Source: Candidatus Poribacteria bacterium
GTDB lineage: Bacteria; Poribacteria; WGA-4E; WGA-3G
Reading direction: 5' to 3'
NCBI GenBank assembly: GCA_009841255.1
Contig: VXMD01000072.1
Span: forward strand, 1-64,000
Length of the DNA stretch: 64,000 bases
A program made the translations under genes and the position numbers. Under the pieces are notes generated by a model that was not told where the DNA came from, made no database searches, and worked only from the letters and a program-made list of their open reading frames with translations. Below, piece after piece: positions 1 through 64,000 of this stretch (positions within the stretch are counted from its first letter, which is position 1; each line of letters begins with the position of its first letter).

Positions 1-74
1 TTGCAGGGGGGGGATTTGAACCCCCGTCCTCCGGGTTATGAGCCCGACGAGCTACCTGGCTGCTCTACCCTGCG
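1..74 (-). tRNA. tRNA-fMet (CAT), initiator
   Basis: The minus strand folds into a full cloverleaf. The acceptor strand CGCAGGG faces CCCTGC, the anticodon loop CTCATAA reads CAT, and the T-arm contains GGTTCAAATCC. The unpaired C1/A72 at the top of the acceptor and the GGG/CCC pairs in the anticodon stem mark an initiator rather than an elongator tRNA-Met. The 3' end coincides with the window edge, so whether CCA is encoded cannot be seen. It lies 23 bp downstream of tRNA-Leu and is probably cotranscribed with it. Confidence 0.95.
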
Positions 75-97
75 GCAAGAATCATTATGCTGAACCA

Positions 98-183
98 TGG
101 TCGAGGAGGGACTTGAACCCTCACGCCTGTTTAGGGGCGACGGATTTTAAGTCCGTTGCGTCTACCGATTCCGCCACTCGACC
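98..183 (-). tRNA. tRNA-Leu (TAA)
   Basis: The minus strand gives a class II tRNA: acceptor GGTCGAG pairs with CTCGACC, the anticodon loop CTTAAAA reads TAA (leucine), there is a long variable arm, and the T-arm contains GGGTTCAAGTCCC. The 3' CCA is not encoded (the sequence after the discriminator A is TGG). A strong promoter lies just upstream at 199-227. Confidence 0.95.
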
Positions 184-198
184 GTAAATACTTTTAAT

Positions 199-227
199 AG
201 TATACACTATCTATAGGTGTTTGTCAA
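199..227 (-). promoter_or_regulatory. Sigma-70 promoter of the tRNA-Leu/tRNA-fMet unit
   Basis: On the minus strand a perfect -35 TTGACA (222-227) and a -10 TATACT (199-204) are separated by exactly 17 bp. The -10 ends 15 bp before the tRNA-Leu 5' end. It is divergent from the promoter of the aldo/keto reductase gene. Confidence 0.8.
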
Positions 228-233
228 CTTTTT

Positions 234-262
234 TTGACTTTTTTTTCCAAATCGTCTATCAT
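234..262 (+). promoter_or_regulatory. Sigma-70 promoter of the aldo/keto reductase, probably leaderless
   Basis: TTGACT (234-239) and TATCAT (257-262) are separated by 17 bp. The expected transcription start, about 7 nt beyond the -10, falls at 269-271, on or next to the ATG at 271. No Shine-Dalgarno sequence is present, so the mRNA is predicted to be leaderless or nearly so. Confidence 0.6.
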
Positions 263-270
263 AGAGTATT

Positions 271-1047
271 ATGAAACACCTTACACTTGCATCAGGACAT
301 GAAATACCGATATTCGGCTTGGGAACTTGGCAACTCAAAGGCAGGCAGTGCCGACGCATCGTCAAAGAAGCTGTCGCATTGGGCTATACACATATTGACA
401 CGGCGTGGATGTACCAGAACCAGCGCGAGATCGGAAAGGCACTCGGCGACATCCTTATGGATCGCGAGGAAATCTTTCTGACTACCAAAATTTGGGGCAC
501 GCATCTCAGATACGCCGATGTGCTTGCCCAATTTGAGGAGTGTCTGAACGATTTGCAGATGGATTACGTCGACCTGTTGTTGATTCACCATCCGAGTCGT
601 GATTCTGTTCCGGTTACCGAAACCTTTGAAGCGTTCCAAAAACTTTACGAAGCAGGTCAAGTCAAAAGCATCGGTATCAGCAATTTTAGCATCGCTCAGG
701 TTGAGGAGGCGTGTGAAGCCTCCGAACTCCCCATTTGCACGAATCAGGTGGAATATCATGTGCGCAATAACCGGTCAGAATTGCGGGACTACTGCCATGC
801 TCGCGGTATTGTGATGACAGCACACCGTCCACTTGCTGTTGGAGACCTTGCTGGTGACGCAGTCCTGCGTGGCATCGGAGAAAATCACGGGAAGACTGCG
901 GCACAGGTAGCACTTCGGTGGTTGGTCCAGCAAAATATCATCACCATTCCCAAATCGGGGTCGGTGCCGCATTTACGCGAGAATTTAGATGTTTTCGAAT
1001 GGCAATTGACTGACGAAGAGATGCATAGACTTGATACCGAAATGTAA
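271..1047 (+). CDS. Aldo/keto reductase
   Basis: A 258-residue NADPH-dependent carbonyl reductase of the AKR superfamily, a cytoplasmic (beta/alpha)8 barrel. The catalytic tetrad is visible: Asp43 in HIDTA, Tyr48, Lys73 in TTKIWG and His106 in LLIHH. The C-terminal IPKSGS motif binds the cofactor phosphate. The length is slightly shorter than the usual 270-320. The start has no Shine-Dalgarno; the promoter directly abuts the ATG. The family reduces aldehydes, ketones and keto-sugars; the substrate cannot be read from sequence. It is transcribed alone, divergent from the tRNAs. Confidence 0.9.
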   Translation: MKHLTLASGHEIPIFGLGTWQLKGRQCRRIVKEAVALGYTHIDTAWMYQNQREIGKALGDILMDREEIFLTTKIWGTHLRYADVLAQFEECLNDLQMDYVDLLLIHHPSRDSVPVTETFEAFQKLYEAGQVKSIGISNFSIAQVEEACEASELPICTNQVEYHVRNNRSELRDYCHARGIVMTAHRPLAVGDLAGDAVLRGIGENHGKTAAQVALRWLVQQNIITIPKSGSVPHLRENLDVFEWQLTDEEMHRLDTEM

Positions 1048-1087
1048 AATTAGTCGTCAGTTGTCAGTAAAGAGATGTTTGTTAAAC

Positions 1088-1206
1088 CTAAGCGCGTAGC
1101 CCGTAAGCGTAGCGGAGGGGTTTTTGCTTGGGTGTTTCTTCAGATCTACGTAAATGCACTTCAGTTATCAAATCCACCTGACCGAACCGCAAGGTACAAT
1201 TAAAAA
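1088..1206 (+). repeat. Dispersed leader repeat (modules A, B and C) before the monooxygenase gene
   Basis: A composite intergenic repeat. Module A (about 1091-1118) is a GTAGCCCGTAAGCGTAGCGG-type segment also seen near 50709. Module B (1118-1142) is GGGGTTTTTGCTTGGGTG followed by TTTCTTC, also found in the MITE-like elements at 7.6 and 48.6 kb. Module C (about 1190-1206) is ACCGCAAGG, TACAAT, TAAAAA, which ends on the ATG at 1207. The same modules recur around the window in both orientations. Confidence 0.7.
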
Positions 1207-2490
1207 ATGAAATTTGGGCTGTTTTATGAACATCAGATTCCGCGTCCGTGGCACGACGGTGCGGAGCATAAACTCTTTCAAGATGCGTTAGCGCAAGTAG
1301 AACTCGCTGATACACTCGGATTTGACTATATCTGGGAAGTTGAACACCATTTCCTTGAGGAGTATTCGCACTCTTCAGCACCAGAGGTATTTCTCGCAGC
1401 GTGTAGTCAGCGGACAACACAGATTCGATTAGGACACGGAATCGTGCTGATGCCTCCGGCTTACAATCACCCGGCGCGCGTCGCCGAACGCATCGCCACA
1501 CTCGATCTCGTCTCAAATGGACGTGTGGAGTGGGGCACGGGAGAATCCGCTTCGCGTATGGAACTCGATGGGTTCAATGTGGATCCGAAATGTAAGCGCG
1601 AGATGTGGGCGGAATGCACACGTGAAACGGCGAAAATGATGTGCCAATCGCCGTATGCGGGGTATGCGGGACAGTATTTTTCGATGCCGACCCGCAACGT
1701 GATTCCAAAACCGTTGCAGACACCACACCCGCCACCATGGGTCGCCTGTTCCAGCCGCGATAGCCTTCGATACGCTGCCAGATACGGGCTTGGTGCATTG
1801 ACCTTTGCATTTGTTGATGCAAACGAGGCAAAATTCTGGGTGGAAGAGTATTATGAGATTTTCGAGAAAGAGTGTGAACCTTTGACGCAGCGGGTGAACC
1901 CGAATATCGCGATGGTGTCAGGCTTTTCGTGTCATGACGACGAAGAGACTGCCATCGCCCGCGGTTTAGATGGTTTGCGTTTCTTCCGGTTTGGGCTTGC
2001 ACATTACTATCACAACGGCTCGCAAATACCGGGGGAAACGGATGTTTGGCAGTTATATAAACAGACACCGCAGGATCCGGCTGAAAGTAGAGCGGGGATC
2101 GGCACACCCGATCAGATCCGTGCACACTTAGAGATAATGGAAGATGCTGGCGTAGACCAAGTTGTCTTCATCCAGCAGGCTGGCGCGAACCGTCATGAGG
2201 ATATATGTGAATCGTTGGAACTGTTTGCTGAGCGCGTACTCCCAGATTTTAAAGCGCGAGACGCGGTACACGTTGAGAAAAAAAATGAACGACTCGCTGA
2301 AGCAACGGAGAGAGCGGAAGGACGAAAACCTGCATTGACATCCCTGAGCGAGATCCCGACTGTGGATTCCTATCCGGTCCTCAGGCAAAAATTGGAGCAG
2401 AAAACAGAAGAAACCAACAATGAGATGAGCGACGACGGCAAAAACTTTTTGTTGTCAATAGAGGGTGGCAAGCGAATTTCCAATGATTAA
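1207..2490 (+). CDS. Luciferase-like (LLM class) flavin-dependent monooxygenase
   Basis: A 427-residue bacterial-luciferase-type TIM barrel using reduced FMN or F420. Visible family features are the N-terminal MKFGLFYEHQ strand, the DYIWEVEHHF segment, the RIRLGHG-like strand TQIRLGHGIVLMP and a late IGTPDQIRAHLE region. Typical members are 330-370 residues; this one adds about 60 charged residues at the C-terminus with no recognised domain. The start follows leader module C rather than a classical Shine-Dalgarno. Substrate unknown; oxidative breakdown of a small organic molecule is the family norm. Confidence 0.88.
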   Translation: MKFGLFYEHQIPRPWHDGAEHKLFQDALAQVELADTLGFDYIWEVEHHFLEEYSHSSAPEVFLAACSQRTTQIRLGHGIVLMPPAYNHPARVAERIATLDLVSNGRVEWGTGESASRMELDGFNVDPKCKREMWAECTRETAKMMCQSPYAGYAGQYFSMPTRNVIPKPLQTPHPPPWVACSSRDSLRYAARYGLGALTFAFVDANEAKFWVEEYYEIFEKECEPLTQRVNPNIAMVSGFSCHDDEETAIARGLDGLRFFRFGLAHYYHNGSQIPGETDVWQLYKQTPQDPAESRAGIGTPDQIRAHLEIMEDAGVDQVVFIQQAGANRHEDICESLELFAERVLPDFKARDAVHVEKKNERLAEATERAEGRKPALTSLSEIPTVDSYPVLRQKLEQKTEETNNEMSDDGKNFLLSIEGGKRISND

Positions 2491-2575
2491 GTCTCGTCAC
2501 TGAGCCATTAGATTCCGCGTCCCTCCCGTTCCTGGGGATGGACGCGAGACGTAGTGGAGCGATGAGAAGAAGCAG

Positions 2576-4006
2576 ATGGTTAAAAAGATGAAAAATGTAT
2601 TGGTAATCGACGACGACGAAAAAATCTGTTGGGCATTCGAGCAGTTTTTAGAAAGTGAAGGCTATCGTTCTAGCGTTGCGAATAACGCTGAGGAAGGTTT
2701 GCGCCGCATTGCAGCCGATAAACCGGATGTCGTCCTACTGGATGTGAAATTGCCGGGGATGAGCGGGCTGGAGGCGTTAAGTGAAATTAAGGAACGCCAC
2801 CCGTGGGTAATCGTGATTATCATCACGGCTTATGACGATGTAGAGACAACAATAGAGGCGATGCGCTTGCAGGCGTTCGATTTCGTTCCAAAACCGATCG
2901 ATCTGGATATCGTCAGGAGTGTCTTAGAACGTGCGTTCCGGACACAATCCGTCCGAAGTACTTTACCTGTGGAAGCCGCGGATGAGTCACTAACAGCACA
3001 GAGTGGACACCGATTGGTTGGAAAGAGCAGCCAGATGCGCGAAATCTACAAACTCATCGGGATCATGGCGAGCAACACGATGACTGTGCTGATCGAAGGT
3101 GAAACAGGAACAGGCAAAGATCTGGTTGCACGTGCGATCCACACAGGTAGCCCGCGGAAGGAGGCACCCTTTGTCCCTGTTGATTGCGGTGCTCTCCCTG
3201 ATGACCTCTTAGAGAGCGAACTGTTTGGTTACGAAGCAGGGGCGTTTACGGGGGCGAAATCGGAAGGGAAACTCGGGCGGTTTGAATTGGCGAATGGTGG
3301 CACGCTTTTTTTGGATGAAGTCGGTAACATGACCCCAACGTTACAGGTGAAATTGCTGCGTGCTTTGCAAACACAGGAGATTGAACGGTTAGGCGGCACT
3401 CGCCGGCTGAAAGTAGATGTGCGTGTCATCGCTGCTACGAATCAGGAACTCAGTGAGATGGTGAAACGGGGACAGTTTCGCGAGGATCTCTACTACCGTT
3501 TCAAACGCATCGCGCTGCATCTTCCACCGTTACGGGATCGCCAAGAGGATATTCCGTTACTGATTACACATTTCCTGCAACTCATACAGAAAGAACTTGG
3601 TAAGTCGATCCGTGGCATCTCAAAAGAAGGGATGGAATTGCTGCAAGCCTATCCGTGGCCCGGTAACGTTCGAGAGTTGGAGAACTGCATCCGAAGTGCC
3701 GGGACGCTCTGCCGCGCAGATGTGATTCTCCCGGATGATCTGCCACCAGAAATCCGGACAGGGCATCAGGTAGATGATACCAGTGCCTCACAATTGGAAG
3801 TAGCCCTCAAATCTATTCTACAAGACGTTACAAAAGCGGCTATCGCGCAAGAGAGGCGGGGACTTTACGAGGAGGTTGTTGCACTGTTAGATAAAGTGCT
3901 CATTGAACTGGTGTCAGATGAATTTTCGGGGAACCACAGTAAAACGGCGGAATTGCTCGGGATGAGTCGAACCACGCTTTTAAAGAAGATTAAGCAGAGC
4001 AATTAA
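2576..4006 (+). CDS. Sigma-54-dependent response regulator (NtrC family)
   Basis: A 476-residue transcription activator with three domains. The receiver (about 1-125) has the acidic pocket DDD near residue 12 and phosphoacceptor Asp56 in [13 protein letters not shown]. The AAA+ domain (about 145-380) has Walker A GETGTGKD, the sigma-54 loop GAFTGA and Walker [11 protein letters not shown]. The C-terminal Fis-type helix-turn-helix contains [18 protein letters not shown]. An intact GAFTGA implies true sigma-54 contact. No partner histidine kinase lies in the window, so its signal is unknown. A second in-frame ATG four codons downstream could also serve as start. Confidence 0.93.
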
Positions 4007-4011
4007 TGGGT

Positions 4012-4048
4012 TCAAAACCACGTTGTTTCTCCGCAAGGTATAATTAAA
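4012..4048 (+). repeat. Leader repeat module C before the glycerophosphodiesterase gene
   Basis: The sequence AACCACGTTGTTTCTCCGC, then AAGG, TATAAT and TAAA, runs directly into the ATG at 4049. It belongs to the same family as the copies at 1190, 22895, 26075, 50780, 52115 and 54800. Confidence 0.65.
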
Positions 4049-4756
4049 ATGATTCGGATTGCACACCGTGGGGCATCGGGAATTGCCCCAGAAAATACGC
4101 TCGCGGCATTCGAGAAGGCACTCGATATCGGTGTGGATGCGGTTGAGCTTGATTTACACGGAACCGCCGATGGCGAGGTCGTCGTGATACACGATGCTTC
4201 TTTGGATCGAACGACGAACCACTATGGACGTGTCAATCAAACGACTTTAGAAACGATTAAACGCGCCGATGCTGGTGGGTGGTTCGCTCCCGAATTCGTT
4301 GGAGAGTCCGTGCCGACGCTTGTAGAGGCACTGGAATGCATCACAAAGAAAACGATTGCCGTTTTGGAAATTAAAGACCCATTGATAGCAGAGGCAGTCG
4401 TTGCCAGAATCCACGGGACCCAGACACAAGATCTGACCGTTATTATCTCCTTCCATACTCCTGTTTTAGAAACCGTTCGTGCATTAGAGCCGCGTATTCC
4501 AACCGGATGGATCATCGGAACTGACAATAACCACGCCTCTCCTGTGCAGTTGTGCCAGCAACTCGGGGAACTCGGCAGCAACCTGCTGGACGTCAACCAC
4601 CAACTGATTACAGCAGAATTCGCTTACGAAATCCAACGGCGCGGTATCGCACTTTGGTGTTGGACTGTCGATGACATCTCCCGTATGCGCGAGATGAAAG
4701 CGTTCGGTGTGCAGGGTATCACCTCAAATCACCCTGAACATTTTGTCAAGGTTTAG
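4049..4756 (+). CDS. Glycerophosphodiester phosphodiesterase
   Basis: A 235-residue GDPD-family enzyme that hydrolyses glycerophosphodiesters to glycerol 3-phosphate and an alcohol, recycling phospholipid head-groups. The signature is clear: IAHRGASGIAPENTLAAF at the N-terminus with the catalytic His, followed by VELDLHGTADGEVVVIHD with the metal-binding Glu/Asp pair and second His. There is no signal peptide, so it should be cytoplasmic, as for UgpQ. It ends 20 bp from the convergent metallophosphatase gene. Length matches the 230-250 family norm. Confidence 0.92.
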   Translation: MIRIAHRGASGIAPENTLAAFEKALDIGVDAVELDLHGTADGEVVVIHDASLDRTTNHYGRVNQTTLETIKRADAGGWFAPEFVGESVPTLVEALECITKKTIAVLEIKDPLIAEAVVARIHGTQTQDLTVIISFHTPVLETVRALEPRIPTGWIIGTDNNHASPVQLCQQLGELGSNLLDVNHQLITAEFAYEIQRRGIALWCWTVDDISRMREMKAFGVQGITSNHPEHFVKV

Positions 4757-4776
4757 TCCGTGATGGACGTTGAACA

Positions 4777-6411
4777 CTATTGCACTCGGATGATTCGGCG
4801 TCCCGTGAAAGTTTGATCGAACATATCGGTTGTACGGACGTAGATGACGTGCGTTCCTTTGGGGGCATTCGCTGGAAGTGTCGTTTGCCAGATATGCGAT
4901 GATTTTGTGATCCCACTAAGTGCTCGTCCCCTTTGTGGCAGTTCGCTGTCTTCCTTCAACTGTGGCTTCAGTGTTTCTCGAAGGTCGATATGCAGTTTCC
5001 GCTCAAGATGGTCCGTATCGTCCCGTGCCTTGAGTGCTTTATAGTATGGATCTTCCTGAGGCATATAGGTCATTGGTCTCCATTCTCCGACTTCGCCGAG
5101 ACGGATTTCAACCGTTGAGCGTTTAGTGCCTCCAAAAACGTTAACGATGACCTCTGTTTTTTCAGTTTCTGTCGACGCGACTTCCCAGGGTGCCCATATA
5201 TTCATCTGGTAGTCCGCTGGACGCCGGGCGGCTTTAAACCGAATTGAATATTGGTTCCCGCTGAATGTGAAGATACCATATCCGTTCGGTGCGCCATCGC
5301 GCATAGTTGTGTGGGGAATACCTATTTCATCGAGCGCGCCCCGCCACCACGAGCCTGAGGTGGTTGCATGGTTGTGGTGGTGATGTGGGGCATCTCCATG
5401 CCAACCGTGCTCCGGTCCGACGAAGTCGTCCCGTTGGACGTGCGTGTGCGCTGACAAGGATAACGTATACGGTCGATCGCCGAGCAGATTCATCAATTTC
5501 TTCACATCACGCATCTCAGTCAACGGAATATGCAGGGATACAACGACGAGCTGATCTTTCGGCACAAAAGCGAGGTCATTTCGAATGAACGTCAACTGTC
5601 GTTCTCCGACCTCACTCAAGTAGCGCGGCTTGTCCTCCTCGTCGCGGTGAAAATAGACGTTATCGATGTTGATGAAATGGACGGGTCCCCAATCAAATGA
5701 ATAGCACGCGGGTCCATAAACACGCTCAAAGGTCTCATCGGCGTACCGATCATCCGTGGCAAGAAAGTTCATATCGTGGTTCCCGTGGACGTTGTACCAC
5801 GGTATCCCAACGGTAGCCATCACTTCGTTAAGTGGGTGAAATAAGTCTAAATCGTCGCCTACCAAATCGCCAAGGCTGATTCCGAACACTGCATCAATGC
5901 CAATAATTTCTTCAACCACATCGTGTGCTAACCACTCAATCTCTTGCATATTATAGGGTTGTGTATCCCCGAAGACGAGGACCTTGAATGTATCCGCCTC
6001 GGGCTGTTCAGTGAGCGGAAAATCAACCGATTCCGGTAAAGGACCGGTGGGTGCGATGCCGGCGTACTTCAGTCCTTCTGGTGAACCGTGCGGTTTGTGA
6101 ATGTAATAAAACCGCGGGAGACGATTTTCATCGACGGGTGTCATAAACCCACGGGGCTTAATGACGAAGAGAATGGTGTCATCACTGACTGTGAGCGAGT
6201 ATTGTCCATTGGCATCGGTTTTTACAATATCCTGCCCGTTTGAGACGCGAACGCCAGACAATCCTTGCTCATTGTCGTCCTTCACCTGATTTCCGTTTGT
6301 ATCCAGAAATACAGTGCCGGTTGCGGTTGAATTTGCTGCTACACTGCTTCCAATCGAGTAAAGCATTAAGATGGCGATTAGAACCGCACAATTCCATTGC
6401 TTGTAAAACAT
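4777..6411 (-). CDS. Secreted calcineurin-like metallophosphoesterase with N-terminal SdrD-B-like domain
   Basis: A 544-residue exported protein. Residues 1-25 form a signal peptide. Residues about 30-110 form a beta-sandwich (VFLDTNGNQVKDDNEQGLSG) of the SdrD-B/MetallophosN type. The metallophosphoesterase core follows with FGDTQPY, GDLVGDD, HGNHD and SAHTHV, the full set of metal ligands. The last 200 residues match the MetallophosC layout. The start is supported by an AAAAGGAGA Shine-Dalgarno. Likely an envelope or extracellular phosphoesterase; substrate unknown. Confidence 0.88.
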   Translation of the reverse strand: MFYKQWNCAVLIAILMLYSIGSSVAANSTATGTVFLDTNGNQVKDDNEQGLSGVRVSNGQDIVKTDANGQYSLTVSDDTILFVIKPRGFMTPVDENRLPRFYYIHKPHGSPEGLKYAGIAPTGPLPESVDFPLTEQPEADTFKVLVFGDTQPYNMQEIEWLAHDVVEEIIGIDAVFGISLGDLVGDDLDLFHPLNEVMATVGIPWYNVHGNHDMNFLATDDRYADETFERVYGPACYSFDWGPVHFINIDNVYFHRDEEDKPRYLSEVGERQLTFIRNDLAFVPKDQLVVVSLHIPLTEMRDVKKLMNLLGDRPYTLSLSAHTHVQRDDFVGPEHGWHGDAPHHHHNHATTSGSWWRGALDEIGIPHTTMRDGAPNGYGIFTFSGNQYSIRFKAARRPADYQMNIWAPWEVASTETEKTEVIVNVFGGTKRSTVEIRLGEVGEWRPMTYMPQEDPYYKALKARDDTDHLERKLHIDLRETLKPQLKEDSELPQRGRALSGITKSSHIWQTTLPANAPKGTHVIYVRTTDMFDQTFTGRRIIRVQ

Positions 6412-6582
6412 ACGAATCTCCTTTTGATATTAGCGTGTTGCGTAATGTTTTTCATAGATTTAACATTGTAACATATCGAGATTACGGAGCGATAACATTT
6501 CCGTGGCATTTTCGTAAATATCACCAGATCGTTGCTATATTTCTAAAAAGCGAGGATGTGGTGTGTTCCAAAAGTCATGATG

Positions 6583-7518
6583 TTATTCCAAGCCCCATTC
6601 CTGGCGGAGTTCCTCTATCGGTCTGTAACTCGCATCTTTGCTGTAGAAATTACCGAGCCAACTGCCGTCTTCACGAAAAAAGAAGCGGTTGTCCTTCTCT
6701 TCGTGGGCGAGTTGGTATCGCGTATCGATGCTGATACGATAGCGGTCAGAGCGATTCGGAGCACTGCTGTGCATCATGTAAAGCCCGAAAATAATAACGT
6801 CGCCTGGCTGAAAATGCGCCGTTGCCAGCGTGAATCCGAATTTCTCAACCATTTCTCGTGGATCGGTGCTGAACACGGCTTCCGTCAAATCACGGTCCAT
6901 ATCGGTTGCGCCATAGGTAGACTTTAATCGATTGTGCTGGTGGGAACCGAGGCAGATGACGAGAGGCCCATTTTCCAAGCCGATGTCCGTCAATGCGCTC
7001 CACATCGTGTACCGGTTCTGTGTGCCGCGCCCAACGTAAACACTATCGTAGTGAAAATGGTTGTGTCCGCCCTTTGCCATGCAGCGAAGCCATCGCTTGT
7101 CAAATGTGATGACTGAGCCGCCGAGGAATTCTTCATAGAACTGCATTGTTCGTTGGCTATCCACGACATCAAGAATCGGTTTGGCATGTGCCACTTCAGT
7201 TTTTCGAAAGAAACTAAAAGTCTGGTTCGTTTCGCCGATGATACCCTCTTCAACCGGGGTATCCGGCTTTAACCCGCCGTTTTGGGCAATAGCTTGCAAT
7301 GTCCAACGTGCGGCTTTCTCTGCCTCCTCCCGCGGGTGGAAGCCTCGAATAAAGAGATATCCGTCCTCTCGCATCTTTCTGTGCAACGCATCGGAATTAT
7401 TGAGAAGTGGCGCGGAATCTACCAACTCGACGATTTCCTCGCCGAAATGAAAGCGATGTTCACCGAATTCAAAGGGTGTTCCCGTTGGGATTTTTTTAAG
7501 TTTGTTCAATGTCATCAT
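6583..7518 (-). CDS. Phytanoyl-CoA dioxygenase (PhyH) family protein
   Basis: A 311-residue Fe(II)/2-oxoglutarate dioxygenase with the double-stranded beta-helix fold. The 2-His-1-carboxylate triad is His156 and Asp158 (HYD) with His250 in MMHSS; Arg256 or the arginine in RYRIS could hold 2-oxoglutarate. The family is expanded in marine bacteria and substrates vary widely, so the function cannot be narrowed. The gene starts with two ATG codons in a row and has no clear Shine-Dalgarno. A MITE-like element begins 5 bp upstream of its start. Confidence 0.88.
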   Translation of the reverse strand: MMTLNKLKKIPTGTPFEFGEHRFHFGEEIVELVDSAPLLNNSDALHRKMREDGYLFIRGFHPREEAEKAARWTLQAIAQNGGLKPDTPVEEGIIGETNQTFSFFRKTEVAHAKPILDVVDSQRTMQFYEEFLGGSVITFDKRWLRCMAKGGHNHFHYDSVYVGRGTQNRYTMWSALTDIGLENGPLVICLGSHQHNRLKSTYGATDMDRDLTEAVFSTDPREMVEKFGFTLATAHFQPGDVIIFGLYMMHSSAPNRSDRYRISIDTRYQLAHEEKDNRFFFREDGSWLGNFYSKDASYRPIEELRQEWGLE

Positions 7519-7522
7519 ATTT

Positions 7523-7743
7523 TATAGTAAGTCCAAAAATTAATGAGACCCTCTTTGGCGGGCGAGGAGACCTACGAAGAAACACCCAAGCAAAAACCCC
7601 CTACGGAAACCGAAGCATCCCAATATTATTAAAATGTATTTTTAATTCTAAGTTTTACTATATTTTACAGTTATCTATACACTCTAAGGCGAGGTGGGGT
7701 TTTGTGTTTCTAAAATGTCCAAGTATTTTCGGACCTTACTATA
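7523..7743. mobile_element. MITE-like element, copy 1 (221 bp)
   Basis: The left end TATAGTAAGTCC and the reverse complement of the right end, TATAGTAAGGTCC, form terminal inverted repeats. The interior codes for nothing convincing. The first about 135 bp recurs almost unchanged at 48587-48722. The interior includes leader module B in reverse orientation (AACACCCAAGCAAAAACCCC). TA-rich ends would suit an IS630/Tc1-like transposase acting in trans; none is in the window. Confidence 0.7.
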
Positions 7744-7786
7744 AGATATAACATTTTAATCCCGAAGTCAATTACAGAATTTTTGA

Positions 7787-9142
7787 TTATCTCTGCCGCC
7801 AAAACATAAGTGCGATATACACAAGGATCGGGTAGGATAACAACGCAGTTGACCAAGCGATTCCCTCTAATCCCCAATACTGCATGAAGAACCAATTGAG
7901 AAAGGGATTTAGGATAAGCCTGATAAGCGTTGCCGTGACAACCGTCCCGTGGGCTCGACGTGCGAGATGGGCGCGAATTAGCAAGCGACTGATTAACCGC
8001 GGAAGCATTCCGAGTAGATAGATGCCGAGCAATGAAGCGATATGGGACTGTCCTGCCTCGGACAATTCGCCGTGTCCATATAATAGTGTAACAATGTCCA
8101 CTCGGAAAAGGTAAAATCCTATCAGGAAGGGTAGCATCAGGATTAGCAGCGCAACGACGCTTTGCCAGACACTTCGCTGTAGCTGTGTCCCGGTAGGCGG
8201 GGACTCCAATGCCAGACCCTTTCCGGCTTGCGAATCGACGGACGATATCTTTGCCCAGTGCGAAAGTAAGACAGGCAGCGTTACACCCGTAAGTGTTTCA
8301 GGGATTGCACACAGACGGAGCGCGTAATCCAATTTCGAGACGGAACTTGTCCCCAATGAACTCGCCATGCCTCTGTCGACGACTGGATTTAATCCGTCTG
8401 AGATCGCTGCGCCCATCATCAGCAAACATTGTCTCAGGAATTGCGTCGTGTAAGGGGTCGTCTGCCAGCTGAGTTTAAGGTGAATCGCAGATAGATTCAG
8501 GACACCGCAGCATCGTCGAAATAGGAGCAGCAATTGGAAAAGCTCACCGATAATCAGGGCAAGTGGTATGCTAAACCACATGAGGAACGGCTTGCAGAGG
8601 TATATCACACCGATGACAAGGATAGCACGGAGTCCTTGCGCGATGACTGGTAAATGAAAGACTTGATAGGTGTCTAAGATTGCCTTGAGCATCCAGCGGG
8701 CGGCGGCGATAATCGCGAAGCAGAGGAATCCACACACAATGCCGATTGTCGTAGACGGTGAAAGTCCCGCGCTCGGCAAAAAAGGTTGAGAGACTCCCAA
8801 TGAAAGGAGGACGAGGAGACAGCAGAGTCCCGGCATGAACGTGATATATCGGGAAAAGATCGATTGGACACACTGTTGTGCCTCGGTTTCGCCTTTCGCA
8901 CGGGCTTCAGCTAACATCGGGACAAGGACAGAATAGGCGGAAGCGGCACTGAGTAATTCAATCAGAAATACAGCGATGCCCCAATAGTAGTAGATAAAGT
9001 CCATCTCCGCCGGGTCGCCGAACCAATTGGCAAGAACGACGTAGATGAGAAATGTTCCCGCACGTCCAATCAGGCTCAGTGGTGTAATAAGAAGTACGTT
9101 CTTGAGCAGGGAGGCTTGGGACTCGGAAGCATGAGTGGACAT
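7787..9142 (-). CDS. MurJ/MviN-like lipid flippase
   Basis: A polytopic inner-membrane protein of about 451 residues with 12-14 hydrophobic segments, fitting the MOP/MurJ family that flips lipid-linked peptidoglycan or polysaccharide precursors. Family-like features are an N-terminal LITPLSLIGRAGTF helix and a late LLGIYLLGMLPRLISRLLIRA helix. The ATG at 9142 is preferred: the GTG at 9178 lies inside a 9-bp palindromic repeat. Whether it is the essential MurJ or an O-unit flippase cannot be decided; no glycan cluster is adjacent. Confidence 0.75.
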   Translation of the reverse strand: MSTHASESQASLLKNVLLITPLSLIGRAGTFLIYVVLANWFGDPAEMDFIYYYWGIAVFLIELLSAASAYSVLVPMLAEARAKGETEAQQCVQSIFSRYITFMPGLCCLLVLLSLGVSQPFLPSAGLSPSTTIGIVCGFLCFAIIAAARWMLKAILDTYQVFHLPVIAQGLRAILVIGVIYLCKPFLMWFSIPLALIIGELFQLLLLFRRCCGVLNLSAIHLKLSWQTTPYTTQFLRQCLLMMGAAISDGLNPVVDRGMASSLGTSSVSKLDYALRLCAIPETLTGVTLPVLLSHWAKISSVDSQAGKGLALESPPTGTQLQRSVWQSVVALLILMLPFLIGFYLFRVDIVTLLYGHGELSEAGQSHIASLLGIYLLGMLPRLISRLLIRAHLARRAHGTVVTATLIRLILNPFLNWFFMQYWGLEGIAWSTALLSYPILVYIALMFWRQR

Positions 9143-9158
9143 GACACGATTGAGACTC

Positions 9159-9179
9159 GGTGCGGTTGGAAACCGCACC
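9159..9179. repeat. Perfect 9-bp palindromic hairpin
   Basis: GGTGCGGTT, a 3-nt loop, then AACCGCACC. It lies between proA's stop and the preferred MurJ-like start. Its 9+3+9 layout equals that of the hairpin at 10749-10769, suggesting a REP-like family. Confidence 0.6.
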
Positions 9180-9205
9180 TACCTTAGCAGAAGACCGCTG
9201 AGTAT

Positions 9206-10468
9206 CTACTCGCGGACCTGACCGTCTCCATAAACGATATACTTATAAGTCGTCAACCCCTCAAGTCCCATCGGGCCACGGGAGTGGAGTTTTTGGGTGC
9301 TAATCCCGACCTCAGCCCCTAATCCAAATTCATAGCCATCGGTGAAGACAGTGCTGGCGTTGACATAGACTGCGGCGGAGTCCACCTCTTTGAGAAACCG
9401 TTGCGCTGCGCTGTAACTTTCGGTGATAATTGCATCGGAATGGTGCGAGCCGTAGGTTTCGATGTGCTCAATGGCGGTGTCTATGTCGTCTACCACTCGA
9501 ACGGATAAGATGTAATCGAGATATTCTGTCCGCCAGTCTTCTTCGGTTGCGGGTTTTGCTGTGGGATAAATCTGCTGCGTTCGTTCGCATCCGCGGATTT
9601 CGACATCCGCACCGTGTAATTTATCACAGAGAATGGGAAGGAAACTCTCAGCAGTGTCGGTATGGACGAGGAGGGTCTCCACGGCATTGCAGACGGCAAC
9701 TTTATAACCAACTTTCGCGTTCATACAGATTTTGGTAGCCATATTGAGATCGGCGGCTTCATCAACGTAGATATGACAGATGCCATCGGCGTGTCCTAAC
9801 ACCGGGACATCGGATTTCTTCATCAAAAACTGGACGAATTCGTTGCTACCGCGTGGGATGATGAGGTCAACGTCGTCCGGCAATTGGATGAGTTCATACA
9901 CGGCTTGCCGATCAGTCGTGTTAACAAACTGAATTGCATCTGGTAGGCCTTCTGCAGCGGCGGTCTTGCTGAGGATATCCGCGAGTGTGGCGTTGGAGTG
10001 AATGGCTTCGGAGCCGCCTCGGAGGATAACCCCGTTTCCAGATTTGATGCAGAGTGCCGACACCTCAACAGTAACGTCGGGACGCGACTCATAGACGACG
10101 GCGACAACACCGATAGGGACACGGACGGTGCCAATTTTAAGCCCATTGGGACGTTCCCCCATACTGATGATCTCACCGATCGGATCGGGGAGTGCGGCGA
10201 CTTGGCGAAGGTTGTCTACCATCCGTTCGATTTTCTGGTCGTCGAGGAGGAGGCGTTGCATGAGGGGTGCAGCGAGTCCGGTTTTTTCGCCTTCTTCGAG
10301 ATCAATGCGATTTGCTTCCTGAATTTTATCTTTGGAATTCTGTAGGCTTTCAGCCATCGCCAAGAGGGTGTGATTTCGGACATCGGCGGAGCTTCGCGAT
10401 AAAACACGCATCGCCGATTTTGCCTTTCGTGCCTGTGATTGGATCAGTTGTTGAATGTTTCCGTTCAT
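9206..10468 (-). CDS. proA: Gamma-glutamyl phosphate reductase
   Basis: A 420-residue enzyme of the aldehyde dehydrogenase superfamily that reduces gamma-glutamyl phosphate with NADPH, the second step of proline synthesis. Family segments include GVVAVVYESRPDVT, a CIKSGNGVILRGGSE strand and the nucleophile region MNAKVGYKVAVCNAVETLLVH with the catalytic Cys in AVCNA. The C-terminal LHSRGPMGLEGLTTYKY is typical. Length equals the family norm. It is followed upstream by proB, separated by a repeat-rich spacer. Its start abuts leader module C (AAAGGTATCATTAAAAAT then ATG). Confidence 0.96.
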   Translation of the reverse strand: MNGNIQQLIQSQARKAKSAMRVLSRSSADVRNHTLLAMAESLQNSKDKIQEANRIDLEEGEKTGLAAPLMQRLLLDDQKIERMVDNLRQVAALPDPIGEIISMGERPNGLKIGTVRVPIGVVAVVYESRPDVTVEVSALCIKSGNGVILRGGSEAIHSNATLADILSKTAAAEGLPDAIQFVNTTDRQAVYELIQLPDDVDLIIPRGSNEFVQFLMKKSDVPVLGHADGICHIYVDEAADLNMATKICMNAKVGYKVAVCNAVETLLVHTDTAESFLPILCDKLHGADVEIRGCERTQQIYPTAKPATEEDWRTEYLDYILSVRVVDDIDTAIEHIETYGSHHSDAIITESYSAAQRFLKEVDSAAVYVNASTVFTDGYEFGLGAEVGISTQKLHSRGPMGLEGLTTYKYIVYGDGQVRE

Positions 10469-10645
10469 ATTTTTAATGATACCTTTCGGTTCGGTCAGGT
10501 AGGTTTGGATATTTCATGTGGTTTACGTATATCCGCCTGCGTGTTTTTGCGAATCAACGCTGAATGCGCGTGTTGCCTCGCAGTGAGAGTCATCGGGGGT
10601 CTTTGCTTGGGCATTTCTGCGTATTGTTGCAGGCTGCGTTTTTGA
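10469..10645 (-). repeat. Leader repeat with modules B and C before proA
   Basis: On the minus strand, CTGACCGAACCGAAAGG, TATCAT, TAAAAAT ends on the proA ATG (module C). Further upstream, 10533-10640 holds TATCCGCCTGCGTGTT and TTTGCTTGGGCATTTCTGCG with TTGTTGCAGGCT, shared with 41027-41075. The rest of the 322-bp proA-proB spacer holds the 10749 hairpin and nothing else I recognise. Confidence 0.6.
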
Positions 10646-10748
10646 AAAATTATAATCAAAATAGATATTAGTATTTTAACATGCCGGTTCGAAATTTTCA
10701 AGAGAGTTACTCAAGAAAGGGGGTGTAAATATTTTACCATAACCTGTA

Positions 10749-10769
10749 GCATAGGCTGTCAGCCTATGC
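10749..10769. repeat. Perfect 9-bp palindromic hairpin
   Basis: GCATAGGCT, loop GTC, AGCCTATGC. It lies 22 bp beyond the proB stop and could act in mRNA 3'-end stabilisation, as REP elements do. No T-run follows, so it is not a standard terminator. Confidence 0.55.
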
Positions 10770-10790
10770 ATCGGCAACCGAGAAAGAAAA

Positions 10791-11885
10791 TCAGTCGAGT
10801 AGTACCAAATTATCCCGATGTATGATTTCGTCGTAATCGCGGTAGCCGAGGATCGTCTCAATGTGCTTTGTGTGTTTTCCTGCGAGTTTGGCAGTTTCTG
10901 CGGAATTATAGTTCACTAAACCGCGTGCGAATTCCGTGCCGTTTTCGGTGAGACACGAGACGGTATCGCTATAGTCAAAATTACCTTCAACGCGTCGGAT
11001 GCCAGCAGGGAGTAGGCTTTTGCCCCCGCGCACGAGGGCATCCCGTGCGCCGTTATCCACAAAGAGTCTACCTTTTGGGGGACGTGAATAGGCGATCCAC
11101 CGTTTCCTGCCAGAGATGCGGGAATTTGGAAGGAATAGCGTTCCAAGAAGCTCACCTTTTAGGAGTCTCGTCACGACAAGCGGTTCCTGTCCGTATGCCA
11201 GCACCATCATCTCTCCGGACCCGGTGACGATATCAGCGGCTTGCAATTTCGTCACCATCCCGCCAGTCCCACTCGTTGTGCCAGCGTGTCCAGCGGCTTT
11301 CCAGACCCCCTCCGACAGTGCCGTAACGGTGTGTATCAACTCCGAGTTGGGGTCGTGTCTGGGGTCTGCTGTATAGAAACCAGCCTGATCTGAGAGGATA
11401 ACGAGAAGTTGTGCTTGGGCGAGGTTCGTTACGTAGGCAGAGAGGGTATCGTTATCACCGACCCGAATCTCGTCCACGGCGACGGTGTCGTTTTCGTTGA
11501 TAATTGGAATCACACCGAGATGGAGAAGGGCGCGAAGGGTGTCGTTCATGCGGGTGTAGCGTTCCCGATTGGAGAAATCGTCGCGCGTGAGGAGCATGAG
11601 TGCGGCCTGCTGCCCATAGTTACGGAATAGCGACTCGTAAACCGCCATCAACTGGATCTGTCCAACAGCGGCGGCGGCTTGTAAACGCGGTAGCGTCTGT
11701 GGACGCTGTTTCAGACCGAGTCGGGGCCAGCCTGCGGCGATTGCCCCGGACGTGACGAGAATCACCTCCACACCGTCCTCTTTAACGAGTGCTAAGTCGT
11801 GGACGAGCCCGTGGAGGGCATCTTGGTTGAGGTGTGCTCCTTCCGAGATGGTGCTGCTGCCAACCTTTACGACTATGCGTTTCAC
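10791..11885 (-). CDS. proB: Glutamate 5-kinase with PUA domain
   Basis: Phosphorylates L-glutamate with ATP, the first and feedback-controlled step of proline synthesis. The amino-acid-kinase domain shows IVVKVGSS near the N-terminus, VTSGAIAAG, IINENDTVAVDE and GTGGMVTKLQAA. The last about 90 residues form a PUA domain. The GTG at 11885 is chosen: it gives 364 residues, close to the 367 of E. coli ProB, and starts 22 bp after the obgE stop. The reading frame stays open back to 11984, but that would overlap obgE by 77 bp. Confidence 0.93.
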   Translation of the reverse strand: MKRIVVKVGSSTISEGAHLNQDALHGLVHDLALVKEDGVEVILVTSGAIAAGWPRLGLKQRPQTLPRLQAAAAVGQIQLMAVYESLFRNYGQQAALMLLTRDDFSNRERYTRMNDTLRALLHLGVIPIINENDTVAVDEIRVGDNDTLSAYVTNLAQAQLLVILSDQAGFYTADPRHDPNSELIHTVTALSEGVWKAAGHAGTTSGTGGMVTKLQAADIVTGSGEMMVLAYGQEPLVVTRLLKGELLGTLFLPNSRISGRKRWIAYSRPPKGRLFVDNGARDALVRGGKSLLPAGIRRVEGNFDYSDTVSCLTENGTEFARGLVNYNSAETAKLAGKHTKHIETILGYRDYDEIIHRDNLVLLD

Positions 11886-11907
11886 GGCTGACAAACAGGC
11901 GCGCTGT

Positions 11908-13197
11908 TCAGCGGGATTGCATGGCTCGTGGGCTATAGGTGAACTCAAATTCATCGATCTGAATGGTGTCTCCTTCCACTGCACCTGCGCGTTCGAGTGC
12001 GTTAATCACGCCCATCTTTTTCAGTTTCCGGTAGAGTAGAATCAATGCTTGCTCGTTTTCCATGTCGGTCATGAGAACCGCACGGCGAGGTTCTGCGCCA
12101 TTGACCACAAATCCTTCGTGTGTTTCGGCGAGTTTAAACCGTGCGCGTGGCTCTGGTGGGAATTCCGCTTCAAAGACGATCGTGGTCTCGGCTTCCTTTC
12201 GGGCGCGCGTTTCAAGGTATTGTAGGGAGCGGTAGGCTTGCTGTATCAGTGGATTCACACCGTCCCCTGTAACCGCAGAAATGGGGAAGACTTTACGCTT
12301 CCCGAAATATTCTTGGACACGTTCCAAATTCGCCGCAGCCTCCGGCATATCTATCTTATTCAGCGCAACGATTTGCGGGAGTTTTGTCAACAGTTCGTTG
12401 TAATGCTCCAATTCAAGGTTGAGTTGTTCGTAGTCCTCAATCGGATCCCGTCCATCTGTCGCACTCAGGTCAATGACGTGGATAAGCATCTTGGTGCGCT
12501 CAATATGTCTTAGAAATTGATGTCCCAAGCCTGCCCCTCTGTGCGCGCCTTCTATCAATCCTGGAATGTCGGCGAGGACGAAGTTCTGCTCCCGATTGAT
12601 GCGGACAACCCCCAGATTCGGACGGAGGGTGGTAAACGGATAGGCGGCGATTTTTGGGGTCGCAGCGGAGGTTCGCGCCAAGAGTGTCGATTTACCGGCG
12701 TTCGGATAGCCGACCAGTCCGATATCAGCGATGAGTTTGACTTCGAGGCTTATTTCGCGTTCTTCTCCAGGTTCCCCTTTCTCTGCGACGCGCGGTGCCT
12801 GAAAGGTACTGCTCTTGAAACGAGCATTGCCCTTACCCCCGATCCCGCCTCGCGCGACAACAACGGTTTCATCAGGTTCCGTCAGGTCTGCGAGCAACTC
12901 AGCTGTGTCGCGGTCTCGGACGAGGGTGCCGGCAGGAACTTTCACAACGCAATCCGCGCCATCGGCACCGTCTCGTTGCTTGCCGATGCCGTGTCCGCCG
13001 TTTTTAGCGACTTGGCGTGGGTTATGATGCAGATCGATCAGCGTGCTCATCCCAAGGGTCGCGACGAGGCGGACGTTTCCGCCGTTTCCGCCGTCCCCGC
13101 CATCGGGACCGCCGCGGGGAACGTATTTTTCCCTACGGAAACTGATGCATCCGTTCCCGCCATCGCCTGCTTTTACTTGAATCCTTGCTGTGTCCAT
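11908..13197 (-). CDS. obgE: GTPase Obg/CgtA
   Basis: A 429-residue essential GTPase that binds the 50S subunit and links ribosome assembly to growth state. The N-terminal Obg fold is glycine-rich (GDGGNGCISFRREK, GGPDGGDGGNGG). The G domain has GYPNAGKSTLL, DIPGLIEGAHRGAGLG and NKID. The C-terminal region matches the OCT domain. The start at 13197 is fixed by an AGGAGGT Shine-Dalgarno. Upstream lies a pair of REP-like hairpins; proB follows 22 bp downstream. Confidence 0.96.
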   Translation of the reverse strand: MDTARIQVKAGDGGNGCISFRREKYVPRGGPDGGDGGNGGNVRLVATLGMSTLIDLHHNPRQVAKNGGHGIGKQRDGADGADCVVKVPAGTLVRDRDTAELLADLTEPDETVVVARGGIGGKGNARFKSSTFQAPRVAEKGEPGEEREISLEVKLIADIGLVGYPNAGKSTLLARTSAATPKIAAYPFTTLRPNLGVVRINREQNFVLADIPGLIEGAHRGAGLGHQFLRHIERTKMLIHVIDLSATDGRDPIEDYEQLNLELEHYNELLTKLPQIVALNKIDMPEAAANLERVQEYFGKRKVFPISAVTGDGVNPLIQQAYRSLQYLETRARKEAETTIVFEAEFPPEPRARFKLAETHEGFVVNGAEPRRAVLMTDMENEQALILLYRKLKKMGVINALERAGAVEGDTIQIDEFEFTYSPRAMQSR

Positions 13198-13220
13198 GGG
13201 GTACCTCCTTTGGAGGTATG

Positions 13221-13297
13221 AGGGTAGGCACAAGACCTACCCCTACAGACATCTATGACTCGTTTCGGGTATCGGGGTAGGCACAAGACCTACTCGT
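13221..13297. repeat. Pair of REP-like hairpins
   Basis: Two copies of GTAGGCACAAGACCTAC, the first flanked to GGGTAGG/CCTACCC, spaced about 52 bp apart. An identical family pair lies at 15851-15911. Each forms a short hairpin with a CACAAGA loop. They separate obgE from the HMA gene. Confidence 0.65.
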
Positions 13298-13319
13298 ACA
13301 GGTTGGGGGACAACATGGG

Positions 13320-13526
13320 TTAGGATACCTCGAAACCTGCCTCGGTTATCGCCTTTGTGAAATCTGAAGGTGTGACGCGCGAGGCATCGAAATGGACGAC
13401 TGCTTCGGCTTTACGTAGGTTTACCTTCGCACGCCGAACGCCTTGGAGTTCTGTGAGCGCGTCGGTTACGGTTTTGACACAATGTTGACAGGACATCCCA
13501 CTGATTTTTAATTTCGTTTTTTTCAT
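13320..13526 (-). CDS. Heavy-metal-associated (HMA) domain protein, CopZ-like
   Basis: A 68-residue ferredoxin-like HMA domain with the metal-binding motif GMSCQHC near residue 10. Such proteins carry Cu(I) or other soft metals to P-type ATPases or repressors. AAAGGTG serves as Shine-Dalgarno. It follows the small zinc-ribbon membrane protein by only 4 bp, so the two are probably translated from one mRNA. No P-type ATPase lies in the window. Confidence 0.88.
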   Translation of the reverse strand: MKKTKLKISGMSCQHCVKTVTDALTELQGVRRAKVNLRKAEAVVHFDASRVTPSDFTKAITEAGFEVS

Positions 13527-13530
13527 GGTT

Positions 13531-13710
13531 TTACACCTTTGTCGGAAAACTATGCTTACATGACGGGCAGGTTTGGGTCTGCGTTCGAATCGCTAACCCA
13601 CACTCAGGACAGATACGTTTCACCCGAAACCGCTCAACAAGACGAGACACAATGACGATTCCCAAAAAGAGAACAATAAGAAAGGCTACTTCCCAAAAAC
13701 CGATAGACAC
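13531..13710 (-). CDS. Small membrane protein with C-terminal zinc ribbon (59 aa)
   Basis: A short gene: GTG start at 13710 with GGAG 9 nt upstream, stop at 13531. The product begins with one transmembrane helix (VAFLIVLFLGIVIVS) followed by a basic stretch and a four-cysteine zinc ribbon, CPEC and CPSC, about 12 residues apart. It lies 4 bp before the HMA gene. The pairing suggests a membrane-tethered metal-binding partner; no known family is claimed. Confidence 0.75.
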   Translation of the reverse strand: MSIGFWEVAFLIVLFLGIVIVSRLVERFRVKRICPECGLAIRTQTQTCPSCKHSFPTKV

Positions 13711-13762
13711 TTTTTACGCTCCGCCGTTCTTTAGACGCAATCGGGTAAACCTGCAAACTGCA

Positions 13763-14602
13763 TTACGTCCTTAATCCGCGTAGGGTTGCAAGGTTCGTCT
13801 CGTGCATCGTTTCCATCTGTGGCGTTTCAATGATAAGCGGAATCTCCGCGAACCGAGAATCGTTGAGGATATACGCGAATGCAGCTGCACCGATATTGCC
13901 GTCACCGATGTGTTCATGCCGGTCGACGCGGCTCTGGTAGGTCGATTTTGCGTCGTTGAGATGGAACGCCTTTAATCGCGCTAAACCGATAACCTCGTCA
14001 AACTGATGAAATGTTGCCTCACAATCCGCTTCCGTCCGGAGGTCATAGCCGGCAGCGAAAACATGACACGTATCCAAACAGACCCCAAATCGATCTGGGT
14101 ATTTCGACATACCGATAACATCACGCAAATGTTCAAAGCAGTAGCCGAGGTTCGTGCCTTGTCCAGCGGTGGTTTCAAGGAGAACTGTAACATCGGGTGC
14201 TGCAACGTTTTCAAATAGAAAGTCGAAACTTTCGCTTAACAGTTTTAATCCGGGTGCCTCCCCTTCGCCGAGATGTGCGCCGAGGTGGGTCACGATATAT
14301 CGAAGACCGAGTGTATCCGCAAGCTCCATCTGCTCTTGGAACCGCTGCCGTGATTTTTCGAGGACGTCTGTTTTCGGTGAAGCGAGATTGCTCAAGTGGA
14401 TATCGTGAACGATCACGTCTCCAATAGGCGATGCCACCCAAGCCTCACGAAACTTTTCGATGACTTCAAGAGTCGGCGGTTTCGCCACCCATCGGTTCGG
14501 GTTTCTCAAGAAAATTTGGATGGTGTCGCAGGAGAGTTTGTCGCCATTTTTGATAGCATTATGTAAGCCCCCTGCTGTGGATACGTGTGCACCGAGAATC
14601 AT
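13763..14602 (-). CDS. nfo: Endonuclease IV (deoxyribonuclease IV)
   Basis: A 279-residue AP endonuclease that cleaves 5' of abasic sites in base-excision repair. It is a TIM barrel with a tri-zinc centre. Seen are the N-terminal GAHVSTAGG, FLRNPNRW, VTHLGAHLG, LLETTAGQG, VCLDTCHVFAAGYD, KAFHLNDAKS and the C-terminal PLIIETPQ, which supply the conserved His, Glu and Asp ligands. Length is typical. AAGGAG lies 14 nt before the ATG, and a sigma-70 promoter is seen at 14664-14693. Confidence 0.95.
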   Translation of the reverse strand: MILGAHVSTAGGLHNAIKNGDKLSCDTIQIFLRNPNRWVAKPPTLEVIEKFREAWVASPIGDVIVHDIHLSNLASPKTDVLEKSRQRFQEQMELADTLGLRYIVTHLGAHLGEGEAPGLKLLSESFDFLFENVAAPDVTVLLETTAGQGTNLGYCFEHLRDVIGMSKYPDRFGVCLDTCHVFAAGYDLRTEADCEATFHQFDEVIGLARLKAFHLNDAKSTYQSRVDRHEHIGDGNIGAAAFAYILNDSRFAEIPLIIETPQMETMHETNLATLRGLRT

Positions 14603-14663
14603 ATTCCAGTTGGTATCTCCTTGTGTGATGTTCTATCAAGATTTTCAATCTGAGTGTGAAATA

Positions 14664-14693
14664 ATTATAGCACACCCTAAAAGCAGATGGCAA
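14664..14693 (-). promoter_or_regulatory. Sigma-70 promoter of nfo
   Basis: On the minus strand TTGCCA (14688-14693) and TATAAT (14664-14669) are 18 bp apart, about 60 bp upstream of the nfo start. Confidence 0.6.
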
Positions 14694-14723
14694 ATCTTCT
14701 AAAAGGGAAATGCGGTATATTCA

Positions 14724-15740
14724 TCAGGGATGCACTGCGGTCTTGATCCCACGTTGGGTGGCGGCGTTATCAAATGCCGCGAGTCCTTGGGCAAGCGGGA
14801 ACCGGTCTGTTAGCAACGGTTCAAAATTGAGGGTATCTTCTATCAGGAGCTGCCGCGATGCTTCGAGACTGGCGCGAGAAAACGCCCACGACGCCATCAG
14901 TTTATGACCGGCATAGTGGAATTCCTCTAAATCGATGTGGAGCGTCTCGCCCTCCGGAGCGAGCCCAAAGAAGTTAAGGCATCCGCCTCTGCGGACAATA
15001 TCAAAGGCGAGTGCGATTGCGGACGCATTGTTGGTTGTCGCAGAGATGACGGTATCAACGCCCCCGCCGGTGATGTCCCGAAGCTGCGTGACCGCCTCAG
15101 GTGAGATATCAAAAGTGAGGTCGGCACCGAGGGTTTCGGCGATGGCTCTGCGGTGTGCCTGCGGTTCGACTACATAAGTTGCCAAACCCGCACGCTTCGC
15201 CAATTGCGTGAGCATCAAGCCGATGGGACCGGCACCCAAAATAGCAACAGAATCCTTGAAGAGGGTTTCCTGCATCGCATTCAGGCAGCAGCCTAACGGT
15301 TCCAGGAAGAGTAACGCTTCAGGTGGAATGCTGTCGGGCACTCGGATAAGCTTGCCGGTATCCACGCCGTGTTTGGGCATTCGCATGTACTCGGCGTAAC
15401 CCCCATCAATATCGTGACCGATGCCTTCAATGGTCGTGCAGTATTTGTCCAGATCGTTCTGGCATTCGGGACAAACACCGCAGGAAAGCATCGGGTTGAC
15501 AGTAACCCGTTCCCCGATTTCGACCTCGGGGTGTCGACTCTCTACGATTACGCCTGCGAGTTCGTGTCCCATCACGACGGGGGGTGCGTAATCCGATACG
15601 TCTCCACGCAGCGCGGCGAGGTCGGAGGCGCAAATGCCGCAGAGTTCTATCTGGATGAGCACGTCTCCGGTCATCAGTGTGGGGATCGGTTTCTCATGAA
15701 TCCGTAGTTGCTGAATTTTCTCAAAAACAATAGCTTTCAT
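14724..15740 (-). CDS. Zinc-dependent alcohol dehydrogenase, sorbitol/threonine dehydrogenase type
   Basis: A 338-residue MDR-superfamily NAD(P) dehydrogenase. Catalytic zinc ligands are in CGICASD and in the MGHELAGVI segment. The structural zinc cluster is C-GVCPEC-QNDLDKYC. The Rossmann motif is AILGAGPIGLMLTQLAK. The start at 15740 (MKAIVFEK) matches the family; the frame extends 40 codons further but without homology. Substrate is likely a polyol or secondary alcohol. Two REP-like hairpins lie upstream and separate it from the Gfo/Idh gene. Confidence 0.9.
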   Translation of the reverse strand: MKAIVFEKIQQLRIHEKPIPTLMTGDVLIQIELCGICASDLAALRGDVSDYAPPVVMGHELAGVIVESRHPEVEIGERVTVNPMLSCGVCPECQNDLDKYCTTIEGIGHDIDGGYAEYMRMPKHGVDTGKLIRVPDSIPPEALLFLEPLGCCLNAMQETLFKDSVAILGAGPIGLMLTQLAKRAGLATYVVEPQAHRRAIAETLGADLTFDISPEAVTQLRDITGGGVDTVISATTNNASAIALAFDIVRRGGCLNFFGLAPEGETLHIDLEEFHYAGHKLMASWAFSRASLEASRQLLIEDTLNFEPLLTDRFPLAQGLAAFDNAATQRGIKTAVHP

Positions 15741-15850
15741 TCTTTTAAGTATTAGATTTGGACGCCGTTCCATTTCATTACACGGCGGTTTTCGGTTAAG
15801 TTCAAACCGCCTCTGGACTATGAAAGGCTTTTTAACCTTGATATAGCGGA

Positions 15851-15911
15851 GTAGGCACAAGACCTACCCCTACGGGCATTGGCTCTTTCAGGGTAGGCAC
15901 AAGACCTACCC
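15851..15911. repeat. Pair of REP-like hairpins
   Basis: Two copies of GTAGGCACAAGACCTACC plus CCTACGG, about 41 bp apart, the same family as the pair at 13221-13297. Confidence 0.65.
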
Positions 15912-15943
15912 CTACGGATATATGTTCAATCCGACTATAGGTT

Positions 15944-16975
15944 CTATGATTCGAACTCATAGGGCACTGTTTCTGCTTGATGGGTTTTGGCTGATTTTTC
16001 TGCCAAATCCATGATGGCGATGACGCGGCGCGCCGACTCCGGTGTCACAAGCAACGGCGTGCCATCGTTTAAATGGGCAACGATGTTTTCATAATAGGTA
16101 GGTCCGGGTCTGCGGTGGTAACCGACCTGCTGCTCTTTGGGGTGTCCCTCGGCTTCGGATAAGACCTTAAACCCGCCATCTCCATCGGTAATCGCACCGT
16201 GTGAGCCGAGCAGTTTCCACCGGGGTCCCCCAATTTTGGCGATGTTAGACATCTGGATATTTGCCGCCGCTCCGTCCGCAACCACCGCTCCGCCTGCAAA
16301 CCGAACGATCGCTTGAACATGATCCTCGTTCGTAATATCGTCCCAGACGAGGTTGGGTTGGTAGAAGCCTGTGACGTTAATCATCGGAGCCTCAAGGACA
16401 TTGAGCAGCCAATCAAGGAAGTGAGCACCCCAGTCGTAGAATTGTCCACCCGAGATTGCCTTGACACTGCGCCACCAATCCGGATTCGGTCTCCCATAGC
16501 CGCCGCCCCACATCTCGACACTAAAGACTTTGCCGATAACACCGGAGTGAACGAGTTCACGAAGTGTCCAAAAGTCGGCATCCCACCGTCTATTGTGATG
16601 AACGGACAACATAACATCGTTCTCTTTGGCGGTCGTAATCATTTCAGTGGCTTCTGCGATTGTGACGCACATCGGTTTTTCAACGACGACATGCTTACCT
16701 GCTTCAAGACTCGCCACCGTTGGACCGCAGTGCAGGCTATGGGGAAGGACGTTTGCGATAAGATCGACACCCTCATCCGCGTTGAGTTCGTCAACCGAGT
16801 TATAGGTGCGAACGCCGGGAAAATCCTCTTTCGCGGCTTTTGTTCGTTCCGGATCAATGTCACAGATAGCAACACATTCGATGCCGTCTGTATTTTGCAT
16901 CATATTTGCGTGGGCTTTGCCCATATTGAATGCCGCTCCGTACCCGAGGACGGCACCTTTGATGGTATCTGCCAT
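15944..16975 (-). CDS. Gfo/Idh/MocA family oxidoreductase
   Basis: A 343-residue NAD(P)-dependent sugar or inositol dehydrogenase. The N-terminal Rossmann motif is GAVLGYGAAFNMGKAHA, a looser version of GxGxxG. The conserved EKP (VVEKPMCVTI) lies near residue 100 and supplies the catalytic Lys. Later segments GGQFYDWGAHFLDWLL fit the active-site Asp/His. An AAGGAG Shine-Dalgarno precedes the ATG. It precedes the zinc dehydrogenase on the same strand with 203 bp of repeats between. Substrate unknown. Confidence 0.9.
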   Translation of the reverse strand: MADTIKGAVLGYGAAFNMGKAHANMMQNTDGIECVAICDIDPERTKAAKEDFPGVRTYNSVDELNADEGVDLIANVLPHSLHCGPTVASLEAGKHVVVEKPMCVTIAEATEMITTAKENDVMLSVHHNRRWDADFWTLRELVHSGVIGKVFSVEMWGGGYGRPNPDWWRSVKAISGGQFYDWGAHFLDWLLNVLEAPMINVTGFYQPNLVWDDITNEDHVQAIVRFAGGAVVADGAAANIQMSNIAKIGGPRWKLLGSHGAITDGDGGFKVLSEAEGHPKEQQVGYHRRPGPTYYENIVAHLNDGTPLLVTPESARRVIAIMDLAEKSAKTHQAETVPYEFES

Positions 16976-17074
16976 GTGTTTGGCTCCTTCTTTTTCTTGT
17001 AGGAATGCCTAATTATAGCATAAACGAAAAAAATCGTGTGGAAATTACATGTGCATAGTTGGATCGGAAACTGA

Positions 17075-17103
17075 TTGACTTTTCCGCAAATTCGTGATAG
17101 ACT
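17075..17103 (+). promoter_or_regulatory. Sigma-70 promoter for the 3-hydroxyisobutyrate-dehydrogenase-like gene
   Basis: TTGACT (17075-17080) and TAGACT (17098-17103) are 17 bp apart, leaving a leader of roughly 115 nt before the ATG at 17226. Confidence 0.5.
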
Positions 17104-17225
17104 CTACCGATGTTCACTGGCACAGTTATGGCAGGATCGTTTACAAAAAATACAACGCCTAAAAAGGATGAGCAATCTGTGTCAATTCTACATACTATTA
17201 TTTATAGGACGCTTTGAGGTAATTT

Positions 17226-18119
17226 ATGGCGAAAGTTGGATTAATTGGGGTTGGCAATATGGGTATGGGGATGTCAAGAAACATCCTGAAAGCTGGACAT
17301 GAACTCACAGTGTATGATGTCCGTCCAGAGCCGTTGGAAACACTCGTACAAGAGGGGGCATACGCCGCTACATCACCGCGCGAGGTGGGCACGGCGGCAG
17401 ACACCGTCTTTATCATGGTGCTGAATCTTGAGCAGGTCAAAGCGGCATTGCTGACAGAAGATGGACTGCTGGCGGGACTCAAACCGGGAGGCACGGTTAT
17501 TTGTACAGCGACCATCGGACGTTCACAAGTGATGGAGGTCGCTGAGTTGGTGACGGCAGAAGGGTTTAACATCGTCGATGCGCCTGTGAGTGGCGGGGCG
17601 CCGGGTGCTGCCGCAGGCACTCTCACAATGATGGTATCGGCACCAAACGAGACGTTTGAAGCCTCAAAACCGGTACTTGAAGCCGTCGGACGGGATATCT
17701 ACCACGTTGGGGAGGAGATTGGCATGGGGCAAACCGTCAAATCTGCACTCGCAGTTCTCATCGGTGTCACGTATGCCGGTATCTTTGAGGCGTTGACGTT
17801 GGCAGTGAAGGCAGGTGTAGCACCGGAAACGCTTCGTGACGTTGTCAGCACGAGTGTCGTTGGGAATTTCCTCTTCAAGGACACAACACAAAATATCTTG
17901 GATCGGAATTTCAAGGGACAGAGCAATATCGGCACGATGTATAAGGATCTCACTTTGGCGAAAGATATGGCGAGCGATTGTGGGGTGCCACTCTTCGCGG
18001 CAAGTGCCGCTTTTGAACTGTTTCAAGCCGGAAAAGCCGTGAACCCTGACGAGGATAACTGGACGATTATCAAGATTCTTGAAAACATTGCCGGTATCGA
18101 GGTTCAAAAGACAGAATAA
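17226..18119 (+). CDS. NAD(P)-dependent beta-hydroxyacid dehydrogenase (HIBADH family)
   Basis: A 297-residue enzyme of the 3-hydroxyisobutyrate / tartronate-semialdehyde reductase family. The N-terminal VGLIGVGNMGMGMSRNI binds the dinucleotide. DAPVSGGAPGAAAGTL carries the substrate-binding SGG motif. The catalytic Lys lies in GMGQTVKSALAV, where the usual Asn is replaced by Ser (K-SALAV instead of KxxxN). The Shine-Dalgarno is TGAGGT. The TIM-barrel isomerase gene follows 77 bp downstream on the same strand, so they may act on the same sugar acid or hydroxyacid. Confidence 0.9.
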   Translation: MAKVGLIGVGNMGMGMSRNILKAGHELTVYDVRPEPLETLVQEGAYAATSPREVGTAADTVFIMVLNLEQVKAALLTEDGLLAGLKPGGTVICTATIGRSQVMEVAELVTAEGFNIVDAPVSGGAPGAAAGTLTMMVSAPNETFEASKPVLEAVGRDIYHVGEEIGMGQTVKSALAVLIGVTYAGIFEALTLAVKAGVAPETLRDVVSTSVVGNFLFKDTTQNILDRNFKGQSNIGTMYKDLTLAKDMASDCGVPLFAASAAFELFQAGKAVNPDEDNWTIIKILENIAGIEVQKTE

Positions 18120-18196
18120 TTATAATGCCGGAATCTTGCGAAAATGTATTTAGTATTTTTGAAACTTATAGAGACAAAGAAATTGAGAGGAATTGA

Positions 18197-19048
18197 ATGT
18201 TCAAATTGGGAACCATCACAGATGGAATCAGCCGGGACTTCGAGTATGCGCTCGACACGATGGTAGAAACCGGATTGGAATACGTTGAGTTACAATACCT
18301 GTGGGAAAAGCAGGTTGGCGATCTGACGGATGCGGACATTGAACGGGTCAAGGGATTAATCGAAGCTCGGGATTTGAAGGTGTCGTGTATCTCGCATCAC
18401 AATCTCACGGCGCTTCCTGTAGACACGGCGGTTGACGCGCCTGCGTATCGTGCGCACATTGCGACACTGCAACGGTGTATCGATGTGGCTCAGGCACTTG
18501 GCACGAATCTGGTGCGGATTTTCAGTTTCCGAAAAGAGATGGTGCTTTTTGGAGCGGAACCGATTATCTCCGAAGGCGCGTGGACGACACTTCTGAACCG
18601 GTTAGAGGGGCCGTTGCGAATCGCCGATGCGGCAGATATCACGCTTGTCATCGAAACCGCAATCTCCGGTAACGTGACATCGGCGCACCTTGCGAGACAG
18701 TTGATCGATGAATTGGACGTGCCACATCTGAAAGTCCTTTGGGATCCATGCAGTTCCCTCTATTGTACCGAAATTCCCTATCCGAATGGGTACGAGGTCA
18801 TCCGCGAACACATTGCCCACGTTCATCTCAAGGATGGCGTTGTGAACCTCCCGGCGGCAACATTCGACTTCTGCGCCATGCGACGAGGACAGATGGATCC
18901 TTACTATAATGACATCGTGAACGCATTGAAACGGGACGGATACGAAGGGGCAATCTCTTTAGAAAGCGTCTACACGCCAGTCGGCGGGACGCGTGAGGAC
19001 GGATTTAGGGAATCGTTGCCAGTGTTTATGGAACTCATGGGACGATAG
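18197..19048 (+). CDS. Sugar phosphate isomerase/epimerase (xylose-isomerase-like TIM barrel)
   Basis: A 283-residue AP-endonuclease-2-type TIM barrel as in hydroxypyruvate isomerase, inosose dehydratase and IolE/IolI proteins. Metal-ligand regions seen are VIETAISGN (Glu), LKVLWDPCS (Asp), AHVHLKDG (His) and ISLESVY (Glu). GAGAGGA precedes the ATG. Together with the upstream dehydrogenase it suggests a small sugar-conversion unit. A symmetrical hairpin terminator follows the stop. Confidence 0.87.
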   Translation: MFKLGTITDGISRDFEYALDTMVETGLEYVELQYLWEKQVGDLTDADIERVKGLIEARDLKVSCISHHNLTALPVDTAVDAPAYRAHIATLQRCIDVAQALGTNLVRIFSFRKEMVLFGAEPIISEGAWTTLLNRLEGPLRIADAADITLVIETAISGNVTSAHLARQLIDELDVPHLKVLWDPCSSLYCTEIPYPNGYEVIREHIAHVHLKDGVVNLPAATFDFCAMRRGQMDPYYNDIVNALKRDGYEGAISLESVYTPVGGTREDGFRESLPVFMELMGR

Positions 19049-19068
19049 CACGCAAGACTTAAAAAGGA

Positions 19069-19110
19069 AAAGGACGCAATCAATACGTTTTGGCTGCGTC
19101 CTTTCATTTT
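19069..19110. terminator. Bidirectional intrinsic terminator
   Basis: AAAGGACGCA (19069-19078) and TGCGTCCTTT (19095-19104) form a perfect 10-bp stem; T-rich sequence follows on the plus strand (CATTTT) and A-rich sequence precedes it. It lies between convergent genes ending at 19048 and 19135, so it can serve both. Confidence 0.75.
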
Positions 19111-19134
19111 AACTCTGTATAGCAAAGCTAAACT

Positions 19135-20358
19135 TTACTTGGCTTTCAGACTTCCCCACGTTGTGAAGAGTTTGCCAGCGGGTTCAACGGAAACGTAAGT
19201 ATCCCCGATAGTCCATACGCCGCCGACACCAGCGAACATGCTCCAACCGCCGCCGCGTTCACTGACCTTCACGAGCAGGACGTTAGGACCTGCCATCAGG
19301 TTAACTTTGAAATCGTCTTGGAAATCGCCAGCACCGCGGTTGACAGCGTTTGTGTGAACGACTTCACCATTGAGCCAGACTTTGACGGAGTCATCGCTAC
19401 CGACTTTCGCCGGGACGCCACTCTGATCTTCAGGCGCGTTAAGGATGATCAGTGCATAAGACGAATGGTCATTGACATCCCCTTCACCCAAGCCGATCTC
19501 ATTGACGAGATCGTTGACGTTGTTACCGCCGGTTTCAGAAATTTCACCGATTGTCCATTCCAAATCGCCGACTTTCTCGCCTGCACTGGCACCGTTCATA
19601 GCGACCATCTCTTCAGTAACTGCACCACCACTGGCTTCAGCGAGTGAATCAACATCGGTCGAATTCGCGCCACCTTGACCTGATTCGGTCGCGGCAATCA
19701 TCCAAAGCCACGGACCGGTAATTTTCCCAGCGACACCGGGAGTAGCGGGTTTAAAGACAGCATTCACATCGGCATCGACACCAACGAACATGCTCCAACC
19801 ACCACCACGTTCACTGACCTTCACGAGCAAGAGGTTATCGCCTTTCTTGATATCCACTTGGAATGTGTCCTGGAAGTCACCAGCACCCCGGTTAACAGGG
19901 TTGTTGTGAACCTCTTCACCGTTGAGCCAGACTTTGACGGAGTCATCACTGCCGACTCTCATGTCCACGCCGTCCTGATCGGAATCGGATTCAAGCGTGA
20001 TGAGGGCGTAAGACGAGTGATCGTTGACATCGCCTTCACCCAAGCCAATCTCAGTGACGGTGTCATTGACGTTGTTACCGCCGGTCTCAGAAATTTCACC
20101 GAGCGTCCATACCAAATCACCGACAGCATCGCCTTCATTGGCACCGTTGTTTGCGATCATCTCTTCGGTAACATCGCCACCACTGGCTTCAGCGAGCGAA
20201 TCGACATCGGTAGCGGCGGCGCCGCCTTGACCGGCTTCGGTCGGGGCGATCATCCAAAGCCACGGACCGGTAATTTTATCTTGGGCATCGACAGTTTGTG
20301 CCATAGCAAAAAGTGCTATGAGACATACAAACCCTATTGTGAACAATTTTCTATACAT
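19135..20358 (-). CDS. Secreted protein with two jelly-roll repeats and VEP-type C-terminal tail
   Basis: A 407-residue exported protein, family not recognised. Residues 1-25 are a signal peptide ending near VDAQ. Two tandem repeats of about 175 residues follow, each starting ITGPWLWMIA and each containing SDDSVKVWLNGE, a VNRGAGDFQD segment and LLVKVSERGGGWSMF. The VKVWLNGE pattern resembles galactose-binding-like beta-sandwiches appended to glycosidases. The C-terminus VEPAGKLFTTWGSLK is shared with five other secreted proteins here. It is a duplicated version of the neighbour at 20616-21308. The role may be carbohydrate binding at the surface; this is inference. Confidence 0.8.
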   Translation of the reverse strand: MYRKLFTIGFVCLIALFAMAQTVDAQDKITGPWLWMIAPTEAGQGGAAATDVDSLAEASGGDVTEEMIANNGANEGDAVGDLVWTLGEISETGGNNVNDTVTEIGLGEGDVNDHSSYALITLESDSDQDGVDMRVGSDDSVKVWLNGEEVHNNPVNRGAGDFQDTFQVDIKKGDNLLLVKVSERGGGWSMFVGVDADVNAVFKPATPGVAGKITGPWLWMIAATESGQGGANSTDVDSLAEASGGAVTEEMVAMNGASAGEKVGDLEWTIGEISETGGNNVNDLVNEIGLGEGDVNDHSSYALIILNAPEDQSGVPAKVGSDDSVKVWLNGEVVHTNAVNRGAGDFQDDFKVNLMAGPNVLLVKVSERGGGWSMFAGVGGVWTIGDTYVSVEPAGKLFTTWGSLKAK

Positions 20359-20500
20359 GAAAATCCTCCAATTAATTTTTTTATTTTTAAATCAAACAAA
20401 GTGTGTTGCCTGTTCTCGCGGGTCCGGCTGCACCTCAATCAGAGATCGTGGCGACAATATTGCACCGATGCTTACAAGGATAGGACAACCTCTTTAAATT

Positions 20501-20530
20501 AGTCTAACAAATATACCACAATTAAATCAA
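20501..20530 (-). promoter_or_regulatory. Candidate promoter of the two-repeat secreted protein
   Basis: On the minus strand TTGATT (20525-20530) and TAGACT (20501-20506) are 18 bp apart. The predicted leader is about 135 nt. Confidence 0.45.
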
Positions 20531-20559
20531 GCACAAAAAATTGTGCAATTTTAGCCGAT

Positions 20560-20593
20560 AAAAACGGTTCCGAATCGTGAGATCCGGAACGGT
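20560..20593 (-). terminator. Intrinsic terminator of the gene at 20616-21308
   Basis: On the minus strand CCGTTCCG, a 12-nt loop and CGGAACCG are followed by TTTTTA. One mismatch lies in the outer stem. It sits 23 bp beyond the stop codon. Confidence 0.65.
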
Positions 20594-20615
20594 GATACCG
20601 ACTAAGAATATCAAC

Positions 20616-21308
20616 TTAGTAAGAACGTTTAATTCTTGCCCACTGTGTTGCTAATTTGCCAGCAGGTTCAACGGGAAGTCCTTTGAACTCGAGGTTGTAT
20701 TCCAAAGGCGCGTCGATACCGGCGAACATGCTCCACCCGCCGCCGCGTTCACAGACTTTAACCATGAACACGTTATCGCCTTTTTTGATATCCACCTCAA
20801 ATGTGTCCTGAAAGTCGCCAGCACCGCGATTGACCGGGTTTTTGTGAACCTCTTCGCCGTTCATCCAGACCTTAACGGAGTCATCGCTACCGACGCGGGC
20901 TTCAACACCTTTCTTCGTAGCCTTTGATACGGCGTTGATTACGGCGTAGGAACAGTGATCATTGACATCGCCCCCGGGTCCCAATTTAATCTTTATCAGC
21001 ATATCGTTGATGTTGTTCCCACCGACTGCGGATATCTCTCCCTCGGTCCATTTGTAACCTTCGGCAAATTTGACTTTCAGAATATCCTTTGTAATGCCCT
21101 GCTCAGCGACATCTATCTCGGTCAGTTTACCCTTTGTTGCCTCGTCGATACCGTCCTCATCTGTTACGGCAGCACCGCCTTGACCGGCGGGGCTCTCGGT
21201 AATCATCCAGTACCAAGGACCTTCAATTTTGTCTAAGGCAGTCGCGAATTGTGCCGTCAGAAGGAATCCGATAGCACACACCGCCATAATCGTGAATATA
21301 CGTTTCAT
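20616..21308 (-). CDS. Secreted jelly-roll protein with VEP-type C-terminal tail
   Basis: A 230-residue single-repeat relative of the protein at 19135-20358. Residues 1-24 form a signal peptide. The repeat opens with IEGPWYWMI and carries DDSVKVWMNGEEVH, a VNRGAGDFQD segment and MVKVCERGGGWSMF. It ends in VEPAGKLATQWARIK. It has its own promoter and terminator, so the pair arose by duplication but is separately transcribed. Function unknown. Confidence 0.8.
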   Translation of the reverse strand: MKRIFTIMAVCAIGFLLTAQFATALDKIEGPWYWMITESPAGQGGAAVTDEDGIDEATKGKLTEIDVAEQGITKDILKVKFAEGYKWTEGEISAVGGNNINDMLIKIKLGPGGDVNDHCSYAVINAVSKATKKGVEARVGSDDSVKVWMNGEEVHKNPVNRGAGDFQDTFEVDIKKGDNVFMVKVCERGGGWSMFAGIDAPLEYNLEFKGLPVEPAGKLATQWARIKRSY

Positions 21309-21361
21309 TTTTTATTTAACCTCCATGCTTTGGTTATCGTTTCTGTTCAACTAACGAAAAT

Positions 21362-21390
21362 ATTTTAGCACAGGTTACCAGAAAAGTCAA
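21362..21390 (-). promoter_or_regulatory. Sigma-70 promoter of the single-repeat secreted protein
   Basis: On the minus strand TTGACT (21385-21390) and TAAAAT (21362-21367) are 17 bp apart, about 50 bp upstream of the start; GGAGG lies before the ATG. Confidence 0.65.
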
Positions 21391-21426
21391 CTCCATTTTT
21401 CAGTTGAATTTGAAAATATCTATTGA

Positions 21427-21732
21427 TCATTCTGCCTGTAACTGCTTTTGGACACTGATAACCTTATCATCCATTGTCTGTGTTCTGTCGACCCGAGTGC
21501 CAAATTTGAGTGTGGTTGTGATTCGGGGTGCCCCCATCTCATGGACGACTTCATGACATCGTCGAATTGCTGCAAATACGACATCCCAGTCGCCTTCGAT
21601 GTTGGTGCCGTAAGCGTGCAGTTTCGTCTCCAAACCCGCTGCCTTCAGCACTTTTTCACACGCAGTAACGTATTTCGAGACCGAAACACCGACTCCCATT
21701 GGAACAACACAGAGATCTGCGATAACCTTCAT
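21427..21732 (-). CDS. MTH1187-family thiamine-binding protein
   Basis: A 101-residue ferredoxin-like protein. The opening KVIADLCVVPMGVGVSVSKYV and the later GTNIEGDWDVVFAAIRRCHE and RITTTLKFGTRVD match the family once called DUF77, reported to bind thiamine or pyrimidine analogues. The start at 21732 has AAGGAGG 6 nt upstream; the frame continues further upstream into the aldo/keto reductase gene but without family similarity. It lies 10 bp after that gene, an apparent two-gene operon. Confidence 0.85.
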   Translation of the reverse strand: MKVIADLCVVPMGVGVSVSKYVTACEKVLKAAGLETKLHAYGTNIEGDWDVVFAAIRRCHEVVHEMGAPRITTTLKFGTRVDRTQTMDDKVISVQKQLQAE

Positions 21733-21742
21733 AGCGCCTCCT

Positions 21743-22681
21743 TTAATCGTTGCGTAATTGTTCCAAAATGTCGGCGGGTAAAGATGCCGCACCCGAAGTC
21801 GCAACCCCGTCGTCAACTTGTGCTGGGGTCATCATTCCGGGAACAACGCAAGAGACAGCCGGATGCGCCAAGATGAATTTGAGGGCGGCTTGTGGGAGAC
21901 TGCGCGCTTTATTCCGAACGATCGACTTCACCTGTTCGACTCGCTCCAGATCGGCAAGAAACTTCTCACGGGACCACGTCTTTCGATAGTCATTTTCGGC
22001 AAAGACGGTATCGGGTCCGAGTTGTCCAGAGAGTAAACCGGACGACAACGGCTGTCGAACAGTAACAGCAATACCGTTCTCGGCGGCGGTTGCCATTACA
22101 GGGGTTGCCATCTCTTGGGTGAGGATATTGTAGGTGAGCATCAATGAAGAGATACCGGTTTCTGCTATTGCCTTCAACGCATCTGACTCACTTCCGAGAG
22201 CCAATCCATAAAAGCGAATCTTACCCTCGGTTTTGAGTTCCTCCATTGTCCCGAAAGCATCATTCCAGGCGTCTGCAGGCGGTGGCGAGTGGAATTGGTA
22301 GATGTCTATAACATCCCGCTTCAACCGTGTGAGACTCCCTTCAACCGCAAGCCGAATATAATCGGGCGAAACATTGAACGATGGATGCTCCCATCCATGG
22401 CTGATCCAGCCGTCGGAATCTAATTCATAGCCGAGTTTTGTTGCAATGATAACTCTATCGCCGAGTGCTGAAAAGGCTTCACCGAGGAGCCGTTCGGCGC
22501 GACCCCCACCATATTGGTCTGCCGTATCGTAATAGGTGACACCGCTTTCAAAGGCGTATCGGAGGAGATCCACAGCATCGGTTTCACCGATGTCTCCCCA
22601 CTCACGTCCTCCGAGCTCCCATGTTCCCATGCCGATTTCAGAAACGGTTAACCCTGTATTCCCCAATTTGCGTTGGTGCAT
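21743..22681 (-). CDS. Aldo/keto reductase
   Basis: A 312-residue AKR of the YajO/GTAX-like group. Catalytic residues appear in YYDTADQYGGG (Asp, Tyr), IATKLGYE (Lys) and DIYQFHSPP (His). The C-terminal VVPGMMTPAQVDD is typical of this subgroup. The likely role is NADPH-dependent reduction of aldehydes or keto-sugars. It is followed closely by the thiamine-binding protein gene. Start ATG at 22681; no strong Shine-Dalgarno seen. Confidence 0.9.
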   Translation of the reverse strand: MHQRKLGNTGLTVSEIGMGTWELGGREWGDIGETDAVDLLRYAFESGVTYYDTADQYGGGRAERLLGEAFSALGDRVIIATKLGYELDSDGWISHGWEHPSFNVSPDYIRLAVEGSLTRLKRDVIDIYQFHSPPPADAWNDAFGTMEELKTEGKIRFYGLALGSESDALKAIAETGISSLMLTYNILTQEMATPVMATAAENGIAVTVRQPLSSGLLSGQLGPDTVFAENDYRKTWSREKFLADLERVEQVKSIVRNKARSLPQAALKFILAHPAVSCVVPGMMTPAQVDDGVATSGAASLPADILEQLRND

Positions 22682-22831
22682 TATTTCCCCCTTCGCAAGG
22701 CACGGGACCCTGCAATCTCAATGTATTACAATTTAGATTTGCCGACCATTTTATGATATTCACAACTCCTTGTCAACAATTTTTATTCCGCTCCGTAACG
22801 CAGTATCTTCCGTTACAAAAACGAATTTAGA

Positions 22832-22861
22832 TTGACAGACGCCATTCGTTTTTGGTAAGAT
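22832..22861 (+). promoter_or_regulatory. Candidate sigma-70 promoter of the dehydratase operon
   Basis: TTGACA (22832-22837) and TAAGAT (22856-22861) are 18 bp apart, followed by a leader of about 52 nt. Confidence 0.5.
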
Positions 22862-22887
22862 ATAGGTGTTCAACTACAGTTTTAAAT

Positions 22888-22919
22888 CGTGCCATTTCTC
22901 CGCAAGGAAAAATTAAAAA
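22888..22919 (+). repeat. Leader repeat module C before the dehydratase gene
   Basis: CCATTTCTCCGCAAGG, then AAAAAT and TAAAAAA, runs into the ATG at 22920. The segment CATTTCTCCGCAAGG is also found before the acetyltransferase at 26096. Confidence 0.6.
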
Positions 22920-23957
22920 ATGAAATTATTGGTCACGGGGGGTGCTGGCTTTATCGGTACCAACTTCATCCGATACTATCTGCAACGCAATTCGGACGAT
23001 ACGCTCATTAACTTTGACCGGCTGACGTACGCTGGAAATCTTTCCAATCTGACGGACATAGCGGAAACCTATTATCCAAAGCGATACAAATTTGTGCAGG
23101 GCGATATTTTGGACGTTGCACTTGTGGAAAGCGTTCTGAAAAAGGAGCGTCCGGAGGTAATCGTCAATTTCGCTGCGGAGTCCCATAACAGTCGCGCAAT
23201 TCTACAGCCGCGTCGGTTCTTTGAAACGAACGTGATAGGAACGCAGGTGTTACTCGACGCGTCTCGGAAGTACGGCGTGCAGCGGTTTCATCACATCTCT
23301 ACATGCGAGGTTTATGGCGAACTTCCTTTAGACTCGCCCGACATGTTCAGTGAAAACGCCCCCTATCGTCCACAGACACCTTACAACGCCTCTAAAGCGG
23401 CTGCGGATCATCTCGTGAATGCCTACTTCCATAGTTTTGGCATGCCGATTACGATTTCCAATTGTGCGAATAACTACGGTCCCTATCAACACCCGGAGAA
23501 ACTCATTCCGCTCTTTACAACAAATGCAATCCAAGACTTACCGTTAACGCTCTACCGAAGCAGTCATAACCGACGAGAGTGGTTGCATGTCGAGGACCAT
23601 TGTAGGGCAATCGCGGCAGTCCTTGAACGCGGCAAAATCGGTGAAACCTACAACGTTGGAAGTGGTGTGGAGAAGAGTATTGAAGAGATTAGCGATTTCA
23701 TACTGGATGTTCTTGACAAACCGCGGCATTTGAAAACTTATGTTCCCGATCGACCTGGACACGATTGCCGTTATCTCTTGGATTCGAGCAAGATTGCCGA
23801 GGATATAGGGTGGAAACCGGTTATTGCGTTTGAAGATGGGATGCGCGAGACGATCCAGTGGTACGTCGAAAATCAGAAGTGGTGGCGGGCAGTTCAACAG
23901 AAGGCGGACGATGAAGCAGTTCAAGAGGACAAATGGGAAACGTTCACACGGAGGTAA
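22920..23957 (+). CDS. dTDP-glucose 4,6-dehydratase-like SDR
   Basis: A 345-residue extended short-chain dehydrogenase closest to RmlB, which makes 4-keto-6-deoxy sugars. Seen: GGAGFIG, the AAESH motif and catalytic Tyr155/Lys159 in YNASK. Oddly, the catalytic TDE triplet of RmlB is Thr128-Cys129-Glu130 (STCEVYG), and the AAESHVDRS segment reads AAESHNSRA. The acid Asp is thus replaced, so the reaction may differ from classical dehydration. It is the first gene of an operon with a PhyH dioxygenase (4 bp spacing) and an MDR dehydrogenase (18 bp). Confidence 0.85.
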   Translation: MKLLVTGGAGFIGTNFIRYYLQRNSDDTLINFDRLTYAGNLSNLTDIAETYYPKRYKFVQGDILDVALVESVLKKERPEVIVNFAAESHNSRAILQPRRFFETNVIGTQVLLDASRKYGVQRFHHISTCEVYGELPLDSPDMFSENAPYRPQTPYNASKAAADHLVNAYFHSFGMPITISNCANNYGPYQHPEKLIPLFTTNAIQDLPLTLYRSSHNRREWLHVEDHCRAIAAVLERGKIGETYNVGSGVEKSIEEISDFILDVLDKPRHLKTYVPDRPGHDCRYLLDSSKIAEDIGWKPVIAFEDGMRETIQWYVENQKWWRAVQQKADDEAVQEDKWETFTRR

Positions 23958-23961
23958 ATGT

Positions 23962-24930
23962 ATGCAACTCACAGCGGAACAATTGGCAGCATGGAAACGT
24001 GATGGAATCATCGTGATACCTAACGTGTTTCCACAGGAAGTGATTGCACCGGCGTTAAAAGAGATGGAGCACAATGCTTACGATGGTTTGACTTACGCCG
24101 AATATCGAGAGAAATGGGATCCGCAACCGGACGTGTTGAAGAGTGCCTATGAGAAGAACAGCGATCTGCAACTGCTTGCGGGTCCCTTTGGTAAAGCAGT
24201 GCATTTTCCGACAGGCTTGGAAGCGATGGATAAGCTTATCGAAAACGAGGCGTATCTCACAATCGCACAGCAATTGTTAGGCACGGAGGAAATTCGACTC
24301 GGTTATGGACAAATCTTCCTTCGAGAGGGACTCACCGATAGCCGTCATAGCGAACATCCGTGGCAGGGGTATCATATTGACAATGCGACGAATTCCGCCT
24401 TGCCACCGCATCCCGATTGGCAACGCTACGGATATATTTTGTCTGCTATTTTCCTGCATGACATCGAATTAGACGGTGCCCCGATGCTCGTCTGTCCAGG
24501 TTCACAGGACCGATTGGATAAAATATGGGCGAGGTATCCGGGGAGAGCGGGTGGAATGGGGATTCCTGACCTACGTGAATTTAAAGAAGAACTCGCAGAT
24601 CCGGTGCCCCTTACGGCGAAAGCGGGGAGTGTTGCCTTCCGATCCAGTTATTTGGTTCACGCCGCACAGCCGTTTCAGAACAGGAGCAGACAGCGTGGGT
24701 GGATGGGGTATCACTTCCATCGGGCGGACAATGCCGATTGGTGCAAGACGACGCGTCCTGTACCGGGTTGGGGCAGCCCACAGTATATGAAATTTGTCGC
24801 GCAAACGACCCCTGCTGTGCGACGCGTTTTGGGGTGGCCCGCTCCCGGTGATGCATACTATACACCGGAAGCCCTTGCACGCCTTGAACAGGCATATCCG
24901 GGGATCAATCTGGAACCTTATCGAAAATAG
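23962..24930 (+). CDS. Phytanoyl-CoA dioxygenase (PhyH) family protein
   Basis: A 322-residue Fe(II)/2-oxoglutarate oxygenase. Iron ligands are His138 and Asp140 (HID) and His233 in YLVHAAQPF. The start at 23962 has GGAGG 7 nt upstream; the frame is open further upstream across the end of the dehydratase gene but is not family-like there. Middle gene of a three-gene operon, so hydroxylation of a nucleotide sugar or its product is conceivable but unproven. About 50 residues differ in arrangement from the other PhyH protein at 6583, so the two are distant relatives. Confidence 0.9.
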   Translation: MQLTAEQLAAWKRDGIIVIPNVFPQEVIAPALKEMEHNAYDGLTYAEYREKWDPQPDVLKSAYEKNSDLQLLAGPFGKAVHFPTGLEAMDKLIENEAYLTIAQQLLGTEEIRLGYGQIFLREGLTDSRHSEHPWQGYHIDNATNSALPPHPDWQRYGYILSAIFLHDIELDGAPMLVCPGSQDRLDKIWARYPGRAGGMGIPDLREFKEELADPVPLTAKAGSVAFRSSYLVHAAQPFQNRSRQRGWMGYHFHRADNADWCKTTRPVPGWGSPQYMKFVAQTTPAVRRVLGWPAPGDAYYTPEALARLEQAYPGINLEPYRK

Positions 24931-24948
24931 AATCAGAAAGGACTATTC

Positions 24949-25998
24949 ATGAGTAAAACACGAAAAGTTTTAATGATGAATGAAGCCGGACGTATCTGGA
25001 CGGAGGAGCAGGAAACACCTGCGCCGAAACCGGGGCAACTCTTAGTTGAGGTTCACGCCTCGATGGTAAGTCCCGGTTCGGAACTCGGTGGTGTCAAAGG
25101 GCGACGCGAGAATCCAGGTGCCGAAGCGCGGCAGCGTCCGTTCGGATATACGAACGCTGGGGTTGTCATCGGCACAGAGGGAGACTGCGACGAATTCGAA
25201 ATCGGGGATAGGGTGGCGGGTATGGGTGGGGGTTATGCGCTCCACGCCACGTATGCTTGTGTCCCGCACAACTTGTGTGCCAAGATACCGGATAACGTCA
25301 GCCATGAAGAAGCCGCGTCTGTTCATCTCGCCGCAACTGCCTTACATGCGGTGCAACGCGGACGCATCCGTATCGGTGAGAACGTTGTCGTTGCTGGATT
25401 GGGCATCGTTGGGCAATTTGCGTGTCAGATCGCCAAAGCCGCAGGTGCTTATGTGATCGGTATGGATCGACTCCCGCTACGGATAGGCATTGCTGAAGAG
25501 GCAGGGATACACCGTGCGGTAAACGTGTCAGACACAGATCCGATTCTGATCGCAAAGGAAGTCACCAGCGGTTACGGTATGGATTGCGGAATTATTGCCT
25601 TTGGTGGCGACGCGACGGGCGCGTTTAAACAGATCCGAGCGATGCTCAAGACGGCACCCGATACCCACAAATTTGGACGGATTGTCATTGTTGGCGGTGC
25701 CGATATTACGCACAATTTCGCAGCAGGGCTCGGCAATGTTGATGTTATTAGTGCGGCGCGCACGGGACCCGGTTACCACGACGAGGATTATGAACACGGC
25801 GCGGATTATCCACCCGTGTTTGTTCCGTGGCCCACACAACGCAATTTGGAATTATCGTTACGGCTGATGTCGGAAGGTAAAGTCCAAGTGAAACCGATAA
25901 TCACAGATATTCTTCCGATTGATCAGGCACCCGAAGGGTGTGAGAAATTGATCCAAACCCCGAATGAGGCATTAGGCGTTGTCTTTTCAATGCAATAA
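24949..25998 (+). CDS. Zinc-type medium-chain dehydrogenase/reductase
   Basis: A 349-residue MDR-superfamily protein: an N-terminal GroES-like fold and a Rossmann fold with VVVAGLGIVGQFACQIAKAAG. The catalytic Cys usual after the first strand is replaced in SMVSPGSELG, and no structural zinc Cys cluster is seen, as in the BchC/threonine-dehydrogenase-like group that acts in secondary metabolism. AGAAAGGA precedes the ATG. Last gene of the operon with the dehydratase and dioxygenase. Confidence 0.85.
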   Translation: MSKTRKVLMMNEAGRIWTEEQETPAPKPGQLLVEVHASMVSPGSELGGVKGRRENPGAEARQRPFGYTNAGVVIGTEGDCDEFEIGDRVAGMGGGYALHATYACVPHNLCAKIPDNVSHEEAASVHLAATALHAVQRGRIRIGENVVVAGLGIVGQFACQIAKAAGAYVIGMDRLPLRIGIAEEAGIHRAVNVSDTDPILIAKEVTSGYGMDCGIIAFGGDATGAFKQIRAMLKTAPDTHKFGRIVIVGGADITHNFAAGLGNVDVISAARTGPGYHDEDYEHGADYPPVFVPWPTQRNLELSLRLMSEGKVQVKPIITDILPIDQAPEGCEKLIQTPNEALGVVFSMQ

Positions 25999-26064
25999 TA
26001 GTTATCGGTTGTCAGCAATCAGGAACAGGCGACTTGAAAGCAAAAAGCGTCAAAGTCCAAGTAG

Positions 26065-26095
26065 ACTTCATTTCTCCGCAAGGTAAAATTGAAAA
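26065..26095 (+). repeat. Leader repeat module C before the acetyltransferase gene
   Basis: TCATTTCTCCGCAAGG, TAAAAT, TGAAAA, ATG at 26096. Upstream, 25999-26040 carries TTATCGGTTGTCAGCAATCA, a fragment that recurs in degenerate form at 1052 and 46530. Confidence 0.6.
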
Positions 26096-27313
26096 ATGGA
26101 AATTAGAGGGGCGTACGAATCAGAATTAGAACAGGTCGTTGAACTGTGTTGTTTAGCATTTAATCCCGATGGACATGAACGTTATTGGCAATATGTGCGT
26201 GGGGACAGCAGTTACAGACTTCCACAAACCCGGGTTGTCGTCGTGAACGACACGGTTGTTTCGACGCTGCGCGTTTGGGAGCGGCGGATGCGGGTCGGTG
26301 CGTCCCTCGTAACGATGGGTGGCATTGGGGGGGTTGGCACACATCCGAAGTATCGTGGGGTTGGGTATGCGTCTGCCCTCATGCGGGATACTATCGACTA
26401 TCTGCGGACGACGGGATGTGACATCAGCGCGCTGTTTACTATCATTCCAGAGGCGTTTTATCGCCGTTTGGGATGGACCTCTCTTCCGCTGCACGGTTTC
26501 CACGTGCCGTGCGATTCTACAATGGACACGAAGCATCCATCGGGTTGGGAGATAAACACTTTCGACCCAGAATCGGATTTAGATGCTGTGGCGAGACTAT
26601 ACGATCTCAGTAATACAGAGCAGAGCGGAACCATCGCACGGACGCGGGCTTATTGGAATATGGCACCCTGCCGCATCCGCGAGGTCCTTCCAACTGTTGT
26701 CGCACGGCGAGAGGGACACATTGACGGGTATCTCAACTACAAGATATCCGAAAAGACCGCAGAAGTGCATGAGGTAGGATATACTTCCAATAATCCAGAT
26801 GTTTTGGATGCACTCGTATCCCACTTTTTGAAAGTGTGTGAAGCGCAAGCGGTTGAGAAGATAGAGGGTACGTTCTCGCCGCAACATCCATTTGTAGAAC
26901 GACTCATGGTCCGATCCAATGGGGCGTTAACTCCGATAACTGACACGAAAATGATGCTCTACGCTGTGGATCTACCGGTGCTTTTGCGCCGCCTGATCGT
27001 CGGGTGGGAATCGCAAATTGCGGAGGCCGAGGAGACGTTTCCACCGCTCACCGTCAAATTGCCTGCTCTTAACAATCAGCAAGCCGCCTTACGACACAAT
27101 GCGGATGGCACGCTGCAAATCGTTCCCGAAGATGCTGACACTGTTGACTTGGGTGTCGACTTAACGGAAGCAGATTTCTGGCAACTCCTGTTCGGCGAGA
27201 TTGGGTGGGAGCAGGTAAGCTCCGAGACTTCGGTTTCCCCTGAAATTTCGGCGTTTTTAGGCACGTTATTTCCTAAACGCGAGGTCATCTTCTGGTCCCC
27301 GGATCGGTATTGA
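26096..27313 (+). CDS. Eis-like GNAT N-acetyltransferase
   Basis: A 405-residue protein with the three-part Eis layout: two GNAT folds and a C-terminal SCP2-like domain. The acetyl-CoA motif A is visible as GGVGTHPKYRGVGYASALM in the first GNAT fold. EisC-like end segments include VDLTEADFWQLLFGE. Eis-type enzymes acetylate amines such as aminoglycosides or protein lysines. The TGA stop overlaps the upstream sequence of the DNA methyltransferase gene, so the two are probably co-translated. Confidence 0.85.
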   Translation: MEIRGAYESELEQVVELCCLAFNPDGHERYWQYVRGDSSYRLPQTRVVVVNDTVVSTLRVWERRMRVGASLVTMGGIGGVGTHPKYRGVGYASALMRDTIDYLRTTGCDISALFTIIPEAFYRRLGWTSLPLHGFHVPCDSTMDTKHPSGWEINTFDPESDLDAVARLYDLSNTEQSGTIARTRAYWNMAPCRIREVLPTVVARREGHIDGYLNYKISEKTAEVHEVGYTSNNPDVLDALVSHFLKVCEAQAVEKIEGTFSPQHPFVERLMVRSNGALTPITDTKMMLYAVDLPVLLRRLIVGWESQIAEAEETFPPLTVKLPALNNQQAALRHNADGTLQIVPEDADTVDLGVDLTEADFWQLLFGEIGWEQVSSETSVSPEISAFLGTLFPKREVIFWSPDRY

Positions 27314-27327
27314 GGTGGATGCAAGGT

Positions 27328-28242
27328 ATGGGTAAGATAAACTCGGAATCTCGGAAACAGGGCACCCAGACCAGTGCGTTCGGAACCTCCGGCAGAATTA
27401 ATCACGATGCGAGCGCGTTTTATGGAAGCAAACTCTACGCTGATCAGGAACTCCCAGAACCCGATTCATGGGTAGAAAATCCGATCCCAGCCGAAAATCT
27501 CAACCAACTCTATTGTACTTCCAGCACAGACATGTCTGCAATTCCCGATGATAGCGTTCATTTGATGGTAACGTCTCCGCCGTACAATGCGAAAAAGGAA
27601 TATGACGAGGATTTATCGCTCGCGGAGTACAGAGAACTCCTCTATGCTGTTTTGGCTGAGACGTATAAAAAATTAGTTACCGGTGGTAGGGTATGCATTA
27701 ATATCGCCAACTTAGGACGGAAACCCTATATCCCGTTGCATAGTTACATTATAGAGGACATGTTAGCGATCGGTTACTATATGCGGGGTGAGATTATCTG
27801 GGACAAAGCTTCCAGTGCTGGTTCCTCAACGGCGTGGGGAAGTTGGCAATCGGCAGCGAACCCCGTGCTGAGGGATGTTCATGAATATATCCTCGTCTTC
27901 TCGAAGGGTGCGTTTTCTCGGAAACGCAACGGGAAAGAGAACTCGATTCGCAAAGAGGATTTCTTAGAATGGACAAAAAGTGTCTGGACGTTTCCGTCCG
28001 TCTCAGCAAAACGCATCGGGCATCCTGCGCCTTTTCCGGAGGAGTTGCCGTATCGGTTAATTCAACTCTATACCTTCGTAGGGGATGTCGTCCTGGATCC
28101 CTTCTGTGGCAGCGGCACCACGTGTCTGAGTGCCTTGAAATCGGGGAGACACTATGTTGGGTATGACGTTGAGGAGCAATACGTCGAACTGGCAGAAGAT
28201 CGGATCAGACAATATGCGGATCAAAAGCGGTTGTCTTTCTAA
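27328..28242 (+). CDS. Orphan site-specific DNA methyltransferase (N6-A/N4-C, beta type)
   Basis: An amino-methyltransferase of about 304 residues. Motif IV TSPPYN (near residue 80) comes before the AdoMet-binding motif I DPFCGSGTT (near residue 260), the beta-class order. The ATG at 27328 has GAGGTGG 9 nt upstream; a TTG at 27310 and an ATG at 27319 are alternatives. No restriction endonuclease or specificity subunit is adjacent, so it looks like a regulatory or solitary methylase. Its target is not readable. Confidence 0.9.
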   Translation: MGKINSESRKQGTQTSAFGTSGRINHDASAFYGSKLYADQELPEPDSWVENPIPAENLNQLYCTSSTDMSAIPDDSVHLMVTSPPYNAKKEYDEDLSLAEYRELLYAVLAETYKKLVTGGRVCINIANLGRKPYIPLHSYIIEDMLAIGYYMRGEIIWDKASSAGSSTAWGSWQSAANPVLRDVHEYILVFSKGAFSRKRNGKENSIRKEDFLEWTKSVWTFPSVSAKRIGHPAPFPEELPYRLIQLYTFVGDVVLDPFCGSGTTCLSALKSGRHYVGYDVEEQYVELAEDRIRQYADQKRLSF

Positions 28243-28259
28243 TTTTCCTTGCGGTTCGT

Positions 28260-30617
28260 TTAAGAAACCAATAGTGTATACGTTTTCCCAACCTCTGTTC
28301 CGAAGGTGACAACCGACTCCGAGTGTTCCGTTTCAACTCGCATCCCATCGCACGTCACCGAAACGGTTGCGGTTGTTCGGACAGTGCAGTCTTCTCCCAA
28401 TGTGGAGTGGAGGTGCGCCTCGGTGAGTTTCCCATTTTCCCATGCCATTACGACTTCAAATCCGCCGCGAGCGCGCAATCCACTGACCCTTCCTCTGCTC
28501 CATGCCTTTGGAAGTGCCGGTAACAGGTGAATCTCACCCGCATGACTCTGAAGCAACATCTCTACGATGCCGGCGGTTCCTCCGAAATTTCCATCGATCT
28601 GGAACGGTGGGTGTGTATCAAATAGGTTTGTTAAGGTGCATTTCGCCAGAAGTGCCTGAAGGTGTGCGTATGCCGCCTCGGCATCCTCAAGCCGTGCCCA
28701 GAAGTTGACGAGCCATGCACGACTCCAACCCGTGTGTCCACCCCCGTGTGCTAAACGGTATTCCAACGATTTTTTTGCCGCTGCTGCTAACTCCGGTGTC
28801 CCGCGTAGTGTAATCTGGCAACTTGGGTGGAGGGCATACATGTGGGACATGTGCCGGTGTCCGGGTTCCGGTTCGTCGTAGTCAAAGACCCATTCTTGCA
28901 ACCGTCCCGTTTTCTCGCTAATCTGGAGCGGTGCGAGTCGTTCTAGTGCGGAAGCCAATTCAGCACGAAAGTCGTCATCTTCCTCAAGAACATCAAGGCA
29001 GGCGATACAGTTGGTGAAGAGTTCGTGAATAATTTCCAAGTCCATCGTTGCGGCGTAGGTGAAGAGAGAGCGTGTGCCGTCGAGCTTTAGGAAGCTATTT
29101 TCGGGTGAGTGTGACGGATTCGTGACGAGTTTACCAGCAAAAGGCGTACCTTCAGGTGCCTCAACGAGAAAATCGAGTATGAAGCGGGCGGCACCTTTCA
29201 TGAGCGGGTAGCCCTGCCCTATGAGAAAATCTTTATCGCCACCGAAAAGATAGTGTTCCCATACATGTTCACACAGCCACGCCGCGCCTACGGGCCAAAT
29301 ACCCCAAATGCCATCAGCAGGTGTTGTGAAACCCCATACATCGGAAAGATGATGAACAACCCAACCCTCGGCACCGTAATGACATTTTGCCGTGCGGCTC
29401 CCCGGTCCGACGAGCGTCTCCATATAATCGAATAAGGGGATATGGCATTCTGCGAGGTTGCAGACCTCGGGGACCCAATAGTTCATTTGGAGGTTGATAT
29501 TGGTATGGAAATCGCTATTCCACGGGGCATTCATGTGTTCGTTCCAGATGCCTTGCAGATTTGCGGGCAAGCCCCCGGGTCTCGAACTTCCCATCATTAA
29601 ATAGCGTCCGTACTGGAAGTAGAGGACAACCAGTCCCGGATCCAATGCGCCTGCTTTTACAGCTTCCAAGCGTTCATCGGTAGGGAGATTCTCGGCAGTC
29701 ACGCGATCACGACCATCGTGATGGCGTGCTTCCGCAGCAGCGTCGGTCGTACCGAGATCCAGATGCACACGTTGAAAGAGGTCCTGATGATCGGCAATGT
29801 GATCTGATCGAACTGTCGTATAAGGTTTTGGGTCAATATTCGTAAGATAGCTTTCGCAAAGGGCGTGCGGGTTTCCACTCGTATCGTTCTGATTAATGTA
29901 ACTCGTCGCAGCGGCGAGAAGAAGCGTCACAGCATTCGCGCCACGTACAGCAAGCCGGTTGTTCTCCGACTGGATCTTCCCACCCTCAATTTGCGCTTGT
30001 AGATACGCTGAGAAGCGCATTCCATCAGTGCCACATTGCCCGTCCAGTCTCAGGATATTCGCTGCAATCGCTTCAACAGTAGCATCTTGTTCCCGGGTGA
30101 TTGCGACGTCGAAAGCGAGTTGCCCTGCTGTGTCAGATTCAATTCTGAGGACAATGAGGTTGTCGACGGCTGTCGCAAAAATTTCTCTACTAAAATTGGC
30201 ATCTCCGCAGCGATAGGTTGTCTTTGCAATACCTGTGTTCAAATTTAACTCTCGGCGATACTCAGTAGGATCACCATCATGGGAGAACTCCAGAAACAGA
30301 TCGCCCAAGGATTGATAGGACTTAATACGTTCTGGTACGCCAAGCATCGTCTCACCGGCGAGTTTAGTGGCTTCTTCGTTTTGGTCATCAAAGAGTAGTT
30401 GCTGCACCTTCGGGAGTGCTTCCGAAGCCTTTGGATTGTTGGTGTCACGGGGACCGCCGTCCCAAAGCGTTTCTTCGTTGAGTTGAAGATGCTCTCGCTC
30501 CACACCGCCGAACACCATAGCACCGAGCCGTCCATTTCCAATGGGGAGTGCATCTGTCCATGCCTCGGCTGGTTTCTGATACCATAAAACAAGATTATTC
30601 GTGTCTGTGTTTGTCAT
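28260..30617 (-). CDS. GH95 alpha-L-fucosidase/galactosidase
   Basis: A glycoside hydrolase family 95 enzyme of about 785 residues. Family segments: [19 protein letters not shown] at the N-terminus, [19 protein letters not shown] in the middle, the substrate-binding [13 protein letters not shown], and [19 protein letters not shown] near the C-terminus. It inverts terminal fucose or L-galactose linkages. No signal peptide is seen, so it may act on imported oligosaccharides. The start at 30617 (MTNTDTNN) lies 21 bp from the IS element; the frame opens nine codons upstream inside the IS end, so any original promoter or leader has been separated by the insertion. Confidence 0.92.
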
Positions 30618-30647
30618 CAAAATCTTCGGTGTGGAGCCCCCCATGCT

Positions 30648-31676
30648 TTAGCAGGGGGAGGAAACACCGTCTTTGTAGTTGAAATTCAAGCGTGTGTGCA
30701 CTTGAAAATCTGTGCGTTTTGCACCGGTTGTTAATCGTTTGCCATCAAGACTATAGATAGAAAACAAACCTTTGGCATTGATACCCACAAGTCGGGTGAG
30801 TCCGTGCTTAACATGCTTTATCAAAGTATTTTTGGTTAATCCGTTTCCTAACACAGTGCCACCATAGCGTGGACGTTTACCCCCTTTTTGTGGGTTCTGT
30901 CTATGCAGTTCACGCCTCCGTATCGGTAGTGGCGATATACAGAATATATCGGTGGTGTCGGGTATCTCTGAACCGCCTACGGTGTGGTATGCCAAGCACC
31001 AACTATCAACGCAATGTGCATCAAAGGTTTCTGATAGCTTCTTTGAAGACTTCTTGAGACCGAGCCTATCGCATATCTCTTTGGTTTCCCACCCTTGAAG
31101 GGTTAGCAGTTCCCACCGCTTTTCTATTTCCGTATAGAACCACTGCTTCCCGACTTCCAAGGGGCTAAACGACTGATTCCACTTCTTAGCACGTTGTATT
31201 GTCCGTGCTTTGATGTCCTCAACACATACGTGTGTGATAGGATAGAGTTTGGATAGCCAATCCAGGATACGCATTTTCCAATCCCACCTCGCACGCGTGC
31301 CAGCGGGGACACGCTCTCTATTGGATAGGGTGTGCTTCTTGTGTTTGCGGTTTGGAGACTTCCGTGAGCGTCTGCCTCTCCGTAACACACGACGCTTTTC
31401 AACTTTTTTACCCACTTTATCATGGGCATCTGCTTGCACATTCAAATAGGTGTGTGCTTCTGATTTGACGGTAAAGCCCTCTTTCTTGCTACCCGGGTCA
31501 ACACCGACAGCAACTTCTTGAAAATATCTGTTAGAAGGCTCAACGTTGAGGCGGACGCAAAATACGCCATTCTTCCAAAAGGGGGTTGCCTTCTTATCGC
31601 GTATCCATTTTCTGGCACGCGAAGGCTTTGTCGGCATTAATGGATTTTGGTGCTTATCAACAACTCGAACAAACAT
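30648..31676 (-). CDS. isrB: IsrB-like RNA-guided OMEGA nickase (HNH-less IscB relative)
   Basis: A 342-residue protein. The PLMP domain opens it (NPLMPTKPSRARKWIR, 11-26), the hallmark of IscB/IsrB and absent from TnpB. The RuvC pieces are Asp60 (VGVDPGSKKEG), an Arg-rich bridge helix (90-115), Glu153 (VCVEDIKA) and Asp224 (DAHCVDSW). Only about 70 residues separate RuvC-II and III, leaving no room for an HNH domain. IsrB proteins are about 350 residues and nick DNA using an omega RNA. The ATG at 31676 has GGAG 11 nt upstream; 29 further upstream codons are in the presumed RNA region. The TAA stop lies within the right-end hairpin. Confidence 0.85.
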   Translation of the reverse strand: MFVRVVDKHQNPLMPTKPSRARKWIRDKKATPFWKNGVFCVRLNVEPSNRYFQEVAVGVDPGSKKEGFTVKSEAHTYLNVQADAHDKVGKKVEKRRVLRRGRRSRKSPNRKHKKHTLSNRERVPAGTRARWDWKMRILDWLSKLYPITHVCVEDIKARTIQRAKKWNQSFSPLEVGKQWFYTEIEKRWELLTLQGWETKEICDRLGLKKSSKKLSETFDAHCVDSWCLAYHTVGGSEIPDTTDIFCISPLPIRRRELHRQNPQKGGKRPRYGGTVLGNGLTKNTLIKHVKHGLTRLVGINAKGLFSIYSLDGKRLTTGAKRTDFQVHTRLNFNYKDGVSSPC

Positions 31677-31873
31677 CGTTTGTAAGTCTCCGTAGAGTTT
31701 GTATTGCCCCATCCAGATCGTAATATCAGCGTTTATATAGGACTTGGGGAGCATCCTAAACACCTTTGCGAACCACCACAGATACTACGATATTTTACTG
31801 TAGTAAAGAACTCAATCTTTGACAGGGAACGTCGGGTTACGCTAGGTCAAAGCACCCATGCTTTAGCAGGGTG
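31677..31873 (-). ncRNA. Candidate omega RNA of the IsrB element
   Basis: The roughly 195 nt between the left-end hairpin and the isrB start codon is where IscB/IsrB omega RNAs (HEARO RNAs) are encoded. On the minus strand it contains CTTTGAC...GTCAAAG (7-bp stem) just inside the end hairpin and a CAAAGGTGTTTAGGATGCTCC segment near the middle. The guide would be the host sequence just 5' of the element, toward the ankyrin gene. Boundaries and fold are not proven. Confidence 0.5.
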
Positions 31874-31923
31874 ATCTTTACTGACTATCCGTAATCCTAT
31901 AGGACTCGCGTATTGAACGACGA

Positions 31924-32736
31924 TCACCATGACCATCCCCTTCGTTCTCGGTGACGGCATAGCACTTTCACTGCCTCATGTGCTTTCTTCTCTGCCGCGA
32001 TATGCAAAGGCGTATGACCTTTATCGTCTTCAGCGTTAGCATCCGCTCCACTTTCTAACAGGATCAATGCCGTTTCATACGCATTGTGCTGTGCAGCAAC
32101 GTGTAAGGGGGTATCGCCATTTTTGTCCGTTGCGTTGATATCGGCGCCGTTTTTTACCAACACCGTTGCTACTTCAGAAGTGTCGTCTTCCGCCGCAATG
32201 TGTAATGGCGTACAACCATTTTGGTCTTTCGCGTTGACATCAGCGCCGTTCTCCAGCAGGACTACCGCTGTTCTATAGGCATTCCGCCACGCTGCCCAGT
32301 GCAGAAGCGTATAACCAGATTTGTTTCTCGGATTGACCTCCGCCTGGTCTTCGAACGAGGTTCCTTCTGCTTCATAAACATTGCGCCATGCTGCCCAGTG
32401 TAAAGGCGTGTCGCCATCTTCATTCTCTACGTTGACGTCTGCGCCATTTTCCAACAATATCGTTGCTGTTTCATGCGCATTATTCCACGCTGCCCAGTGT
32501 AAGGAAGTAAAGTCCTTATCGTTCTTCGCGTTGACATCAGCGCCATTTTCCAGCAATATTGCCGCTGCCTCATAAGCGTTATGCCATGCTGCCCAGTGCA
32601 GGGGAGGATACCCATATTCATCCCTTGCGTTGACATCAGCGCCATTTTCCAGCAATACTGCTACTGCCTCATAAGCATTGTCCCGCGCCGCATCATGCAG
32701 GAAAGTATAGTTAGATTTTTTCGCTATCCTTGCCAT
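31924..32736 (-). CDS. Ankyrin-repeat protein
   Basis: About 270 residues formed almost wholly of eight ankyrin repeats of 33 residues (pattern GDTPLHWAAWRNAYEAAxxLLENGADVNAK, several near-identical). Repeat 5 is divergent (EGTSFEDQAEVNPRNKS). No signal peptide or membrane segment. The ATG at 32736 overlaps the sulfatase stop by 13 bp, suggesting translational coupling. It ends about 50 bp from the IS left end with an atypical RHRERRGWSW tail. Ankyrin proteins mediate protein binding; in symbionts some act on host proteins, which is only a possibility here. Confidence 0.85.
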   Translation of the reverse strand: MARIAKKSNYTFLHDAARDNAYEAVAVLLENGADVNARDEYGYPPLHWAAWHNAYEAAAILLENGADVNAKNDKDFTSLHWAAWNNAHETATILLENGADVNVENEDGDTPLHWAAWRNVYEAEGTSFEDQAEVNPRNKSGYTLLHWAAWRNAYRTAVVLLENGADVNAKDQNGCTPLHIAAEDDTSEVATVLVKNGADINATDKNGDTPLHVAAQHNAYETALILLESGADANAEDDKGHTPLHIAAEKKAHEAVKVLCRHRERRGWSW

Positions 32737-34001
32737 GGAACACACCCCGCCTTTTGTGTTTCCGCCTGAAATAACTGACTCATTTCTCTAAAGAGATCTG
32801 CCTGCGTCTGTGAACCGTTTGTCGTTTCCAGTGGATCGCCTGACAAGTCGTAGAGTTCCAATGGCTCAAACGGACTATTGTGCAACAATTTAGTATCCCC
32901 ACGCCGTACGGCATGCTGACACTGCCCGAGAAACCGCTGTCCTCCCTCTCTTCGCAACCAGTAGAGGATGCGGTCAGAGAAGTCTTGCTGCTCCCCTTGG
33001 AGCGTTTGCCAAATGGAACGTCCTTCGATCTCATGCGTGATAGGAGCACCTGCTGCCTCGCAGACTGTCGGAAAAAGGTCCATCAGCAACGCAACCTGAT
33101 CGGTGACATGTCCCTCTGGAACGTGCCCGGGCCACATTGCACACGTCGGGACTCGGATGCCGCCTTCGTACATTTCACCCTTTTGCCCACGCAAGGGACC
33201 GTTATGCGCTCCAACGTCCATCGACCCACCGTTGTCAGAGGTATAGATAACGAGCGTATTGGATAACTGATCTGTTTCAACAAGCGTATCGAGGACTCGC
33301 CCAATGCCTGCATCCATGTGTTCAACGAGCGCAATGTATTTGGCGCGCTGTGGGGAAATACCCGGCTCGCGTTCCTGCACGCGTTCCACCCAATCGTCAG
33401 GCGGTTGGATTGGCGTATGTGGTGCATTATAGGCAAGATAGAGGAAAAAAGGTTGTGAGGATCGCGCCTGCGCGCGAATGAAATCCACACTCCAGTCCGT
33501 GAAGAGGTTTGTAGCGTGCCCCCGCGGATCGATCGTATCGAAGCCGTATCGCATGTAGTTGATGTCGTGCCGGAGATGCGTGTAGTAGTCATCCATCATA
33601 TCGCCGAGAAAGCCGTGAAAATGGTCGAAGCCCCGCTTACATGGATGATTCTCCGGTTCAAGTCCAAGGTGCCATTTACCGATGAGTGCGGTCCGATACT
33701 CCTTCTGCTTCAAAGCTGAAGGGAGTGTGACGGCGTCCTGTCGAAAATAGCCCCAACTGTTTTCTGGATGGGTACGGATTACGCCTGGCACTCCGGCTCG
33801 GTCGGGGTAGCGTCCGGTCATAAGGGAGGATCTACTGGGAGAACAAACGGAGGAATTGGCATAAAATTGGGTAAATCGTACCCCGTTTGCGGCAATTCTG
33901 TCAATATTGGGTGTCTGGATTGAAGGACCATTGTGAACTGAAATATCACCATAGCCGTGGTCGTCGGCGAGAATAAGAAGTACGTTCGGGGACTTCGCCA
34001 T
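32724..34001 (-). CDS. Sulfatase (formylglycine-dependent)
   Basis: A 425-residue type I sulfatase that hydrolyses sulfate esters. Cys53 in CSPSR is the residue converted to formylglycine; the metal-binding Asp13/Asp14 lie in LADDHGYGD, and TALIGKWHLG and TSDNGG supply further conserved residues. The ATG at 34001 has GGAG 6 nt upstream. No signal peptide is present, unlike many family members. It is followed by the ankyrin gene with overlap. Near the fucosidase, this suggests use of sulfated fucose-containing glycans, an inference from context. Confidence 0.93.
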   Translation of the reverse strand: MAKSPNVLLILADDHGYGDISVHNGPSIQTPNIDRIAANGVRFTQFYANSSVCSPSRSSLMTGRYPDRAGVPGVIRTHPENSWGYFRQDAVTLPSALKQKEYRTALIGKWHLGLEPENHPCKRGFDHFHGFLGDMMDDYYTHLRHDINYMRYGFDTIDPRGHATNLFTDWSVDFIRAQARSSQPFFLYLAYNAPHTPIQPPDDWVERVQEREPGISPQRAKYIALVEHMDAGIGRVLDTLVETDQLSNTLVIYTSDNGGSMDVGAHNGPLRGQKGEMYEGGIRVPTCAMWPGHVPEGHVTDQVALLMDLFPTVCEAAGAPITHEIEGRSIWQTLQGEQQDFSDRILYWLRREGGQRFLGQCQHAVRRGDTKLLHNSPFEPLELYDLSGDPLETTNGSQTQADLFREMSQLFQAETQKAGCVPWQG

Positions 34002-34043
34002 AACAATCTCCATGTTAACCTAAGCTGCTACTTTATATATTCG

Positions 34044-35192
34044 TTAATCCACTATTTCGCACCATACGGCAGGCACACCGATCGGTGTCCCGATTGGCGA
34101 TGCTTGAAGGTTCGCGACATTTACGTTCTCCAAATTAGGGGGCACCCTTGAAAGATTGATGTGTGCTTCTTTCAGGTTTCCTACCTCAATTGCGGCATTG
34201 AATTCAGCAATTGCTTCCTCAATTTTGCCTTGTTGGCAGTAGACAACCCCGAGATTGTTCCGTGCCTCAGCCATTGCGCCAGCCTTTTTGTGGGCAATAA
34301 TGGCATCCTCAATTCTGTCTTGACGCGCATAGATAATTCCGATGTTCGTGTGTGCTTCTGCAGACTCAGGATCGCTGCGCAACGCACCCTTCAGCAGAAC
34401 CGCGGCTTCCTCAAGTTTGTCTTTGCAGATATAAACAAAGCCGAGATTAATTTGCACTTCCGCCGAATCGGGTGCCATATCAAGAGCTTCTTGGTGCAAC
34501 GCGATCGCCGCGTCGTATTTCCCTTGCCAACTATAGACCAGTCCAAGGTTCGTATGCGGTTCTTCGCCGCCGTTAAGTTCAATAGCGGTTTTGAATTCGG
34601 CGATGGCGCGATCAATTTCATTGCGTGCCAGATAGACGAGTCCGAGATTGTTGTGGGGTTCCGCGAGGGTTGGATCGGTTTCAAGGGCAATTTTATACCT
34701 TTCAATCGCTTCGTCAAACCGGCCTTGCCAGCTATAAATCAGTCCGAGATTCAGTTGTGCTTCTCCACCATCGCCGAGTTGAATCGCCTTTTCTGCTGCG
34801 ACGATGGCATTGTCAATATTTCCCTGACAGATGTAGGCAAACCCCAAACTCGTCCACGCCTCAGCGGAGTCGGGGTTGCATTGCAGTGCTATCTTAAACG
34901 ATTGAACGGCGGCATCGAGTTGCCCCTGCCACGCATAGGCAACACCGAGATTGGTATGCGGTGCGGAGAGATTCGGATCCAGATGACGTGCTTTAAGATG
35001 TAAGGCGATGGCTTCATCCAATTCGCCTTCCCAACAGTACAAAACACCCAAATTGGTGTGGGGTGCTGCCAAGTCGGGTGCGAGGCGAATCGCTTCATTT
35101 AAAGCGGCTTTCGCTGCCTCAAGCCTGCCATGATCAATATCATCAGATGCCTGACGGTTCAGTTTTCGTGCGCGTTCAATATGCTCAGCCAT
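34044..35192 (-). CDS. Tetratricopeptide-repeat protein
   Basis: A 382-residue protein composed of about ten 34-residue TPRs (pattern AEAHTNLGVVYxxQGKxDEAIA). Several repeats carry HTNLGVAYAWQGQLD-type sequence with high mutual similarity. No signal peptide. The last 45 residues (from VPPNLENVNV) leave the repeat pattern. TPR proteins scaffold protein complexes; no partner is evident. It precedes the sulfatase on the same strand by 42 bp, so the three genes may be one transcript. Confidence 0.88.
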   Translation of the reverse strand: MAEHIERARKLNRQASDDIDHGRLEAAKAALNEAIRLAPDLAAPHTNLGVLYCWEGELDEAIALHLKARHLDPNLSAPHTNLGVAYAWQGQLDAAVQSFKIALQCNPDSAEAWTSLGFAYICQGNIDNAIVAAEKAIQLGDGGEAQLNLGLIYSWQGRFDEAIERYKIALETDPTLAEPHNNLGLVYLARNEIDRAIAEFKTAIELNGGEEPHTNLGLVYSWQGKYDAAIALHQEALDMAPDSAEVQINLGFVYICKDKLEEAAVLLKGALRSDPESAEAHTNIGIIYARQDRIEDAIIAHKKAGAMAEARNNLGVVYCQQGKIEEAIAEFNAAIEVGNLKEAHINLSRVPPNLENVNVANLQASPIGTPIGVPAVWCEIVD

Positions 35193-35273
35193 CCTGTGTC
35201 CTTGCAGCGGCCCTCCGAAACTGAGTGCAGCCAGCCGTTCAGGTAAGCACCGGCTGCACTCGGTTTACCTTAT

Positions 35274-36056
35274 CTATTGCCGAGATTTGAGATTTGCCCA
35301 GGTTGTGGCAAGTTTGCCAGCAGGCTCAACAGGCAGGGCAGCCTTTAGACCCTTCTCCATGAGTTCTTCTATATCGTCAGCTTCCAGTACGGAAGCGAAA
35401 ATTGCGACATCATAGAGTATACCGTCAAGGGTCTCTGACTGGTTGTTGGTCCAACCGCCGATGTTAACGTCAGTATCATTCTGAGGTGCCGGTTTCCCCA
35501 TTCCGCCAACAGAGGCGATCTCCTCCGCATTTTCATAAATCTTGATGGTATCCTTTGCGTCATAAGTTGCGGTCATGTACAACCACTCGTCTTTTTTCAC
35601 CTGTGATTGATTCCAGGCACCTTTCCAGCCGCCGTTCGCGAAGTAAGCTTCCCAGCCGGTGCCGGTGGAGCTGGTCCTGAAGGCGTAATTTGCCACTGTA
35701 CCTGCTGCAGGTCTTTTACCGAGAATATGTCCATACCCGTTCTCGGATTTGTTGACATACACCCATGAAGTAATTGACCACGCCTCTTCCAGATACATAC
35801 TCTTGGAGTCAGGAATGATGACCCGATCGTTTTGCCCATTTAAACTGAGGGCGGGGCCATCGGGTCCTTTGACCCATTTTCCGCCTTGAAGTTCACCGTG
35901 ATTTTCGTTTCCAGAGAGGTCCTCGATTTTATCACCTTTTCCTTCGTCGAGGAGCCAAATGCCTCTTGCGGTTTCAAAGTCGATCTCTGCATAAGTTTGG
36001 ACTGTGAGCGCCAGACTCATGGTGATGATCGCTAAGCAAACTATAATGGATTTCAT
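35274..36056 (-). CDS. Secreted LamG-like protein with VEP-type C-terminal tail
   Basis: A 260-residue exported protein. Residues 1-23 are a signal peptide. The body is a LamG/concanavalin-like jelly roll: GIWLLDEGKGDKIEDLSGNENHG, WSITSWVYVN, WLYMTATYDAKDTIKIYENAE, and LDGILYDVAIFASVLEADDI. The tail VEPAGKLATTWANLK follows LPVE. It is paralogous, about two-thirds identical by eye, to the gene at 36297-37079. LamG domains bind glycans or proteins on the cell surface. GGAGG precedes the ATG. Confidence 0.87.
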   Translation of the reverse strand: MKSIIVCLAIITMSLALTVQTYAEIDFETARGIWLLDEGKGDKIEDLSGNENHGELQGGKWVKGPDGPALSLNGQNDRVIIPDSKSMYLEEAWSITSWVYVNKSENGYGHILGKRPAAGTVANYAFRTSSTGTGWEAYFANGGWKGAWNQSQVKKDEWLYMTATYDAKDTIKIYENAEEIASVGGMGKPAPQNDTDVNIGGWTNNQSETLDGILYDVAIFASVLEADDIEELMEKGLKAALPVEPAGKLATTWANLKSRQ

Positions 36057-36296
36057 GTTTACCTCCTAAAGGTTGAAATTACCATTAAGAAACGTTTGAA
36101 AAGACTGTGTCACTCTAACTGAAACGAATCAACCTACTATGAGCACCAGTGTGCATCACTGCCTTTTCACGTGGTTGATTCTCAAATCTATCTATCGTTA
36201 CTTAGACAACTATTAGAGTCATTTAGTTTTAAGAAATTATTGTTTCTATAAACATACGGCATTCCGCTATTCTTATGTCAAATTCACGTTAATCTA

Positions 36297-37079
36297 TCAT
36301 TGAGATTTGAGGTCTGCCCATGTGGTTGCGAGTTTGCCAGAAGGTTCAACAGGAGTGACTAAGGACGGTAGCCCGTCGTCCATCAGGGAGTTTATGTCTT
36401 CTTCTGACAGCACGACGTCAAAAAGCGCGACGTCATAAAGCATACCGTCAAGTGTCTCAGAGGTATTGTTGGTCCAACCGCCGATGTTGACGTCCGTATC
36501 ATTCCGAGGTGCCGGTCCACCGTGCCCGCCAACAGAACCGATTTCGGCTCCATTTTCGTAGATTTTGATGGTATCTTCTCCATCATAGGTCGCTGTCATA
36601 TACAACCATTCATCTTTTTTGACGGTGCCTTGATTCCAGGCGCCTTTCCAGCCGCCTCGGGAATAGTATGCTTCCCAGCCGGTACCATTGCCGCTTGTCC
36701 TGAAGGCGTAATTTGCCACCGTTCCGGATGCGGGTCTTTTGCCGAGAATATGTCCAAAACCGTTCTCGGTGCCATTCACAAAAACCCAAGCGGTGATCGT
36801 CCACGCCGCCTCCAGATACAGGCTATCGGAATCAGCAATGATAACCCGATCGTCTTGTCCATTCAAACTCAGAGCGGGACCGTCTGGTCCGTCGACCCAT
36901 TCTCCGCCTTGGAGTTCACCGTGGTTTTCGTTTCCAGACATGTCGTTAATCATATTACCTTCACCTTCGTCGAGGAGCCAAATGCCTCTTGCGGTGCCGA
37001 GGTCGATCTCTGCATAGGTCTGGACTGTGAAGGTTAGCGTGATGATAATAACCGCTAAGCGCATTATAGTGGATTTCAT
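36297..37079 (-). CDS. Secreted LamG-like protein with VEP-type C-terminal tail (paralogue)
   Basis: A 260-residue tandem paralogue of the gene at 35274-36056 with the same signal peptide style (VQTYAE), the same LamG layout and the tail VEPSGKLATTWADLK. Their 5' flanks (GAAATCCAT region and AGGTTG spacers) are also alike, so the duplication included flanking DNA. The 240 bp between the two genes holds no further gene; a TTGACA near 36275 on the minus strand may start the downstream copy. Confidence 0.87.
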   Translation of the reverse strand: MKSTIMRLAVIIITLTFTVQTYAEIDLGTARGIWLLDEGEGNMINDMSGNENHGELQGGEWVDGPDGPALSLNGQDDRVIIADSDSLYLEAAWTITAWVFVNGTENGFGHILGKRPASGTVANYAFRTSGNGTGWEAYYSRGGWKGAWNQGTVKKDEWLYMTATYDGEDTIKIYENGAEIGSVGGHGGPAPRNDTDVNIGGWTNNTSETLDGMLYDVALFDVVLSEEDINSLMDDGLPSLVTPVEPSGKLATTWADLKSQ

Positions 37080-37160
37080 TTGACCTCCTAAAAGTTGGAT
37101 TTGCCGTTAAGGGACGTTTTGAAAAAGACTGTGTCCCTCTAAGTGAAACTCATTAACCTG

Positions 37161-38156
37161 CTATTCCGAATTTACCGCCTGAATCAGAGCGATGATGTAT
37201 CCGAACTGGAATGCCCACGCCTGTCGAACCCTACCAGAAACACCGGGTGGTGCTGGATCGTCTGGGTGCCCTGGGGCGTGGTCGGGCATTAGCATATAAG
37301 GGTATTCTACATCTCGAAGCGTCTGTGCAACTCTGTGCATATCCAGGTGTCCCTCGTCGGGCCAGACCTCTTGGAAGTTGTGCAGTCCACCACGAATGTT
37401 GCGAAAGTGAATGTTAAAAAGCTTTTTCTGCGCGCCAAAATAGCGGAGGATTTCATAGAACTCGGTGCCTGGATCATCTAAACCCTCCGAAACTGTGCCG
37501 CAGCAAAAATTAAAGCCGTGATAGGGACTGTCCACAATTTCAGCGTAGCGTTTCAAACCCTCAAAGGCGGGGTAATTCCAGCGTTCAACGCCTCTCAAAA
37601 TAGGCGCCGGTGGATCGTTTGGATGGCACGCCATTTGAATTTTATTTTCTTCAGCGACTGGGATCACACGCTCAAGGAAATACGCGATTCGGTCAAACGC
37701 TTCTTCACGGCTCACCTCACCCGCTTCTGAGAGCGTTTCGTTGTCGTATTTGGAGAAGTCGAAAGTGCTGTAACTCGAGCCGCCGCGTCCGTATGTGTTC
37801 TCGGTTCGTTGATTGACAAGGATGCAAAAGTTATAGTTTAAACCCCGTAAACCTGCCACCGCCGCATTCTCGATCATCTGGCAAACTGCCTCGATATCCC
37901 TGTCACGCTGCGGATCTTGCGCGAGGGTAATGCTCCTCGGCATTCCGATATGGATCATCTCAAGGCTGACACCGGCTTCCGCCGCTTCTTCCTTATGTCG
38001 AATCAGCGTTTCGGTGTCAGTGTTCTCGGGGGTGGTATCCATGTGCGTTACCCCGTGCCGAACGAGGAACGCCAACTCTTTGGGAGATGTCCCGATGCCT
38101 TGAACACCGACGTGCATCGCTGCCTTTTTATCTGGTTGTTTCTCAGGTCTATCCAT
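37161..38156 (-). CDS. Mannonate dehydratase-like enzyme (UxuA family)
   Basis: A 331-residue TIM-barrel enzyme. UxuA-type ligand segments: MACHPNDPP, NFCCGTVSE, FNIHFRNIRGG and LMPDHAPGH. UxuA dehydrates D-mannonate to 2-keto-3-deoxygluconate in hexuronate use. The sequence is shorter than E. coli UxuA (394), so the substrate may differ. The ATG at 38156 has AAAGGAG 9 nt upstream and a promoter at 38222-38250; the frame extends 25 codons further without support. Confidence 0.85.
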   Translation of the reverse strand: MDRPEKQPDKKAAMHVGVQGIGTSPKELAFLVRHGVTHMDTTPENTDTETLIRHKEEAAEAGVSLEMIHIGMPRSITLAQDPQRDRDIEAVCQMIENAAVAGLRGLNYNFCILVNQRTENTYGRGGSSYSTFDFSKYDNETLSEAGEVSREEAFDRIAYFLERVIPVAEENKIQMACHPNDPPAPILRGVERWNYPAFEGLKRYAEIVDSPYHGFNFCCGTVSEGLDDPGTEFYEILRYFGAQKKLFNIHFRNIRGGLHNFQEVWPDEGHLDMHRVAQTLRDVEYPYMLMPDHAPGHPDDPAPPGVSGRVRQAWAFQFGYIIALIQAVNSE

Positions 38157-38221
38157 CGTCTGGTTCTCCTTTGACGATTGAGTGTACCGTATCAATTGTC
38201 GACCTAAAACAGTATTCGCAG

Positions 38222-38250
38222 ATTGTAGCATACCTAAAAAACTAAGTCAA
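38222..38250 (-). promoter_or_regulatory. Sigma-70 promoter of the mannonate-dehydratase-like gene
   Basis: On the minus strand TTGACT (38245-38250) and TACAAT (38222-38227) are 17 bp apart, about 65 bp upstream of the start. Confidence 0.65.
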
Positions 38251-38380
38251 GCCAAAATGAGAACAATGAGGACACAGTCAGAGTCATTCAGTTTTCGGTG
38301 AGTCTTGGAAGATTGGAAGCGAAATCTGAACGGAGGGATGGAAAGTAAGGTGATGCTCGTTCGGGATAGAGATATGAAAA

Positions 38381-38420
38381 TTTCATAGTGATTCATAGTA
38401 ATTCATAGTGATTCATAGTA
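38381..38420. repeat. Decamer tandem array (4 x 10 bp)
   Basis: Four consecutive copies of ATTCATAGTR (first copy TTTCATAGTG) with exact 10-bp period, one helical turn. They lie just before the 100-bp repeats. Confidence 0.75.
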
Positions 38421-38433
38421 AGCATTTCAGAAA

Positions 38434-38621
38434 GGGGCGTTGTAACCCCTTGAAAACGTAGTCGTGGCGTGGGTTTAGCGCTTTTTGGAGACTGTCTCAT
38501 TTTTTGGGGTTTACTATGAAAGTATAAAATCAGGGGATCTTCCGATCCCTTGGGAACGTAGTCGTGGCGTGGGTTTAGCGCCTGTTTGGAAAAGTTAGTC
38601 TTTTTGGCGTTTACTATGAAA
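38434..38621. repeat. Two tandem units with 100-bp period
   Basis: Each unit starts with a hairpin (GGGGCGTTGTAACCCC at 38434; GGGATCTTCCGATCCC at 38534), continues with a 32-bp core nearly identical in both (ACGTAGTCGTGGCGTGGGTT then TAGCGC), and ends GTTTACTATGAAA. The remainder of the 840-bp spacer to 38997 holds a GGAAGATTGGAAG copy (38305, also 39858) and AT-rich DNA; I see no gene. Confidence 0.7.
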
Positions 38622-38997
38622 ATTATGAAAAAACTGTTTCGTTGAATAACATATAACATATTGATAAATTATCACGTTAAAATGTTACATTGGTGGAACA
38701 TTTGGTAGGTAAGGGTTATCTGACTGGAACATAGTGGCCGTAAGGGTTTATAGACCTTTTTTTTTCAACTCTCCGTTGTGGAAAAAAATAATTTGGCGGA
38801 ACGTGTAACATTTTTGGAGTTCTCTCCTACCGGAAAACTGAATGCCCCTGAGAACACAGTTAGGAGCGTTCAACTTTCAGTCAATCAAACTCGTGTTGAG
38901 ATTGGCAGTTGACAATTGCTGACGGGTGTGTTAGGTTAATGCCAATCTTTTTAGATCCAATTCTGTGCAACAAACGCAGCTAAACGGAGGAATTCTC

Positions 38998-39303
38998 ATG
39001 GAAAAAGAGATTCGGGACGACATCAAAGGTATTGATCGGTTTATATTTGAAACTGGGTCGGACCGGGAACAACTCCACCTTCATATTTCCGAAGTCGGAC
39101 CTGGACAGCGGGCGCATCCACCCCATACGCACGAAGGTCAAGAAATTTTCTATGTATTTTCGGGTGAAGGCGAAGTCCTGTTTGGGGATCAGACACACCG
39201 TGTCAGCGATAACGAAGCCGTCCATGTCGATTGTCAAGTTTTGCACGGCATACGGAATGTCGGTGAGACACCGCTCCGCTATGCCGTGATTATAGCGAAG
39301 TGA
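38998..39303 (+). CDS. Cupin-domain protein
   Basis: A 101-residue single cupin barrel. Motif 1 is HPPHTHEGQEIFYVFSGEG, with metal ligands His-His-Glu; motif 2 is VHVDCQVLHGIRNVG. Small cupins serve as sugar-binding, isomerase or dioxygenase modules. The ATG at 38998 has GGAGGA 8 nt upstream. It stands alone between convergent genes. Substrate unknown. Confidence 0.87.
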   Translation: MEKEIRDDIKGIDRFIFETGSDREQLHLHISEVGPGQRAHPPHTHEGQEIFYVFSGEGEVLFGDQTHRVSDNEAVHVDCQVLHGIRNVGETPLRYAVIIAK

Positions 39304-39358
39304 ACCCATCGCAATTCGGCGCGGTTATTAACAGTGCTTTGCACAAGCCACGTTAACG

Positions 39359-39796
39359 CTATTCCGAAGGCTCTACAGGCAATCCTTCCGAGAATAATTT
39401 GTAAATCCCATAGACTCCGACAGCGATCAGGACAATTCCGACGGTTGCTAAACCGCGCCGCACCCAAATTGGTTGTAGGAAGACGGGCAAGTTGACGATG
39501 AACCAACGGGGTTGTAAGAGTTTGGACATGGCAATGCCGAAATACAGGGCTCCATAAGCGATAAGACCAATGTCACTCGCCAATTCCTGCTTTCGAGGTG
39601 TGACGGGGAGTTTGAACGGGTTCAGGAGGTAATCGCCAGAGAAGATGAGAGCGATTCCGACAAATAGAAAGATGGAGAGCGTCGCGGCTGGATACCCTGA
39701 ACCCCGGAGTGTTATCAGCAACCCGATACTGAAACACCCCAAGATGAGACTCATCACCCCTTGCATAATTTGATAGTTTCTATTGCGTGAGACCAT
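39359..39796 (-). CDS. Four-helix integral membrane protein
   Basis: A 145-residue protein, family not recognised. Four hydrophobic segments are visible (about 14-32, 38-56, 76-94 and 116-134). The C-terminus ends GLPVEPSE, which recalls the start of the VEP tail of secreted proteins here but is cut off before GKLATTW. Context gives no function. Confidence 0.6.
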   Translation of the reverse strand: MVSRNRNYQIMQGVMSLILGCFSIGLLITLRGSGYPAATLSIFLFVGIALIFSGDYLLNPFKLPVTPRKQELASDIGLIAYGALYFGIAMSKLLQPRWFIVNLPVFLQPIWVRRGLATVGIVLIAVGVYGIYKLFSEGLPVEPSE

Positions 39797-39972
39797 TTTT
39801 AAGTTTAATTTTAAGCAGGTTTAAGTATTAACATTCAAGTTTGAATCCGCAGTTGAGTTGGAAGATTGGAAGTATGGAAGGTTAGAAGATAGAGGATGCG
39901 GTATTTCTTCCAGTCTTCCTGCGCTTCCATCCTTCCTCAAAACTTAGCATTGGTTTTCTAATATTGCTTAAT

Positions 39973-40965
39973 TTACGCGGCGGAAGAGCCAAGCCGAATG
40001 CGCGGGTCAACCAGCGTGTAGCTGATGTCGGTGAGTAATAAACCGACAATATACAGCACGGAACCGATATAAACCATGCTTCGGATAATAGCGAAGTCCT
40101 GGGCATGGATGGCTTCTATCGTGAAACCGCCAAGCCCCGGAATCGCGAAAAATGCTTCCATCACCAAACTTCCCATAAAGAGCAACGGAATTACCAAGAC
40201 GACATTCGTCAGAATCGGAATCATTGCGTTCTTCAAGGTGTGTTTAAAGAGGACCACGGCTTCACTCAATCCTTTTGCGCGTGCTGTCCGAACGTAGTCC
40301 CGATTGACCTCTTCGAGAAATATCGTCCGGTAAAAACGGATGCCGCTGCCGACGCCACCAATGATGCCGATAACCACTGGTAGAATAACAAACTTCAGCA
40401 TGTCCACACCAGAGTCATATCCGGAGATTGGAAAGAGTCGCAATATTTTTCCGAACACCCACTGTCCCCCAATAATATAGAAAAGTGTTGAGACGGACAT
40501 GAGGATAACCGCAAGGATTGTGCCCCAGAAGTCGACGTAGGTTGCGCGGTAGTAAGCAACAATCATTGAAACGGTGATATTTACCAGAACGCCAATCAGA
40601 AAAGTCGGCAGTGCTATCGCGAGGCTCGCCCACATTCGTTGACCAATCTGTGCTGTGATGTCAATGTTATTGGCATCCGAGGTCCCAAAATCAAAGAAAA
40701 AAAGTTTCACCGATTTCTGGAAGAAAACGGTCTGTGTAAAAGACTCGGTTCCAGATGCCTGAGCGTTGAACCAGAGGGGCAGATGATAGCCGTTTTGCTT
40801 CTTCCAATTCTCTATATCTTCCTGCGTAATGTTCTTCTCACCGAGGATGCGTTGTGCCATCTGGTCAGGAGAACTGACGACAAAGAAAAGTAGAAACACG
40901 GTGATGTTCACACCGATCAGGATTGGGATTGCGTAAAGGGTCCGTCGGACAATGTAGGTGATCAA
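39973..40965 (-). CDS. Peptide-type ABC transporter permease (DppB/OppB family)
   Basis: A 330-residue inner-membrane permease of the dipeptide/oligopeptide/nickel family with six helices; the EAA loop is present as YVRTARAKGLSEAVVLFKHTLKNAMIP. A periplasmic stretch (about 45-100) is longer than usual. The start is TTG at 40965, preceded by leader module C. It follows the binding-protein gene with 181 bp of tandem repeats between. The second permease and the ATPases are not in the window. Confidence 0.9.
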   Translation of the reverse strand: MITYIVRRTLYAIPILIGVNITVFLLFFVVSSPDQMAQRILGEKNITQEDIENWKKQNGYHLPLWFNAQASGTESFTQTVFFQKSVKLFFFDFGTSDANNIDITAQIGQRMWASLAIALPTFLIGVLVNITVSMIVAYYRATYVDFWGTILAVILMSVSTLFYIIGGQWVFGKILRLFPISGYDSGVDMLKFVILPVVIGIIGGVGSGIRFYRTIFLEEVNRDYVRTARAKGLSEAVVLFKHTLKNAMIPILTNVVLVIPLLFMGSLVMEAFFAIPGLGGFTIEAIHAQDFAIIRSMVYIGSVLYIVGLLLTDISYTLVDPRIRLGSSAA

Positions 40966-41146
40966 TTTTTAATTATACCTTGCGGAGCAACGATGTCCGT
41001 TAGAGTTTTGACGTGTGTTCCTCATATCCGCCTGCGTGTTTTGCTTGGGTGTTTCTGCGTATTGTTGCAGGCTACGGGTTTGCTTTAAGAAAAAGTTTTA
41101 ATTATACCTTGCGGAGCAACGATGTCCGTTAGAGTTTTGACGTGCG
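40966..41146 (-). repeat. Tandem leader repeats between binding protein and permease
   Basis: Two copies of a 47-bp segment (40968-41014 and 41096-41142, starting TTTAATTATACCTTGCGG on the plus strand and running through CGATGTCCGTTAGAG) flank a module B copy (TTTTGCTTGGGTGTTTCTGC) with TTGTTGCAGGCTAC. Only the first copy abuts a start codon (TTG at 40965). Confidence 0.75.
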
Positions 41147-43279
41147 TTAAAAACCGCGTTCCCGTTTCCAAATTGTAATCACAGCCGGAATCGTGCCTAA
41201 AATGAGAAGCGCGATACATACCCATAGGGGCCAGACGACGGGTTGGTTCCAAGCCTGCCGATTTTCCGATCGTTGACTCGCATCGACGCGAAGATATTTG
41301 ACCGATCCATATCCCATGGTACTCGGTTTGCTGTTCTTTACCCACTGATGCGATAAACCGAAAGTAACAGGATGGAAGGTGAAGACCCACGGTGCATCTC
41401 GTTGAAGCAAATGCTTCATTTCGCGGATGATCGCCAATCGTTCCTGTGAGTTTTCCATATTTTTTATCTGCTCAAAGCGTTTGTTATATGCCGCGTTATC
41501 GTAGTTGGCAGTATTTTCACCGCCGTGGGTCGCTCGGGCATTCGGTCCATAGAGCAGAAACAGAAAATTTTCTGCATCAGGATAATCTGCGTGCCATCCC
41601 CATGAGATGATTTGAAAGTTCCCGTTCTTCACTTTGTCGCGAAATCGGTTGTAATCCGTCGTGCGGTTCTCCATCGTGAGGCCGAGTTGATCCAACTTAT
41701 TCCGCATCCACATTAGGAGTGGTGTCGCTCCCGCAGAGTTCCAGGCGTTGTCAAAAGTGACGACAAGGGGATTTCCCTTACTATCCTGTCCATCTGGGTA
41801 ACCGGCTTCTGCGAGGAGTTGTCGGGCTTCTTCAATGGATTTGCGAATCGGACGTTGCTTCTCGGCATCCCAATTATAGACATAGGGGTTCATACCATTT
41901 TCGCCGCCTTCGTAACCAAAGATACCGGGTGGAATGGGACTGTGTGAGCTAATACCGCGTCCATTGTAGAAAATTTCAATATACTCCTCATAATCTAAAA
42001 CGATCGAAATGGCTTGACGGAGTTTCTGTTTTTCCACTGAGTTCCCGCCAACGGTGTCGTCCAACATATTAAAAGCAAGGTATCTCGTCGTCGGTTCGAC
42101 ACTGGTGCGGAGCACGATTCCTTTCGTTTTCATCTCTTCACTGATTCTCGGATCGCCTGTATCGTTAAACGTGACGGCACTGTCAAATGTGTCCGAGGAG
42201 ATGCCGGAACTATCATAGTACCCCTGTAAGAATTTATTCCAGCGCGGAATGTATTCCTTTTCCAATTTGTAGACGACTCTTGGAATAAAGGGGAGGATTT
42301 CCCATGCGTCATCCAAAAGTCCGGCTTCCCTGTCACCGGGTTCTCCGCTTGATGGGTAGCGCACCACCCGATAGTTCTCATTTTTCACGAGAACTATCTC
42401 TTTGTGTGAGAGAAGGGTTTCTATCCGATAGGCACCCGTTCCGACAGGAAATCTGTCAATCGTAATATTTCGGTCTTTGACGGCGGGTTGACTGTAGAAA
42501 TCAATCGCCTCTTTCGGCATTGGGGAAAAGAATGGCATCGCTAACCAATAGACAAACTGCGGATACTTCGTCTTGAGGATAATCCGATAGGTGTACCGAT
42601 CCACGACTTCGACACCCGGGAAAGGTGCGTCCTTCTGTCCCTTAGCAATAGCCGCTGAATACGCTTCCATGCCGAGGATATAATCCTTCAGGGTGCTGAG
42701 AATAGGACAAGAGACCTTCGGATCCGCCATCCGTTTGATCTGATAAACATAATCCGCAGCGATGAGTTCACGCGTGCCCGTCATTGAGAAATCTTTGATC
42801 TCATTAAAGCCCTTAACATCTGATTTCGTTAGGTTGCGGTAACGCCACTTTCCGTCTTCAGTCTTCGCAAAACAGGGATGTTGCTGATACATAATCCCTG
42901 GACGGATGCGAACTTCATAAACGGCGCGCGCCACTGATGCCGCAGGTGCATTGGGTGCTAACTGTTCTCCGTTGGCATCTAAGTAGCGAGGATGCGGCAC
43001 CGCTTCTGCGGTCAACGGGATGAGTTCGTAGGGTCTTTTCAAGTAATGATATTGCAGGGGAGGTTCGTAAATCTGCTGGATGAACCTGTATTCGTCTGAA
43101 CTGTAGGAGATCGCTGGATCGAAGTGTTTCGGTTCTTCACTGAACGTGCTGTAGTAAATTTCTTGATCGTGTTCAGATTTAGGATATGGATTATTCGGCA
43201 CACCACAGCTAAAGAGAAAGAGAGCTAGTGTTAAAGTTACACAATATCGGCTTGAAGATTTCGACAATGTGATTTGCAT
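41147..43279 (-). CDS. Extracellular solute-binding protein, family 5 (lipoprotein)
   Basis: A binding protein of about 710 residues for peptides or similar oligomers. A lipobox LFSC near residue 27 follows a basic N-terminus, so it should be acylated. The SBP_bac_5 body includes YEPPLQYHY, VKGFNEIKDFSMTGTRELIAAD-type regions and LLAEAGYPDG. It is longer than most members (about 530-600), and it ends with a C-terminal transmembrane helix (WPLWVCIALLILGTIPAVIT) plus KRERGF, which is unusual. GGAAGAAGG precedes the ATG at 43279. It pairs with the DppB-type permease. Confidence 0.88.
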   Translation of the reverse strand: MQITLSKSSSRYCVTLTLALFLFSCGVPNNPYPKSEHDQEIYYSTFSEEPKHFDPAISYSSDEYRFIQQIYEPPLQYHYLKRPYELIPLTAEAVPHPRYLDANGEQLAPNAPAASVARAVYEVRIRPGIMYQQHPCFAKTEDGKWRYRNLTKSDVKGFNEIKDFSMTGTRELIAADYVYQIKRMADPKVSCPILSTLKDYILGMEAYSAAIAKGQKDAPFPGVEVVDRYTYRIILKTKYPQFVYWLAMPFFSPMPKEAIDFYSQPAVKDRNITIDRFPVGTGAYRIETLLSHKEIVLVKNENYRVVRYPSSGEPGDREAGLLDDAWEILPFIPRVVYKLEKEYIPRWNKFLQGYYDSSGISSDTFDSAVTFNDTGDPRISEEMKTKGIVLRTSVEPTTRYLAFNMLDDTVGGNSVEKQKLRQAISIVLDYEEYIEIFYNGRGISSHSPIPPGIFGYEGGENGMNPYVYNWDAEKQRPIRKSIEEARQLLAEAGYPDGQDSKGNPLVVTFDNAWNSAGATPLLMWMRNKLDQLGLTMENRTTDYNRFRDKVKNGNFQIISWGWHADYPDAENFLFLLYGPNARATHGGENTANYDNAAYNKRFEQIKNMENSQERLAIIREMKHLLQRDAPWVFTFHPVTFGLSHQWVKNSKPSTMGYGSVKYLRVDASQRSENRQAWNQPVVWPLWVCIALLILGTIPAVITIWKRERGF

Positions 43280-43320
43280 CCTTCTTCCTTTTTGGGTGTT
43301 CACACCTGTAAGACAGAAGT

Positions 43321-44238
43321 TTAGAATGAATATAAAACTGTTAGCGACACCAAGGGGCCGAATTCGAAGGCATCGCTCTCTTCATAAAGCGTCTTTTGAC
43401 TCAAGGGTAATATCAATGCTACAGACACAGGGACGTTATATAGCGTTACAATCGAGGCACCAACGGATGCCATGCTGAAAAGGAGTCCGGTGTTGATGTC
43501 CAGTTCTCCTGCCCAATAGGCATAAGATTGATAAAAGCCGAGGTAGCCTGCCTGTAACGAAAGCCAGTCGTTAAAACGATAATTGAGACCGCCTGTGTAG
43601 GTAAGTTCCCGGGAGGCGCGGTAGGTTTTGCTATTTTCATAGAACGGGAACTTCCCACGGATGCTGGCGTTCGCACCCAACCCTTTGTAGACAGGAAGAC
43701 TGTAATGCAAGTCTAGGATGGGGTTGAAGGTGCCGGTGCCGAACTGTATATGGAGATGCTCAAGTCCGGCAGCGCCTAATTTCCATGGATCCGCTTCAGT
43801 CTTACCAAATGGGATTGTGGTTCCGATCCGTCCTGAAAAAAAATCGGCCTCCTTAAAGATGCCATGAACATGGTGTGCTAATAGAACATCGGCATCGGCG
43901 AGTCCGGTATAGGTTTCGTTTCGGTGATGGTTGTTTCCATTACGCACAATCGCGTTCCACTGTTCAGGTGTGACCGGATCAATCTTTTCAACAGTTGCCT
44001 CTTGGGCTTTGGTCTCGTAGGGTACATTCGCTTCCAGCATCCATTGAGAATTGAATTGATATTTCAACCCGACATCAAGGCGAAAGATGTTCAGTTTAAC
44101 ATGGTGTCGGTGGAGTGGCACGTCTATTACTTTACCTTCTGGTGAGACGCCTTCTGTTTCTACGTGTCCACCTTGTGCATCGAACCATCGCATCATACTG
44201 ACAGTGCTCTGAAATCGCTTCATCTCTTCTGAAGTCAA
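43321..44238 (-). CDS. Beta-barrel outer-membrane-type protein, N-terminus damaged
   Basis: A 305-codon open frame (TTG start at 44238) encoding amphipathic beta-strands with an aromatic final residue (LTVLYSF), typical of outer-membrane barrels. Segments resemble transporter-type barrels (FSGRIGTTIPFGKTEADP). It lacks a signal peptide. One lies upstream at 44290-44364 but is separated by two in-frame TGA codons. Deleting one copy of an 8-bp tandem repeat (GCAATCCC/GCAATTCC) and one C joins them into a smooth sequence, AEAREAIPRGGIGEVSL. So the gene is probably recently inactivated, or the assembly is wrong here. Confidence 0.7.
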   Translation of the reverse strand: MTSEEMKRFQSTVSMMRWFDAQGGHVETEGVSPEGKVIDVPLHRHHVKLNIFRLDVGLKYQFNSQWMLEANVPYETKAQEATVEKIDPVTPEQWNAIVRNGNNHHRNETYTGLADADVLLAHHVHGIFKEADFFSGRIGTTIPFGKTEADPWKLGAAGLEHLHIQFGTGTFNPILDLHYSLPVYKGLGANASIRGKFPFYENSKTYRASRELTYTGGLNYRFNDWLSLQAGYLGFYQSYAYWAGELDINTGLLFSMASVGASIVTLYNVPVSVALILPLSQKTLYEESDAFEFGPLVSLTVLYSF

Positions 44239-44289
44239 ACTGACTTCACCAATCCCGCCACGTGGAATTGCGGGATTGCTTCACGCGCC

Positions 44290-44364
44290 TCAGCTTTCTT
44301 GGGGAAAACCGAGCGTAAAGAAGATGAATTGAAAACAGAGAAGTAGAAAAAAAATCCTTACCAT
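44290..44364 (-). pseudogene. Detached signal-peptide fragment of the beta-barrel gene
   Basis: ATG at 44364 overlaps the preceding aldo/keto reductase stop (TAATG). It encodes MVRIFFLLLCFQFIFFTLGF and then PQES before TGA at 44290-44292, a classical signal peptide without a mature part. A second TGA follows at 44281-44283. An 8-T run (44346-44353) lies within it. Confidence 0.6.
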
Positions 44365-45314
44365 TATAACGGGTCTCCGTCCGTTTCCAAGTTAAGCCAC
44401 TCCATTTCAGCATCGGAAAGTTCAAGTGCCAGTGCGCCGAGCGAGGAATCCATCTCCGTTAAAGTTACAGGTCCAACGATTGGAAAAACGGGAAATGGAA
44501 TATTCAAGCAGTATGCGAGGGAGACTTGAATTGGGGAATAGCCGTATTTCGCCCCTAATTTCTGTGCGCGTGCGAGTCTTTCAAAGTTATCGTCGTTGTA
44601 ATAGACGCGCACCATATCTCCGTTTTCTCGGTTCTCGGGTGTAAACGCGCCGCTAAAGAAACCGCGTGCTTGCGAGGACCAGGGCATCAATGGGAACTGA
44701 CTCTCTTTATGCCATTCGCGGGCGGCATCGTCGACGCAGACACACCCACCCCACATCGGTTCCATCGGCACGGCGAGACTGATGTTATTGCTACAAGAGA
44801 CGAATCCTGCGAGTCCATTTTCGGCGGCATAGGTGTTGGCATCAGTAATGCGCTGCGGTTGCCAATTAGAAGCGGCAGCTGCTCGGATGCGTCCTGCACC
44901 TATCTCGTCGTTCAGGTAATCAATGATGGTTTCAACGGGGATCACGGGGTCGTCGCGATGGAGCATGTAGAGGTCAATATAATCGGTGCGGAGTCGGACG
45001 AGACTCTCATCGAGATCGCTTTTGAGTTCTTCAGGGGAGAGACGTGGACGCGGGACTCTGCCTTGTGGGTGTCCACCCTTGTCAATGAGAAAGACTTCGT
45101 CTCGGTTGCCGCGTTGTCGCATCCAGAGACCGATGAGCATTTCACTATCACCACCGCCATAACCGTGTGCTGTATCGAGGGCATTTCCACCGGCTTCGCA
45201 GAAAGCGTCAAGTATTTCGGTGCTGTAGTCGAATTTTATGGGTGAAAAGACCATGGTACCCAGAATCAGATGTGAGATTTCTTTGCTGACGCCGGGGATT
45301 TTTATATGCTTCAT
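44364..45314 (-). CDS. Aldo/keto reductase
   Basis: A 316-residue AKR-superfamily protein. The Asp/Tyr pair is in ALDTAHGYGGGDSE; Lys appears in FLIDKGG, and the catalytic His in LYMLHRDDP. The start at 45314 (MKHIKIPG) has AAAGGAA 10 nt upstream; the frame continues 30 codons further without homology. It is the third AKR in the window and only distantly like the other two. Its stop overlaps the start of the damaged barrel gene, suggesting former cotranslation. Confidence 0.85.
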   Translation of the reverse strand: MKHIKIPGVSKEISHLILGTMVFSPIKFDYSTEILDAFCEAGGNALDTAHGYGGGDSEMLIGLWMRQRGNRDEVFLIDKGGHPQGRVPRPRLSPEELKSDLDESLVRLRTDYIDLYMLHRDDPVIPVETIIDYLNDEIGAGRIRAAAASNWQPQRITDANTYAAENGLAGFVSCSNNISLAVPMEPMWGGCVCVDDAAREWHKESQFPLMPWSSQARGFFSGAFTPENRENGDMVRVYYNDDNFERLARAQKLGAKYGYSPIQVSLAYCLNIPFPVFPIVGPVTLTEMDSSLGALALELSDAEMEWLNLETDGDPL

Positions 45315-45448
45315 TACAAACGGTTCCTTTTTTATATTAGGCATGCGGATCGTGCCTTTTGTGATTACAGGATATAGGGAAATTATAGCAGATTTCCAAT
45401 CCAAAATCCAGAAGAAAATGTGTCAGTGTAGCGAAATTACACAATGTG

Positions 45449-45476
45449 TTGACACCAATCCGATACATCGTATAAA
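45449..45476 (+). promoter_or_regulatory. Sigma-70 promoter of the enolase-superfamily gene
   Basis: TTGACA (45449-45454) and TATAAA (45471-45476) are 16 bp apart, with a leader of about 32 nt and GGAGGGG before the ATG at 45515. Confidence 0.65.
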
Positions 45477-45514
45477 ATTTCAGTTACGAGAAACCAGAGA
45501 TTGGAGGGGAACCG

Positions 45515-46528
45515 ATGAAGATTACAGGCTTTGAATACCGGACTATCTCTATTCCGTTCATCCCAGCGATACAGGAACATTCGGGTATGGATTACCCGAC
45601 CACTTTGGTTTGGGTACATACGGATGAAGGGCTGACAGGATTGGGGGAGAGCAATTCCTTGAACAGCGATATCACAGATCAGGCTGACCAGATTGCCGAA
45701 AGATACGTCGGCAAAAATCTTTGGGAGATTGACCTCGCTTCGGAGTCATTTGTTTTCCAGTGTGCTTTCTACGACTTGGCTGGGCAGGCATTGGGAGTGC
45801 CTGCGCATAAGTTAATCGGTGAAAAGTATAGGGATAGCGTTGAACTCGCCTATTGGTCGCCACCGATGCCAGCGGAAGCGACAGCGGCGGAGGCGGAACG
45901 CGCCGCGAACATGGGTTTTCGGGTGCATAAACTCAAGGCTCGGAAGGCGAATATTGTCGAAACGGCGCGTCTCATCGAAGAAGCGTGCGGACCTGATTTC
46001 CAGATTCGTGTCGATCCAAACACGGAATTTGGAGATTTGGAGACGGGACTTCGACTCGCAGAAAAATTGCTTCCATATAATATTGAAGTCTACGAAGACC
46101 CGATTCGATTTGAGGATTTGGATTGGTATCGTCGGATGCGGGAAGAGGTGGAGGTGCCAGTCGCCCGGCATTTGGGAGCACCGCCAGGGATCTTAGAGAA
46201 TATCCAGGCAGGGGCGGTGGATGCAGTCAATATGGGTGGAAACGTCGCGGGACTCCGTAAAAGTGCTGCCGTTGCTGAAGCCGCGGATCTACCGATCTGG
46301 GTGCAAATCTTCGCGTTCGGTTCATGTGTCGCTTCGACGTTCGCAGCACATATCGCATGTACACTGCCGAATTGCACAATGCCGATCGATGAACTCCCAC
46401 ACATCCGTGTTGACGATCTCTCTGGCGGCAGTATGGACCTCTCAAACGGGGCAATTAACCTGTCAGATGCGCCGGGGTTGGGTATCCGTCTCGATATGGA
46501 CGCCGTTGAGCGGTATCGGATCCGTTAG
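45515..46528 (+). CDS. Mandelate racemase/muconate lactonizing-type enolase-superfamily enzyme
   Basis: A 337-residue enzyme with a capping N-terminal domain and TIM barrel. The KxK base is in HKLKARK, and metal ligands Asp and Glu in RVDPNTEF and YEDPIRF. The third acidic ligand usual in this family is not seen: the strand reads VPVARHLGAPPG. HLGAPPG-type variants may use another residue or a different metal site. Expected substrates are sugar acids or amino-acid derivatives. Its own promoter lies upstream. Confidence 0.85.
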   Translation: MKITGFEYRTISIPFIPAIQEHSGMDYPTTLVWVHTDEGLTGLGESNSLNSDITDQADQIAERYVGKNLWEIDLASESFVFQCAFYDLAGQALGVPAHKLIGEKYRDSVELAYWSPPMPAEATAAEAERAANMGFRVHKLKARKANIVETARLIEEACGPDFQIRVDPNTEFGDLETGLRLAEKLLPYNIEVYEDPIRFEDLDWYRRMREEVEVPVARHLGAPPGILENIQAGAVDAVNMGGNVAGLRKSAAVAEAADLPIWVQIFAFGSCVASTFAAHIACTLPNCTMPIDELPHIRVDDLSGGSMDLSNGAINLSDAPGLGIRLDMDAVERYRIR

Positions 46529-46629
46529 AAAATAACAATCAGCGGTCAGTGATCAGTTGGCGAGGTGCTTTCGCGTGGGTATTTCCATAGGAAACCTCGC
46601 CAACGAATGAGAACAGGAATACATCGTGC

Positions 46630-48162
46630 CTACTTCAAGATGAGCATTTTGCGGAGAAGTGAAATATTGTCCGCTTGGAGTTGGTAGAAATAGATGCCGC
46701 TGGACACCTTTTCACCCATATCGTTGCATCCATCCCAATACGCCGCACGACTCCGACTCGTGTAGTACCCCTCCTGCTGATGACCAAGATTGAGGTGGCG
46801 TACAACGGTGCCGCGCGTATCATAGATAGTGATCTGGACCTCACTGGGGTTCGCCAAGTGATACGGTATCCAAGTTTCTGGGTTAAACGGGTTGGGATAG
46901 TTCGGGAGCAGGTGCGTCTTATCCGGACGCCTCGTAACCAAAACGCTTTCAAGCAAGGCAATGGATCGTAGGTATAGGGCAGACCCGTCGCTTTCGGCGA
47001 TCCAGATGTCAAGTTGTGCCTCTAACGTCGCCGGGTCCAACTGCTCAAGCGTTATCCGATCCAAGAGGAACGCGTTTTTAGGATAAGATGGGGCCTGGCC
47101 TGCCACGCCGTCACACCATGTTCCCCCTAGTGCTTCGCAAAGCTCCTGCGGTGTCGGAGGACGGAAACAGATTGGGGGGTCACCACGGGTTGTTCCCCCT
47201 TTTGCTTCACAGTCGGCTATGAAGTCCGCGTACGGGTTCTCGTCTTCGTTTTCCTCTTCATCTTCTTCTTCCTCCTCTTCGTCTTCTTCTTCCTCTTCGT
47301 CTTCCGGTTCAGACGCTGGGGGTTGTTGCTGTGGCGCTGACTGTGATTGTGGATTCGTTGTCGATTGTTGCTGTGGCGCTGACTTTAGTGCAGACGCTGG
47401 CGGTTGTTGCTGTTGCTGTTGTGATACCGGTTGGGGTTCAGGCTCTGTCGATTGTTGCTGTTGCGTTGTCGGTTGTTGCTGTTGCGACTGGTCGCTATCG
47501 TCTTGTCGCCGATCCTCTTTCTGTTGCCCATCGTCTTGGGACGGATCTAGATCAATGGGAGTCGGTTCGCCTCGCGTCTGTATATTCTCCTTTTGTGGTG
47601 GGGAGAATACATGAACATCGACATCCGTCAACTTAGGGAGCCTTCTAAGCGGAGACGTATCTGTAATCGGATTTCCCGCAAGACGTAAATACTCAAGATT
47701 GACCAAACCTGCCAAGACGTTAATATCGGTAATCTGATTCTGAAGTATTCCCAATCGCCTGAGATTTGTCAAGTTTGCCAAGGGATTAATATCACCGATG
47801 AGATTGTCTCCCATATACAGATTCGTTAACCCTATTAAGTTCGCCAGGGGTGTAAGATTGCTAATCTGATTTCCGAAAACCGATAACGACCTGAGGTTCA
47901 TGGCATGTTCCAGACCCGTGAGATCCGTTATCCCAAGCCGAGGGGCATTTAGGACGTTCAAGTTTAGCAGTTTCTGTTGTGTGAGGGGTTCGTTTGCGTT
48001 GAGGCGAAGTGCAGCCCTCACTGCATTTCTGAGATTCGCATCCGGCATCCATGTAGCAGGATCCGGTGGTTCATTCCCTACTCCATTGTCTTGGGCATAA
48101 GTGCTTAGAAGCAAGCTACTCAGAGCGAGAAAAACAACACAAAGTGTGTAAAAACGTTTCAT
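46630..48162 (-). CDS. Secreted leucine-rich-repeat protein with type-IX-like C-terminal tail
   Basis: A 510-residue exported protein: signal peptide (1-23, ending TYAQ), about five LRRs (60-180, NLTPLANLIGLTNLYMGDN style), a low-complexity linker rich in Gln and Pro then Asp/Glu (215-310), and a C-terminal domain (430-510) with LPNYPNPFNPETWIPYHL, VQITIYDTRG, YYTSRSRAAYWDG and SGIYFYQLQA. That tail matches the FlgD-like/T9SS type A sorting pattern. LRRs suggest protein binding at the surface. It ends on the minus strand well clear of neighbours. Confidence 0.85.
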   Translation of the reverse strand: MKRFYTLCVVFLALSSLLLSTYAQDNGVGNEPPDPATWMPDANLRNAVRAALRLNANEPLTQQKLLNLNVLNAPRLGITDLTGLEHAMNLRSLSVFGNQISNLTPLANLIGLTNLYMGDNLIGDINPLANLTNLRRLGILQNQITDINVLAGLVNLEYLRLAGNPITDTSPLRRLPKLTDVDVHVFSPPQKENIQTRGEPTPIDLDPSQDDGQQKEDRRQDDSDQSQQQQPTTQQQQSTEPEPQPVSQQQQQQPPASALKSAPQQQSTTNPQSQSAPQQQPPASEPEDEEEEEDEEEEEEDEEENEDENPYADFIADCEAKGGTTRGDPPICFRPPTPQELCEALGGTWCDGVAGQAPSYPKNAFLLDRITLEQLDPATLEAQLDIWIAESDGSALYLRSIALLESVLVTRRPDKTHLLPNYPNPFNPETWIPYHLANPSEVQITIYDTRGTVVRHLNLGHQQEGYYTSRSRAAYWDGCNDMGEKVSSGIYFYQLQADNISLLRKMLILK

Positions 48163-48232
48163 GGTTTTCAGTTCCTTTCATTTAAAATGTAAATCGTACA
48201 ATCCCTTGTAAATGTACGAGGTTATCAAAAGA

Positions 48233-48270
48233 AGGAGGGATGTAATGCGCAATTGCATTACATCCCTCCT
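48233..48270. repeat. Perfect 16-bp inverted repeat upstream of the LRR gene
   Basis: AGGAGGGATGTAATGC (48233-48248), loop GCAATT, GCATTACATCCCTCCT (48255-48270). It starts 71 bp before the LRR start codon. No T-run follows in either direction. A second, shorter repeat TCGTACA/TGTACGA lies at 48193-48218. Either could be an operator or an RNA hairpin. Confidence 0.7.
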
Positions 48271-48586
48271 AACATTCCTCACCATTCCGTTTAAGGAGGT
48301 AAAATTTTCCTTTGCAGCGAGACCCTGAAAAGAGAAACCGCCAAGGCACGAGGCACTCGGTGCCCAGTTGCTCTCTGTATAAGTCTCGTTATAAAATAAT
48401 ATACTTAAATTATATAAAGTGGGGGGCTGTGGAAAGGGGACTTGTGTTTGCTGAATTAAAGGTGTATGCCCAGGCAGCAAGACGCGCGCTGTAAGTCGAG
48501 GAAGCGGTTAAAAACCGATTTGTCCTGTTAATATCTACATGTTTGCCGAGCATTGGTGTCACCTTTGTCACTTTGATTGCGTCTAT

Positions 48587-48826
48587 TATAGTAAGTCGAA
48601 AAATTAATGAGACTCTCTTTGGCGGGCGAGGAGACCTACGAAGAAACACCCAAGCAAAAACCCCCTACGGAAACCGAAGCCTCCCAATATTATTAAAATG
48701 TATTTTTAATTCTAAGTTTTACGATAAAAACCCGAGTTGCCATTTATGGTAGATTTTAGAATTACTTAGACACTCTAAAGAGGCGAGGAGGGGAGAGTGT
48801 CCCTTTATTTTTTCGGATCCACCATA
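48587..48826. mobile_element. MITE-like element, copy 2 (about 240 bp)
   Basis: The left end TATAGTAAGTCG and about 135 bp that follow match copy 1 at 7523 with few changes, including the AACACCCAAGCAAAAACCCC segment. The right end is more worn (TATGGTGGATCCGAAAA in reverse complement). The rest of the 834-bp spacer, 48271-48586 and 48827-48996, holds only one very short reading frame with a Shine-Dalgarno (48930-48980, 16 codons, GTG start). Confidence 0.65.
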
Positions 48827-48996
48827 GTTGTAAATCCATGGGATTTCCTTGCCTCACCATAAATTTCAGCGGGCATTTGAAACCTGAATCTTTAGTCTAA
48901 CGTTTCTATTTTTATAGAGGAGAAGTGTAGTGCGAAGAGAAATGGTGCGCTATCTTCTTAAGGCAACACACTACCAATAGCGTAAGGAGAGACACG

Positions 48997-49194
48997 ATGG
49001 CTTCGGAAGCGTATTGGAAAGTTCTACAGAAATCAAACCGTATGCTGGCGTTAAGCTGGGAAACACTTGTATCAGCCCGCACTGAAGGCGATAAGAAGCG
49101 GATACGGAGAGCAGAGCGGAATTATTTCCAGTCCCTGCGGAGTGCTATGGCAGCGACGCAAAATGCGGTTTCAGAGCGGATAACTGCGTCGTGA
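48997..49194 (+). CDS. Small helical protein of unknown function (65 aa)
   Basis: A 65-residue, basic, predicted all-helical product (YWKVLQKSNRMLALSWETLV, then KKRIRRAERNYFQSLRSAM). AAGGAGA lies 7 nt before the ATG. The stop at 49194 abuts the next gene (ATG at 49196), so it is probably the first gene of an operon with the SIS protein. No family recognised. Confidence 0.65.
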   Translation: MASEAYWKVLQKSNRMLALSWETLVSARTEGDKKRIRRAERNYFQSLRSAMAATQNAVSERITAS

Positions 49195-49195
49195 C

Positions 49196-49984
49196 ATGAC
49201 GGCAGATACGAATACAATGAGTATTTCCCATTTACGTTATCTACACGTTGCACAAGACGTGTTGAAACAGATTGAGGCGACACAGACCGAGGCGATTGCA
49301 CAAGCCTCTGAGATGTGTGCAGCGACAATAGCAGCAGACGGGCTCGTCTATCTCTTCGGATCTGGGCATTCCCGCATGCCGGTCGAAGAAATTTTCCCGC
49401 GTTACGGTAGTTTTCCGGGTTTCTTTCCCATCGTTGAGTTGGCGGTTACGTTCCACAACCAAGTCGTCGGTTGCAACGGTCAGCGTCAAGCCCTCTTTCT
49501 GGAAAACGTCTCGGGATACGCGGAAGTGATCCTACGCAACTTCACCTTCGGTCCACACGACTGCATGATGGTGTTCTCGAATTCCGGCACGAACATCCTC
49601 CCTATCGAAATGGCGATGGGAGCGAAGGCACGGCACCTACCTGTCATCGCCGTGAGTTCACTCGCGCACAGCCGTTCATCGACCTCAAAACACGCCTCCG
49701 GCAAACGCTTGTTTGAAGTTGCGGATCTGACGATCGATAACTGTAATCCGCCGGGAGATGCTGTCGTAGACATCCCGAATTTGGCATATCCTGTGGGACC
49801 TACCTCCAGTATCGGCACACTTTCGATTGTCAATGCTATTAAATGCCGGGTTGCAGAACTCCTGACGGAGCGTGGTAAACCTCCCGTCGTGTTGACCGGT
49901 GCCCATTTCCTCGGTGCGGAAGAATCGGCGCAGCAGATTGAAAGGGCTTATGACGATTATAAGGCTCGCGTTCAACGTCGTTAG
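49196..49984 (+). CDS. SIS-domain sugar isomerase-like protein (UPF0309)
   Basis: A 262-residue sugar-isomerase (SIS) fold that binds phosphosugars. Seen: LVYLFGSGHSRMPVEE with the phosphosugar-binding GSGHS loop, MVFSNSGTN as second loop, and PVIAVSSLAHS. The UPF0309 group is larger than simple SIS kinases' domains and often sits in amino-sugar gene sets. It directly follows the 65-residue protein. Confidence 0.85.
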   Translation: MTADTNTMSISHLRYLHVAQDVLKQIEATQTEAIAQASEMCAATIAADGLVYLFGSGHSRMPVEEIFPRYGSFPGFFPIVELAVTFHNQVVGCNGQRQALFLENVSGYAEVILRNFTFGPHDCMMVFSNSGTNILPIEMAMGAKARHLPVIAVSSLAHSRSSTSKHASGKRLFEVADLTIDNCNPPGDAVVDIPNLAYPVGPTSSIGTLSIVNAIKCRVAELLTERGKPPVVLTGAHFLGAEESAQQIERAYDDYKARVQRR

Positions 49985-50101
49985 TGCGCCGCGATTTTTC
50001 CGTTGACTTTTCTCCCACAAATCTATATACTTTTATATACTTTAAAGAAGTACACGGAACGCTGGGTTTCCCAAGTCAGTTTGCATCCGAGGGACATCTC
50101 G

Positions 50102-50701
50102 ATGCTGAAAACTACGAAAAGAATCGCAGTGATGGGTGGGACGTTCAACCCGATTCACTACGCGCATCTGATTAGTGCTGAACAGGTTCGGACAGGGTTA
50201 GGTTACGATACAATTCTGTTTATCCCGTCTGCTAGACCCCCGCATAAAGTCGCAGATGCTGATATTATCGAACCGGAGCATCGGTATCAAATGGTGCGTT
50301 TAGCGATCGCAGAGAACCCACATTTTGAAGCGTCACGCATTGAATTAGAACGGGCAGGTCCGTCCTATACCGTCGAGACCCTGAAGGTCCTGAAAAAATT
50401 GTATGGAGAACCGACTGAACTGGCATGGATTATTGGCGCGGACTCTCTTATTGAGTATAAAGTCTGGAAAGACTTCGATGAAGTGTTGGAAAGATGCGTT
50501 ATGATCGCGACAACACGTCCGAATTACGATCTGAATCGAGTTCCATTAGAAATCCGCAAGCGGGTGACTACTTTTCCGATAACAGGCATTGATATATCTG
50601 CCACAGGTATCCGGGAGCGGGTTCGGAAAGGTCTTTCAATCCGGTATCTCGTGCCGGAAGGCGTCCACGCTTATATTGAACGGTATCGGTTGTATCTATG
50701 A
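50102..50701 (+). CDS. nadD: Nicotinate-nucleotide adenylyltransferase
   Basis: A 199-residue enzyme adenylating nicotinate mononucleotide, a core NAD biosynthetic step. The nucleotidyltransferase motif GGTFNPIHYAHL and the C-terminal ISATGIRERVRKGLSIRYLVP with the ISST-like loop are clear. The start at 50102 has GAGG 9 nt upstream; the frame opens 33 codons earlier without homology. It opens the nadD-yacG-yqeK-rsfS stretch, a neighbourhood common in bacteria (nadD-yqeK-rsfS). Confidence 0.94.
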   Translation: MLKTTKRIAVMGGTFNPIHYAHLISAEQVRTGLGYDTILFIPSARPPHKVADADIIEPEHRYQMVRLAIAENPHFEASRIELERAGPSYTVETLKVLKKLYGEPTELAWIIGADSLIEYKVWKDFDEVLERCVMIATTRPNYDLNRVPLEIRKRVTTFPITGIDISATGIRERVRKGLSIRYLVPEGVHAYIERYRLYL

Positions 50702-50707
50702 ACCGAA

Positions 50708-50800
50708 ACGGCAGCCCGTAAGCGTAGCGGAGGGCGGATTTTTGGAAACAGATGCTAAAGTTCAAACACACGTTGTTTAACCGCAAGGAATCATTAAAAA
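50708..50800 (+). repeat. Leader repeat (modules A and C) before yacG
   Basis: Module A, CAGCCCGTAAGCGTAGCGG, is followed by ACACGTTGTTTAACCGC, AAGG, AATCAT, TAAAAA and the ATG at 50801. Module A matches 1091-1118. Confidence 0.65.
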
Positions 50801-51043
50801 ATGCAACACACATGTAGTATGTGCGGAACAGTATACGATTTCGTATGGAAAGAGGGAACGCCTTTACCGAAAAACTTCCCCTTCTGTAGTGCGCGGTGTA
50901 AAGCGGCGGACTTGTCAAAGTGGCTGAACGAGGAATACGCGATTAGCGCCTCGCTCCCAAATACGGTTTTGTCGGACACCGAGCATGAGATTCTGGCCGA
51001 ACTTGCGCAATTGGATGTGCGCTCTGACGATGACACCGACTAA
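50801..51043 (+). CDS. yacG: YacG-type zinc protein (DNA gyrase inhibitor family)
   Basis: An 80-residue zinc-binding protein with CSMCG and FCSARCKAADLSKWLNEEY, the family signature. E. coli YacG binds GyrB and blocks DNA gyrase; the role here is by homology only. It has a longer C-terminal acidic tail (LDVRSDDDTD). It lies between nadD and yqeK, with repeats on either side. Confidence 0.85.
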   Translation: MQHTCSMCGTVYDFVWKEGTPLPKNFPFCSARCKAADLSKWLNEEYAISASLPNTVLSDTEHEILAELAQLDVRSDDDTD

Positions 51044-51059
51044 CGGATGGGTACGGGAG

Positions 51060-51335
51060 GAAGGCAGTAAAGCAAAGCGCGTAGCTCGTAATGAAATGGA
51101 GAGCGGATATAAGGAAGGCGCGTCAAAGCTCAATCTCACGTCGTTTAAGCAATTTTCGGTATTAAATATGCACATTGTCTGTCGATGATGGGCGGGGAAA
51201 CCCTAGGGGAAATCCGCAGAAATCCGCAGAAACGCCCAAGCAAAAACCCCCTACGGGGGCCGCACCCATCAGAGAGGCAGAAAAATTGTAATTTATTATT
51301 TAATATCGCTTAACCGCAAGGAATAATTAAAAAAG
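51060..51335 (+). repeat. Nested leader repeats between yacG and yqeK
   Basis: 51074-51108 (AAAGCGCGTAGCTCGTAATG then AAATGGAGAGCGGAT) is identical over 35 bp to 59273-59307. Module B in reverse (AACGCCCAAGCAAAAACCCC) lies at 51233-51254. Module C (TAACCGCAAGG, AATAAT, TAAAAA) lies at 51310-51334 but is 26 nt short of the yqeK ATG; the extra bases GAAACCACGTTG look like the head of another module C. No gene is seen in this 316-bp spacer. Confidence 0.65.
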
Positions 51336-51359
51336 GTTTAGAAACCACGTTGCTATTAG

Positions 51360-51962
51360 ATGAATTGCACATTAGCGGAACTCCGGGCACATCCGAAGTC
51401 GATCGAAATTCAGAAGTATCTCTCAGATAAGCTGAGCGAGAAACGCTATCAACACGTCCTCTCTGTACAAGAGATGAGCGTTGATTTAGCACATGTGCAT
51501 GGTGCCAACGTCTGGCATGCCAACCTCGCTGCGCTTTTGCATGATAGTGCAAAATGGATGAGTACACAGCAATTACACAGCGAAATAAAACGCTACGAGA
51601 TTCGTCTGGACCCAGTGGAAAAGCAGAATCCGTCTCTTTTGCATCCATTCATCGGCGTAAAGATTGCCATAGAGGAGTTTGCTGTAACGGAACTCGAAGT
51701 CCTTGAAGCGATTCGGAACCATACGACAGGTAGCCCGTCAATGGGGATTATTGCGCAGATATTATACGTTTCGGACTTTGCGGAACCCACACGGACCCAT
51801 AAGGAGGTGGATGTCGTGCGGGAATTAGCCTACACGAATTTAGTTCGAGCGGTGCATCATGTAGCCCGTACAGAAATTGTGTATCTCTTAGGAAAAGGGG
51901 TATTGATTCATCCAAATACGCTTCATACCTACAACAGTACGTTACAAGGTGGCGAGACTTAA
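51360..51962 (+). CDS. yqeK: YqeK-type HD-domain hydrolase (symmetrical Ap4A hydrolase)
   Basis: A 200-residue HD-superfamily phosphohydrolase. Metal ligands are in RYQHVLSV (first His), ALLHDSAK (HD), LLHPFIG (His) and YVSDFAEPTR (Asp). The family cleaves diadenosine tetraphosphate to ADP and sits in nadD-rsfS neighbourhoods. The ATG at 51360 is the only good start; no clear Shine-Dalgarno precedes it. Confidence 0.9.
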   Translation: MNCTLAELRAHPKSIEIQKYLSDKLSEKRYQHVLSVQEMSVDLAHVHGANVWHANLAALLHDSAKWMSTQQLHSEIKRYEIRLDPVEKQNPSLLHPFIGVKIAIEEFAVTELEVLEAIRNHTTGSPSMGIIAQILYVSDFAEPTRTHKEVDVVRELAYTNLVRAVHHVARTEIVYLLGKGVLIHPNTLHTYNSTLQGGET

Positions 51963-52084
51963 AAATAGGGAGGGTTTCCGTGCGTTGTCGTACGAGTCAT
52001 TATTACATCAAAAGTGCAGCGTCTTGATAACGCCAAAGAACGTAAGCCCAAGCAACGCGCCGGGCTGGCTCTACGAAAAGACAT

Positions 52085-52131
52085 GTCAAATCCCAAACCA
52101 ACCTGACCGAACCGCAAGGAATCATTAAAAA
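52085..52131 (+). repeat. Leader repeat module C before rsfS
   Basis: CAACCTGACCGAACCGC, AAGG, AATCAT, TAAAAA and the ATG at 52132. The ACCTGACCGAACCGCAAGG core is identical to 1179-1194. Confidence 0.65.
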
Positions 52132-52587
52132 ATGGGAACCGAAAAGAATACATTGGATATAGTAAAAGCTGCGGCATCCGCAGCGATGAGTCGACGTGCA
52201 CAGGACGGCGTCATTCTCGATCTGCGGGAACTTGACGGCTTCACGGATTTCTTTGCAATCTTCAGTGGTACTTCTGATATTCAGGTAGAAGGTATATCAC
52301 AAGCTGTGATTGAGGAACTTGAAACGAACTGGGCACAGCGTCCTTGGCATCAGGAGGGGGAGCGCAAAGCAGATTGGATTCTGCTGGACTATGTAGACTT
52401 TGTCATACATGTTTTTCTTTCCGATAGGCGTTCCTACTATAACCTTGAACGCTTGTGGGCGGAGGCACATCGGATTGAATTGCCAGAATTAACGATGCCT
52501 ATCCGTCAGGAGACATGGGAAGAAGAAATGGATCCTGATGGTGCGCTGGTTTTTGGTGAACAGGAGAAGGGCACGTCGGATGCGTAA
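52132..52587 (+). CDS. rsfS: Ribosome silencing factor RsfS
   Basis: A 151-residue Iojap/DUF143 protein that binds L14 of the 50S subunit and blocks subunit joining. Family segments: DGVILDLRELDGFTDFFAIFSGTSD and ADWILLDYVDFVIHVFLSDRRSYYNLERLW. Length is slightly above the 105-130 norm owing to a C-terminal acidic extension. Start follows leader module C. Confidence 0.94.
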   Translation: MGTEKNTLDIVKAAASAAMSRRAQDGVILDLRELDGFTDFFAIFSGTSDIQVEGISQAVIEELETNWAQRPWHQEGERKADWILLDYVDFVIHVFLSDRRSYYNLERLWAEAHRIELPELTMPIRQETWEEEMDPDGALVFGEQEKGTSDA

Positions 52588-52656
52588 ATCTCATCCTTTC
52601 GAGATGGGGCATTAAAAATTTGGAGTAGCGGAAATAGGGAATATTGCGAAGATAGG

Positions 52657-53391
52657 TTAATCGATAGCAAAGAGGAGGACTGTGACGTTATCGGTGCCAC
52701 CATAGTAAAGTGCTGTGTTGACGAGATTTTCTGCCGCCTCTTCGATAGTGCGGGCAGTCGTGATAATCTCAGCAATCTCATTATCGTCGACGATCATGTC
52801 ATGCAAACCATCGGTACAGGCGAGGACGATGTCACCTGGACCCAGCGGATACGCGTCAGCACTGACAGTGACAGTCGGCATTAAACCGACAGCCTGTGTG
52901 ACAATATTTCGTTTTTCATGAACACGGCTTTCTTCAGGCGTTATTTCACCCTTTTCGACCATCTTTTGAACGAAAGTATCGTCTGTTGTTATCTGTGTGA
53001 TTTTTCCATCGCGCAGGACGTAGAGCCGGCTATCCCCGACGTGGACATAAGTGAGGTAGCTAAAGGTAACAAAACCCGCGATAAGGGTTGTGCCCATGCC
53101 ACGCGCTTTGCCACTGTTCTCCGCTTCCGTGTAGATACGTTGATTCGCTTCCTCCGCGAGTTCGGTCAAAACTGCGAGCCTTTTCATGGGCCCTAAATCA
53201 CTCTGCGGAGATGCTTGGGTTTTCGCCCACTCCTGAATGATCTCAAGCGCAATGAGACTCGCAACATCGCCGCTTTCATGCCCACTCATACCATCAGCGA
53301 TGGCAAATAGCTGGAGTTGCGTATCAAAATAGTATCGGTCTTCGTTTCTTTCACGAAGTTTACCTGTATCTGTTTTTGCTGCAAACTGCAT
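52657..53391 (-). CDS. PP2C-family serine/threonine phosphatase
   Basis: A 244-residue Stp/PrpC-type phosphatase that removes phosphate from Ser/Thr residues, requiring two Mn or Mg ions. Metal-site motifs: RERNEDRYYF, AIADGMSGHESGD, VHVGDSRLY, LACTDGLHDMI and GGTDNVTVLLF. No membrane segment. It often works opposite a Hanks-type kinase; none is in the window. Confidence 0.93.
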   Translation of the reverse strand: MQFAAKTDTGKLRERNEDRYYFDTQLQLFAIADGMSGHESGDVASLIALEIIQEWAKTQASPQSDLGPMKRLAVLTELAEEANQRIYTEAENSGKARGMGTTLIAGFVTFSYLTYVHVGDSRLYVLRDGKITQITTDDTFVQKMVEKGEITPEESRVHEKRNIVTQAVGLMPTVTVSADAYPLGPGDIVLACTDGLHDMIVDDNEIAEIITTARTIEEAAENLVNTALYYGGTDNVTVLLFAID

Positions 53392-53625
53392 TTTTCTATC
53401 GCCCGGGCGTCTGTGGTTAAGAATACAAAAAGGCTTATGTGTGTTGATTCAAAAAGATGCCAGATTCGCTCAAAAAAACCACATATCTTCTTTGAAATGT
53501 CGACTGCTATAAAAAAAACGATGAAAGTGAAATTTCGGTTTCAAAATTCGCAGCGAAGTGTATAAAAAAGCATATTGGATTGATCATTTTGTCGAAATTT
53601 GCGTATTTGTTATTCATAAGGTAAC

Positions 53626-54774
53626 ATGGACATACAAAGGTTATCCGCAAGTCCACAGCACCATTTCTTCGGATATTATGGAATTAATCCGTGGGATGAC
53701 ACCACAACATATCATCTCGCGTTAGAGACAGATTTTCATACGCACCGACCTCTGCCCGAAGATAGAGCGACAGTCGGACTGATTCATCGTGAAACGCATG
53801 CGTTTATCCCGCACGCGAAGACTGCTGCTTTTAACCTCCAACAGGGAAGTATGCTGCACTGGATAAACGGTAAACACACTGCTGACCGTGCGGAATTCAC
53901 GTTTAACGATTGAGAAAATGGTAATCTTGTATCACGTGCCTTGAATCCGAGAACGGGTGCGCTCCGAACAATTCAGGGGGCGATCGCGGCTATATCCCCG
54001 ACGGCTCCACTCGCGATTGGGCTCAACTACGGGCGGATGGCACACTGCCGGGCGGTCGTCGGTTACGCGACGCACACTAAATCGAGTGAAGTGATGGCAC
54101 AACCGGAGGACGATGGTTTATATCGGCTCAACCTCGAAGATGGGAGTTCGAAACTTATCCTCTCTATCGTCGAAGTCATCCGAGCAAGCGGAGACAAACG
54201 AATGATAGGCAAACGGGCATGGTTCAATCACGTTCTGTTTAATACAGATGGAACACGACTTCTATTTTTCTGTCGGGTCCGTCGGGAAGCAGGTCACTAC
54301 ACCTCGCTTTGGACAGTAAACCCTGACGGCTCTGATTTGGAAATGCAGATCCCATTCGGTTATCGAGTGTCTCATTTCGACTGGCGGACCCCCACGCGAA
54401 TTCTTGTTTCTTCAGATGTATCCGGTGAGATGGGATTCGTTGAATTTACAGATGGTGTCCGCGATTTCACGCCGATCGGGCGTGGTGTCTTGCCGAGCGA
54501 TGGACACGCGTCATTCTCACCAGATCGCGAGTGGCTACTGTGTGATACGTACCCGCGCGGTCCAGAACGTTTGGCAGAACTTATGGTTTACAATATCGCT
54601 GAAAACCGAAGAATTGTTTTAGGCGAATTCCATCACGAAGAGCAGTTTGTTGGAGATATCCGATGTGATCTACATCCACGCTGGGCACCTGATGGAAAAA
54701 CGATTACCTTCGACTCAGTTCATGAAGGCTCCCGACAGATATATCTCGTGGAGATACCACACGCACGCCTATAG
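53626..54774 (+). pseudogene. Beta-propeller (TolB/oligogalacturonate-lyase-like) gene broken by one in-frame TGA
   Basis: Two open segments in one frame, 53626-53913 and 53914-54774, are separated by a single TGA at 53911-53913. Read through, they give one product of 382 residues: HHFFGYYGINPWD near the N-terminus, then FND-TGA-ENGNLVSRALNPRTG, and beta-blade motifs (GTRLLFFCRVRR, LWTVNPDGSDL, HPRWAPDGKTITFDS). The FND[R]ENG context suggests a CGA-to-TGA change. The downstream half could still be translated from 53941. No selenocysteine signal was recognised. Confidence 0.7.
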
Positions 54775-54789
54775 AGGAAACCTGCGGGA

Positions 54790-54819
54790 CAATATTTAAC
54801 CGCAAGGTATAATTAAAAA
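54790..54819 (+). repeat. Leader repeat module C before the G1P-dehydrogenase-like gene
   Basis: AATATTTAACCGC, AAGG, TATAAT, TAAAAA, ATG at 54820: the copy closest to the consensus. Confidence 0.65.
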
Positions 54820-55872
54820 ATGTTGCGAGATGATTGTTCTCATGAAAAGATTGAGCGATTGCCAAGTATTATAAGATGTCCTTTTGCGAATGTTAAGGAG
54901 CGTCGCGAGGCTATCGTTTTAACAACAGATCCGGCATGGAAGGCTGTGAGTGGTATTGATGTTAACGTCCAACATCCGATCTATGTTGCGGGGAATACGC
55001 GGGCAGATATGGCTGCGCTCACTGAGACGTGTGAAGGGGAAGTGGTTTACGGTATTGGGGGCGGGTTAGCAATTGATACTGCCAAGTATGTTGCGGCTGC
55101 AAAAGCGTTGCCGCTCATTGCTGTCCCTACTCTTCTATCGACGGATGCTTTTCTTACGAATGCGACAGGCGTTAGAGAAAATGGATGTGTCCATTATCTT
55201 CCGTCAAAAGCACCGGACACTGTTATTGTAGATATGGATGTCTTGTGCAATGCCCCTGCCGCGATGCGGGCGAGTGGGGCTGCGGATGTGCTTTCAATAG
55301 CGACAGCCCTCTGGGATTGGCAGGAAGCGGAAAAGATGGGTGCGAATCTATCAAACCAACAACTGACACCACAAGCGGTTGACATGGCGAGTACCCTTCT
55401 CCAAACGCTGCTGGACAACGCTCGGGAGATCGGCCGCGGGACCCCAACCGGCTTGAAACTCCTACTTGATCTACTCTGTATGGAGGTCCAACTCTGCTAT
55501 CAATGCGGACATAGTCGTGTTGAAGAGGGAAGCGAACATTACTTTGTCTATGCCATTGAGAACCATTTGACATCCGCTGAGGGAAATAGCGAGACTACAA
55601 ATGGCGCCCCGCTTTTACATGGTGAATTGGTGGGGCTTGGTATCCTCCTGATGGCTGTGTTGCAATCGCAACCCTGGACGCAGTACCGTCACGCCTTGGA
55701 GTGTTTGCAGATTAATTACCGTCCGTCGGCTGTTACCCGTGAGGCAATTGCCGAAACGCTTATCAATCTATCGGACTACGTCGCGCAACACCAACTCCCA
55801 TATACCGTCGCAACGACTTTACGGATTACCCCCGATATTGCTGAACGAACGATACAAACGGTATTAGATTAA
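54820..55872 (+). CDS. Iron-containing alcohol dehydrogenase, sn-glycerol-1-phosphate dehydrogenase-like
   Basis: A 350-residue dehydroquinate-synthase-like protein. GIGGGLAIDTAKYVA binds NAD(P), STDAFLT and two His regions (EEGSEHYFVYAIE and LLHGELVGLG) supply metal ligands. It resembles AraM/EgsA, which make glycerol 1-phosphate. Certainty of the exact substrate is low. The membrane dipeptidase gene follows 31 bp downstream. Confidence 0.83.
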   Translation: MLRDDCSHEKIERLPSIIRCPFANVKERREAIVLTTDPAWKAVSGIDVNVQHPIYVAGNTRADMAALTETCEGEVVYGIGGGLAIDTAKYVAAAKALPLIAVPTLLSTDAFLTNATGVRENGCVHYLPSKAPDTVIVDMDVLCNAPAAMRASGAADVLSIATALWDWQEAEKMGANLSNQQLTPQAVDMASTLLQTLLDNAREIGRGTPTGLKLLLDLLCMEVQLCYQCGHSRVEEGSEHYFVYAIENHLTSAEGNSETTNGAPLLHGELVGLGILLMAVLQSQPWTQYRHALECLQINYRPSAVTREAIAETLINLSDYVAQHQLPYTVATTLRITPDIAERTIQTVLD

Positions 55873-55903
55873 GTTTGAGGACATGGAGAAGTAAAACGAA
55901 AAA

Positions 55904-56956
55904 ATGACATTAAACACGCAAGTTTCTGACCTGCACGAGCAGGCACTCGTGATAGATTCGCATAACGATGCCATTGTGGCGCACATCCGTCGAGGCAATG
56001 TCAGTCTCGCTGACGAAAACACCCAAAACCCTACGGATCCGATTGGTACTATCGCTTACCTTCGCGGTCCCGTTCCGCCCGAGGAGGAGGCTATCGGCAT
56101 CCAACTCAACATACCGAAAATGCGGCAGGGCGGTATTGACGCGGCGTTTTTTGCTGTTGACGTGACACGCGCATGGAAAAATCACCTCGCGTATGCGTTA
56201 GATGCATTTGGCTGGTTTGAGACAGAGGTGACAGCAAACACCAATGACATCTGTATTGCCCGAAATGCAAGCGACATCCGAGAAGCGAAAGCATCTGGCA
56301 AGCTCGCCGCGGTTCTTGTTATCGAAAATAGTGAAGCCGTTGAAAGGAGTCTTAACATTCTCCGCTCACTGTATATGCTCGGTGTCCGTTCAATCGGGTT
56401 GACCCATAACCTGAATACATGGGCATCAACGGGAAATGATGAAGAGGACTTGGGCGGCGGTTTGACACGATTCGGCATGGCATTGGTCAAAGAGATGAAT
56501 CGCCTCGGGATGCTCGTGGACGTTTCCCATATTAGTGAGCGTGGCTTTTGGGACGTTCTGGAGATCTCGGAACACCCTGTCATCGCATCCCATAGCAACT
56601 GCAAAACGTTGTGTCGACACCCGCGAAACTTGAGTAACGAGCAACTAAAAGCCTTAGCGGCTAATGGCGGGGTTGTCGGCATTACTTTTGTTCCGGGGTT
56701 TATCACCACCGACGGGTGGGCGAAAATGCCGCCCTTGGCACAGTTGCTCAACCACTTCGCCTACGCAATCGACATTGCTGGGATCGACCATGTCGGTATC
56801 GGCTCAGATTTTGACGGTGGTGGCGACCTGCTCAAGGATGCTGGTGAGTTCATCAAGATCGCTGAAGGTTTAAGTGAGCGTGGCTATACTGACGAAGATA
56901 TCCGAAAGGTGCTTGGGGGAAATCACCTACGTGTTTTTGAGGCGGCGTGCGGATAA
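55904..56956 (+). CDS. Membrane dipeptidase-like protein (peptidase family M19)
   Basis: A 350-residue renal-dipeptidase-type zinc hydrolase. Zn ligands: VIDSHND (His, Asp), a glutamate segment (VIENSEAVE), LVDVSHISERG (His) and ASHSNCK (His), with GIGSDFDG near the C-terminus. It cleaves dipeptides including D-amino-acid ones. No signal peptide is visible. The 3' end overlaps the convergent glycosyltransferase gene by 30 bp. Confidence 0.92.
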   Translation: MTLNTQVSDLHEQALVIDSHNDAIVAHIRRGNVSLADENTQNPTDPIGTIAYLRGPVPPEEEAIGIQLNIPKMRQGGIDAAFFAVDVTRAWKNHLAYALDAFGWFETEVTANTNDICIARNASDIREAKASGKLAAVLVIENSEAVERSLNILRSLYMLGVRSIGLTHNLNTWASTGNDEEDLGGGLTRFGMALVKEMNRLGMLVDVSHISERGFWDVLEISEHPVIASHSNCKTLCRHPRNLSNEQLKALAANGGVVGITFVPGFITTDGWAKMPPLAQLLNHFAYAIDIAGIDHVGIGSDFDGGGDLLKDAGEFIKIAEGLSERGYTDEDIRKVLGGNHLRVFEAACG

Positions 56957-57979
56957 GGCATCGGAGATAGATTGCCACACCTCATCTACAGTAATTTTTT
57001 TCATGCAGATATTATCTTTGCATTTATCTGTGAATTGCTTACAGGGGCTGCATGGGACATCGTGTCGGATGGTTCGGTGCAACCCACCGAGCGGTTGGAA
57101 TCGGATGTGGTTGCCGGGACCGAACAGAGATACAGTGGGTGTTCCGACCGCTGCGGCGATGTGCATCGGACCGGTATCGTTTGTGAGAAAGAGATCGCAT
57201 TTTTCAATACAAGCGGCTAACTCCCGGACCTGAAGACTTCCGGCAAACGGGATAGCACTCGCATCCATCAGATTTGCAACGGTATGTACGAGTTCCGACT
57301 CCTTTTGTCCACCGAAAATCAGGACCTCGGCATTGAAATGCTGGACCAGCCTATTTCCAATGGCGGCGAAGCGATCGGGCATCCATTCGCGCAACTTCCA
57401 CCCTGCCCCCGGAAAGACCCCTATCTTTAAACCTGTCTGCGTAACACCTGCGGCGTCAAACCGTTGCGAGGCATCTGCGCGCTCGGATTCAGCAAGGAAC
57501 AGTTCGAGCCTTTGATCCACTGCTGGAATGCCGACTGCATGCAACATGTCAAAGTAGTGTGCTGTGGCATGTTTGTTACCTTGCTCAGGGACCCGAATGC
57601 TACAGAGCGCGCCTTTACCGATACGCTCGGTGGCACCGCTGAAATACATCAGTAGCGCAGTGCGAAATTTCCGCTGTAGATCGATAGCCAACGTGAATTT
57701 GCGTTCACGCAGGACTTGAACAGTCCGCAGCATCTCACCTGTATCCTTATCTCTGGCGAGCCGATCAAACGTAATTATTTCATCAAGGTGTGGATTTTCT
57801 CGAAGGACCTCCGCTGACTGTTTTCCTACGAGCATGGCAATATACGCATCCGGGAAATGGGCACGGGTCGCCCGAATCGCCGGCGTTGTAAGGACGATGT
57901 CGCCAAGGGAACTGAGGCGAATGAGCAGAATTTTTTTTTCTAATGATTCGCAAGGCGTTAAATGAGGCAGGTTGTGCAC
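56927..57979 (-). CDS. Glycosyltransferase family 9 (heptosyltransferase-like)
   Basis: A 350-residue GT-B transferase of the WaaC/WaaF group, which adds heptose to LPS inner core. Typical segments: ILLIRLSSLGDIVLTTPAIRA at the N-terminus, the mid-region GVFPGAGWKLREWM and the C-terminal TNDTGPMHIAAAVGTPTVSLFGP. The start is GTG at 57979 with AAGGGA upstream. Its presence argues for an LPS-type outer membrane. Unusually it overlaps the convergent dipeptidase gene. Confidence 0.9.
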   Translation of the reverse strand: MHNLPHLTPCESLEKKILLIRLSSLGDIVLTTPAIRATRAHFPDAYIAMLVGKQSAEVLRENPHLDEIITFDRLARDKDTGEMLRTVQVLRERKFTLAIDLQRKFRTALLMYFSGATERIGKGALCSIRVPEQGNKHATAHYFDMLHAVGIPAVDQRLELFLAESERADASQRFDAAGVTQTGLKIGVFPGAGWKLREWMPDRFAAIGNRLVQHFNAEVLIFGGQKESELVHTVANLMDASAIPFAGSLQVRELAACIEKCDLFLTNDTGPMHIAAAVGTPTVSLFGPGNHIRFQPLGGLHRTIRHDVPCSPCKQFTDKCKDNICMKKITVDEVWQSISDALSARRLKNT

Positions 57980-58032
57980 GAACGTCCCTTCCTTAAGAGT
58001 CGCCTGCGCCGTTGTTGCAGGCTACCGTCATT

Positions 58033-59211
58033 TTAAAATTCCTGAGGAGTTTTCAATTCGACCACCCGTTTTTCAAGATTATTTAACGCATCTTCAACCA
58101 AAGTGTCTATATCTAAACCCGATTCTGCCTCAGCTAAATCGGTAAGCGAGGCGCGGGTGGCAGGATGCTTGGGTACAAAGAGCGAACAACAATCCTGATG
58201 TGGACGTGTAGATACGTTGAAAGTCCCGATTTGTTGTGCCTTTTCGATAATTTCAGCCTTATCTTCACCGATGAGTGGACGCAGAATTGGGATATCGGCG
58301 ATCGCTTCAATCGTTCTAAGGTTTGTCAGCGTTTGCGAAGCGACTTGTGCGAGGCTTTCACCGGTAACGAGTGCCTCTGCCTTCTCCAGAGTCGCAACGC
58401 GCTGTGCAATTCGGGTCATCATGCGCCGATACAGCAGGACTCGGAAGGGTGCAGGTGTTGCCGCGACGATCATCTGCTGGAGTTCAGCAAACGGAACGAG
58501 GTAGATGGTACTGCGATAATTCGACACGGCTAAAATCTGCGCGAGTTCAATTACCTTCTCCAAAGAGGCTTTATCGGTATACGGATAACTGTAAAAGTGA
58601 ATAAAAACGGCTTTCGCGCCACGCTTTATCATCTGCCATGCGGCGACAGGGGAATCAATCCCACCCGACAACATGACAAGCACCTTACCACTCACACCGA
58701 CGGGCAATCCGCCAATTCCAGGAATCTTCTCAGTAGAGATATACGCCGCATTATGTGTTATTTTCACCCAACAAATTAAGTCGGGATTATGCATATCGGC
58801 TCTCGTGTTTGTTTCCTTAATGAGATAGCCGCCAACCTCTGCACTTACCTGCGGAGAGGTTAACGGAAACGATTTATCCGTCCGCCGCGTCTCGACTTTA
58901 AGGGATTCGTAAGAGCCGTTTTGGATTTGCTGTAGAGCCGCCTCTTTAATGGCATCAATGTCTCTTTCCGTACGACAGGCGAATTCAAAATAAGCGATAC
59001 CCATCACCTGCTGTAGGCGTTTTTTAACTTCTGTAATGTCGGCGTTTTGCCCAAGATGCACGAGAATTCTATCGTGAAGTCGCTCTACTTCTGCGTATCC
59101 TGTGCCACGTAGAGCGAGTTTGATGTTATTGACAAGCCGTTTCTCAAAAAACACTCTATTTTTGCCTTTGAGTCCAACTTCGGCATAATGAACACTAACT
59201 AATTCTTCCAT
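58033..59211 (-). CDS. thiI: tRNA 4-thiouridine synthetase ThiI
   Basis: A 392-residue protein: THUMP RNA-binding domain (about 55-165) and an adenylating PP-loop domain with VLVMLSGGIDSPVAAWQMIKRG. It makes 4-thiouridine in tRNA and can serve thiamine synthesis. The rhodanese C-terminal domain of E. coli ThiI (482 residues) is missing, as in many bacteria. The ATG at 59211 (MEELVSVHYAEVGLKGKN) is preferred; the frame opens 21 codons earlier inside repeats. Confidence 0.94.
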   Translation of the reverse strand: MEELVSVHYAEVGLKGKNRVFFEKRLVNNIKLALRGTGYAEVERLHDRILVHLGQNADITEVKKRLQQVMGIAYFEFACRTERDIDAIKEAALQQIQNGSYESLKVETRRTDKSFPLTSPQVSAEVGGYLIKETNTRADMHNPDLICWVKITHNAAYISTEKIPGIGGLPVGVSGKVLVMLSGGIDSPVAAWQMIKRGAKAVFIHFYSYPYTDKASLEKVIELAQILAVSNYRSTIYLVPFAELQQMIVAATPAPFRVLLYRRMMTRIAQRVATLEKAEALVTGESLAQVASQTLTNLRTIEAIADIPILRPLIGEDKAEIIEKAQQIGTFNVSTRPHQDCCSLFVPKHPATRASLTDLAEAESGLDIDTLVEDALNNLEKRVVELKTPQEF

Positions 59212-59225
59212 ATTTTTAATTTCTG

Positions 59226-59360
59226 TCCTCCTGGGCTGCGCTCCGCTTACGCGCAGGTTCCTGGTCTGGTCCAAAGCGCGTAGCTCGTAATGAAATGGAG
59301 AGCGGATTTCGGAACGGGATGTTAGTGCACAGCCCTACGTCCCTTAACCGCAAGGCATAA
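59226..59360 (+). repeat. Leader repeat (modules A and C), inverted relative to the flanking genes
   Basis: On the plus strand, GGGCTGCGCTCCGCTTACGC, then the 35-bp module identical to 51074-51108 (59273-59307), then CTTAACCGC, AAGG, CATAAT, TAAAAA (59343-59366). Both neighbours, thiI and the RNase H gene, run on the minus strand, so this module C points into no start codon; its last bases overlap the end of the RNase H gene. Confidence 0.65.
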
Positions 59361-60095
59361 TTAAAAAGCCCGAACGGCATCTGTCAAACTGAAGTGGAGT
59401 TTTGCGACCTGCCCCAGGGCCTCATTCCCATGCGATGCAACAAATTCTCTACCGGCGTCCACGACTTGATACGAACCTCTCGGCAAACGGATCTCATATT
59501 TTTCGGACAGGGTGTCCATTGCGTTCAAAAAAGCATCGCGGGCGATGATAGAGGCGGCAGCAACGGCGATATCACGTTCCGCTTTTGGAATCTGTATGAT
59601 TTTCATCCCTAAGGAGACGCCGCGGAAAATAACAGTTTGTAGTGGATCTGAAGTCCCATGCTGCGAAGGCTGTTTCTCCTTCATTCGTTGGTATAGCTGC
59701 TGGGTGATGAGGTCGTCTTTAGAAAATCTATCAACGAGTACGTGCTGTGCGTCTACTCGGGTTGCTAAGGTATGCATGGCTTCTGCATGGAGCGATGCGA
59801 GCAGGTGATTTAGGTTTTGTCCGCGCCTACGGAAGTCGTTATAAAGGGAATTGTACTCGGTGGGCATTCTTTTGACGACAACGATGTGCCGTTCATAGTG
59901 ATGGTGCATCGATTCAGCAAGGTTCCTGATACGACGATTGGACAGCGTTTTCCCATCAGCAATGCCCAAATCAGAAAAGCTTTCTCGACATTCTGCGTCC
60001 ACATAGACGGCTGCGACGACGAGTGGACCGAAATAATCACCCTTTCCTGCTTCATCTGTGCCGATCCATGCGTCCCAATTGTGTATTTCCTTCAT
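59361..60095 (-). CDS. Ribonuclease HIII-like (RNase H type 2)
   Basis: A 244-residue RNase H type 2 enzyme hydrolysing RNA in RNA/DNA hybrids. The opening IGTDEAGKGDYFGPLVVAAVYVD has the HIII-type GKGD motif with the catalytic Asp/Glu, and further acidic residues lie in LVDRF and IIARDAFL. RNase HIII proteins are normally about 300 residues with an N-terminal TBP-like substrate domain; here it is absent. The frame starts at the catalytic core. Confidence 0.85.
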   Translation of the reverse strand: MKEIHNWDAWIGTDEAGKGDYFGPLVVAAVYVDAECRESFSDLGIADGKTLSNRRIRNLAESMHHHYERHIVVVKRMPTEYNSLYNDFRRRGQNLNHLLASLHAEAMHTLATRVDAQHVLVDRFSKDDLITQQLYQRMKEKQPSQHGTSDPLQTVIFRGVSLGMKIIQIPKAERDIAVAAASIIARDAFLNAMDTLSEKYEIRLPRGSYQVVDAGREFVASHGNEALGQVAKLHFSLTDAVRAF

Positions 60096-60187
60096 TTTTA
60101 CGGGATATCGGTTTTCAGTTTTCGGTTATCGGTCAAGAAGATTTCGCGGCTGCCACAAACATCTCTTTACCGAGGGCTGATACTTGA

Positions 60188-60757
60188 TTAATCTGAATTT
60201 CGCAGTGCGGCGAACTCGGTAACCTGTTTACCGACTGCTTTGACGCGTGCAGTCAATTCTGGATCGTGTAAATTACCGTCTGCATCAAACGCCTCAGATG
60301 AGTTTGGAATTGATACGTCGTTTGGGACAACCCATGCGTGCAGGGCAGTGCCTACCGTCCGCAGCATAGAAAGCGCGTTCACCGCCCCCATTCGCCCCCC
60401 AGATACACCGATAAGCCCAATTACCTTGTTCTCAAATTCATCGAATCCCATCAGATCGAGTGCGCTTTTAAGGACACCGCTGAAACTACCGTGGTATTCA
60501 GGCGATCCGAGAAGTATGCCGTGTGCGCGTTTCACCTTTTCCCGCAACTTGAAAACGCCAGACGGATAGTCGCTTTCGTTCGCGACAGAGCCTTGAAAAA
60601 CGAGGTCGTATTCACCGAGTTCAAGCAACTCAACCTCGGCACCCGCCTCCTTCGCCGCGGAGAGTGCGATTCGGAGGGCAGCGTGCGTTGAGCTTCCCTG
60701 TCGCAAACTCCCACAGAGGGCGACGACATAGGTGGATTGATCGTCGGTAGGTTTCAT
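60188..60757 (-). CDS. NADPH-dependent FMN reductase (flavodoxin fold)
   Basis: A 189-residue flavoprotein that reduces quinones, azo compounds or FMN. The phosphate loop is CGSLRQGSSTHAAL; the isoalloxazine side is GSPEYHGSFSGVLKSALD; and GVSGGRMG is also typical. Length matches the family. A sigma-70 promoter lies at 60842-60870. The two promoters here point away from each other, toward this gene and the LamG gene. Confidence 0.9.
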   Translation of the reverse strand: MKPTDDQSTYVVALCGSLRQGSSTHAALRIALSAAKEAGAEVELLELGEYDLVFQGSVANESDYPSGVFKLREKVKRAHGILLGSPEYHGSFSGVLKSALDLMGFDEFENKVIGLIGVSGGRMGAVNALSMLRTVGTALHAWVVPNDVSIPNSSEAFDADGNLHDPELTARVKAVGKQVTEFAALRNSD

Positions 60758-60841
60758 TTTAGCATCCCTTTCCGAGAAAGTAAAATCGGGTAATCTTTGT
60801 CAATTCAGTATCGTTTACCTAAATCCATTGCGATTCAACTT

Positions 60842-60870
60842 AGCATACCAGAAAAATAAAGGTATGTCAA
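60842..60870 (-). promoter_or_regulatory. Sigma-70 promoter of the FMN reductase
   Basis: On the minus strand TTGACA (60865-60870) and TATGCT (60842-60847) are 17 bp apart; leader about 77 nt. Confidence 0.6.
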
Positions 60871-60897
60871 TAGAAATTACGCGGATGTAGATTTTCG

Positions 60898-60927
60898 TTG
60901 ACATATTTGGATTCTTTCTTGTATCAT
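60898..60927 (+). promoter_or_regulatory. Promoter of the structured RNA and first LamG paralogue
   Basis: TTGACA (60898-60903) and TATCAT (60922-60927) are 18 bp apart. The same elements (TTGACATATTT, 18-bp spacing, TATCATATT, then a TTAAAACG segment) precede the second LamG paralogue at 62347. Confidence 0.65.
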
Positions 60928-60954
60928 ATTTCTATAAGGTTAAAACGCGGGTCT

Positions 60955-61375
60955 CTTTTTACGGTAAACGTGGGCGTTTTGAAGGGTTCAATTCCCTTCT
61001 ACCGTATCCAGTAGCGTTGTGTAAGAACCAAACACGCCCCGACAAGAACCACGTCGGTGCTACTGGAGGGGTTCATATACGAGTGAGACGAACCCTGACC
61101 TTGTGAGGACACTCGGAAGAAAAAAAGGCGTTAGCAAATCAACGGTATGAGGCCCGTGTGGGCTTCCCCGGGTGCTAACTTTGAGGGTTACTCCACGTAG
61201 CGCGAACCTTTGCTACGTGCAAATCGCCTGTTATCTTCTATGACGTGCCTAGACGACACTGGATACAGGCAGGTTGGACACGACGGTGTCTACAAAGGGA
61301 CTTAAGGACTCCCGTAAGAAACTACATTTACCTACGCAAACGCAGGTTTACGCGGTTTTTTACTAACAGGTATAC
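60955..61375 (+). ncRNA. Large structured RNA-like segment between promoter and LamG gene
   Basis: About 420 nt with no convincing gene and dense complementary pairs. Seen: ACGGTA (60961) with TACCGT (61000) enclosing AACG/CGTT and GAAGGG-TTCAATT-CCCTTC, a T-arm-like hairpin; CCAGTAGC with GCTACTGG (61007-61065); GGGTTC with GAACCC (61069-61095); AGGCG (61126) with CGCCT (61225) enclosing GTTAGC/GCTAAC and CACGTAGC/GCTACGTG; and GGGACTTAAGGACTCCC near 61298. CCTTGTGAGGACAC resembles what I recall of HEARO (omega RNA) consensus, unverified. It ends with TTTACGCGGTTTTTT. Confidence 0.55.
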
Positions 61376-61377
61376 TC

Positions 61378-62169
61378 ATGCGTTTAATGTTGTATTTATT
61401 TGCCGTTGCCCTTCTAATGGTGGGCAGCGCGTTTAACACACACGCCACGGTCACAGATGACGGCTTAATCCTTTACTTCAGTTTCGATGACGCGACAAAT
61501 GGCACAGTTATGGATGAAACAGGCGGCGGAAATGATGGTGTAATTGATGGCGCAGAAATTGCTACGGATGAAAAAGTCTACGGCAATGGATCGTTGTTAT
61601 GCGATGACGGGAATGACAGTGTGTCGGTCGATTCTTTTCCGGCATTAGAAGAATATACGGACAACTCCTATCTCTTCTGGCTCAATTTCACCGATGTGAA
61701 TTCCGGTGCTTGGAATCAAATTATAGCAAAAAAGGCACCCGGTTCTGACCGGTCTCCGGGGATATGGACCTGTAACCGTGCACCGCTGTACATCCACTAT
61801 CGGTTTAATCCCGGTAACGCCGGCACACTCTGTGCGGGTCCTGAGGGGGAAGATGACGAGTTTACGGTCGGTGACTGGTATCACGTCGCAGGTGTCAAAG
61901 AGGGTGACAAGTTGAGATTCTATGTAGATGGGGAAGAAGTTGTGGAACAAACGGTTCCGGCGAGTCACGCGCAAGGTGCGGAAAAACTCTATATCGGTAA
62001 AACGGGTTACGCCTCTGCGCTCTTCTACATTGATGACCTTTATGTCTACGATAGAGCCGTCAGCGCCGATGAGGTAGAAATTATCAAGGAAGGCGGTCTG
62101 CTCACGCCTGTCGAACCGCAAGACAAACTTGCCACGACGTGGGGACAGTTGAAAACGCGTCGTGATTAA
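61378..62169 (+). CDS. Secreted LamG-like protein with VEP-type C-terminal tail
   Basis: A 263-residue exported protein. Residues 1-24 are a signal peptide. The LamG body shows GLILYFSFDDATNGTVMDET, DNSYLFWLNFTDVNSG, a FYVDGEEVV strand and FYIDDLYVYDRAVSADEV. The end is VEPQDKLATTWGQLK. It is a near duplicate of the next gene with the same promoter sequence, but the structured RNA segment lies in its leader. AGG precedes the ATG weakly. Function at the cell surface is likely, partner unknown. Confidence 0.87.
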   Translation: MRLMLYLFAVALLMVGSAFNTHATVTDDGLILYFSFDDATNGTVMDETGGGNDGVIDGAEIATDEKVYGNGSLLCDDGNDSVSVDSFPALEEYTDNSYLFWLNFTDVNSGAWNQIIAKKAPGSDRSPGIWTCNRAPLYIHYRFNPGNAGTLCAGPEGEDDEFTVGDWYHVAGVKEGDKLRFYVDGEEVVEQTVPASHAQGAEKLYIGKTGYASALFYIDDLYVYDRAVSADEVEIIKEGGLLTPVEPQDKLATTWGQLKTRRD

Positions 62170-62184
62170 TTTCATACCACAAAA

Positions 62185-62212
62185 TGCGGGACGGCTCTTA
62201 TGTCGTCCCACA
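62185..62212. other. 3' hairpin after the first LamG gene
   Basis: TG-GGGACG and CGTCCC-CA form a stem with a 10-nt loop. A matching hairpin (GTG-GGGACG...CGTCCC-CAC) follows the second paralogue at 63264-63294, so the duplication includes the 3' flank. No T-run follows, so termination is uncertain. Confidence 0.5.
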
Positions 62213-62346
62213 TCCATTCTACAAGGTTGAAGACGGTTGATAGACAGACGCTTTTCCTGCAAATCCTAAACTCCTGTCCATTCTGATTCTAACAGCTATT
62301 CCGCGCTTTTGCCAAAATCTTTACACATCCCAGCCACAGATTTTTC

Positions 62347-62376
62347 TTGACATATTTAAGTGTTTTCGTGTATCAT
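62347..62376 (+). promoter_or_regulatory. Promoter of the second LamG paralogue
   Basis: TTGACA (62347-62352) and TATCAT (62371-62376) are 18 bp apart. Just after it, CCACG-AGTTAAAA-CGTGG is followed by TCTTTTTTT (62381-62407), terminator-shaped but starting at about the expected transcription start, so its role is unclear. Confidence 0.6.
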
Positions 62377-62457
62377 ATTCCCACGAGTTAAAACGTGGTC
62401 TTTTTTTGAAGATTCACATAGTATGTTGACTTTGTTTCAGACATGAGGAGGTTACTC

Positions 62458-63249
62458 ATGCGTTTGGTTATGTATGTACTCACCGTTGCCCTATTCGTAA
62501 TAGGCAGCGCACTCACCACAGATGCCGCGAATGTCACAGATAAAGGGTTAATCCTTTACTTCAGTTTCGATGAAGCGAAAGGTGGAAAACTTGTAGATGA
62601 AACCGGTGGCGGAAATGATGGTAAAGTCGTTGATGGGGGGTCGATTGACAAAAATAAAGGGAAGTACAAAGGCGCGATGTTATTTGAAAAAGGCGCGCAC
62701 AGTGTGACAGTCGATTCCTTCAAAGAATTAGAAGATTATACGGACAACTCCTATCTCTTCTGGCTCAACTTTACGGATCCGAACTCCGGTGGCTGGGATC
62801 AAATTATTGCGAAAAAAGCACCCGGTTCTGACCGTTCACCCGGTATATGGACCTGTAACCGTGTGCCCCTGCATATCCACTATCGGTTTAATCCCGGTAA
62901 CGCCGGCACGCACTGTGCAGGTCCCGATGGAGAGAACGACACATTTGATGAGAATAAATGGTATCACATTGCAGGTGTCAAAGAGAAGGCCGAGTTGAAG
63001 TTTTATGTTGATGGAAAAGAAGTTGTGAAGATAGCTGTTCCGAAGGACCACGCCCAAGGAGCAGAGAAACTTTATATCGGTAGAACGGGTTATAACGCCG
63101 CGAAGTTCTGGATCGACGATCTCTACGTCTACGACAGAGCCGTCAGTGCTAAAGAGGTTACAGAGATTATGGACGGTAAACTACTTCCTGTTGAACCTGC
63201 GGACAAACTTGCCGCTACGTGGGGGCAACTGAAAAAGCGTCGTGACTAA
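62458..63249 (+). CDS. Secreted LamG-like protein with VEP-type C-terminal tail (paralogue)
   Basis: A 263-residue protein, the same length as the gene at 61378 and largely identical in the core (DNSYLFWLNFTD, RSPGIWTCNR, HYRFNPGNAGT). Signal peptide 1-23. The tail is VEPADKLAATWGQLK. The ATG at 62458 has GAGGAGG 8 nt upstream; an ATG five codons earlier lies in the Shine-Dalgarno region. It lacks the structured leader of its twin. Confidence 0.88.
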   Translation: MRLVMYVLTVALFVIGSALTTDAANVTDKGLILYFSFDEAKGGKLVDETGGGNDGKVVDGGSIDKNKGKYKGAMLFEKGAHSVTVDSFKELEDYTDNSYLFWLNFTDPNSGGWDQIIAKKAPGSDRSPGIWTCNRVPLHIHYRFNPGNAGTHCAGPDGENDTFDENKWYHIAGVKEKAELKFYVDGKEVVKIAVPKDHAQGAEKLYIGRTGYNAAKFWIDDLYVYDRAVSAKEVTEIMDGKLLPVEPADKLAATWGQLKKRRD

Positions 63250-63263
63250 TTTCATCCCCTGAA

Positions 63264-63294
63264 GTGTTGGGACGGCTTCCGCGTCGTCCCACAC
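63264..63294. other. 3' hairpin after the second LamG gene
   Basis: GTGTTGGGACG and CGTCCCACAC form a stem with a short loop; counterpart of the hairpin at 62185. Confidence 0.45.
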
Positions 63295-63312
63295 CTATTC
63301 TCTCATCCGCGT

Positions 63313-64000
63313 ATGTTTACGCATCACTACCGTCTATTCCCCATAGTGAAAACTTTAATCACCTGTTTTGTCCTGTTCATTTCGCTTTCATCTATACAAG
63401 GGTGGTGCGATACTGAAGGAGCGCTGAACAGTAGGTTTGAACGCGGTGTACACTACCTTGCCCGGGAGCAGTATGGTCTGGCACTCGCCGAATTTCAGAG
63501 CATCCGACAAGAATTTTCGACATCAGAGAACGTTGAGAGTCTCGCCGAATGCTATATCGGTATTGTCTATCAGGAGTTGAACAGTTTAAGCGCGGCGGTA
63601 TCGGCGTATCAGAGGGCTTTGGCGCTGACTGCACCGTCGGATGTGCATGGAACCGCGCACCTTCATTTGGGCATTGTCTATAAAACACAAGGCGAATTGA
63701 TGCTCGCTGAAAACCATCTCGGACAAGCACTCGCCCTGTTGCCTGAAATTGCGGAGGTCCACATCCATCTCGGCGATGTGTACGTGTTGCAACACCGATT
63801 GAACGCGGCTGAAAATGCTTATCGTGCGGGTATCCGCTTAAATCCTGACCATACTGAGTCCTATTACGGGTTGGGCAGGGTATCAGAACTGCAGAATCGT
63901 CTGCAACAGGCGATGGAATACTACGATGCGGCGCTCGTGCGCAATCAATATCTATCACAGGCACATTATCGGCGTGCCCTTACCTATCGGCGGCTTGGAA
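63313..64000 (+). CDS. Exported TPR protein (partial, runs off the window)
   Basis: ATG at 63313; the frame stays open to the window end (229 codons seen). A basic N-terminus and hydrophobic stretch (TLITCFVLFISLSSI) act as signal peptide. At least five TPRs follow (AECYIGIVYQELNSLSAAV, AHLHLGIVYKTQGELMLAE, VHIHLGDVYVLQHRLNAAE, SYYGLGRVSELQNRLQQAM). A periplasmic or secreted scaffold is likely. The start has no clear Shine-Dalgarno. Confidence 0.75.
   Translation, partial: MFTHHYRLFPIVKTLITCFVLFISLSSIQGWCDTEGALNSRFERGVHYLAREQYGLALAEFQSIRQEFSTSENVESLAECYIGIVYQELNSLSAAVSAYQRALALTAPSDVHGTAHLHLGIVYKTQGELMLAENHLGQALALLPEIAEVHIHLGDVYVLQHRLNAAENAYRAGIRLNPDHTESYYGLGRVSELQNRLQQAMEYYDAALVRNQYLSQAHYRRALTYRRLG

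Follow-up and report, generated by a model that had tools for sequence, protein, structure and literature searches.

Positions 30618–31881 (minus strand) of the window, the 64,000-nucleotide stretch of contig VXMD01000072.1 that was analysed, hold a complete IsrB OMEGA element from a Candidatus Poribacteria genome. The best explanation, which we consider highly probable, is a non-autonomous IS200/IS605-type element that carries an IsrB OMEGA system and takes its guide from the left flank. The IsrB is of an already known type and it is the insertion habit that is informative: Poribacterial copies are often found precisely between the ribosome-binding site of a host gene and that gene's start codon.

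Ends of the element and host start codons

The ends were mapped by joining both flanks and searching across the genus for uninterrupted sites. In relatives G030 and G034 the joined-flank query spans the junction without a break, and continuous empty sites are likewise found in G008 and several other relatives. These sites define both ends of the element to the base and reveal no target-site duplication. The initial annotation had placed an element at 30638–31873; the element stands, while the empty sites give slightly wider limits. The hairpin with a bulged T that it described at both ends (CACCC-TGC-TAAA-GCA-T-GGGTG and CCCCC-TGC-TAAA-GCA-T-GGGGG) recurs at both ends in dozens of relatives, where its stems covary, and is therefore not due to chance. 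Homologous elements carry the hairpins at matching positions, one ~190 nt ahead of the ATG and the other at the isrB stop.

30618–31881, minus strand: whole element of 1264 bp, with its left end at 31881 and its right end at 30618
31853–31873, minus strand: left-end hairpin, SL1-like, with bulged T31858; all 7 pairs of helix 2 have two-sided changes
30638–30658, minus strand: right-end hairpin with bulged T30643, containing the isrB stop codon
30627–30669, minus strand: outer right-end stem CGGTGT/ACACCG, replaced in relatives by GCGGGCA/TGCCCG, GCGGGAT/ATCCC or CGGCAA/TTGCCG
30614–30617, minus strand: ATGA, the putative TAM, at which the GH95-like gene downstream also starts
28260–30617, minus strand: host gene, GH95-like, whose start codon abuts the element and whose start region is uninterrupted in relatives

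The host gene is presumably GH95-like, and the ORFs that adjoin the element at 31924–32745 and 32724–34013 are taken to be ankyrin-repeat-like and sulfatase-like. Two tRNAs lie at the start of the window (1–183). The second isrB copy of this genome, on C26, is flanked by CGGAGGAATCCC, a conserved ribosome-binding site, and by ATGAAAGCC; its site is empty in 19 relatives.

The four bases that abut the right end read ATGA in 63 of 81 copies, GTGA in 8, ATGG in 6, ATAA in 2 and ATAG in 2, or RTGA in 71 and RTGR in 77. These insertion sites point to an NTGA-like TAM, in agreement with the NTGA TAM of DtIsrB, the IsrB of Desulfovirgula thermocuniculi (PMC9581776). An RTGA motif explains why many insertions land directly 5' of host start codons, where they split the ribosome-binding site from the ATG and leave the coding sequence intact.

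About half of 80 insertions put the motif on a host start codon. An exact ORF start of at least 80 codons is present at 47 of the 80 distinct sites versus 18% of other RTGA sites, a Shine-Dalgarno sequence lies in the left flank at 40 versus 21%, and the two coincide at 34 versus 4.6% (P~2e-24, indicative because the start-codon counts come from related elements and a crude gene caller). The same simple caller assigns the 80 sites to 40 start codons, 20 intergenic positions and 20 gene interiors, and the other RTGA sites to 87, 623 and 4176, respectively.

It is an even bet that the bias reflects survival only, with harmful insertions lost and an RTGA motif that happens to include start codons, a reading compatible with the IsrB element proposed above. 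An insertion just 5' of an ATG does spare the coding sequence, and ATGA and GTGA are themselves forms of the motif. Outside gene interiors, however, start codons are still over-represented, with a start codon to intergenic ratio of 40:20 versus 87:623 (odds ratio ~14, indicative P~5e-20). Moreover, insertion is not obviously harmless, since a host Shine-Dalgarno sequence is present at 41 of 81 sites before insertion and at 2 of 81 after; mean predicted anti-SD pairing falls from -5.0 to -2.0 kcal/mol. Provision of a new Shine-Dalgarno sequence by the right end of the element was rejected as a candidate, as it is seen at 2 of 81 sites only.

Similar junctions are found beyond the Poribacteria. 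By eye, and with empty sites lacking, 9 of 16 viral relatives have an ORF-starting ATG at the right end, and on Leptolyngbya and Stanieria plasmids an annotated CDS start comes after the element. Literature searches on start-codon insertion of IscB, IsrB or HEARO elements found nothing. The original HEARO description reportedly places integration next to ATGA or GTGA, in which case the motif itself would be known.

The omegaRNA and isrB-free relatives

Covariation shows that a structured omegaRNA of ~205 nt lies upstream of isrB, and it is predicted to be expressed.

31677–31881, minus strand: omegaRNA scaffold, ~205 nt, left end to isrB start codon, based on a consensus fold of 45 homologues and its pair counts
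31688–31697, minus strand: terminal hairpin CTC-TACG-GAG holding the isrB Shine-Dalgarno sequence, helix 9 of the consensus fold
31882–31901, minus strand: predicted 20-nt guide, the host sequence directly left of the element, from the DtIsrB architecture (PMC9581776) and the boundary given by end mapping

Alignment A1 comprises 45 diverse homologues from the left end to the start codon. RNAalifold yields 38 pairs, 29 of which have two-sided changes, and once the nexus pseudoknot and the first stem are included these numbers rise to 49 and 34. Paired cells make up 93.7% in this fold, against 81.2% in shuffled and at most 42.3% in slid controls. The nexus pseudoknot includes a pair that is A-U in 28 sequences and U-A in 12, and the loop motifs of the adaptor (second) pseudoknot covary, GCCA with UGGC and ACCA with UGGU. 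Model R1, which itself includes the window sequence, matches exactly 31677–31881 with 159 bits. In columns 1–6 with 80–85 of A1, 19 of the 45 omegaRNAs share two mismatches in the first guide-adaptor stem, where the left arm GTCAA is opposite TTTTC rather than TTGAC.

The Rfam HEARO model (RF02033) has no match to the window RNA up to E=10, its gathering score being 83 bits. It is weak on two relatives (23–24 bits), and a single viral relative with IsrB, L257, exceeds the threshold. HEARO and R1 match the same places in viral-contig IsrB relatives; therefore, the two RNAs are linked by intermediates. Viral contig L240 (717–935, 2768–3004) has a second HEARO-like RNA ~2 kb upstream of its isrB element, which at 81.6 bits is just below the cut-off.

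Model R1 also detects omegaRNAs without isrB. One, in this genome (G000, C19:24591–24800; L170 2292–2501, minus strand), is an internally deleted IsrB element that kept its omegaRNA and right end and is inserted at the ATGA that begins an SRPBCC-like ORF. The others, from related genomes, form a class of ~410–575 bp (L171–L174, L181, L184, L185 and L187–L199) with the same right-end type and mostly inserted at RTGA. In this class an enlarged omegaRNA precedes conserved non-coding sequence that includes GUCAGGUC...GAAGCAGC, letters which the SRP RNA of the hosts also has. The flanks of the SRP-like core covary (GGGT/GCCC in 10 of 20, GTGT/GCAC in 8 of 20), and Rfam SRP models make no call on these elements. 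Their apparent resemblance to SRP RNA is a lead only.

Spread, mobility and proposed mechanism

Among 60 related genomes, all of them Candidatus Poribacteria MAGs retained from a genome collection and presumably derived largely from sponges, 37 carry an IsrB protein, many in multiple copies, with at most 22 matches each (at most 24 by profile). Relatives that are ~50% identical reside on cyanobacterial plasmids, in phages and on viral contigs. The earlier assertion that IsrB members are few is thus wrong. A search of this genome for copies of the same type, as had been advised, retrieves the second isrB copy on C26 and the internally deleted one on C19, for a total of two isrB copies and one deletion derivative. 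Equal-scoring copies within one genome suggest recent spread.

The element contains isrB only, with no Y1 tnpA inside. Subterminal hairpins, lack of target duplication and a fixed short target motif are all features of IS200/IS605; given that a Y1 tnpA of its own is missing, the element can be no more than a non-autonomous member of that group. The best Y1 gene of this genome is of another type, IS200-like, and there is no matching IS605-type TnpA. IS605-type tnpA genes with similar hairpins come from relatives only; most are followed by an ORF that we take to be of tnpB type, and the hairpins upstream of tnpA read like complement-strand hairpins of the isrB element. An IS605-type TnpA is likely to be needed in trans, and, from the sequences, mobilisation of this kind is plausible. 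At L061 (around 4054) and L210 (G018 C2:220545–222260) an IsrB element abuts an IS605-type tnpA start codon, an order that could pass for a single autonomous element.

The proposed pathway begins with a transcript that would start in the left flank, read across the left end and be processed into the omegaRNA. This RNA would consist of a ~20-nt guide from the adjoining host sequence on the left, followed by a ~205-nt scaffold that closes with the isrB Shine-Dalgarno hairpin. As DtIsrB and maintenance models for TnpB suggest, the complex is expected to recognise and nick the empty site. Once a Y1 transposase acting in trans had excised the element, this would favour repair from the filled site, or re-entry there, and the element would be maintained.

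Alternatively, the element could be a decayed passenger whose protein and RNA are nonfunctional and whose copies persist by chance. The low copy number in this genome, including an internally deleted copy, and the absence of a matching IS605-type TnpA are what this reading would predict; it is nevertheless improbable in the face of an open frame, invariant catalytic residues, a covarying RNA and several equal-scoring copies in relatives.

A broader proposal is that these IsrB elements are specialised for translation starts, such that the start codon serves as TAM, the guide corresponds to the host ribosome-binding region and the filled site alters host translation, and that the isrB-free, SRP-RNA-like omegaRNA elements spread as a bacterial counterpart of SINEs. 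We regard this as speculative and rather doubtful. The observations do raise the question of why start codons accumulate RNA-guided transposons and how the host genes are affected. They also provide a large, well-bounded natural IsrB set with exact empty sites, so that genomes themselves give the guide, target motif and scaffold with no need for guesswork, and compact candidates that pair a ~205-nt scaffold with a 342-aa putative nickase.

The IsrB protein and comparison with known systems

Sequence comparison supports assignment of the window protein as an IsrB with an intact RuvC triad and no HNH domain.

30648–31676, minus strand: isrB, 342 aa plus stop; start ATG at 31676, stop TAA at 30650–30648 within the right-end hairpin
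isrB residues, N-terminal part: PLMP ~1–50; RuvC I with D60; arginine-rich bridge helix ~88–112
isrB residues, continued: RuvC II with E153; short linker replacing HNH; RuvC III with H221/D224; C-terminal TAM-interacting region

In a phmmer search against solved structures, DtIsrB (8dmb) is the top match (E=3.9e-36, residues 5–315), and IscB proteins align with the N-terminal part only. A family profile likewise gives E=4.6e-43 for DtIsrB versus 1e-16 for TbaIscB. IsrB and IscB are the only strong structure matches, and no TnpB/OrfB family is matched. The initial annotation had called this an IsrB type with IS605-style ends, and its more specific claims are borne out as well. The PLMP domain corresponds to the sole Pfam family above its cut-off, RRXRR (PF14239, E=3e-29 over residues 3–157), and its LMP motif (13–15) is invariant in 53 homologues of 68–100% identity. 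The RuvC residues Asp60, Glu153 and Asp224, aligned to DtIsrB, are also invariant in this set, as is H221. No HNH family is found between RuvC II and III, or elsewhere, in any of the 53, and the short linker at this position aligns to that of DtIsrB.

An IscB from which HNH was recently lost, or a truncated pseudogene of an IscB, is a very unlikely alternative reading, for although IscB models and structures match the N-terminal half, the DtIsrB match is nearly full-length, HNH is found in 0 of 53 homologues, the NCBIfam IscB model reaches 83 bits, far below its cut-off of 175, the ~342-aa length is conserved and the catalytic triad is intact. AlphaFold models are poor (pLDDT 39 from the single sequence, mean pLDDT 57 from an alignment), and the domain claims therefore rest on sequence alignment. 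Foldseek with the pLDDT-57 model ranks 8dmb first (E=1.4e-15), a model too weak to count as independent proof. Alignments to DtIsrB end near residue 315, short of its TAM-reading R323 and Q326.

DtIsrB (PDB 8dmb, PMC9581776) is thus the system most like that of the window. The two share domain order, the RuvC triad and the short linker replacing HNH, as well as an upstream omegaRNA with a 5' guide, a terminal Shine-Dalgarno hairpin, nexus and adaptor pseudoknots, and NTGA. They differ in that the proteins are 27% identical in structural alignment, the window scaffold is ~205 nt versus 262 nt for DtIsrB (PMC9581776), and the host is a member of the Poribacteria. The IsrB hallmark, RNA-guided nicking of the non-target strand, is predicted for the window protein by analogy. 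HEARO/IscB elements (RF02033, PMC9755519) have the same left-end layout, GUCAacuaCCCC..hairpin..UUGAC; in contrast, the window RNA lacks a HEARO match and the window protein lacks HNH. Poribacterial IS200/IS605 TnpA-TnpB elements resemble the isrB element in their subterminal hairpins with CTTTAG/CTAAAG loops, but they carry tnpA and then a tnpB-like ORF, both of which the isrB element lacks, and the hairpin letters that match lie on the opposite strand to isrB.

Follow-up and report, generated by a model that had tools for sequence, protein, structure and literature searches.

A compact, IS607-related element with a conserved RNA fold located before start codons of Poribacteria genes

The window analysed here, a stretch of 64,000 nucleotides (positions 1 to 64,000 of contig VXMD01000072.1 from a Candidatus Poribacteria bacterium), contains two neighbouring LamG genes, whose features are collected in Table 1. 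An earlier note on these letters had described the genes as twins and reported that a structured RNA separates promoter and ATG in the first one only. The promoter region is indeed common to both, with the TTGACA and TATCAT words of the first gene (LamG1) also present in its twin and in the orthologues, and the segment is missing before the second gene (62458) as well as at 12/12 sister loci carrying LamG1 orthologues (L253-L264). Stems and a T-arm-like hairpin were found where they had been claimed, with the bounds redrawn from 60955-61375 to 60961-61369, and as proposed no protein gene explains the segment, its open reading frames being short and mechanical. L256, an element-less orthologue of the window gene, reads GAGGAG-GTATACTC-ATG (hyphens mark junctions), and the identity of its spacer shows the window copy to have an exact right junction. 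The right end of this copy is intact; on the left, a deletion has removed both the end of the element and the Shine-Dalgarno site before it. The window copy is a truncated relic, and the value of the finding rests in the family; the window letters on which the earlier reading was based could not have revealed that the segment belongs to a mobile, dispersed family derived from IS607 and has lost its 5' end. A distinct, dispersed hairpin repeat (61137-61172) lies inside the loop formed by the hairpin at 61130-61178. The window's genome has about 45 more copies of this repeat and sister genomes have many, some in tandem, and sister copies of the element do not have it at that position.

Table 1. 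Features of the LamG locus and of the element (positions in the window)
Feature	Position	Strand	Basis or remark
Promoter-like TTGACA (60898-60903) and TATCAT (60922-60927) of the LamG1 gene	60898-60927	+	by eye
Compact ORF-less IS607-derived element, window copy	60961-61369	+	homologues, empty sites
tRNA-elbow-like domain	60961-61005	+	alignment, pair counts
Branched helix closing two hairpins, loops containing AACC	61007-61067	+	pair counts
H-type pseudoknot, GGGGTTC/GAACCCT with CGAGTG (61080-61085)/CACTCG (61110-61115)	61068-61115	+	pair counts
Hairpin GTTAGCA...TGCTAAC, loop enlarged by a separate repeat in the window copy	61130-61178	+	
3' domain (model R2), position of a TnpB guide RNA (reRNA)	61179-61317	+	common to tnpA-tnpB elements
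Terminal hairpin and right end ...ACTAACAG	61318-61369	+	
Host spacer GTATACTC	61370-61377	+	same letters in element-less orthologue L256
Host gene, LamG (Laminin_G_3) protein	61378-62169	+	
Twin LamG gene without element	62443-63249	+	start probably ATG 62458, after GAGGAGG

Folding of the segment gave -147.2 kcal/mol, compared to a mean of -128.4 kcal/mol for random shuffles (z -2.94), and 0/100 shuffles folded as well. Its elbow domain combines an acceptor-like stem (ACGGTA/TACCGT), a D-like hairpin with GG in its loop and a T-arm, the loop of which is TTCAATT in the window and TTCRANT across the family (TTTAATT in one copy); the CCA following the domain is not conserved among relatives. 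For the 5' module, 46 pairs in 26 sequences were 96.6% paired and 19 of them were changed on both sides, a pairing that 0/500 shuffles reached, with slid controls at 32-42%. Similarly, 106 pairs of the whole element in 24 sequences were 96.7% paired, 45 being changed on both sides, and none of 500 shuffles reached these values. The fold beats its shuffles and the paired bases are kept in relatives, contrary to the two outcomes that the earlier note had named as speaking against its reading. The second pseudoknot stem is almost invariant, and because of this its support comes mostly from one compensatory pair, changed on both sides in L095. At the ends of the element, the left-end UUCCU forms four pairs with an AGGA loop (90% of cells paired), and the terminal ACAG, for which CTGT/TTGT in the region of the pseudoknot is a possible partner, is paired with CUGU in 96% of cells, both with few compensatory changes. 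Covariation support was weak for a P1-like helix between UUCCU and the Shine-Dalgarno site, a pairing that 34 to 51 of 500 shuffles reached on four of five measures and 26 on the fifth.

A DNA search of 97 genomes led to long homologues in the same genus only, several of them within one genome; the relatives, like the host of the window copy, are sponge-associated bacteria. Covariance model R1 of the 5' module gave 34 matches in 19/38 genus genomes (33 with more than 100 bits), and no strong match outside the genus across 84 genomes of the phylum. The exact core pattern was found in 25 stretches of the GTDB collection, all Poribacteria, and exact patterns of both modules had no match in the viral collection. 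As four copies in one genome (G005, L046-L049) differ in hardly a letter over the stretch between AGGAG and AACAG, with sharp ends and in unrelated surroundings, their sequences indicate that the element is mobile. Roughly one in four copies of the module (8-10/33) has lost or replaced its left end (the window copy, L017, L053, L058, L063, L096, L028/L029, L050 and L095). Five copies with the window-type module are without most of the 3' domain (L028, L029, L031, L064, L095), seven carry a different 5' module (L224, L225, L240, L245, L246, L248, L042), L244 has a third kind and L242 almost none, and because of this variation in content the 5' and 3' modules must have been gained or lost independently. 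The second module (GGAAAC..., GGGCGAAG..., CCCGC.ACGTCGAAGCGGTATA) may form a pseudoknot (GTCG/CGAC); its model R3 matched in 7/84 phylum genomes, two matches being weak, and the module gave no Rfam match. The hairpin GCGTTAGCATTTCGGTGCTAAC is letter-identical between copies with different 5' modules (L246 and others), which suggests recombination at that point. Short RNAs of the same tRNA-elbow plan (acceptor, GG-loop hairpin and T-arm, overlapping the TAA in ACTAACG and followed by hairpins) were noticed at L101 (G053:C121 near 39.7 and 44.5 kb), L102 (G047:C33 near 0.2 and 3.8 kb) and L083 (G021:C85), mostly in a sister genus and in seemingly phage-like regions; their R1 matches are weak, and the common plan is possibly unrelated convergence.

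Comparison of nine filled genes with 30 orthologous loci, selected as close matches, showed 30/30 of these to be without the RNA and 9/9 insertions to be clean. Directly before the spacer, 29/30 empty orthologues read GGAG, the exception being L151 with AAGGGGG. Filled copies read AAGGAG-TAGTTCC...AACAG-spacer-ATG, the spacer being that of the empty orthologue letter for letter in L048, L047 (vs L152), L060 (vs L142) and L025 (vs L145) and near-identical in the others; an example of exact flank identity at the junction is AAGGAG-GAACAGTGC-ATG. The boundaries are AGGAG-UAG...AACAG in most intact copies, some starting with C or A, and these copies follow the Shine-Dalgarno GGAG directly and stop a few bases short of the start codon. 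As is typical of IS607-type insertion, the site is short and G-rich and nothing is duplicated beyond a dinucleotide, AG alone being common to both ends in 9/9 comparisons. Judging from these junctions, the element inserts after AGGAG, the Shine-Dalgarno word itself, and the empty sister sites, along with the compensatory changes, support the reading that an insertion of structured RNA separates promoter and ATG.

Model R2 of the 3' domain gave 63 matches in 23/38 genus genomes and two in one genome of a sister genus (G040). At 11/30 places recognised by R2 only, a left end was detected 1731-1750 nt upstream, and these elements of about 1.9 kb contain an IS607 serine transposase (tnpA; NF033518, 152.9 bits, cut-off 110) with MerR/HTH and Resolvase domains, and TnpB (NF040570, 116.2 bits, cut-off 100). 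Their 3' domain starts at or near the tnpB stop codon and finishes at the transposon end. An autonomous copy is present in the window's genome (L222, C49, 77219-79137, 1918 nt), and in L231 the end of tnpB is visible at a contig edge. Compact and autonomous copies have the right end and the 3' domain in common, and intact compact copies also the left end; the 5' module is absent from the tnpA-tnpB copies. From its sequence, the element is thus a well supported compact, ORF-less derivative of an IS607-family transposon. For IS607 TnpB, a published study gives AGGAG as TAM in 18/22 strains and a 187-nt reRNA scaffold located after the gene (PMC11061315). Because position, length and site agree with this reRNA, the 3' domain is presumed to be a TnpB guide-RNA scaffold. 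In G040, the genome from a sister genus, L249 (G040:C213:3700-3842 and 4453-4624) comprises two divergent matches to the 3' domain, separated by about 600 nt, the first ending in ACTAACAG, seven bases before an ATG.

One of the 33 copies with the 5' module could not be read (L023), and 30/32 of the others have a start codon 2-14 nt past the right end, L024 and L059 being the exceptions. All further places found with the 3' model are at a start codon as well (30/30, 29 of them within 5-15 nt), and L042 and L189 bring the total to 62/64, with no copy seen inside a gene. Since 162/702 AGGAG sites in 72 loci precede a start codon, the binomial tail is 4e-37 if the places are independent; the 64 are places and not independent events, several being orthologous (among others L028/L029, L031/L064/L065, L054/L052, L055/L030, L058/L096 and L224/L225). 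The window has 104 AGGAG sites, 20 before start codons, 77 in ORFs and 7 elsewhere, and if insertions into ORFs were lost by purging, start codons should account for about three quarters of the remainder. Purging could hence explain most of the bias, not all of it; if it occurs, the element does harm inside genes, in contrast to an intron that splices freely. Compact copies precede the genes of L28, L21, S20, S21, NuoD, thioredoxin, superoxide dismutase, cytochrome oxidase III, EF-Ts, ACP and gyrase/topoisomerase subunit A. The left end is kept before L28, L21, S20, NuoD, EF-Ts and ACP, and copies without it precede LamG, lipoprotein, trxA, gyrase subunit A (L247) and other genes; L095, one of the latter copies, has its own Shine-Dalgarno-like AAGGAAAAGG. 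Core status of the genes behind the copies is presumed, and tnpB is visible in 17 copies (11 long, 6 others), which precede genes that we take, by eye from the sequence, to be non-core. Long copies without the 5' module are likewise located at start codons. In the 20 nt before the start, mean anti-Shine-Dalgarno pairing was -3.6 kcal/mol as is and -9.0 kcal/mol after in-silico joining, for the 17 copies in which a 5' Shine-Dalgarno site could be recognised, those without one being left out. Because of this difference, intact copies would leave weakly paired starts if the RNA were neither removed nor bridged.

As to known RNAs, no Rfam family matched the segment at its cut-off, tRNA and tmRNA models (ARAGORN, Rfam) gave no match to it, and scans of the whole window and of the locus gave sub-threshold chance matches only. 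An antisense Plastid-ycf2 match (20.9 bits) was dismissed as chance that merely reads the T-arm. A tmRNA or permuted tmRNA, prompted by T-arm, CCA and pseudoknots, was rejected since the CCA is not conserved and the genome has an ordinary tmRNA elsewhere (189.8 bits). A larger homing-type intron was expected, and tnpA-tnpB was found instead. Intron_gpI did not match stretches of 481-661 nt with E up to 10, the sensitivity of this model for IStron introns being uncalibrated, and inspection by eye of all three kinds of 5' module revealed no P4-P6/P7 arrangement, the L244 module having a few reminiscent words. RAGATH-18 did not match in whole-Rfam scans of 10 loci with E up to 5. For IS607 together with Shine-Dalgarno sites, the literature search turned up only work on TldR, and a search from 2022 on for IStrons with TnpB found none. 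A 2024 paper reportedly sets IStron introns against guide RNAs.

An element lodged between a Shine-Dalgarno site and its start codon would be expected to shut off protein production, unless its RNA is able to remove or bridge itself. The explanation we rank first, which we put forward tentatively and would not yet call probable, is that the insertion is made tolerable in an IStron-like manner, with a fold that docks both ends on the core and removal of the RNA from the transcript. The IS607-family derivative inserts after AGGAG, with a new 5' structured module (tRNA elbow and pseudoknot) in place of tnpA and tnpB and a 3' part consisting of the transposon right end and the presumed TnpB guide-RNA scaffold. 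In intact copies, those at core genes included, the RNA lies between Shine-Dalgarno site and start codon, and would fold with both ends docked and be excised, so that AGGAG is rejoined to a spacer of 5-12 nt and the start codon; the window copy, as a 5'-truncated relic, would no longer be able to excise at the usual site. Removal at the RNA level is ranked first and a structural bridge second because the ends agree with IS607-type IStrons and the starts would otherwise be weakly paired. The boundaries follow the IStron pattern (after G, U first, CAG or CGG at the end), and the group I core of class IA2 was not recognised by the Rfam model. Against removal also stand the surviving truncated copies, the module-less long copies at start codons, the three unlike 5' modules and the lack of intragenic copies, which speaks against simple efficient splicing. 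For comparison, 58% of known IStron insertions are intragenic, according to a published survey (PMC4227781).

Alternatively, the RNA may stay in the message, its fold bringing the upstream Shine-Dalgarno site beside the start codon so that the ribosome loads across a structured gap of 400 nt. This would fit the placement at start codons in 62/64 places and never inside a gene, the two anchorable ends (UUCCU/AGGA loop 90%, ACAG/CUGU 96%) and the left end kept before L28, L21, S20, NuoD, EF-Ts and ACP. We know of no case of loading across such a gap, the contacts of left end and ACAG show few compensatory changes, and left-end-deleted copies persist, so that we regard a bridge as rather unlikely. 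We are a shade more doubtful that the compact copies are promoterless mini-transposons which supply their own TnpB guide (scaffold and downstream flank), kept where host promoters transcribe them, the gene being merely weakened. In favour are the 3' domain reaching from tnpB stop to transposon end, as reported for IS607 reRNA with its TAM AGGAG in 18/22 strains (PMC11061315), and the autonomous copy L222 in the window's genome. Guiding does not need the 5' module, since long elements are without it, whereas L028, L029, L031, L064 and L095 keep this module without most of the 3' domain, and ribosomal-protein genes stand behind the insertions. A cis-regulator adopted by host genes (a riboswitch-like, RNase P-cleaved or attenuating leader with the tRNA elbow as signal) is improbable in view of the missing common function of the genes and of 98%-like copies at new genes, which point to a mobile element, despite the strongly conserved elbow, the copies retained without 3' domain and the hairpin and T run that terminate the window copy.

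Self-removal of the RNA, as in the first-ranked explanation, would make it an intron class missed by current models, at the site of first ribosome binding, and an independent case of a transposon joined to an RNA that gives tolerance. If it is not removed, translation of ribosomal-protein genes would start across a folded gap of 400 nt, and ideas on Shine-Dalgarno spacing would change. We think it unlikely, though worth stating, that the elbow and pseudoknot module forms the heart of a new kind of RNA able to remove (or bridge) itself, distinct from both group I and group II, which has been joined to a Shine-Dalgarno-aimed IS607 and lets the element invade the leaders of essential genes silently. 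That the AGGAG of IS607 TnpB is the Shine-Dalgarno word also offers a simple reason for such elements collecting in leaders. The transposon family is ordinary-looking and real; the RNA passenger and its address are extraordinary.

Among known systems, the c-di-GMP-controlled group I intron of Clostridioides difficile sets the distance from Shine-Dalgarno site to start codon by splicing. It joins a group I intron to a riboswitch at one locus, whereas the present element is dispersed and no group I core was detected. Like MITE-like non-autonomous derivatives, the copies are short, ORF-less and numerous, with ends common to an autonomous partner; unlike them, they keep an internal RNA by compensatory changes and occupy a fixed position, after the Shine-Dalgarno site and ahead of the start codon. 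With the IS607 TnpB of ISFba1 and its RAGATH-18-derived reRNA (PMC11061315), the element has in common the TAM AGGAG, here the insertion site, and an RNA of about 190 nt directly after tnpB that ends at the transposon end, but neither RAGATH-18 nor another Rfam family matched here, and compact copies have an extra 5' module and no tnpB. The closest comparison is with group B IStrons (BcISt1, CsISt1, CbISt), in which IS607 is combined with a group I intron. According to the published survey (PMC4227781), these insert after G and begin with U, splicing of BcISt1 after G was seen in vivo by RT-PCR, and the hosts given are Firmicutes and Fusobacteria only. Both have a full form with IS607-type transposase and TnpB, a G-ending insertion site without target duplication, usually U as first base, ORF-less forms, a CAG right end (CsISt1) and a structured RNA in the 5' part (PMC4227781). 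In contrast to these IStrons, no group I core was detected in the present element and its module is missing from the tnpA-tnpB copies; it is located before start codons instead of within genes, and its hosts are Poribacteria.
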